Positions 1 to 32,158 of a stretch of 32,158 nt of DNA are shown piece after piece (positions within the stretch are counted from its first letter, which is position 1; each line of letters begins with the position of its first letter). Source of the stretch: an uncultured Lachnospiraceae bacterium (lineage in GTDB: Bacteria > Bacillota > Clostridia > Lachnospirales > Lachnospiraceae); the NCBI GenBank assembly GCA_905235585.1, contig CAJOME010000006.1:1-32158 (forward strand). The letters run 5' to 3'. A program made the translations under genes and the position numbers. The notes beneath the pieces were generated by a model. That model was not told where the DNA came from and did not search any database. It worked only from the letters and a program-made list of their open reading frames with translations.

Positions 1-111
1 AACAGTAACCCTTTGAATACAACACATAATACTACACAAGGTCGGGATTTGCCATATGTCGCCTAAATCAACTAAAATATCCTTCATAGGTCATATGGAA
101 GGCAAACTCTG

Positions 112-669
112 ATGAAAGAATTATTTGAACTGTATCTTACATTTCTGAAAATAGGCGCGGTCAATTTCGGTGGCGGATATGCGATGCTCCCTCTGCTGGA
201 GGAGGAGCTGAATAAAAAGCGGGGCTGGGTCACCACAGATGAGCTCATGGACTACTTTGCGATAGGTCAGTGCACTCCGGGTATCATAGCTCTCAATGTA
301 TCCACCTTTATTGGAAATAAGAGAAGAGGTGTAGCCGGAGCAGTGACCTCTACTCTTGGCTTTCTCACCTGTCCGATCATCTTTATCATAGTGATTGCGG
401 CCTTTCTGACTAATTTCGCGGATATACCTCTGGTGCAAAACGCATTTGCGGGGATAAGGGTATGTGTGTGTGTACTTATACTCGAGGCGATACTCAGACT
501 ATGGAAGAAATCCATCGTGGACAGGCTTGCGTTTGCTGTCTATATCATCGTGTTTGTACTGATGGCATTCTCGGGGATGCTCCCGGTAAAGATACCGGCA
601 GCCGTGCTTGTGACAGCGGCAGGGGTCGCAGGTGTCCTTATAAAAGGACATAAGGAGGCGATCTCATGA
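112..669 (+). CDS. Chromate transporter family (CHR) short protein, first of pair
   Basis: ORF 185 aa; N-terminal 'KIGAVNFGGGYAMLPLLEEEL..' and 'FAIGQCTPGIIALNVSTFIG' are typical of CHR-family short-chain proteins; SD-like GGAAGG upstream. Confidence 0.88.
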   Translation: MKELFELYLTFLKIGAVNFGGGYAMLPLLEEELNKKRGWVTTDELMDYFAIGQCTPGIIALNVSTFIGNKRRGVAGAVTSTLGFLTCPIIFIIVIAAFLTNFADIPLVQNAFAGIRVCVCVLILEAILRLWKKSIVDRLAFAVYIIVFVLMAFSGMLPVKIPAAVLVTAAGVAGVLIKGHKEAIS

Positions 670-1241
670 ATACGCTCCTTCGCCTCTTTCTTGAGTTTTT
701 TAAGACAGGTCTCTTCTCCGTGGGCGGAGGGCTGGCCACTCTTCCTTTTCTGTACGAGATATCGGACAGTACCGGATGGTTCAGCCATGCCGATATAGCA
801 GATATGATAGCGGTGTCCGAGGCTACACCCGGCGCGATAGGTATAAATATGAGTACCTATGCCGGATATCATACCGCCGGGATCATCGGAGGTGTCATAG
901 CTACTTTGTCACTTGCGCTTCCGTCATTTATAGTGATACTGATAGTGGCGCATTTCCTGAGTAGGTTTAAGGGCAACAGATTTGTGGATGCGGCATTTTA
1001 CGGACTGCGTCCTGCGTCCATAGCCATGATCACCGCTGCCGGAGTAAATGTGGTAAAGATCGCGCTCATAAATATCCCGGCTTTTGAGGTTAGCAGATCC
1101 GTAGCGGATCTTTTCATATGGAAGGCTCTGATACTAGCGGTGGTGATCTTTGTTTTGAGAAAGCGTTTTAAGCTGCATCCGATATTATTCATTGCCGTAT
1201 CTGCGGTAGTAGGCATAGTGTTAAGGCTTGGCGGAGTATAG
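666..1241 (+). CDS. Chromate transporter family (CHR) short protein, second of pair
   Basis: ORF 191 aa; 'FKTGLFSVGGGLATLPFL..' and 'VSEATPGAIGINMSTYAGY'; ATGA 4-nt overlap with the previous gene. Confidence 0.88.
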   Translation: MNTLLRLFLEFFKTGLFSVGGGLATLPFLYEISDSTGWFSHADIADMIAVSEATPGAIGINMSTYAGYHTAGIIGGVIATLSLALPSFIVILIVAHFLSRFKGNRFVDAAFYGLRPASIAMITAAGVNVVKIALINIPAFEVSRSVADLFIWKALILAVVIFVLRKRFKLHPILFIAVSAVVGIVLRLGGV

Positions 1242-1265
1242 TTTATAGGATAAGGTGAGGGTAAT

Positions 1266-2057
1266 ATGACAGGAACTGTGATTCTAGGACTTTTGATACC
1301 TTTTGCGGGAACAACACTCGGAGCCGCAACGGTTTTTTTCATGAAAAACGATATGCCGGAAAAGCTGCAGAAGACATTGCTCGGATTTGCATCCGGGGTT
1401 ATGGTGGCAGCTTCCGTGTGGTCGCTGCTTATCCCGTCAATGGAGATGTCCGGTATGCCCGAACAGCTTTCTTTTGTGCCTGCGGCTATCGGAATGGCAT
1501 TTGGTATGGGATTTCTGCTTGTCATGGATGAGGTGATACCGCATCTGCATCTTAATACTGATGTGCCGGAAGGTACACACGGAGGAGAAAGCCGGCTTTC
1601 ACGTCCTATAATGCTGATACTTGCCGTAACTCTTCACAACTTGCCGGAGGGTATGGCAGTAGGTGTAGTTTTCGCCGGCGCACTTTCGGGGAATACAGAG
1701 GTTTCCTTTGCGGGAGCCATGTCGCTTGCCATAGGTATTGCCATACAGAATTTCCCTGAAGGAGCCATCATATCAATGCCGCTAAAAGGTACGGGAATAT
1801 CTAAAGCAAGGGCTTTCTGTTACGGGACTCTTTCGGGCGCGGTAGAGCCTTTGGGAGCCCTGCTGATGATAGTACTGTCGAGCCTGCTCACACCGATTCT
1901 GCCTTATTTTCTTTCATTCGCAGCAGGCGCTATGATATATGTAGTGATAGAAGAGCTTATACCCGAAGCCTCAGAGGGATTGCATACTAACCTCTCCACT
2001 ATAGGCTTCGCGGCAGGCTTCATACTGATGATGATACTCGATGTGGCTCTGGGATAA
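1266..2057 (+). CDS. ZIP family metal transporter
   Basis: 263 aa; 'LHNLPEGMAVGVVFAGAL' and 'IAIQNFPEGAIISMPL' are the paired HNxPEG / QNxPEG motifs of ZIP transporters. Confidence 0.93.
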   Translation: MTGTVILGLLIPFAGTTLGAATVFFMKNDMPEKLQKTLLGFASGVMVAASVWSLLIPSMEMSGMPEQLSFVPAAIGMAFGMGFLLVMDEVIPHLHLNTDVPEGTHGGESRLSRPIMLILAVTLHNLPEGMAVGVVFAGALSGNTEVSFAGAMSLAIGIAIQNFPEGAIISMPLKGTGISKARAFCYGTLSGAVEPLGALLMIVLSSLLTPILPYFLSFAAGAMIYVVIEELIPEASEGLHTNLSTIGFAAGFILMMILDVALG

Positions 2058-2059
2058 GG

Positions 2060-3088
2060 TCAGCTTACGGACACTTCCCCGGAGAGCACCTTTCTGTAAT
2101 CCTCGAGATTTTTCTTTAAAAGCTCGGGAGTGGACAGCTCATAGGGGCATTTTGCCGTACACTGACGACAGTTTATACAGTCGTCTATCTTAGCCATATT
2201 CTGCTGCCATTCTTCGCTGAGCCATGCAGCCGAGGGAGCACGTCTTAAGAGAAGTGACATCCGGGCGCAGTTGTTTATCTTTATACCTGCGGGACATGGC
2301 ATACAGTAGCCGCAGCCCCTGCAGAAATCACCCGCAAGCTCTTTACGTTCTTTTTCTATGTAAGCTTTCAACTCACCGGACATCGTGGGGGTAGCTTTCA
2401 TATATGACAGCCATTCCTCAAGCTCACTCATATGCTGCACTCCCCAGATGGGCAGCACATTATCGTACTCGGTCATAAATGCCATAGCCGCATCGGAGCG
2501 GGTGATCAGTCCTCCGGCGAGTCCCTTCATGGCGATGAATCCGACATTGTGCTCCTTACACATATTTACCAGCTTTATTTCTTTTTCTCCCGACAGATAG
2601 CTGAAAGGAAACTGCATGGTTTCATACAGACCGCTTCGTACAGCCTCATATGCGACCTCTATCTTGTGAGCAGTGATCCCTATATGTCTTATCTTTCCCT
2701 GATCCTTTGCCTCAAGCATACATTCATACATACCCGTGCCGTCACCGGGGGCATAGCATTGATTTACGCAATGAAACTGGTATATATCTATGTAGTCTGT
2801 GCGGAGCTTCTTTAGCGAGTTATCAAGATCCGAGCGAAACTTATCAGGATCGGTTGCCATCGTCTTGGTGGCGATAAATATCCTGTCACGCATACCTTCA
2901 AAGGCTATGCCCATCTTTTCCTCACTGTCACTGTAGGCACGCGCGGTATCGAAGTAGGTCATGCCGCCCTCATAAGCTCTGCGAAGTATACGGACTGCGG
3001 TGTCCGTATCATCACGCTGGATCGGCAGTGCGCCGAAGGCATTCTGCGGTACTTTTATCCCTGTGCTTCCCAATAATATATCCTGCAT
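2060..3088 (-). CDS. Aldo/keto reductase with C-terminal 4Fe-4S ferredoxin-type domain
   Basis: 342 aa; AKR motifs ('TYFDTARAYSDSEEKMG', 'DYIDIYQFHCVN') and C-terminal Cys clusters 'CRGCGYCMPCPAGI' and 'CINCRQCTAKCPYEL'; SD AGGAG upstream. Confidence 0.92.
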   Translation of the reverse strand: MQDILLGSTGIKVPQNAFGALPIQRDDTDTAVRILRRAYEGGMTYFDTARAYSDSEEKMGIAFEGMRDRIFIATKTMATDPDKFRSDLDNSLKKLRTDYIDIYQFHCVNQCYAPGDGTGMYECMLEAKDQGKIRHIGITAHKIEVAYEAVRSGLYETMQFPFSYLSGEKEIKLVNMCKEHNVGFIAMKGLAGGLITRSDAAMAFMTEYDNVLPIWGVQHMSELEEWLSYMKATPTMSGELKAYIEKERKELAGDFCRGCGYCMPCPAGIKINNCARMSLLLRRAPSAAWLSEEWQQNMAKIDDCINCRQCTAKCPYELSTPELLKKNLEDYRKVLSGEVSVS

Positions 3089-3112
3089 TTTATTTCTCCT
3101 GTATCAAATGTT

Positions 3113-3238
3113 GTTGAGGTCAAAACCTCTGAGCACTGTTTACTATGCTTACGCATGGCTACCCGGCAAGCTGACTCTGGCTAGCGTATCTTAAGTAACC
3201 GGATCAAATGCCTGCCTGCTCAACTGATGGCACGTGCC
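3113..3238 (-). promoter_or_regulatory. Structured 5' leader of the aldo/keto reductase (candidate cis-regulatory RNA)
   Basis: Complementary segments GTTGAG(C)/CTCAAC and GCTCA, GTTACT/AGTTTAC-type imperfect stem with TACGC/GCGTA, ATGC-GTAA-GCAT tetraloop, GAGGT-TTTG-ACCTC hairpin, palindrome GGCACGTGCC; lies between a strong minus-strand promoter and the CDS. Confidence 0.45.
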
Positions 3239-3263
3239 GAAAAAGCCTGGGTGTACTCACATC

Positions 3264-3291
3264 ATTATATAGGCTATTTCCCGAACGTCAA
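3264..3291 (-). promoter_or_regulatory. Sigma-A-type promoter for the aldo/keto reductase
   Basis: Minus strand TTGACG (3291-3286), 16-bp spacer, TATAAT (3269-3264). Confidence 0.65.
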
Positions 3292-3346
3292 AGTACAAAA
3301 AAACATACTGGTAATTTTGACGGTTATTTACTATAATAACAGAATT

Positions 3347-4525
3347 ATGGATACTTCAGAGATATTAAGGCAGCTTGCCGTCATAGTAGTGGCTGCAAAG
3401 TTCTTCGGACTTGTAGCAAGAAAAATACATGCGCCTCAGGTGGCGGGAGAGATAGTGGCAGGGCTCATCATAGGACCGAGCCTTTTGGGAATAGTACAGC
3501 CTTCGGATTTTCTCTCCGGGATGTCGGAGATAGGCGTGATCATGCTGATGTTTACGGCAGGGCTTGGCACAGACATAAGGCAGCTTAAGGAGACGGGGGT
3601 AAAGGCGACCGTGATAGCATGTGCCGGAGTCTTTATTCCGCTTATATGCGGCACGATACTCTATATGTGCTTTTACGGCTTTTCGCATGTCGGCTCCGAG
3701 GCTTTTTACAAGGCGGTGTTCGTAGGTACCATACTCACGGCGACCTCCGTATCGATCACTGTGGAAGCATTAAAGGAGCTGGGACATCTTTCGGGAAAGA
3801 TAGGCACTACGATAATGAGTGCCGCTATCATAGACGATGTCATAGGCATCATAGTACTTACCATAGTGATAGGGTTTAAAGATCCGAGTGCCGATATCGT
3901 CTCGGTAATACTGCATACGGTACTTTTCTTCGTATTTGCTATCGGAGTCGGGATCATCACCTATCATATATTCAAATGGGTAGACAGACGTTATCCGCAT
4001 ACGAGGCGTATACCCATTATGGGAATGGCACTTGCGTTTATACTGGCTTATATCGCGGACAGCTATTTTTCGGTAGCTGATATCACGGGTGCGTATATAG
4101 CTGGGGTGATACTTTCATCACTTGACGATTCGGACTATATATCAAGAAGAGTGGATATCAATTCATATATGCTTTTCGGCCCCGTATTCTTCTGCTCGAT
4201 AGGCCTGCAGACGGATGTAAGGACTCTGGACAGTACCATACTTTTGTTTTCGATAGGATTTGTGATCGTCGGTCTCTTGTCCAAGATACTCGGATGCGGA
4301 AGTGTATCAAAGCTTATGGGATATACCTGGGCTGATTCGTTTAAGATCGGCGTGGGGATGATGACCAGAGGCGAGGTAGCCCTTATCGTGGCGCAGAGGG
4401 GACTTGCGGCAGGTATGATGAATCAGGCCTATTTTACTGCCGTGATCCTGCTCATCATAGCAAGCTCCATCATTACACCAATAGTACTCAAGATACTTTA
4501 TGAGAAGTATCCGGAAGCGGCATAG
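3347..4525 (+). CDS. Cation:proton antiporter (CPA2 / Na+/H+ exchanger family)
   Basis: ORF track starts at 3227, but the first 40 residues are not membrane-antiporter-like; 'MDTSEILRQLAVIVVAAKFFGLVARKIHAPQVAGEIVAGLIIGPSLLG' is the typical N-terminus; ATG at 3347. Confidence 0.9.
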   Translation: MDTSEILRQLAVIVVAAKFFGLVARKIHAPQVAGEIVAGLIIGPSLLGIVQPSDFLSGMSEIGVIMLMFTAGLGTDIRQLKETGVKATVIACAGVFIPLICGTILYMCFYGFSHVGSEAFYKAVFVGTILTATSVSITVEALKELGHLSGKIGTTIMSAAIIDDVIGIIVLTIVIGFKDPSADIVSVILHTVLFFVFAIGVGIITYHIFKWVDRRYPHTRRIPIMGMALAFILAYIADSYFSVADITGAYIAGVILSSLDDSDYISRRVDINSYMLFGPVFFCSIGLQTDVRTLDSTILLFSIGFVIVGLLSKILGCGSVSKLMGYTWADSFKIGVGMMTRGEVALIVAQRGLAAGMMNQAYFTAVILLIIASSIITPIVLKILYEKYPEAA

Positions 4526-4531
4526 CATCAT

Positions 4532-4768
4532 ATGTATTTCAGCAAAAATACGCACATCCTTTCATACGCGCTTATGGCATCTGCCGTTATAAGGCTTGCG
4601 ATAGCGGCGGCTTTTCTGATAGCGTTCGGCGTCGTACAGATGCAGACGGTCGCGCTGTCCGGCAGGAATGTCAGCATAGTGTGGACCTCAGTGATCTTTC
4701 ACATGACCGAAACCGTAGGGCTTATTCTGCTCTCGGTCTATCTGTCAAAGCACTACAGAGGACTGTGA
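4532..4768 (+). CDS. Small membrane protein, unknown function
   Basis: 78 aa with two hydrophobic segments, 7 bp after the antiporter, same strand. Confidence 0.6.
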   Translation: MYFSKNTHILSYALMASAVIRLAIAAAFLIAFGVVQMQTVALSGRNVSIVWTSVIFHMTETVGLILLSVYLSKHYRGL

Positions 4769-4787
4769 CAGAAGGAGAGCATAAGCC

Positions 4788-5495
4788 GTGTCTGTCTTAT
4801 TCTGTAATTTCACGGGAGTATATATAAACGAGGATATCACTTCAGAGGGTACGCTGCTCGATCTCAGCGATCTGTCCGGTACAAAAATGTATATAGATGA
4901 GGGAGCAGAGGTCGAGATACGCAAAAGAACCGATGGACTTATATGTGCGAAGGATGAGGTTGCCGTAAAGTCATCTGACGAAGACTGCAATATGATCTGC
5001 CGGCATACCGGCAGCTTGGGATACAGACTGCGGTTTCTCGATAACGGCAATTACCATTATATGACGAGGATATTGGCATCATATGTGGATGAACCCTTTG
5101 ATCTTATTACCTTCGATCATCACAGTGATGATCAGAGTCCTGCTTTTGGCGGAATAAAGTCGTGCGGTTCATGGAGACGGGATATAACCGCTGAAAATCA
5201 CAGGCTCGAAAGCTCCATGCTGGTACAAAGATACGATGAATTTGATGCGGTCTATACTCCTTCGGAACTTCCTTTATATATTTCCATAGATAAGGATATA
5301 CTGTCCGATAAAGTACTCACTACAAACTGGGATCAGGGGGATATGACTTTGGAGCAGCTGTTCGAGCTGCTTGACAGGCTTATCAGGGAAAGGGAGATCA
5401 TAGCCGTCGATGTGTGCGGCGAAGACCTGCCGGAAAACCCCTATGAAAAAAATAAAGAATTTAATAAGGCTATGATGCAGTATATCTACAGGTAG
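4788..5495 (+). CDS. Arginase/agmatinase-fold-like (UPF0489-type) protein
   Basis: 235 aa, GTG start with AAGGAG upstream; 'LITFDHHSDDQSPAF' and 'YISIDKDIL' resemble ureohydrolase-fold metal-binding motifs. Confidence 0.65.
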   Translation: MSVLFCNFTGVYINEDITSEGTLLDLSDLSGTKMYIDEGAEVEIRKRTDGLICAKDEVAVKSSDEDCNMICRHTGSLGYRLRFLDNGNYHYMTRILASYVDEPFDLITFDHHSDDQSPAFGGIKSCGSWRRDITAENHRLESSMLVQRYDEFDAVYTPSELPLYISIDKDILSDKVLTTNWDQGDMTLEQLFELLDRLIREREIIAVDVCGEDLPENPYEKNKEFNKAMMQYIYR

Positions 5496-5517
5496 GCAAG
5501 TATGCCGCCCATGCTCA

Positions 5518-8500
5518 CTATGAGGCAATATCCTTGGCTGTATGAGCCAGAGCTGAAGCCAGCATCAGCTTTATCCTGTTGAGCTGGTTGACCTCCGAAG
5601 CTCCCGGGTCATAGTCTATGGCGACGATGTTTGCCTCGGGATGGATCTCCCGTACCTTCTTTATCACACCTTTACCCACCACATGATTGGGGAGGCATGC
5701 GAAAGGCTGCACACAGACTACGTTTTCCACGCCTGAGTGTATGAGCTCCATTATCTCGCCCGTAAGGAACCAGCCTTCTCCGGTCTGATTGCCTATATCG
5801 ACTATAGGCTCCGCGAGTGACACTATATCCGTGATCCTCGTATGAGGGGTAAAGTGTGTGGATGAAGCGAGCACCTTTGAAGGGTAGCTTCTGAGTCTGT
5901 TTATCACCCATATCAGAAACTTGTTTATTCTCTCTGCTTTCTTTGACTGACCGAGATAATCTCCCTTATATACCTGATTGTAAAAGCTGTATCCGAAGAA
6001 ATCTATCAGGTCGGGTACTACCGGCTCGGCCCCTTCCGACTCGAGGAGCTCCACCAGGTGGTTGTTTGCGGCGGGCATATATTTGACGAGGATCTCTCCG
6101 ACTATGCCGACTCTCGGCTTTTTGAGATCCTCCTTTATGGGGAGAGCATCAAATTCCTTTATTATCCTGCGACACAGCCTTTTATATTTTCCATAGGACA
6201 GGCTGCCTGATGAAATGAAATCCTGAGCTTCCTTCAGGAGCTTTTTATGAAGAGCATCCGCAGAGCCCTTCTTCAGCTCATAGGGACGCATACGGTACAG
6301 ACATTTCATAAAGAGGTCACCTATCTCGGCACCGTATACCATGCGTATCGCAAAGGCCGGATTGAGCTTAAAGCCCGGATTGGGCTCGAGACCCACAGCG
6401 TTTAGTGAGATAACGGGTATCTGCTCCATGCCGGCTTTTTTCAGCGCGCGACGTATGAACGCAACATAGTTTGTGGCACGGCATCCGCCTCCTGTCTGGC
6501 TCATTATGACTGCAGTACGGTCGAGGTCATATTCTCCTGAGAGCAGAGCGGACATTATCTGTCCCACTACCATCAACGAAGGGTAGCACGCGTCGTTATT
6601 CACGTATTTCAGCCCGGTATTTACCGCCTCATGACCGTCGTTATCGAGGAAGACAAAGTTGTATCCCTCGGCACGCATCGCAGGCTCAAGCACATCAAAG
6701 TGTATGGGAGACATCTGCGGAGCTATGATGGTATACTTTTGGTCGCGCATTTCCTCGGTAAAGAGTACACGTCGCTGATCGAGAGGCTTGACGACTCTTT
6801 CGGTCTCATTCATATCCCTTACCCGCAAGGCTGCAAGAAGAGAGCGTACCCGGATACGGGCGGCTCCGAGATTATTGACCTCATCTATCTTGAGGCAGGT
6901 GTATATCTTATCACCCGACTCAAGTATCTCAGACACCTGATCGGTAGTCACGGCATCCAGACCGCATCCGAAGGAGTTGAGCTGTATCAGGTCGATGTCA
7001 TCGCGGTGCTTTACAAAGGAGGCTGCGGCGTAGAGCCTTGAGTGATACATCCACTGGTCTATGACCCTCAAAGGACGTTCCACCTTGCCGAGATGAGATA
7101 CCGAATCCTCCGTGAGCACAGCCACCCTGTGTGAGGTGATGAGTTCAGGAATACCGTGATTTATCTCGGGATCGATATGATAAGGACGTCCGGCGAGCAC
7201 TATGCCGCGGCCGTTATTTTCTTCTATCCATTTGATCGTCTCTTCACCCTTTGCGGCGACTTCTTTTCTGTAGGCCGCCTGCTCGTCCCATGCATCAAAT
7301 ACAGCCCGTACTATCTCTTCGGGGTCTGCCTCAGGCAGAGCCTCGATCAGTCTTGGATAGATATCCTCGGGGCTGTCGAAGGCTATAAAAGGATTTCTGA
7401 AATCTATGTTGTTTGCCTTCAGATCCTCGACATTATTCTTTATATTCTCAGAATATGAGGTTACGATGGGGCAGTTGAAATGGTTGCCTGCCTCCTCAAA
7501 CTCATTTCTTTCATAAAAAAGCGATGGATAAAAGATGAATTTTATGCCGTTATTGATAAGCCACTGTATATGCCCGTGAGCAAGCTTCGCGGGATAGCAT
7601 TCGGATTCAGAGGGTATTGATTCTATACCGAGCTCATATATGTTGTGGCTTGCGGGAGGTGAGAGTATTACTCTGTAGCCCAGCTTCGTAAAGAATGTGA
7701 ACCAGAAAGGATAGTTCTCATACATATTTAACGCGCGGGGGATCCCTACTGTGCCTCTCGGCGCGTCATAGCCCTCCAAAGGCTCATATCTGAATATCCG
7801 CTTCATCTTCCAGTCAAAGAGATTGGGGACATCCTCATTTGTCTTTGAGCGACCGAGTCCCTTTTCACAGCGGTTGCCGGATATGAAGGTGCGGCCTCCG
7901 GTGAAGCGGTTTATAGTGAGTCTGCAGTGATTGGTGCATCCCTGACATTTGGTCATCGAGGTGGTAAACTGCAGATCCCTTATCTCATTTATGGAGAGCA
8001 TGGTGGAGTCCGTGCCCTCTGCATGTCTTTCCTTTGCGATGAGTGCGGCACCAAAGGCTCCCATTATACCGGCGATGTCGGGACGTACTACCTCCACTCC
8101 GGCTATGCGCTCAAGAGAGCGGAGTACGGCATTGTTGTAGAATGTGCCGCCCTGGACTACGATCACCCTGCCGAGTTCATCGGCATCAGATACCTTTATT
8201 ACCTTGAAGAGTGCGTTCTTTATCACGGAATATGCAAGACCCGCGGAGATGTCATCGACACCGGCACCTTCCTTCTGCGCCTGCTTTACCTTGGAATTCA
8301 TGAAAACCGTACATCTCGTACCGAGATCTATGGGATGCTCGGCAAAGAGTGCGGCACCCGCGAAATCCTCGACCGACATATTCAGCGACTTGGCAAAGGT
8401 CTCAAGGAAGGAGCCGCAACCGGATGAGCAGGCCTCATTAAGCATCACAGAGTCCACCGTATGGTTTTTGATGCGGATACACTTCATGTCCTGACCGCCG

Positions 8501-9762
8501 ATATCAAGTATGCAGTCCACATCCGGACGGAAATGGGCTGCAGCATAGTAGTGCGCCACAGTCTCTACTTCTCCCTCATCAAGCTTGAGCGCGGACTGTA
8601 TGAGTGCTTCTCCGTAGCCTGTGGAGCAGGCTCCGGCTATGCGCACACTGTCAGGCTTCTTATCGTAAATGTCCTTTATCGAAGCTATGGCTGTGAGCAG
8701 GGGAGAGCCGTTATTATTTGAATAAAAGGAATAGAGCAGATCTCCGTCCTCCGATATAAGGGCGCACTTTGTGGTGGTCGATCCGGCGTCTATACCGAGA
8801 TAGGCATTGCCGCTGTAGCTTTCAAGCGGAGCCTTTTTTACCGTCGCAAGAGCATGTCTTTCTTCAAAGCTCCTGTATTCATCCTCATTCGCAAAAAGAG
8901 GCTCCATACGCGCCACTTCAAACTCAAGATGGATCGGGGATCTGAGCATCTCGACCATATCCGATAGGGGGCGGGTGTGCTCTTCGTCATGACTCATCGC
9001 AGAGCCTATGGCTGCGAAGAGATGCGAATTCTCCGGCATGATGGCGTGCTCGTCATCCAGCTTTAAGGTACGGATAAAAGACGCGCGGAGCTCAGACAAA
9101 AAGTGCAGCGGTCCGCCGAGGAAGGCTACATGTCCTCTGATCGGCTTGCCACAGGCAAGACCGGAAATGGTCTGGTTTACAACCGCCTGAAATATGGAGG
9201 CAGCAAGGTCTTCCTTTCTTGCGCCCTCATTGATGAGCGGCTGTATATCGGATTTTGCGAACACACCGCAACGGGCGGCTATGGTATAGAGCGAACCGTA
9301 GTCCTTTGCCAGTTCATTGAGTCCTGTGGCATCGGTCTGCAGCAGTGAGGCCATCTGGTCTATAAATGAGCCCGTACCTCCGGCGCATATACCGTTCATA
9401 CGCTGCTCTATATTGCCGTTTTCAAAATAGATGATCTTGGCATCCTCACCGCCGAGCTCTATGGCAACATCAGTCTGTGGAGCGTAGTGCTTTAAGGCGG
9501 TGGATACCGCCACGACCTCCTGACTGAAGGGGACATCTATCGCATCCGCAAGGGTCAGACCGCCGGAGCCCGTGATCACGGGAGCCACGGTCACATCGCC
9601 TGTCACCTTGAACGCGTCCTCTATAAGGTCGGCGAGGGTCTCCTTTATATTTGCAAAGTGTCTGCGGTAGTCAGAAAAAAGGATATTCATATCCTCGTCC
9701 ATGAGGACTACCTTGACTGTGGTAGAGCCTATATCTATACCGAGTGAATGCAAGTCTTCCAT
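5518..9762 (-). CDS. Large acyl-CoA dehydratase activase-type protein (two BcrA/BadF/HgdC ASKHA domains plus DUF2229/HgdB-like region)
   Basis: 1414 aa; duplicated '[17 protein letters not shown]' / '[17 protein letters not shown]' phosphate motifs, '[13 protein letters not shown]' and '[13 protein letters not shown]', central '[16 protein letters not shown]', C-terminal '[11 protein letters not shown]'. Confidence 0.93.
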
Positions 9763-9838
9763 AATCGATCAACCTCTTAAGTGCATCTTTAAAACAAGCT
9801 GTCATGCACAGTACTATTCTCTATGACATCAGTTCTTC

Positions 9839-9867
9839 ATAATATCACAGATCGTCAGATTGTTAAA
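9839..9867 (-). promoter_or_regulatory. Possible promoter of the 1414-aa activase gene
   Basis: Minus strand TTTAAC (9867-9862), 17-bp spacer, TATTAT (9844-9839); -35 matches the consensus at only 3/6. Confidence 0.3.
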
Positions 9868-9872
9868 CTCGG

Positions 9873-10016
9873 GTTACTGTTCACACCTTGCAGGTGCTCA
9901 CAGCAACTGGATTTGCCCAATATAATTGCCTGCGGCAAGGGGCAAATCCTTGTATCGGCTTCTGTAATCTTTTTCACGCTCAGCGCAGCTAGTGCGCAGA
10001 GCTGTCTGAACAGTAA
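9873..10016. mobile_element. MITE-like / structured inverted-repeat element
   Basis: TIRs TTACTGTTCA (9874-9883) and TGAACAGTAA (10007-10016), perfect 10 bp; flanked by direct repeats TAAACTCGG (9864-9872 and 10017-10025); internal hairpins at 9884-9896, 9909-9949 and 9978-10002; no plausible CDS. Confidence 0.75.
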
Positions 10017-10102
10017 TAAACTCGGACATAAGGATACATATCTATTGAAAAAAACGGATTACATATGATAGCACAAGCAAAGACAGAGGGATTGAAGTTT
10101 TC

Positions 10103-10960
10103 TCACTTCGCTTCTTCGAGGATAAATGCTTTCAGTTCATCAAGGTGAGCTTCCATGGTGCTGCGGCCTATGTCGTATACGCGCTGGAGCTCCTCGGGGT
10201 CATGCTCGGTATGATTGATGTGAAGAGCTTCCGGGGGCTGTATCACGAAGGCACTGCCCTCAGCGGAGCATTTCCTTACAAGCTCGAGTTCCTTATTATA
10301 CATGATGTGACGCCTCGCCATGGCTTTGACCATGGCGGGGTATTTTCTTAAAAAGGCACCTATGATGCGCATGTCGCGTGCGGGCTCTTTCACAAATCCG
10401 TCCGGCTGTGTGAGCACTACGACATTCTTTTCGTAGCCCTTTTTCTGCATGAAATGCAGCGGTATGGAGTCAGACATGCCTCCGTCCAGATATCTGTGTC
10501 CGAGTATCTCTACGGGTCTGGAAGCGAGGGGCATGGAGGCTGAGGCTCTGAAGTACAGCATATCTATGCCTGAGCCCTCCTTAAGATTCCTATATACTGC
10601 CTTTCCGGTATCCACATCGGTCATCACCGCATAGAGCGGCATCGGATTCTCGCGGTAGGTCTTAAGGTCGAAAACATCATAGTGAAAGGGGATCTTCTCG
10701 TAGCAAAACTCCGCTCCGAACATATCTCCTGTAAATATCAGAGACCATATGGAGCAGTATCTCCAGTCCTTTGCAAAGCGTTTGTTATATCGTATGGCAC
10801 GTCCTATCTGTTTTGACTTGAGGTTACATCCGAATACCGCGCCTGCGGATACTCCTACCGCCCCGTCGAATGTGATATCGTGCTCCATCAGCACATCCAG
10901 TACACCCGCCGTAAACATGCCTCTCATGGCTCCGCCTTCGAGTACTATTCCCACGCTCAT
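10103..10960 (-). CDS. Patatin-like phospholipase family protein
   Basis: 'VGIVLEGGAMRGMFTAGVLDVLME', 'GVSAGAVFG' (GxSxG) and 'LDGGMSDSIPL' (DGG). ORF track start is 10978, but GGGAGG lies inside that extension, so ATG at 10960 is preferred. Confidence 0.92.
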   Translation of the reverse strand: MSVGIVLEGGAMRGMFTAGVLDVLMEHDITFDGAVGVSAGAVFGCNLKSKQIGRAIRYNKRFAKDWRYCSIWSLIFTGDMFGAEFCYEKIPFHYDVFDLKTYRENPMPLYAVMTDVDTGKAVYRNLKEGSGIDMLYFRASASMPLASRPVEILGHRYLDGGMSDSIPLHFMQKKGYEKNVVVLTQPDGFVKEPARDMRIIGAFLRKYPAMVKAMARRHIMYNKELELVRKCSAEGSAFVIQPPEALHINHTEHDPEELQRVYDIGRSTMEAHLDELKAFILEEAK

Positions 10961-11002
10961 GCCCTTATATCCTCCCATTAAACCTGCATATCAGGCGATC
11001 GC

Positions 11003-11029
11003 CTTATACCAGATCGTAGTAAATGACAA
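11003..11029 (-). promoter_or_regulatory. Weak candidate promoter for the patatin gene
   Basis: Minus strand TTGTCA, 15-bp spacer, TATAAG; short spacer lowers confidence. Confidence 0.3.
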
Positions 11030-11216
11030 AACTATTTTCGTTTTGCGCATTTTAAAACAGTATTATATTTAGACCGTAATGTCAAAATGAGAGAAGACCA
11101 CAGGCACACTTCTGCTGCGTGCCGGAAAGGGAAGCGTAGACAATAGACTGAAATTATTATAAAATATTTTGATTGCCTTAAAACGGGAAGCAAAAAACGA
11201 AAGTGGGAACACCGCT

Positions 11217-12182
11217 ATGAACAACAAGATAAATTCATTACTGAACAGGCTGGAGCGCAGAGTGGGGATGTATGCCGTGCCGCAGCTTACGAAATATATG
11301 ATACTCACGTATATCATCGGGTATATCCTGTATTTCCTGAACATGGCGGGTATCCCTATGATACAGCTCATCTACCTCAGTCCGGAAATGATACTTCACG
11401 GTCAGATATGGAGGCTATTTACGTGGATATTCATGCCACCTTCGGCTCCGGGGATCTTTACGATCATAATGCTGCTCTTTTATTATCAGCTGGGAACGGC
11501 GCTGGAGCAGACCTGGGGTGACTTCAAATACAATCTGTACATTTTCTCCGGATTGTTTTTCATGCTGGTCGGTGCTTTCATGCTCTACGCGTTCGGCTAC
11601 AGTGTAGACGGCATGTTTACCACCTATTACGTGAATATGTCAGTATTTCTCGCGTTTGCCGCATGCTATCCGAATATGGAGATCCTGCTTTACTTCATCA
11701 TACCGCTTAAGATAAAGTGGCTGGCTCTGATAGACATAGCCTTCCTTCTCTATCAGGCTCTGGTATCAAGCTGGGCGGAGAGAGTGGCTATCATAGTGTC
11801 ACTGTTAAACTTCGTGGTATTTTTCTTTACCACGAGAAACTATAATGGCATATCCCCAAAAGAGCGCGCGAGGAAGAAAGCCTTTAGGAAGGCATTTGAG
11901 AGAGGTCCGTATTATCAGGGCAATCAGAGAAGAGCTGCCGGAAGCACAGGAGGCACTGCGGCAGGCGCCGGAGCAGCAGGGAGTGCGTACAGCGCAAACA
12001 GTGCGTACAGTACATCAGGAAGGGATAACGGACAGATCACGAAGCACAGATGCGCGATCTGCGGACGCACCGAGCTCGACGGGGATCTGCTGGAATTTCG
12101 TTTTTGCAGCAAATGCGCCGGCAACTACGAGTACTGTCAGGATCATCTGTTCACCCATGAGCATGTGAAGTTCGGTAAATAG
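11217..12182 (+). CDS. Rhomboid/derlin-like membrane protein with Ala/Gly/Ser-rich linker and C-terminal zinc ribbon
   Basis: 'WRLFTWIFMPP...LGTALEQTWGDFKYNLYIFSG' multi-TM region; C-terminal 'CAICGRTELDGDLLEFRFCSKCAGNYEYCQDHLFTHEH'; ATG 11217 preferred over the TTG at 11169. Confidence 0.75.
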   Translation: MNNKINSLLNRLERRVGMYAVPQLTKYMILTYIIGYILYFLNMAGIPMIQLIYLSPEMILHGQIWRLFTWIFMPPSAPGIFTIIMLLFYYQLGTALEQTWGDFKYNLYIFSGLFFMLVGAFMLYAFGYSVDGMFTTYYVNMSVFLAFAACYPNMEILLYFIIPLKIKWLALIDIAFLLYQALVSSWAERVAIIVSLLNFVVFFFTTRNYNGISPKERARKKAFRKAFERGPYYQGNQRRAAGSTGGTAAGAGAAGSAYSANSAYSTSGRDNGQITKHRCAICGRTELDGDLLEFRFCSKCAGNYEYCQDHLFTHEHVKFGK

Positions 12183-12184
12183 GG

Positions 12185-12922
12185 ATGATAGAGAGCGAAT
12201 ACAGAAAGACTCTTGACAGGCTGATAAGGACGGCTCACGAGAGCGGCAACCGCATTACTGAAGAGGTCTATCACGGCATCATGGATCCTCTTGAGATGAG
12301 CGATAAGGAAGATGAGCTCACCCGGGGATACCTGAAGGGGATAAATATAGCAATAGGTGATGGAGCGGGATACAGGAAGCCTGAGTTTACCGAAGAGGAC
12401 GGGAAATATCTCGGGATGTATCTTGAAGAGCTCGAGGGACTGCCGGTATATACCGAAGAAGAGATACTTGATGCAAAGAAGAGAGCGATAAAAGACGATG
12501 ACGAGGAGGCTCAGGGTATCCTCATGAATCATTATCTGAAGAGCGTGGTAGACATCGCCAGGCTCTATGTATATCAGGCTCTTCCGGCGGAGGATCTGAT
12601 AGGAGAAGGAAATATCGGCATGATGACCGCTATCAGAGCATTGTCAACCCTGGATGACGCTTCAGAGGCGGACGGATTCGTAGGCAGGTTTATCATGGAT
12701 GCCATGGATGCTGCGATCTATGAGGATACTGATGTCAGGCAGCGCATGGAGGATATGGTGGTTCATATCAATGAGATAAATGACAAGGCGCGGTTACTGT
12801 CCGAGACGATGCACAGACCTGTCACGGCAGCGGAGCTTGCGGAGGAGACGGGGATCGACCTTGAAGAAATAAAGGAAGCGATGAGACTTTCCGGCAGTCA
12901 GATAGAGGGACTGATACCCTGA
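12185..12922 (+). CDS. Sigma-70-like protein lacking a recognisable region 4
   Basis: 'AEDLIGEGNIGMMTAIRAL' (region 2-like), 'RPVTAAELAEETGIDLEEIKEAMRLS' (region 3-like), terminates at 'GSQIEGLIP'. Confidence 0.7.
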   Translation: MIESEYRKTLDRLIRTAHESGNRITEEVYHGIMDPLEMSDKEDELTRGYLKGINIAIGDGAGYRKPEFTEEDGKYLGMYLEELEGLPVYTEEEILDAKKRAIKDDDEEAQGILMNHYLKSVVDIARLYVYQALPAEDLIGEGNIGMMTAIRALSTLDDASEADGFVGRFIMDAMDAAIYEDTDVRQRMEDMVVHINEINDKARLLSETMHRPVTAAELAEETGIDLEEIKEAMRLSGSQIEGLIP

Positions 12923-12941
12923 TAAGGATACGGAGGTAAGG

Positions 12942-15875
12942 ATGAAGACTAAGAGCATAGAGGATATCAGGCAGTACAGGATAATAAAGAAAAAGGATAT
13001 GCCTGATCTTAATTCGAAGGGTTATCTTCTTCAGCATATAAAGAGCGGGGCGAGGATATTTATCATATCCAACGATGACAGGAACAAGGTATTTTATGTT
13101 GCTTTCAGGACACCTCCCGCGGACTCCACGGGTACACCGCATATCCTGGAGCATACCGTGCTTTGCGGATCGAGAAAATATAGGGCGAAGGATCCCTTTA
13201 TAGAGCTGGCCAAGGGTTCCCTGAATACCTTTCTCAATGCAATGACATATCCCGACAAGACGGTCTTTCCCGTGGCCAGCACGAATGATAAGGATTTTGC
13301 CAATCTTTCCGATGTATATATGGATGCGGTACTGCATCCTGCAATATATGAAAACGAAAAGATATTCAGGCAGGAGGGATGGCACTATGAGCTTAACTCC
13401 GAAAAGGATGAGCTTAAATATAACGGAGTGGTATATAACGAGATGAAGGGGGCGTATTCCGCTCCTGATGATGTACTGGACAGGTACATCCTTGCTTCGC
13501 TGTATCCGGATACCGCTTACGCGCTCGAATCCGGCGGAGACCCAGAGGAGATACCGGATCTGACCTATGAGAAGTTTCTTGAAATGCATAAGAAATATTA
13601 TCATCCGTCCAACTCCTACATATACCTTTACGGTGATGCCGATATGACAGAGAGGCTCATATGGCTTGACAAAGAGTATCTTTCACATTACAAGGTACAG
13701 AAGATAAACTCTGCGGTGGAAAGACAGGATCCTTTCACAAAGACCGTTGATTTCGAAAAGACCTACGCTCTGTCCGATTCGGAAAGCACTATGCATAATA
13801 CTTATCTGTCCTACAATTGCGTGATAAAGGACAATCTGGATCCGAGGCTTTATGTGGCATTTTCGGTACTCCAGTACGCACTGCTCGACAGCCCGGGGGC
13901 TCCGCTGAAGCAGGCACTGCTTGACGCAAGGATAGGACAGGATATAGAGAGTACCTACGACAATGGTCTGCTGCAGCCGTTCTTTGCGGTGATAGCAAAG
14001 TATGCGGATGCTTCGGACAAGGATAAGTTCTTAAATGTGATAAGAAAGACTCTTACTGATCTGGCAAAGGGCGGGCTGAATAAAAAGACACTGCTTGCTG
14101 CGATCAATTCTTTTGAGTTTAGATACAGGGAGGCTGATTTCGGTGCTTATCCCAAGGGACTCATGTACGGGCTGCAGGCACTTGATTCATGGCTTTACAA
14201 GGACACCGATCCTTTCATGCATATAGAGCAGAACGCCACCTTTGCTTATCTTAAGAAGGAGGCGGCTTCCGACAGCAGGTACTTTGAAGAGCTTATAGAG
14301 AAGTATCTGATAGACAATCCTCATTCGTCGATCGTTCTCTTAAAACCCGAAAAAGGTCTTACCGCCAAAAGGGAAAAAGCCGTAGCCGCAAAGCTTAAGA
14401 AATACAAGACATCACTAAGCAGGGAAGAGATACATGACATAGTCAGGCAGACAAGAGAGCTGAAGGCGTATCAGGAGGAGCCCTCTACGGAAGAACAGCT
14501 GCTCACGATCCCGCTTCTTGAGATAGGGGATATAGACAGGAAGGCGCAGCCTTTTAAGAACGATATAAGAGATATGTCGGGGACGAAGCTGATACACCAT
14601 GATATAGCCACAAACGGTATAGCTTATATCGGATTGATGTTTTCTGCCCAGCCTGTTCCGGAGGAGCTGGTACCTTATATGGGACTGCTGCGTTCCGTAC
14701 TTGGCAATGTGAACACGGAGCACTATACCTATGAGGAGCTGAACTCCGAGATCAACCTTTCTACAGGAGGCATATCCTTTACGCCGGCTATCTATGCGGA
14801 TGTAAACTCCTACGGGGATTTCGATGCGGAGTTTGAGGTGCATACAAGGGTGTTTGAGGAGCATATCCCGGACTTTATGAGGCTCACGGAGGAGATACTT
14901 TTCACCTCCGACTTTTCGGATGAGAAGAGACTCAGAGAGATCATACGGATGATAAAGTCGAGGATGCAGGCATTGTTTGTGTCGGCAGGCAATGCCGTAG
15001 CCACGGAGCGTGCACTGTCATATATCTCGGATCAGCATTTTTATAAGGAAAAGATGAATGGAGTGGACTATTACAGGTTCATAGACGATATAGAAAAGAA
15101 TTTTGAGGACAGGATAGGAGATGTCAGTAAAAAGCTGAAGAAGACATTAAGCATACTTCTTCACAAAGACAATCTGATGGTCGATATAACCGGTTCAAAG
15201 GAGATGACGGAAAAGCTGGTACCGCTTGCGGAGGAATTCAGGAAAAAGCTTTCCGGCGGCAGATCGGGGGTTACTGATTTTGAATTCGCAAAAGTGAAGA
15301 GGAATGAGGGATTCAGGACGGCATCCCAGGTGCAGTATGTGGCTAAAGCCGGTAATTTCAAGGATAAAGGTCTGCCCTACAGAGGAGAGCTGCGGGTGCT
15401 CAGAGTGATCATGGGATATGATTATCTTTGGAACAATATCCGTGTACTCGGAGGCGCGTACGGATGTGGTGCCACCTTCTTAAGGAATGGGGATGTATAT
15501 ATGTCCACATACAGGGATCCCCATCTCAGGAACTCTGTCAGGGTATTCGAAGAGGCAGCGGGATATATAAGAGATTTCAAGGTCTCAGAAAGGGATATGA
15601 TTAAGTTTGTGATAGGCGCGATATCAGATATAGATACTCCGCTCACTCCGAAGACCGAGGGCATAAGAAGCCTTTCCGCATATATGAGCGGCGTTGACTC
15701 CACGGATGTACAGAAGGAAAGAGATGCGATACTTTCCTGTGATCAGGCAAGGATAAGAGAGCTTGCCCCGTACATTGAGGCGATGTCAGAGGCCGGCACA
15801 CTTGCGGTTGTGGGAGCCGAGGCCAAGCTTGACGCAAACAGGGAGCTCTTCGGAAAGGTGGATAATCTGTTTTGA
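12942..15875 (+). CDS. Insulinase family M16C zinc metallopeptidase (presequence protease-like)
   Basis: 977 aa; inverted zinc motif 'HILEHTVLCGS' (HxxEH) and 'NTFLNAMTYPDKTVFPVAS'. Confidence 0.95.
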   Translation: MKTKSIEDIRQYRIIKKKDMPDLNSKGYLLQHIKSGARIFIISNDDRNKVFYVAFRTPPADSTGTPHILEHTVLCGSRKYRAKDPFIELAKGSLNTFLNAMTYPDKTVFPVASTNDKDFANLSDVYMDAVLHPAIYENEKIFRQEGWHYELNSEKDELKYNGVVYNEMKGAYSAPDDVLDRYILASLYPDTAYALESGGDPEEIPDLTYEKFLEMHKKYYHPSNSYIYLYGDADMTERLIWLDKEYLSHYKVQKINSAVERQDPFTKTVDFEKTYALSDSESTMHNTYLSYNCVIKDNLDPRLYVAFSVLQYALLDSPGAPLKQALLDARIGQDIESTYDNGLLQPFFAVIAKYADASDKDKFLNVIRKTLTDLAKGGLNKKTLLAAINSFEFRYREADFGAYPKGLMYGLQALDSWLYKDTDPFMHIEQNATFAYLKKEAASDSRYFEELIEKYLIDNPHSSIVLLKPEKGLTAKREKAVAAKLKKYKTSLSREEIHDIVRQTRELKAYQEEPSTEEQLLTIPLLEIGDIDRKAQPFKNDIRDMSGTKLIHHDIATNGIAYIGLMFSAQPVPEELVPYMGLLRSVLGNVNTEHYTYEELNSEINLSTGGISFTPAIYADVNSYGDFDAEFEVHTRVFEEHIPDFMRLTEEILFTSDFSDEKRLREIIRMIKSRMQALFVSAGNAVATERALSYISDQHFYKEKMNGVDYYRFIDDIEKNFEDRIGDVSKKLKKTLSILLHKDNLMVDITGSKEMTEKLVPLAEEFRKKLSGGRSGVTDFEFAKVKRNEGFRTASQVQYVAKAGNFKDKGLPYRGELRVLRVIMGYDYLWNNIRVLGGAYGCGATFLRNGDVYMSTYRDPHLRNSVRVFEEAAGYIRDFKVSERDMIKFVIGAISDIDTPLTPKTEGIRSLSAYMSGVDSTDVQKERDAILSCDQARIRELAPYIEAMSEAGTLAVVGAEAKLDANRELFGKVDNLF

Positions 15876-16768
15876 GTGATACCGGATTCCGATCTGGCTT
15901 TGTGGCGATAGTGGGCAGGACGAACGTAGGCAAATCCACGCTCATGAATCACCTGATAGGCATGAAGATAGCCATCACCTCCAATAAGCCTCAGACCACT
16001 CGCAGGAGAATGAGAACGGTATATACAAATGAGAGAGGCCAGATAGTGTTTCTTGATACTCCGGGCATCCATCTCGCTCACAATAAGCTGTCGGAATATA
16101 TGGACAGCACGGCATACAGATCGGTAGAGGACGTAGATGTCATCCTCTTTGTGGCAGAGCCCGGGACATATATCGGCAAGGGTGAGCAGCAGATGATCTC
16201 ACGCATACGTGAATCCGGCAAGCCCGTGATACTTGCGGTCAATAAATCGGACACGGCTGATGATGAACGTATCAGAAAAACGGCTGAGGTATACTGCAAG
16301 GCGCTGGACATAAAAGAGACGGCAGCGGTGTCCGCACTGAAGGGCACAGGTATAGACAGTCTTACGGATGCCATAATGAGATATCTGCCCGAGGGACCCG
16401 CGCTCTATGATGAGGATACGGTGACAGATGAGACCGAGAGGGATATATGCGGCGAGATAGTCAGGGAAAAGGCGCTGCGCATACTTCGTGATGAGGTACC
16501 GCACGGGATAGCCGTGAGTGTGGAGCGGTTTAATGAAAGAGATGACGGCATCATAGATATCGATGCGGAGATAATATGCGAAAGAGATTCCCACAAGGGT
16601 ATCATCATAGGCAAGGGCGGATCGATGCTTAAGAGGATAGGGAGCGAAAGCCGAAGGGATATAGAGGGGCTTTTGGAGGCGCATGTGAATCTCAAGCTGT
16701 TCGTGAAGGTAAGGAAGGACTGGAGACAGAATACAGGGATGCTGAGATCTCTGGGATACAATGAATGA
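15872..16768 (+). CDS. era: GTPase Era
   Basis: 'GFVAIVGRTNVGKSTLMNHLIGMKIAITSNKPQTTRRRM', 'DTPGIH', 'NKSD', C-terminal KH domain 'GIIIGKGGSMLKRIG'; TTG start overlapping the upstream stop, AAGGTGG SD about 10 nt upstream. Confidence 0.97.
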   Translation: MSDTGFRSGFVAIVGRTNVGKSTLMNHLIGMKIAITSNKPQTTRRRMRTVYTNERGQIVFLDTPGIHLAHNKLSEYMDSTAYRSVEDVDVILFVAEPGTYIGKGEQQMISRIRESGKPVILAVNKSDTADDERIRKTAEVYCKALDIKETAAVSALKGTGIDSLTDAIMRYLPEGPALYDEDTVTDETERDICGEIVREKALRILRDEVPHGIAVSVERFNERDDGIIDIDAEIICERDSHKGIIIGKGGSMLKRIGSESRRDIEGLLEAHVNLKLFVKVRKDWRQNTGMLRSLGYNE

Positions 16769-17426
16769 CATCATAGATACCGCAGGCATGATACTGGCTG
16801 CCTATGACTACTCCGAGTATGATAAGAGACTCAGGGTACTGACTGCCGATGTGGGTAAAGTGACGGTATTTGCCAGAGGAGTTAGACGACAGAATTCCAG
16901 GTTTATGGGAATGACGGATATGTTTTCCTTCGGGAATTTTTGTCTTTTTGCGGGAAAGAGCGCATATAACCTCTCGGGAGTTGAGATATCCAATTACTTC
17001 GAGGATATAAGGCAGGATATGGAGAAGATGTGTTTTGCTTCGTATTTTGCGGATCTTGCAGACTATTCCGTGCATGAGAACATGGAGGGCAAGGACATGC
17101 TCCTGCTCATATACAGATCACTGCAGGCGCTTGATACCGACAGCATAGAAAACAGACTCGTGCGTGCTGTATATGAGCTGAGGACGGTCATGATAAACGG
17201 AGTATATCCGGGACCTCCGTCAAGGAGTATAATGGCGGGTACCGCAAGTGCGCTGGGTCATATAGAAACAGCCGGTATAAAAGACCTTTTTTCATTTAAG
17301 GTAAGGGATGAGGTCATGGATGAGCTGTGCACTATAGCGGATGAATACAGGAAACGTTATATACAGGGGAGCTTTAGATCACTTGATGTGATGTCCGAGC
17401 TGGGATACAGCACGGTACAGGGATAG
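16761..17426 (+). CDS. recO: DNA repair protein RecO
   Basis: 'GMILAAYDYSEYDKRLRVLTADVGKVTVFARGVRRQNSRFMG'; position directly after era. Confidence 0.92.
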   Translation: MNDIIDTAGMILAAYDYSEYDKRLRVLTADVGKVTVFARGVRRQNSRFMGMTDMFSFGNFCLFAGKSAYNLSGVEISNYFEDIRQDMEKMCFASYFADLADYSVHENMEGKDMLLLIYRSLQALDTDSIENRLVRAVYELRTVMINGVYPGPPSRSIMAGTASALGHIETAGIKDLFSFKVRDEVMDELCTIADEYRKRYIQGSFRSLDVMSELGYSTVQG

Positions 17427-17430
17427 GATA

Positions 17431-18051
17431 ATGGCGCAGCAGGCAGGAAGAAGAAGAAAAAAGAGAAGGAAGGACAGAGGCAGGGTCATAGCCATAAGGA
17501 TGATACTGATACTCGTCATCATTGCGGCTATAGCCGTGCTCGGGTTCATCGGGTATCAGCTGTATGGTCTTATCGCCGATATGTCCGGTGGCAATGCGAA
17601 GGTCACTACCGTGACTGTGTCCAACAAAGGAAAGATCAGACAGACTATAGTGGAGGAGTTTAATCCGGGCTTATATGACGAGGCAGGTCTTAAGGCAGAT
17701 ATAGAGGATAAGATAAAGGCTTCGGACGGAGTGGAGTCAGTAGGACTTGAGATAGAGGACGGAGTCGCGGTGCTAAAGCTGAGATATGACTCTGATGATG
17801 CCATGGCAGCCTTTAACAATGAGGTATTTTATGCCGATTCCATGGATGAGCTCAGGAAGCAGGGAGTGACCTTCGGTGCCGATGCCATACTGGCGGGAGG
17901 TGATCATGCCGTGATAGTTTCGGAGGCGATGGATATAGAATGTCCGAAAAAAATACTGTATGCCGAAGGCGATGTCACGATAGATCCTGATAATCAAAAG
18001 CTCGCGCACTGCACGACGCAGAATGGGGATGTGGCGTTTGTGATATACTGA
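17431..18051 (+). CDS. Single-TM protein of unknown function
   Basis: 206 aa, basic N-terminus then one TM segment, in the recO-glyS interval. Confidence 0.7.
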   Translation: MAQQAGRRRKKRRKDRGRVIAIRMILILVIIAAIAVLGFIGYQLYGLIADMSGGNAKVTTVTVSNKGKIRQTIVEEFNPGLYDEAGLKADIEDKIKASDGVESVGLEIEDGVAVLKLRYDSDDAMAAFNNEVFYADSMDELRKQGVTFGADAILAGGDHAVIVSEAMDIECPKKILYAEGDVTIDPDNQKLAHCTTQNGDVAFVIY

Positions 18052-18128
18052 TCCTTTACAGTACTTAGCCGCATTTGAATGGCTTGACATATAATTGAAA
18101 GAAACATCTGACGATAAGGAGGAAAGAA

Positions 18129-19517
18129 ATGGTTGATTCAATGGAGAAGATCGTAAATCTGTGTAAGGGCAGGGGATTCATATATCCGGGTTCGGAGATA
18201 TACGGGGGTCTCGCAAACACATGGGATTACGGCAATCTCGGAGTAGAGCTTAAAAATAACATGAAAAAGGCATGGTGGAGCCGATTTGTAACGGGCAATA
18301 AATACAATGTCGGAGTGGACTGCGCCATACTCATGAATACACAGACCTATGTGGCATCGGGGCATATCGGCAGCTTTTCAGACCCTCTTATCGACTGTAA
18401 GGAATGTCATGAGAGATTCAGAGCCGACAATATCATAGAGGATTGGACAAAGGAGAATAACGTGACTCTGGAATCCTCAGTTGACGGCTGGTCTAATGAG
18501 GAAATGATGGATTTCATTAAAAAGAACTCCATACCTTGCCCTACCTGCGGCAAGCACAACTTTACCGATATCAGACAGTTTAATCTCATGTTCAAGACCT
18601 TTCAGGGAGTTACCGAGGATGCGAAGAATGTCGTATACCTGAGACCCGAGACAGCTCAGGGTATATTCGTCAACTTCAAAAACGTCCAGAGGACCTCACG
18701 TAAGAAGGTTCCTTTCGGTATAGGACAGATAGGAAAGTCCTTCAGAAACGAGATCACACCCGGCAACTTTACGTTCAGGACGAGGGAGTTTGAGCAGATG
18801 GAGCTTGAATTCTTCTGCAAGCCCGGGACGGATCTTGAGTGGTTCGCATACTGGAAGCAGTACTGCATAGACTTCCTGCATGACCTCGGCATGGCTCCCG
18901 AGCATATAAAGACAAGGGATCATGATCCGGCAGAGCTTGCCTTTTATTCCAAGGCTACGACCGATCTCGAGTATCTCTTCCCGTTTGGATGGGGTGAGCT
19001 CTGGGGTATAGCCGACAGGACTGACTATGACCTCTCACAGCATCAGAATACATCGGGTCAGGACATGACCTACTTTGATGATACGACAAACGAAAAGTAT
19101 CTGCCCTATGTCATAGAGCCCTCGCTCGGAGCGGACAGGGTAGTGCTTGCCTTCCTTTGCGAAGCCTATGATGAGGAGACTCTGGAGGGAGGAGATGTGC
19201 GTACGGTCATGCGTTTCCATCCTGCGCTCGCACCCGTGAAGATAGGAGTGCTGCCGCTTTCAAAGAAGCTGAATGAAGGAGCCGAGAAGATATACGATAC
19301 TCTTTCAAAGCACTACAACTGTGAGTTTGATGACAGAGGAGCCATCGGCAAGAGATACAGAAGACAGGATGAGATAGGTACGCCTTATTGCATTACCTAT
19401 GATTTTGACTCGGAGACTGACGGCGCGGTGACCATACGTGACCGTGACAGCATGGAGCAGGAGAGAGTGGCTATATCAGAGCTCGAGTCATATTTCAACG
19501 GAAAGTTTGATCTTTGA
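18129..19517 (+). CDS. glyS: Glycyl-tRNA synthetase (alpha2 type)
   Basis: 462 aa; '[32 protein letters not shown]', '[16 protein letters not shown]', '[16 protein letters not shown]'; AAGGAGG SD. Confidence 0.97.
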
Positions 19518-19551
19518 ATAAAGAATCATATTAAGGATAGGAGAAATGACC

Positions 19552-22206
19552 ATGAAACAGTTCACATCGGATGAATTGAGAAATGCATGGAAGGAGTTTT
19601 ATAAGGAGAGAGGCCATGTGGATGTCGGAGCCGTATCCCTCGTATCGGACGGTTCGACAGGAGTGCTCTTTAATGTGGCGGGCATGCAGCCTCTTATGCC
19701 GTATCTGCTCGGACAGAAGCATCCCAAAGGGACAAGGCTCTGTAATGTGCAGGGCTGCGTAAGGACAAATGACATAGACTCTGTGGGAGACAGGAGCCAT
19801 GTGACCTTCTTTGAGATGATGGGAAGCTGGAGTCTGGGCGACTATTTCAAAAAAGAAAGATGCCAGTGGAGCTACGAGCTGCTGACGGAGGTGCTTGGCT
19901 TTGACAGGGATCATCTTGCGGCTACAGTATTTGCCGGAGACGAAAATGCTCCCAGAGATGAGGAGGGCGCAAGGTACCGCATCGAGTCAGGCTTCAAGGA
20001 GGAAAACATCTATTATCTTCCGGCAGAAGATAATTGGTGGGGACTGGAGTACGGACCCTGCGGACCTGACAGTGAGATGTTTTATATAGCCGATGTACCC
20101 GACTGCGGACCCGACTGCGGACCGGGCTGCAGCTGCGGTAAGTATACCGAGCTCGGCAACGATGTCTTCATGCAGTATGAGAAGCACAGGGACGGTCATC
20201 TTACCCCGCTTAAGCAGAAGAACGTGGATACAGGCTGGGGGCTTGAGAGGATACTGGCTTTCCTTAACGGTACCAAGGATGTATATAAGACAGATCTTTT
20301 CCTGCCTGTCATACAGTACATAGAGAAGCATACCGGACTGTCTTATGATGCCGATGATGAGAAGACCCGCTCCATGAGGATACTGGCTGATCATCTGCGT
20401 ACTGCGGTTATGCTTATAGGTGATGAGGCGAGACTTACACCGTCAAACGCGGGAGCAGGCTATGTACTGCGCAGACTCATAAGGCGCGCTGTAAGACACG
20501 GAAGGCTCCTTGGATTTAAGAAGGAAAACCTGATAGACATCGCAGAGATCTATATAAACGATATTTACGGCGAGAGCTATCCGCTCCTTGGTAAGAATAG
20601 CGCCTTCATCATCACAGAGCTCAGAAATGAGATAATCAGATTTGAAAGTGCCCTTGAGAACGGCATGAAGGAGTTTGAAAAGATCGTCACGAGGAAAGAG
20701 AAGGACGGAGAGAAGAGCATCGATGGAAAGTCCGCTTTTTATCTGTACGATACCTTTGGATTTCCTCTTGAGCTCACCCAGGAGATGGCTGACGAGAAGG
20801 GACTAAGTGTAGATGAGGCCGGCTTTACCGAGGCTATGGAGGAGCAGAAGAGAAAGGCCAGAGAGAATCAGAGCTTTTCCGCAGACCTCTCAAACGACAT
20901 GTCAGTATATGACGGGCTGGATGCCGGGATAAAAAGTGAGTTTACGGGATATGAGGGATTGACTCAAAAGGACAGGATACTTGCCGTGTCCGACGGAAAG
21001 GAGCTAAAGGATATACTGACTCTCGGCATGGAGGGTACCGTGATCACGGGCAGGACACCATTCTATGCCACCATGGGCGGACAGAAGGGTGATATAGGCA
21101 GGATAGTAACTTCCGGCGGTGAATTTGAGGTAAAGGACACCATAAAGCTCCCGGGAGACCGGATAGGTCATATCGGTGTCGTAAGCTCAGGCGAGATAAA
21201 GACGGGAGATGATGCGTCACTTGAGGTAGATGCGCGCAACAGAGGAAGCGTATGCAGGAACCATTCGGCTACTCACCTGATGCAGAGGGCTCTCCGCGAG
21301 GTATTGGGAGACGGTGTGGAGCAGCAGGGCTCCTATCAGGACGCATCCCGTACGAGATTTGATTTCAGCTACTCGCAGGCTATGACGGAAGAGCAGGTGA
21401 AGCAGGTAGAGGATATCGTCAATGAGAAGATAGGAGACGCTCTTTCGGTAGATACAAAGATAATGTCTCTTGAAGAAGCAAAAAAGACCGGCGCTATGGC
21501 ACTTTTCGGAGAGAAGTACGGCGATGAGGTCAGGGTCGTAAACATGGGAGACTGGTCCATAGAGCTGTGCGGAGGTACGCATGTAAAGAACACTGCGGAT
21601 ATCAAGTACTTTAAGATACTCTCGGAAGCCGGCGTGGCAGCAGGTGTGAGACGTATCGAGGCCGTCACCGGAGATAACGTGATAAGCTACTATAAGGGCG
21701 TGGAGGATATCTTAAACAATGCGGCAAAGACCGCAAGATCCTCGACTCAGGAGCTTGCGTCGCATATAGAGAAGCTCTTAAAGGAGCTCAGGGAGCTTAA
21801 GGCAGAGAATGACTCACTCAAGTCAAAAGCAGCAAAGGACGCCCTTGGTGACGTGACGGACAGCGTTAAGGAGATTAACGGAGTGAAGCTGCTTGCCGCT
21901 ACACCGGCAGGGGTCGATATGAACGGACTCAGGGATCTCTCGGATGAATTAAAGACCAGGATAGGAGAGGGCGTCATCGTGCTGCTGTCAGATGCAGGCG
22001 GCAAGGTAAATGTGGTCGTATCCGCGACTGAGGGAGCCATAGCAAAGGGAGCCCATGCAGGCAATCTGATAAAAGAGGTGGCAAAGTGCGTGGGAGGCGG
22101 CGGAGGCGGTCGTCCCAACATGGCACAGGCCGGCGGAAAGGATGCATCCGGCATACCTGCTGCCGTAGATAAAGCAGCCGAGGTGCTTGCCGGACAGATA
22201 AAGTAA
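19552..22206 (+). CDS. alaS: Alanyl-tRNA synthetase
   Basis: 885 aa; 'RLCNVQGCVRTNDIDSVGDRSHVTFFEMMGSWSLGDYF', 'ATHLMQRALREVLG', 'CGGTHV', C-terminal 'GGGGGGRPNMAQAGGKD'; AGGAG spacing favours ATG 19552 over 19546. Confidence 0.97.
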   Translation: MKQFTSDELRNAWKEFYKERGHVDVGAVSLVSDGSTGVLFNVAGMQPLMPYLLGQKHPKGTRLCNVQGCVRTNDIDSVGDRSHVTFFEMMGSWSLGDYFKKERCQWSYELLTEVLGFDRDHLAATVFAGDENAPRDEEGARYRIESGFKEENIYYLPAEDNWWGLEYGPCGPDSEMFYIADVPDCGPDCGPGCSCGKYTELGNDVFMQYEKHRDGHLTPLKQKNVDTGWGLERILAFLNGTKDVYKTDLFLPVIQYIEKHTGLSYDADDEKTRSMRILADHLRTAVMLIGDEARLTPSNAGAGYVLRRLIRRAVRHGRLLGFKKENLIDIAEIYINDIYGESYPLLGKNSAFIITELRNEIIRFESALENGMKEFEKIVTRKEKDGEKSIDGKSAFYLYDTFGFPLELTQEMADEKGLSVDEAGFTEAMEEQKRKARENQSFSADLSNDMSVYDGLDAGIKSEFTGYEGLTQKDRILAVSDGKELKDILTLGMEGTVITGRTPFYATMGGQKGDIGRIVTSGGEFEVKDTIKLPGDRIGHIGVVSSGEIKTGDDASLEVDARNRGSVCRNHSATHLMQRALREVLGDGVEQQGSYQDASRTRFDFSYSQAMTEEQVKQVEDIVNEKIGDALSVDTKIMSLEEAKKTGAMALFGEKYGDEVRVVNMGDWSIELCGGTHVKNTADIKYFKILSEAGVAAGVRRIEAVTGDNVISYYKGVEDILNNAAKTARSSTQELASHIEKLLKELRELKAENDSLKSKAAKDALGDVTDSVKEINGVKLLAATPAGVDMNGLRDLSDELKTRIGEGVIVLLSDAGGKVNVVVSATEGAIAKGAHAGNLIKEVAKCVGGGGGGRPNMAQAGGKDASGIPAAVDKAAEVLAGQIK

Positions 22207-22238
22207 GCGCCAAAACGTAACGAGTTTTGTCGCTTACT
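22202..22238 (+). other. Strong hairpin overlapping the alaS stop codon (no U-tract)
   Basis: AGTAAGCG-c-CAAAAC / GTTTTG-t-CGCTTACT, 14 paired positions, 7-nt loop; followed by GTAAAATG rather than a T-run. Confidence 0.7.
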
Positions 22239-22307
22239 GTAAAATGTGTATTAGATCACGTTTGCAATATGTAATTTCTGATACAAAGATATTAAAGGAG
22301 AGACAGC

Positions 22308-23123
22308 ATGGATATGGAAGAGAATACAAAAGACGTCATGAATAATGAACAGGGCACAGAGGAAAAAAAGCACGGCAGACACAAGAGTACATCATGGGTA
22401 TCATCGCTTATCATAGGCATCGCCGTAGTGGCAGCAGCAGCGATGATCGCATTCGGACTGTCAAGATTTCGTTCTGTAGAGAGTCATACCGTGGGTGCTA
22501 CGGGATCTGCCAGTGTGGATTTTGAATCCGATCTTGTCATCTGGAGAGGATCGTTCAATACCCACAACTATACGACAGAGGCGGCATTCAGGCAGATAAA
22601 GAAGGATGCGGCAAGTGTAAAGAAGTACCTTATGGATAACGGCATAGATGAATCAGAGATAGTACTTAGCTCGATATCGGTAAGTCAGAGGGAGAGGGAT
22701 GTATACAGCAATGACGGAGAGTACAGGTATTCCGAGTTTGACGGATATGACCTGACACAGCAGATCACCGTAACATCCGATGATTTGGATAAGGTGGAAA
22801 AGGTATCCAGAGATATCACAGATCTTCTGGAATCCGGCATAGAGTTTTATTCGGACTCACCCGAGTATTATTGCACCACACTTGATGATGTAAAGCTTGA
22901 TCTCATAGGTAAGGCGACGGAAAATGCGAGAGACAGGATAAACATCATAGCAAACGGCTCCGGAGCAAGGCTTGGGAAGCTCGTAAATTCCAATCTCGGA
23001 GTATTCCAGATCACTGCGATAAACTCCGGCACTCAGGACTACAGCTATGACGGAGCCTTTGACACCAGCTCCAGATGGAAGACGGCATCTATTACGGTAA
23101 AGCTCGAGTATGACCTGAAATAA
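22308..23123 (+). CDS. SIMPL domain-containing membrane-anchored protein (DUF541)
   Basis: 271 aa; N-terminal TM then 'TVGATGSASVDFESDLVIWRGSF', 'DGYDLTQQITVTSDDLDKVEKVS'; AAGGAGA SD. Confidence 0.85.
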   Translation: MDMEENTKDVMNNEQGTEEKKHGRHKSTSWVSSLIIGIAVVAAAAMIAFGLSRFRSVESHTVGATGSASVDFESDLVIWRGSFNTHNYTTEAAFRQIKKDAASVKKYLMDNGIDESEIVLSSISVSQRERDVYSNDGEYRYSEFDGYDLTQQITVTSDDLDKVEKVSRDITDLLESGIEFYSDSPEYYCTTLDDVKLDLIGKATENARDRINIIANGSGARLGKLVNSNLGVFQITAINSGTQDYSYDGAFDTSSRWKTASITVKLEYDLK

Positions 23124-23133
23124 GCAGAAAACG

Positions 23134-23985
23134 ATGGTAAGGATATACGCAGACAGTACAAATGATCTCAGCCCGGAATACATAAAGGAGCATGATATCA
23201 GGATAATCCCCCTTTATATCACGATGGGTGACAGGACCGGCAGGGATGGAGTGGATGTCACTGCCGATGAGATATTTAAGTGGGCGGAAGAAAACAAAAG
23301 CGTACCCACTACTGCGGCTTTTTCTCCGGGTGATGTCGAAGAGGTGCTTCAGGAGATAAAGGATGCGGGCGAAGACGCTGTATTTATCGGGATATCAAGG
23401 GATTTTTCCGCTGCCTGTCAGGTGGTCAGTATCGCAGTTGAGGAAATTAAGTATGCCGATCATATAGCAGTCGTGGATTCCAGAAACCTCTCTTCGGGGA
23501 TAGGACTCGTGATAATGGAGGCTGTAAAGCTGCGTGATCAGGGAGCGGATATCAGACAGATAGCCGACAGGCTTGACGATATCATTCCAAAGGTAAGAGC
23601 GAGCTTTGTGATAGATACGCTTGAATATCTGCACAGAGGAGGAAGGTGCTCCTCTGTCGCAAAGGTATTTGCAGGTACATTAAATATAAAGCCCAAGATC
23701 GTCGTGGAAAACGGCAGGATGCGTGTGGCGCACAAATACAGAGGAAGCCTGCGTACAGTGATCATGAAATATGTGAAGGACATGGAGGCTGAGCTGATAC
23801 AGGCAAAGCCCGAGACGGTATATATCACTCATTCCGGAGTAGATAAGGATATAGTAGATGAGGTCAGGGATTATCTTAAGTCTCTATCCGTTTTTAATGA
23901 GATCATAGAGACGAGAGCAGGCGGCATTATATCCTGCCACTGCGGACCGGGGACACTGGGAGTACTTTTTATCGCAGGTGATTGA
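23134..23985 (+). CDS. DegV family fatty-acid-binding protein
   Basis: 283 aa; 'IYADSTNDLSPEYIKEHDIRIIPLYI', 'PTTAAFSPGDVEEVL', 'VVDSRNLSSGIGLV', 'FVIDTLEYLHRGGRCSSVAKV'. Confidence 0.95.
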   Translation: MVRIYADSTNDLSPEYIKEHDIRIIPLYITMGDRTGRDGVDVTADEIFKWAEENKSVPTTAAFSPGDVEEVLQEIKDAGEDAVFIGISRDFSAACQVVSIAVEEIKYADHIAVVDSRNLSSGIGLVIMEAVKLRDQGADIRQIADRLDDIIPKVRASFVIDTLEYLHRGGRCSSVAKVFAGTLNIKPKIVVENGRMRVAHKYRGSLRTVIMKYVKDMEAELIQAKPETVYITHSGVDKDIVDEVRDYLKSLSVFNEIIETRAGGIISCHCGPGTLGVLFIAGD

Positions 23986-23994
23986 AATTATTTA

Positions 23995-24023
23995 TTGCAT
24001 GGAAACGGATAATAAGATACTAT
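23995..24023 (+). promoter_or_regulatory. Promoter of the panE-like gene, placing the start site at or next to the ATG
   Basis: TTGCAT (23995-24000), 17-bp spacer, TACTAT (24018-24023), then 7 nt to ATG 24031; no SD visible. Confidence 0.5.
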
Positions 24024-24030
24024 TGCAATT

Positions 24031-24963
24031 ATGAAAAATGTGGCGATAGTCGGAATGGGGGCGCTGGGGCTCCTGTTCGGCGGAGAGATAGCGGAAAACT
24101 TAAAAGACGGTCATACAGCCTTTGTGATGGACGCTAAAAGAGCGGAGCGCCACAGGGGAGACAGCTACAGCATCAATGGAAGATCGGTCTCGTATCTTAT
24201 AGAGACTCCCGAGGATTTCTTGAAGACGGGCAAAGCGGATCTTATTCTGGTGGGAGTGAAATATCCCGCGCTTAAGGATGCAGTGGAGCTTATGGCTCCT
24301 CTCGTTTATGAAGGCACGACCTTCATATCAATGATGAACGGCATATCAAGCGAAAGGATACTCGCTGAAAGATTTGGTGCCGACAAGGTACTGTATACCG
24401 TATCTCAGGGAATGGATGCGCAGAGATACGGTACTGAGATAAACTATTCAAAGCACGGCGAGCTTTTCATAGGGATACCCCAGGGCTCGAGCAAGGAGCT
24501 GAAAGCCCGACTGGGCGAGGCAGCTGAGCTCCTTGATGAGTGTCAGGTGCCTCATACCGTAGAGCCTGAGATCCTATACAGAATGTGGAGCAAATTCATG
24601 CTCAATGTAGGCATCAATCAGACATGTATGGTATATGATACCGGATATGCAGGTGCGACCGAGCCCGGAAGCGAAGCTTACGCAATAAATGTAGCGGCAA
24701 TGCGGGAAGTGGCGGTCTTGGCACGGGCAGAGGGCATAGAGCTCGGCGAAAAAGAAGTGGATCAGTATCTTGAGATCATAGCATCACTCGATCCTGATGC
24801 CACACCGTCAATGGGACAGGACAGAAGACAGAAGCGTCCCTCGGAAGTAGACATGTTTGCAGGCGAAGTAATTGAATTAGGAAAGAAGCACGGTATACGT
24901 GTGCCTGCCAACGAGTATCTCTACAGAAGAGTGCGTGAAATAGAGGCAGAGTACGTAAAGTAA
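24031..24963 (+). CDS. panE: Ketopantoate reductase family protein (2-dehydropantoate 2-reductase)
   Basis: 310 aa; 'VAIVGMGALGLLFG', 'ILVGVKYPALKDAVELM', 'MNGISSERIL', 'LYRMWSKFMLNVGINQTCMVY'. Confidence 0.85.
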   Translation: MKNVAIVGMGALGLLFGGEIAENLKDGHTAFVMDAKRAERHRGDSYSINGRSVSYLIETPEDFLKTGKADLILVGVKYPALKDAVELMAPLVYEGTTFISMMNGISSERILAERFGADKVLYTVSQGMDAQRYGTEINYSKHGELFIGIPQGSSKELKARLGEAAELLDECQVPHTVEPEILYRMWSKFMLNVGINQTCMVYDTGYAGATEPGSEAYAINVAAMREVAVLARAEGIELGEKEVDQYLEIIASLDPDATPSMGQDRRQKRPSEVDMFAGEVIELGKKHGIRVPANEYLYRRVREIEAEYVK

Positions 24964-24991
24964 CAGATACAATAAAGCATGATCTGTTTTT

Positions 24992-25032
24992 ACCGGCTTG
25001 ACGGACATCAATGATGTCGAGCCGGTTTTATT
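24992..25032 (+). terminator. Intrinsic terminator / possible attenuator immediately upstream of potA
   Basis: ACCGGCT...AGCCGGT stem with inner GACATC-aat-GATGTC, then TTTTATT; a weaker stem AACAGAT...ATCTGTT+TTTTT precedes it (24962-24991). Confidence 0.75.
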
Positions 25033-25047
25033 ATGCAGGGAGATAAG

Positions 25048-26121
25048 ATGAAGAAAGAACTTATAAGACTTGAAAATGTGTCAAAATCATTTGACGGGGA
25101 GCTTATACTTGATGACCTTAGCCTCACCATACATGAGAATGAGTTTGTAACGCTGTTAGGACCATCAGGCTGTGGCAAGACCACAACTCTCCGTATAATC
25201 GGGGGATTTGAGACGCCGGATAATGGAAGGGTGATATTTGACGGACAGGATATCACTTCTCTCGCTCCGAATAAGAGACAGCTTAATACGGTTTTTCAGA
25301 AATATGCTCTTTTTACGCATATGGATGTGGCGGAGAATATCGCTTTCGGTCTGAAGATCAAGAATAAACCGCAGGATTATATAGAAGACAAGATACACTA
25401 TGCTCTTAAGCTCGTAAACCTAAACGGATACGAGCATCGTATGCCGGGGTCGCTGTCCGGAGGACAACAGCAGAGAGTGGCAATAGCACGCGCGATAGTA
25501 AACGAGCCCAAGGTACTGCTGCTCGATGAGCCCTTGGGCGCGCTTGACCTGAAGCTCAGACAGGATATGCAGTACGAGCTGATAAGGCTGAAGGAAGAGC
25601 TCGGTATCACATTCATATACGTGACTCACGATCAGGAGGAGGCTCTTACGATGTCCGATCATATAGTCGTGATGAATCAGGGCTACATACAGCAGGAGGG
25701 GTCTCCGGAGGATATCTACAACGAGCCGGAAAACGCATTCGTGGCAGACTTTATCGGTGACTCAAATATCATTAAGGCAACGATGGTAAGAGACGAGCTG
25801 GTAAGTATTCTGGATACTGATTTTGTCTGTGTGGACAAGGGCTTTGGCGAGAATACTCCCGTAGATGTGGTCATACGACCGGAGGATGTAGAGCTTGTCC
25901 CGAGGGGAGAGGGGACTCTCTCAGGTACGGTATCCCATGTGATATTTAAGGGCGTACATTACGAGATGGAGGTACAGGCAGGAGGATTCGCATGGCTGGT
26001 ACATTCCACGAGACTTTATGAGACAGGTAGCGAGGTGGATATAAAGGTCGATCCTTTTAATATCCAGGTCATGAACAAGCCTGAATCAGAGGATGAGGAG
26101 GTGCTTGCAAAAGATGACTGA
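25048..26121 (+). CDS. potA: Spermidine/putrescine ABC transporter ATP-binding protein
   Basis: '[35 protein letters not shown]', '[32 protein letters not shown]'; GGGAGA SD favours ATG 25048 over 25033. Confidence 0.95.
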
Positions 26122-27001
26122 TAAAAAGACATCCAGACTCCTCACATCCCCGTATATAGCATGGGCAGTAATATTTATCTTAGTGCCTCTGGCTATGTTG
26201 TTTTATTATGGTCTTACCGATGTGAACGGAGGTCTCACACTTGACAATATCAGAGCCATAGCCGAGCCTGTGCATTTAAGGGCTCTGCTTCTTGCAGTGG
26301 TACTTTCCGTGGTAAGCACTATAATATGCTTTCTGCTTGCCTATCCTTTGGGAATGATACTTGCAAAGCACAAGCTGTCCAGCCAGGGGCTTATTACCAC
26401 CCTGTTTATACTTCCTATGTGGATGAATTTTCTGCTGCGTACTCTTGCATGGATGACACTCCTTGAAAACAGGGGCGTGATAAACGGTATACTGGATTTT
26501 CTGCATCTGCCGGAGATAAATATCATAAATACTCCGGGAGCCATAGTGCTTGGCATGGTTTATAATTTTCTGCCGTTTATGATACTTCCCATATACAATT
26601 CTCTTTCAAGTATAGATGACAATGTAATAAATGCCGCGAGGGATCTGGGAGCCGACGCATGGCAGACCTTCTTTAAGATCACGCTGCCGCTTTCGGTGCC
26701 GGGCATCATATCGGGTGTGACCATGGTGTTTATTCCAGCACTTACTACCTTTGCCATATCGACGATGCTCGGAGGCTCAAAGATACTGCTCATAGGAAAT
26801 GTCATAGAGCAGGAGTTCACGCTGACTTATGACTGGAATCTCGGTGCCGGGCTGTCTATAGTGCTCATGGTATTCATAGTCGTAAATATGGTCATATCCG
26901 CCATGTCGGAAGGAGATGACTCATCGGAAAGAAGAAACGTGAAAAGGTTCTTTTCACATACTTCGGGATCTGACGCAGGATCAGGAAAGGATGAGCGATG
27001 A
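26114..27001 (+). CDS. potB: Spermidine/putrescine ABC transporter permease PotB
   Basis: Multi-TM; '[29 protein letters not shown]' EAA-loop; ATG 26114 (MTDKKTSRL) preferred over the ORF-track start 26093. Confidence 0.92.
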
Positions 27002-28872
27002 GGTCAAAAATAGAGAAGATATATATGGGCATAATATTTGTATTTATGTATGCCCCGATACTCACCCTTATCATATTGTCTTTCAACACCAGCAAGTCCA
27101 GAGCCAGATGGGGTGGCTTTACCTTTCAGTGGTATATCAATCTGGTAAATGACAACAGCGTACTGAACGCGATGGCGAATACGCTCATCATAGCGATGGT
27201 ATCCACAGTATTCGCTACTGTCATAGGCACACTTACATGCGTGGGGCTTATGGGGCTTAGGAGACGGAGCAGGACCGTCATCATGGGTATCACCAATATC
27301 CCGATGATAAATGCGGATATAGTCACCGGCATATCGCTCATGCTGCTCTTTAAGGTACTGCGTTTTGAGACGGGATTTATTACGGTACTGCTCGCGCATA
27401 TCACCTTTAATATCCCCTATGTGATGCTGTCGGTGATGCCGAGGATGAAGACCATCAATCCAAACACCTATGAGGCAGCGCTTGATCTCGGTGCAGAGCC
27501 CTTTTATGCATTCAGGAAGAGCGTGCTGCCCGATCTGATGCCGTCCATCATTGCGGGAGCGCTCATGGCATTTACTATGTCGATAGATGATTTCATCATC
27601 ACCTATTTCACTAAGGGGTCAGGCTTTGATACCATATCCACCAAGATCTACAACGAAGTCAAGAGGGGCATACAGCCTGAGATATACGCGCTTTCATCAA
27701 TAATATTTATAGCCGTGCTCGTATTGCTCTTTGCTTCTGCAAGGATGCGTCAGAGACAGGCGGCGCAGAGGAAGGATGTAGCTCTTTATAAGGTCGAGAA
27801 GAGAATATCCAAAGGAAAGGCAGCGGTCATCGCGGTCGCTTCCTTAGGTGTCATACTGCTCGCAATGTACTTTGGAGGAGTGTTTACGAGGAAGAATAAC
27901 CAGCTCTTTGTTTATAATGCCGGTGAATATATAGATCCCGAGGTCATAGAAATGTTTGAAGCCGAGACCGGGATAGAGGTGGTATACGACGAGTTTGAGA
28001 CACTTGAGATCATGTATGCCAAGATGGTACAAAACGATGGAGCATATGACGTGATATGTCCTTCAGACTACATGATAGAGAAGATGATGAATGCCGGTAT
28101 GTTAAGAGAGCTTGATCTTAACATGATACCAAACAGGAAATATATCGGAAAACAATATATGGAATCCGCCAGATCCTTCGATCCTAATAACAGCTATTCG
28201 GTGCCGTACTGCTGGGGTACCGTGGGGATACTGTATAATAAGAACATGGTGAAGGAGCCGGTCACAAGCTGGGATATCCTGTGGGATGAAAAATACAGCG
28301 GTGAGATACTCATGCAGGATTCGATAAGGGATGCCTTCATGGTGGCTCTCGCAAGGAACGGATATTCGATAAATACAAAAGACCCCGCAGAGCTTGAGGT
28401 GGCTGCAGAGGATCTTGTAAAGCAGAAACCTCTGGTACAGGCCTATGTCATAGATCAGGCAAGGGATAAGATGATAGGCGGAGAGGCCGCTCTTGCTGTT
28501 ATTTATTCCGGAGAGGTCATATATACCCAGAGGGAAAATCCGGATCTTGCGTATTCGATCCCGGACGAGGGATCTAATGTCTGGATAGACGCATGGGTAG
28601 TGACCAGGAAAGCAAGAAATCCCGAAGCTGCGATGAAGTGGATAAACTTTTTGTGCAGACCGGACATAGCCCTTATGAATTTTGATTTCATCACCTATTC
28701 CACCCCGAATGAGGCCGCAAGGGAAATGATAGAGGAAGAGGATATAAGAAACTCCGAAGTGGCATTTCCCGATGAGAGTATCCTGGACAGGTGCGAAACG
28801 TATTTTTATCTGGGTGAAGACGGAGATGCGTTGTATAATGAGATGTGGAAGAAGGTAAAATCAGGGAAGTAG
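26998..28872 (+). CDS. potC: PotC permease fused to PotD-type polyamine-binding domain
   Basis: 624 aa; N-terminal permease with 'EAALDLGAEPFYAFRKSVLPDLMPSIIAGAL', extra TM 'KAAVIAVASLGVILLAMYFGGVF', then 'QLFVYNAGEYIDPEVIEMFEAETGIEVVYDEFETLEIMYAKM...YDVICPSDYMIEKM' (PotD-like). Confidence 0.93.
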   Translation: MRSKIEKIYMGIIFVFMYAPILTLIILSFNTSKSRARWGGFTFQWYINLVNDNSVLNAMANTLIIAMVSTVFATVIGTLTCVGLMGLRRRSRTVIMGITNIPMINADIVTGISLMLLFKVLRFETGFITVLLAHITFNIPYVMLSVMPRMKTINPNTYEAALDLGAEPFYAFRKSVLPDLMPSIIAGALMAFTMSIDDFIITYFTKGSGFDTISTKIYNEVKRGIQPEIYALSSIIFIAVLVLLFASARMRQRQAAQRKDVALYKVEKRISKGKAAVIAVASLGVILLAMYFGGVFTRKNNQLFVYNAGEYIDPEVIEMFEAETGIEVVYDEFETLEIMYAKMVQNDGAYDVICPSDYMIEKMMNAGMLRELDLNMIPNRKYIGKQYMESARSFDPNNSYSVPYCWGTVGILYNKNMVKEPVTSWDILWDEKYSGEILMQDSIRDAFMVALARNGYSINTKDPAELEVAAEDLVKQKPLVQAYVIDQARDKMIGGEAALAVIYSGEVIYTQRENPDLAYSIPDEGSNVWIDAWVVTRKARNPEAAMKWINFLCRPDIALMNFDFITYSTPNEAAREMIEEEDIRNSEVAFPDESILDRCETYFYLGEDGDALYNEMWKKVKSGK

Positions 28873-30321
28873 ATGGATGGACGACAATACATCGCGATAG
28901 ACTTAAAATCCTTTTACGCATCGGTAGAATGCAGGGAGCGTGAGCTGGATCCTCTTAAGGCAAAGCTTGTGGTAGCCGATGAGTCAAGGACGGAGAAGAC
29001 GATATGTCTCGCGGTATCTCCGGCGCTCAAGGCTCTCGGTATCCCGGGCAGACCCAGACTGTTTGAGGTGGTACAGAGGGCAAAGGAGCTGGGCGGGATA
29101 GAGTATATCGTCGCAAAGCCGCGGATGGCTCTTTACATGGCATACAGCACAAGGATCTACAGGATATATCTTCGGTATGTGGCACCCGAAGATATATTTG
29201 CATATTCGGTGGATGAAGTGTTCATAGACGCCACCTCATATCTTCGCATTTACGGTCTTACCGCACATGAGCTTGCGATAAAGATGATACGTGATGTGCT
29301 GGTGGAAACCGGCATCACGGCTACTGCGGGTATAGGGACGAACCTGTACTTGAGCAAGGTGGCTATGGACATCGTGGCAAAGCATATGCCCGCAGATGAT
29401 GACGGTGTGAGGATAGCTGAGCTTGATGAGATGAGCTACAGGAGGCTGTTGTGGGAGCATACTCCGGTCAGCGACTTTTGGAGAGTGGGAAGGGGCTACC
29501 GAAAAAAGCTCGAAGCACACGGACTCTATACAATGGGTGATGTTGCAAGATGTTCTATCGGAAGAGACACCGATTATTATAACGAGGAGCTTTTATATAA
29601 GCTGTTCGGTATAAATGCAGAGTTGCTCATAGATCATGCCTGGGGCTGGGAGCCATGTACCATGGCGGAGATAAAGTCGTATAAACCGGACAGCAACAGT
29701 ATCAGTCAGGGACAGGTGCTTCAGGAGCCGTACAACAATAAAAAAGGACGCATTATCATAAGAGAGATGGCAGAGATGCTCTCATATGATCTTGCGGTAA
29801 AGCATCTTCTTACGGATCAGATAGTCCTTACCGTGGGTTATGACATCGACAATCTCAGTGATCCCGCAATAAGTCAAAGGTACAGGGGAGAGGTAGTGAC
29901 AGATTACTATGGCAGAGCCGTGCCAAAGCATGCCCACGGTACATATAATCTTGCCGGGTTTACCTCTTCTACGGAAAGCGTGATAGATGCCGCTCTTAAA
30001 ATATATGATAAAGAGGTGGACAGGGATCTGCTCATAAGGCGTGTCTATGTAGTAGCAAATCATATCATCGATGAGGACAGGGTCACAGTCGGCAAAGAGC
30101 CCGAACAATATGAGCAGATGGATCTTTTTACCGATTACAGCGCAAGAGATGAAGAAAAGCAGGCCGATGATAAGAAGCTGGAGAAGGAAAAGAGGATACA
30201 GTCCGCTATGATAGGTATCAAGCAGAAATACGGAAAGAATGCCATATTGAGGGGCACGAGCCTGCGAGAGGGCGCTACGGCCAAGGATCGTAACAGACAG
30301 ATAGGGGGTCACAGGGCATAA
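28873..30321 (+). CDS. Y-family DNA polymerase (UmuC/DinB-like)
   Basis: 482 aa; 'YIAIDLKSFYASVECRERELDPL', 'FAYSVDEVFIDATSYL', 'ITATAGIGTNLYLSKVAMDIVAK'. Confidence 0.93.
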   Translation: MDGRQYIAIDLKSFYASVECRERELDPLKAKLVVADESRTEKTICLAVSPALKALGIPGRPRLFEVVQRAKELGGIEYIVAKPRMALYMAYSTRIYRIYLRYVAPEDIFAYSVDEVFIDATSYLRIYGLTAHELAIKMIRDVLVETGITATAGIGTNLYLSKVAMDIVAKHMPADDDGVRIAELDEMSYRRLLWEHTPVSDFWRVGRGYRKKLEAHGLYTMGDVARCSIGRDTDYYNEELLYKLFGINAELLIDHAWGWEPCTMAEIKSYKPDSNSISQGQVLQEPYNNKKGRIIIREMAEMLSYDLAVKHLLTDQIVLTVGYDIDNLSDPAISQRYRGEVVTDYYGRAVPKHAHGTYNLAGFTSSTESVIDAALKIYDKEVDRDLLIRRVYVVANHIIDEDRVTVGKEPEQYEQMDLFTDYSARDEEKQADDKKLEKEKRIQSAMIGIKQKYGKNAILRGTSLREGATAKDRNRQIGGHRA

Positions 30322-30551
30322 TGGGGAAATATGATGATATCATAGATATGCCTCATCATGTATCAGATAAGCATCCGCAGATGTCCATGCATGACAGGGC
30401 AGCTCAGTTTTCGCCTTTTGCGGCACTCACAGGCTTTGAAGAGGCAGTGAGCGATACTGTAAAAGAAGATATAGAGGGAAAGAACGAAATCGGATATATG
30501 CATGATGAAGAGGACAGACTTTCGGCACTATATGGTCAGGGCGATCTATAG
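30321..30551 (+). CDS. Small protein associated with Y-family polymerase (YolD-like)
   Basis: 76 aa; 'MHDRAAQFSPFAALTGFEEAV'; TAATG overlap with the polymerase stop. Confidence 0.65.
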   Translation: MGKYDDIIDMPHHVSDKHPQMSMHDRAAQFSPFAALTGFEEAVSDTVKEDIEGKNEIGYMHDEEDRLSALYGQGDL

Positions 30552-30565
30552 GACAGGATACAGAG

Positions 30566-31144
30566 ATGGCATTTGATACGGATGAAGACGAGATAAGGGT
30601 ATATCTTAAACGAAGCAGACGCAAGACAATCTCGGTAGAGATAGAAAGTGATCTCTCGGTGCTTGTAAGAGCTCCTATGCGTATGTCCGAGAAAGAGATC
30701 AGGAGTTTTTTAAAGGACAATGAGAAATGGGTAAAAACACACAGGGCGGCACTTGCGCTTAAGCTTAAGGAGAATGAGGGGATAGAAAGGCTTACTTCCG
30801 ATGAGCTGATATCGCTTGCCGAGGAGGCGAAAAAGGACATCCCGGAAAGGGTCGCAAGATATGCTTTGCTGATAGGAGTATCTTACGGGCGGATCACGAT
30901 ACGCAATCAGAAGACACGCTGGGGCAGCTGTTCCTCCAGAGGCAATCTTAACTTTAACTGTCTCCTGATGCTCGCTCCCGAGGAGCACAGGGACTATGTG
31001 ATAGTGCATGAGCTCTGTCACAGGAAGGAGATGAACCATTCCAGGCGTTTCTGGGCTGAGGTGGAGCGTATACTGCCTGACTATAAGAACAGCATAAAAT
31101 GGTTTAGGGAAAACGGGGACAGACTGCTCGCACGGATGATATGA
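30566..31144 (+). CDS. YgjP/SprT-like M48-type metallopeptidase (DUF45)
   Basis: 192 aa; 'TRWGSCSSRGNLNFNCLLMLAPEEHRDYVIVHELCHRKEMNHSRRFW' (HExxH-type HELCH). Confidence 0.93.
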   Translation: MAFDTDEDEIRVYLKRSRRKTISVEIESDLSVLVRAPMRMSEKEIRSFLKDNEKWVKTHRAALALKLKENEGIERLTSDELISLAEEAKKDIPERVARYALLIGVSYGRITIRNQKTRWGSCSSRGNLNFNCLLMLAPEEHRDYVIVHELCHRKEMNHSRRFWAEVERILPDYKNSIKWFRENGDRLLARMI

Positions 31145-31164
31145 TATCGGCGTGAGAGCACAAA

Positions 31165-31944
31165 GTGATAAACGAGGGGACAGATTTGGATCAGTTTGCA
31201 AGAACACAGCTGCTCATAGGGGAGGAAGGCGTAGAAAAGCTGAAGAGCTCTCATGTCGCGGTATTTGGTATAGGCGGTGTGGGAGGCTATGTGTGTGAGG
31301 CGCTTGTACGCAGCGGAGTAGGTACATTTGACCTTATAGATGATGACAAGGTATGTCTGACCAACTTAAACAGACAGATCATCGCCACAAGGAAAACTGT
31401 CGGAAGATACAAGGCCGAGGTGATGCTTGAGCGTATGACAGACATCAATCCCGATGTAAAGGTAAATGTGCACAAGTGCTTCTTCCTGCCGGAGAATTCC
31501 TCCGACTTTCCCTTTGATGACTATGATTATGTGGTGGATGCAGTAGACACGGTGACCGCCAAAATAGAGCTCATCATGAAGGCAAAGGAGTGTAATGTGC
31601 CGGTGATAAGCTGCATGGGAGCAGGCAATAAGCTTGACGCCGATAAATTTAAGGTGGCTGATATATATGAGACAAAGATATGTCCTCTTGCGCGCGTGAT
31701 GCGAAGGGAGCTGAAGAAAAGGGGAGTGGACAGTCTGAAGGTGGTCTACTCCGAGGAGAAGCCCGTAAGACCGATAGAGGATATGTCAATAAGCTGCCGC
31801 GCACACTGCATCTGTCCGCCCGATGCCAGACATAAATGCACAGAAAGACGAGATATACCCGGCAGTGCCGCTTTTGTGCCCGCCGTAGCCGGTCTCATCA
31901 TTGCGGGAGAGGTGGTAAAGGATCTGATCGATGTAGGGTTATAA
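31165..31944 (+). CDS. tcdA: tRNA threonylcarbamoyladenosine dehydratase (E1/ThiF-like)
   Basis: 259 aa, GTG start; 'FARTQLLIGEEGVEKLKSSHVAVFGIGGVGGYVCEALVRSGVGTFDLIDDDKVCLTNLNRQ', 'KVVYSEEKPV'. Confidence 0.93.
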   Translation: MINEGTDLDQFARTQLLIGEEGVEKLKSSHVAVFGIGGVGGYVCEALVRSGVGTFDLIDDDKVCLTNLNRQIIATRKTVGRYKAEVMLERMTDINPDVKVNVHKCFFLPENSSDFPFDDYDYVVDAVDTVTAKIELIMKAKECNVPVISCMGAGNKLDADKFKVADIYETKICPLARVMRRELKKRGVDSLKVVYSEEKPVRPIEDMSISCRAHCICPPDARHKCTERRDIPGSAAFVPAVAGLIIAGEVVKDLIDVGL

Positions 31945-31974
31945 TAAGACCAGTGCCACAAATTGAGAAAACAA

Positions 31975-32158
31975 TTATTTCAACAGGAATGCTGAATTTA
32001 TTATAACGAGGACACTGCCTGCGTTATGTACGAGAGCGCCAATGACGGGACCGAGAAGACCTGTGATAGCGAGTGTGATGGCCAGAAAGTTGAGAGTCAT
32101 GGAAAACGTGAGATTGATCTTTATGGTGGTCATCATCCGTTTTGAAAGAGCTAAGAGA
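31975..32158 (-). CDS. C-terminal end of heavy-metal P1B-type ATPase (partial, runs off the window)
   Basis: Hand translation of the minus strand: LLALSKRMMTTIKINLTFSMTLNFLAITLAITGLLGPVIGALVHNAGSVLVIINSAFLLK*, matching the conserved C-terminal TM region of Cd/Zn/Cu ATPases (GALVHNAGSVLVIINSA); not in the ORF track because partial. Confidence 0.85.
   Translation of the reverse strand, partial: LLALSKRMMTTIKINLTFSMTLNFLAITLAITGLLGPVIGALVHNAGSVLVIINSAFLLK

Follow-up and report, generated by a model that had tools for sequence, protein, structure and literature searches.

A short segment of a Lachnospiraceae contig raises two questions. It is bounded by inverted repeats with a direct duplication outside them, and three hairpins lie in between. 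How did such a segment come to sit where it does, and what is its elaborate fold for? We studied it in the window, by which we mean the whole stretch of 32,158 nucleotides that was analysed, from an uncultured Lachnospiraceae bacterium. The first-pass annotation described a 144-bp inverted-repeat element with a 9-bp target duplication, read the two together as implying transposition, and took the fold to be either structured RNA or structured single-stranded DNA. It named no transposase family.

Here we report a comparison of this element with its relatives in the same genome and in public genomes. We conclude that it is a MITE, one of a family spread through the Lachnospiraceae, and that IS66/ISBst12-like transposases very probably move it in trans, perhaps helped by its DNA hairpins. 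The transposase half of this reading is well supported; the hairpin half we infer.

The element and its insertion

The features as first described are largely borne out by the sequence. TTACTGTTCA (9874-9883) is the exact reverse complement of TGAACAGTAA (10007-10016), TAAACTCGG stands on both flanks (9864-9872 and 10017-10025), and the three hairpins lie where they had been placed. Comparison of the window copy with other copies shows that the terminal repeat of the family is 11 bp long (GTTACTGTTCA/TGAACAGTAAC). In the window copy the final base of the right repeat is T rather than C, so that it ends in TGAACAGTAAT. This T, together with another that stands by chance just before the left duplication, makes the 8-bp duplication look like 9 bp. 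The inverted-repeat element with a duplicated target thus stands, at 145 bp and 8 bp as judged from other copies; the length of the duplication was the sole error. Table 1 gives the corrected limits. The element is short and non-coding (it is crossed by a single open reading frame, of 81 aa, which is incidental) and has terminal inverted repeats, as a MITE does.

Table 1. Features of the element in the window and loci of a second architecture with the same ends
Feature	Position	Strand	Basis
Whole element (MITE), 145 bp	9873-10017	+	Alignment with about 40 own-genome copies; flanking 8-bp duplications; empty site in G017
Left target-site duplication AAACTCGG	9865-9872	+	Direct repeat; 8 bp in other copies; single copy AAAATCGG at the empty site
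Right target-site duplication AAACTCGG	10018-10025	+	Direct repeat; other copies; empty site
Left terminal inverted repeat (TIR) GTTACTGTTCA, 11 bp	9873-9883	+	Exact recurrence of the 11-mer in the genome
Right terminal inverted repeat TGAACAGTAAT, one mismatch at the last base	10007-10017	-	Comparison with other copies
Arm 1: CACCT-TGC-AGGTG; loop TNC (GNA on the - strand)	9884-9896	+	Sequence; loop survey
Internal TIR-like copy CTCACAGCAAC	9897-9907	+	Sequence; conserved in class-A elements; bounds the 26-37-bp mini-elements
Arm 2: outer stem GGATTTGCCC/GGGCAAATCC, 7-nt bulge, inner stem TTGCC-TGC-GGCAA	9909-9949	+	Pairing conserved in 62 divergent representatives
Arm 3: GCTC-a-GCGCA-GCTAG-TGCGC-a-GAGC; loop type A(GYnnR)T	9978-10002	+	Sequence; pairing and loop surveys
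Second-architecture loci	L112, L117, L139, L150, L162, L185, L210, L226		

Is the element repeated, and did it insert? The host assembly (1.97 Mb in 174 contigs, 89% complete) contains 44 matches to it. About 27 are full length; many of the rest are truncated where a contig stops. The 11-mer end occurs exactly 93 times in the 1.97 Mb and the reversed control not once, which rules out chance as the source of the ends. A sister species, G017, has the orthologous intergenic region at 85% identity with no element in it. Its alignment continues through window position 9872 and picks up again at 10026, and the target is present once, as AAAATCGG followed by ACATAA. This locus is an empty site, so the element inserted with duplication of its target, and the transposition that had been read from the repeats and the duplication is supported. 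The first-pass annotation would have been abandoned for an element that was single-copy, had no empty site or had arms that did not covary. This one is multi-copy and has an empty site, and its arms covary (see below).

Other arrangements occur in the same genome. In a longer subfamily, extra hairpins of about 97 bp, starting CAGTCAAATACCCCG, are inserted in arm 2 (L028:850-1091; also L085, L231 and L244). Solitary ends with one arm left, often lacking a target duplication, are found on contigs C11, C12, C13, C33, C55, C68, C90, C107 and C109; their abundance suggests frequent decay by one-sided deletion. The sequence CTTCGCTTCTTCGAG, at window positions 10106-10120, lies close to where the downstream gene ends. 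Its only other occurrences in this genome are on contigs C24 and C72, beside or inside copies of the element, and it is probably of minor importance.

Family distribution and partner transposases

Exact pairs of the 11-mer at a spacing of 108-138 bp turned up in 118 or more stretches of public genome sequence, nearly all from Lachnospiraceae, where by our own estimate chance would give fewer than about one. The hosts include Blautia wexlerae, Eisenbergiella tayi, Kineothrix alysoides, Anaerobium, Oliverpabstia and Butyrivibrio, and Butyrivibrio sp. LC3010 holds relatives of the window element's own subfamily, which suggests that the window's host belongs to Butyrivibrio or close to it. The terminal pair was found at MITE spacing in 30 of 397 sampled Lachnospiraceae genomes (26 of 334 genera). 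A class-wide sample yielded it only in the host's own genome and in none of the roughly 280 genomes from other clostridial families. Of the exact-end copies, 121 have both flanks available; in 94 of these an 8-bp duplication is perfect or has a single mismatch, where 0.0004 would be expected. The distinct insertion sites number 130 in all. The exact pattern search of viral contigs returned a single match, with the perfect duplication CTTAAAAG.

The same ends also enclose other interiors. A second architecture, common in Blautia and its relatives (Table 1), has a different fold and the motifs CTTCGCGATGCACAG and CACCTCGCG. In one termite-gut member of the Bacillota (L123:3032-3171 and L125:2453-2598) the ends surround one long, near-perfect internal palindrome, and there is no target duplication.

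Which enzyme moves the family? The first-pass annotation had proposed a search for a full-length transposon with these termini, and two such elements came to light. One, in G028:C5, is 2193 bp long (L104:2523-4715); it starts GTTACTGTTCACTG, ends TAAACAGTAAC and has GTTCATTT duplicated on both flanks. The other, in G013:C14, is 2314 bp long (L095:1355-3668), with perfect 14-bp ends, GTTACTATTCACAG, and the duplication AGAGGATT. Both have ends of the form GTTACT[G/A]TTCA, both have 8-bp duplications and both encode IS66-like transposases. A second transposase of G028 (L057) matches PF03050 (DDE_Tnp_IS66) with an E-value of 1.4e-20 and 74 bits against a cut-off of 23.1; it falls under the NCBIfam IS66 equivalog cut-off (167.9 bits against 180). 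From the shared ends and PF03050, the transposase family that had gone unnamed can be assigned, on sequence grounds, to a divergent, ISBst12-like branch of IS66. Because complete IS66-type elements share both the ends and the 8-bp duplications of the MITE family, we hold with high confidence that an IS66-like transposase would recognise the ends of the element and move it in trans.

A survey of 48 genomes of the genus separates this branch from canonical IS66. Every divergent locus (those scoring weakly, at 45-77 bits) has at least one GTTAC-type end when up to two mismatches are allowed, whereas none of about 20 canonical, strong-scoring loci has a pair of such ends. Canonical IS66 elements were rejected as partners for want of paired GTTAC ends. 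The idea that the MITE is a simple deletion derivative of its partner was also rejected, since the interior of the IS lacks the three arms. The autonomous elements with shared ends come from G028 and G013, not from the host's own, incomplete genome; no IS66 transposase was found in that assembly, which counts against the assignment.

A composite structure was noted in G028:C14 (L057:2136-6090). It consists of an IS66-like element, then 1.8 kb, then a third end with arm-3-like hairpins, and an 8-bp duplication, GCAACCCG, surrounds the outer pair of ends. This third end is part of a 164-bp element that shares the layout but has unrelated arm sequence.

Pairing, loops and fold of the arms

Are the arms conserved as structure? 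We collected 168 elements in 52 sequence clusters. The layout of the window element (arm 1 beside the left TIR, the internal TIR-like copy, the bulged arm 2 and then arm 3) is found in 119 of them. Across species the outer stem of arm 2 reads GGATTTGCCC, GAATCCAGCC, GCATCCGGCC or TGCATAAATCC: the sequence is wholly different and the complementarity is kept. In a gap-free set of 13 elements, two-sided changes within the named structure number 42, against 14.1 +/- 2.8 after shuffling, and the covariation score is 0.247, against 0.006-0.065 for slid partners. Covariation in the arms is therefore strong.

Pairing is almost purely Watson-Crick. Stems in 62 representatives contain 1376 Watson-Crick pairs, 5 G-T and 6 A-C, while 15 tRNAs from the same loci contain 309, 23 and 0 (Fisher p 8e-13). 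One caveat is that the pairs next to the loop are set in advance by our stem finder, though equally for G-T and A-C. Mismatches within families are balanced as well (49 G-T, 60 A-C). Neither between nor within families does the comparison of G-T with A-C reveal an RNA-strand bias, although a structured RNA would be expected to accept G-U pairs on its own strand.

The loops are constrained too. TNC triloops cap arm 1 in 42 of 58 representatives and arm 2 in 43 of 53, so the TGC loop that the first annotator saw on two arms was a real signal. Arm 2 has a C-G closing pair, whereas that of arm 1 is mostly T-A, and on the opposite strand the loop of arm 2 reads C(GNA)G. Arm 3 has a distinct conserved loop, A(GYnnR)T. 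GNA triloops form extraordinarily stable DNA mini-hairpins; d(GCGAAGC) melts at 78 C (PMC4686876). In the promoter hairpins of phage N4, extrusion at physiological supercoiling requires a C-G closing pair and a loop with 5' G and 3' A (PMC4496689). The near absence of G-U pairs, taken with the GNA triloops, suggests that the arms are selected as folded DNA and not as RNA. Of the two kinds of structure first offered, DNA is thus favoured.

Folding of the window element is far stronger than chance on both strands, whether computed as RNA (z = -4.9 and -4.1) or as DNA (z = -4.2 and -4.9). As single-stranded DNA, both strands have the full four-way cloverleaf as their centroid, exactly the junction that the terminal repeats had been said to close. 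The left TIR has a second possible partner, the internal TIR-like copy, with which it would close a hairpin of 35 bp (hairpin 1); the cloverleaf and this hairpin are thus mutually exclusive.

How might such a fold serve the element? The arms would be extruded by negative supercoiling or would form in single-stranded DNA, and the 145-bp element could then, for instance, fold into a four-way junction with its two ends brought together at the base. We hold with moderate confidence, at about even odds, that the arms help transposition in this way, as DNA hairpins or cruciforms. The resident copies bear on when selection acts. Within the family of the own genome there are 71 broken stem cells and 3 compensated ones, and family consensus sequences remain paired while resident copies gain broken pairs; pairing is thus kept in the lineages that spread. 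Selection at transposition fits this better than repair after insertion or use by the host.

The same observations bear on the strongest of the alternatives, in which the element is an ordinary MITE and its palindromes are a functionless by-product of template switching at replication forks, copying arm onto arm. Inverted repeats in single-stranded DNA are substrates of quasi-palindrome correction, and strict Watson-Crick pairing is its expected outcome. Yet the decay of resident copies argues against continual correction after insertion, and correction would not hold the TNC and A(GYnnR)T loops constant while the arms change. We doubt this account, though we give it some weight.

Shortened forms put the role of the arms in question from another side. 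Perfect 8-bp duplications flank forms of 26 bp (L196 and two in L200), 35 bp (L090, and L232 by eye), 37 bp (L059) and 60 bp (L068 and L228); two shifted controls, run on the 211 short candidates, gave no such duplication. Those of 26-37 bp consist of arm 1 alone, and the 60-bp forms likewise lack arms 2 and 3, which speaks against the arms being required. Such forms may be mobile themselves, moving without the arms, or may be scars of later deletions. Deletion is plausible because the internal CAGYAAC copy and the outer end form short direct repeats; the junction of the 60-bp forms lies at CAGCAA/CAGCAA. A bolder reading makes the folded DNA itself the substrate of transposition, with GNA-capped cruciforms, a four-way junction that pairs the ends, and a single 26-37-bp hairpin as the minimal unit. 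In so small a hairpin the ends would lie too close for a normal double-stranded synaptic loop. We consider this reading unlikely; if it were true, a DDE transposase acting on a cruciform would represent a new mode of transposition. A role for cruciforms in DDE transposition in any case becomes testable.

Could the arms be selected as RNA? After insertion the transcribed element might end transcription, insulate its neighbours or stabilise mRNA as an array of hairpins, roles that have been proposed for ERIC, BOX or NEMIS repeats. Both strands fold strongly, and 97 of 107 insertions lie outside predicted open reading frames (nearly all of these intergenic; 9 lie inside), with a slight bias in orientation relative to tandem genes (38:22, p 0.05). 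But G-U pairs are hardly found, A-C mismatches are as frequent as G-T, and convergent gene pairs hold no excess of insertions (7 of 97, compared with 32 of 209 background regions), on which ground a terminator role was rejected. Nor did Rfam searches of the window and 17 related loci match the element, for which no family came up even at an E-value of 5. An RNA role appears decidedly improbable.

Least credible, at a very small probability, is mobility through a single-strand-specific recombinase acting on a folded strand, whether integron attC-like or HUH/REP-like: attC sites also conserve structure rather than sequence, and GNA loops favour single-stranded DNA hairpins, but precise 8-bp duplications and 11-bp ends common to IS66-family elements are the mark of a DDE transposase.

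Relation to known repeats

A MITE moved by IS66-like enzymes has its nearest parallels in the IS66/ISBst12 group itself. ISDge4, of the ISBst12 group, has the TIR GTAACTGCTCAGCA and an 8-bp target duplication (PMC12898284). The present element also duplicates 8 bp, its GTTACTGTTCAGAC agrees with GTAACTGCTCAGCA at 10 of 14 positions, and its partner IS elements encode a PF03050 transposase. It differs in having no gene and three covarying arms, and the partner transposases are divergent. MITEAba12 (PMC6382973) is similar in size (about 110-150 bp), multi-copy, and has target duplications and TIRs matching a coresident or related IS; it is mobilised by ISAba12, makes 9-bp duplications and has only weak predicted structure, in contrast to the strong, family-wide covarying fold seen here. 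The hairpins of N4 virion RNA polymerase promoters and the d(GNA) mini-hairpins share the C(GNA)G loop-closing motif and extrusion at physiological supercoiling (PMC4496689, PMC4686876), but they belong to phage promoters rather than transposons, and the analogy is purely physical.

Our literature search, in which subscription journals were scarcely covered, found no IS66-linked MITE of Lachnospiraceae, no report of the end sequence in such a context and no MITE described as having a covarying DNA fold of several arms. Both MITEs and IS66 elements are familiar; this large repeat family is apparently new to description. It spans Lachnospiraceae of gut and rumen (Butyrivibrio, Blautia, Eisenbergiella, Kineothrix and others) and is tied here to IS66-like transposases. 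Covarying arms are usually taken as proof of structured RNA. Here the lack of G-U pairs points instead to DNA that folds, and pipelines for RNA discovery should take note.

One further repeat of the same genus deserves mention. Clostridiales-1 RNA (RF01699) is also a multi-hairpin repeat, of about 160 bp, with many copies per genome; its ends and arms are different and it does not match the present element. It occurs in 43 of the 48 genus genomes, with 46 or more copies in some, and has inverted ends TGAT..ATCA (seen, for example, at L113:7089-7256 and, among the genomes, in G014). This repeat, too, may be mobile and not an sRNA of the usual sort.
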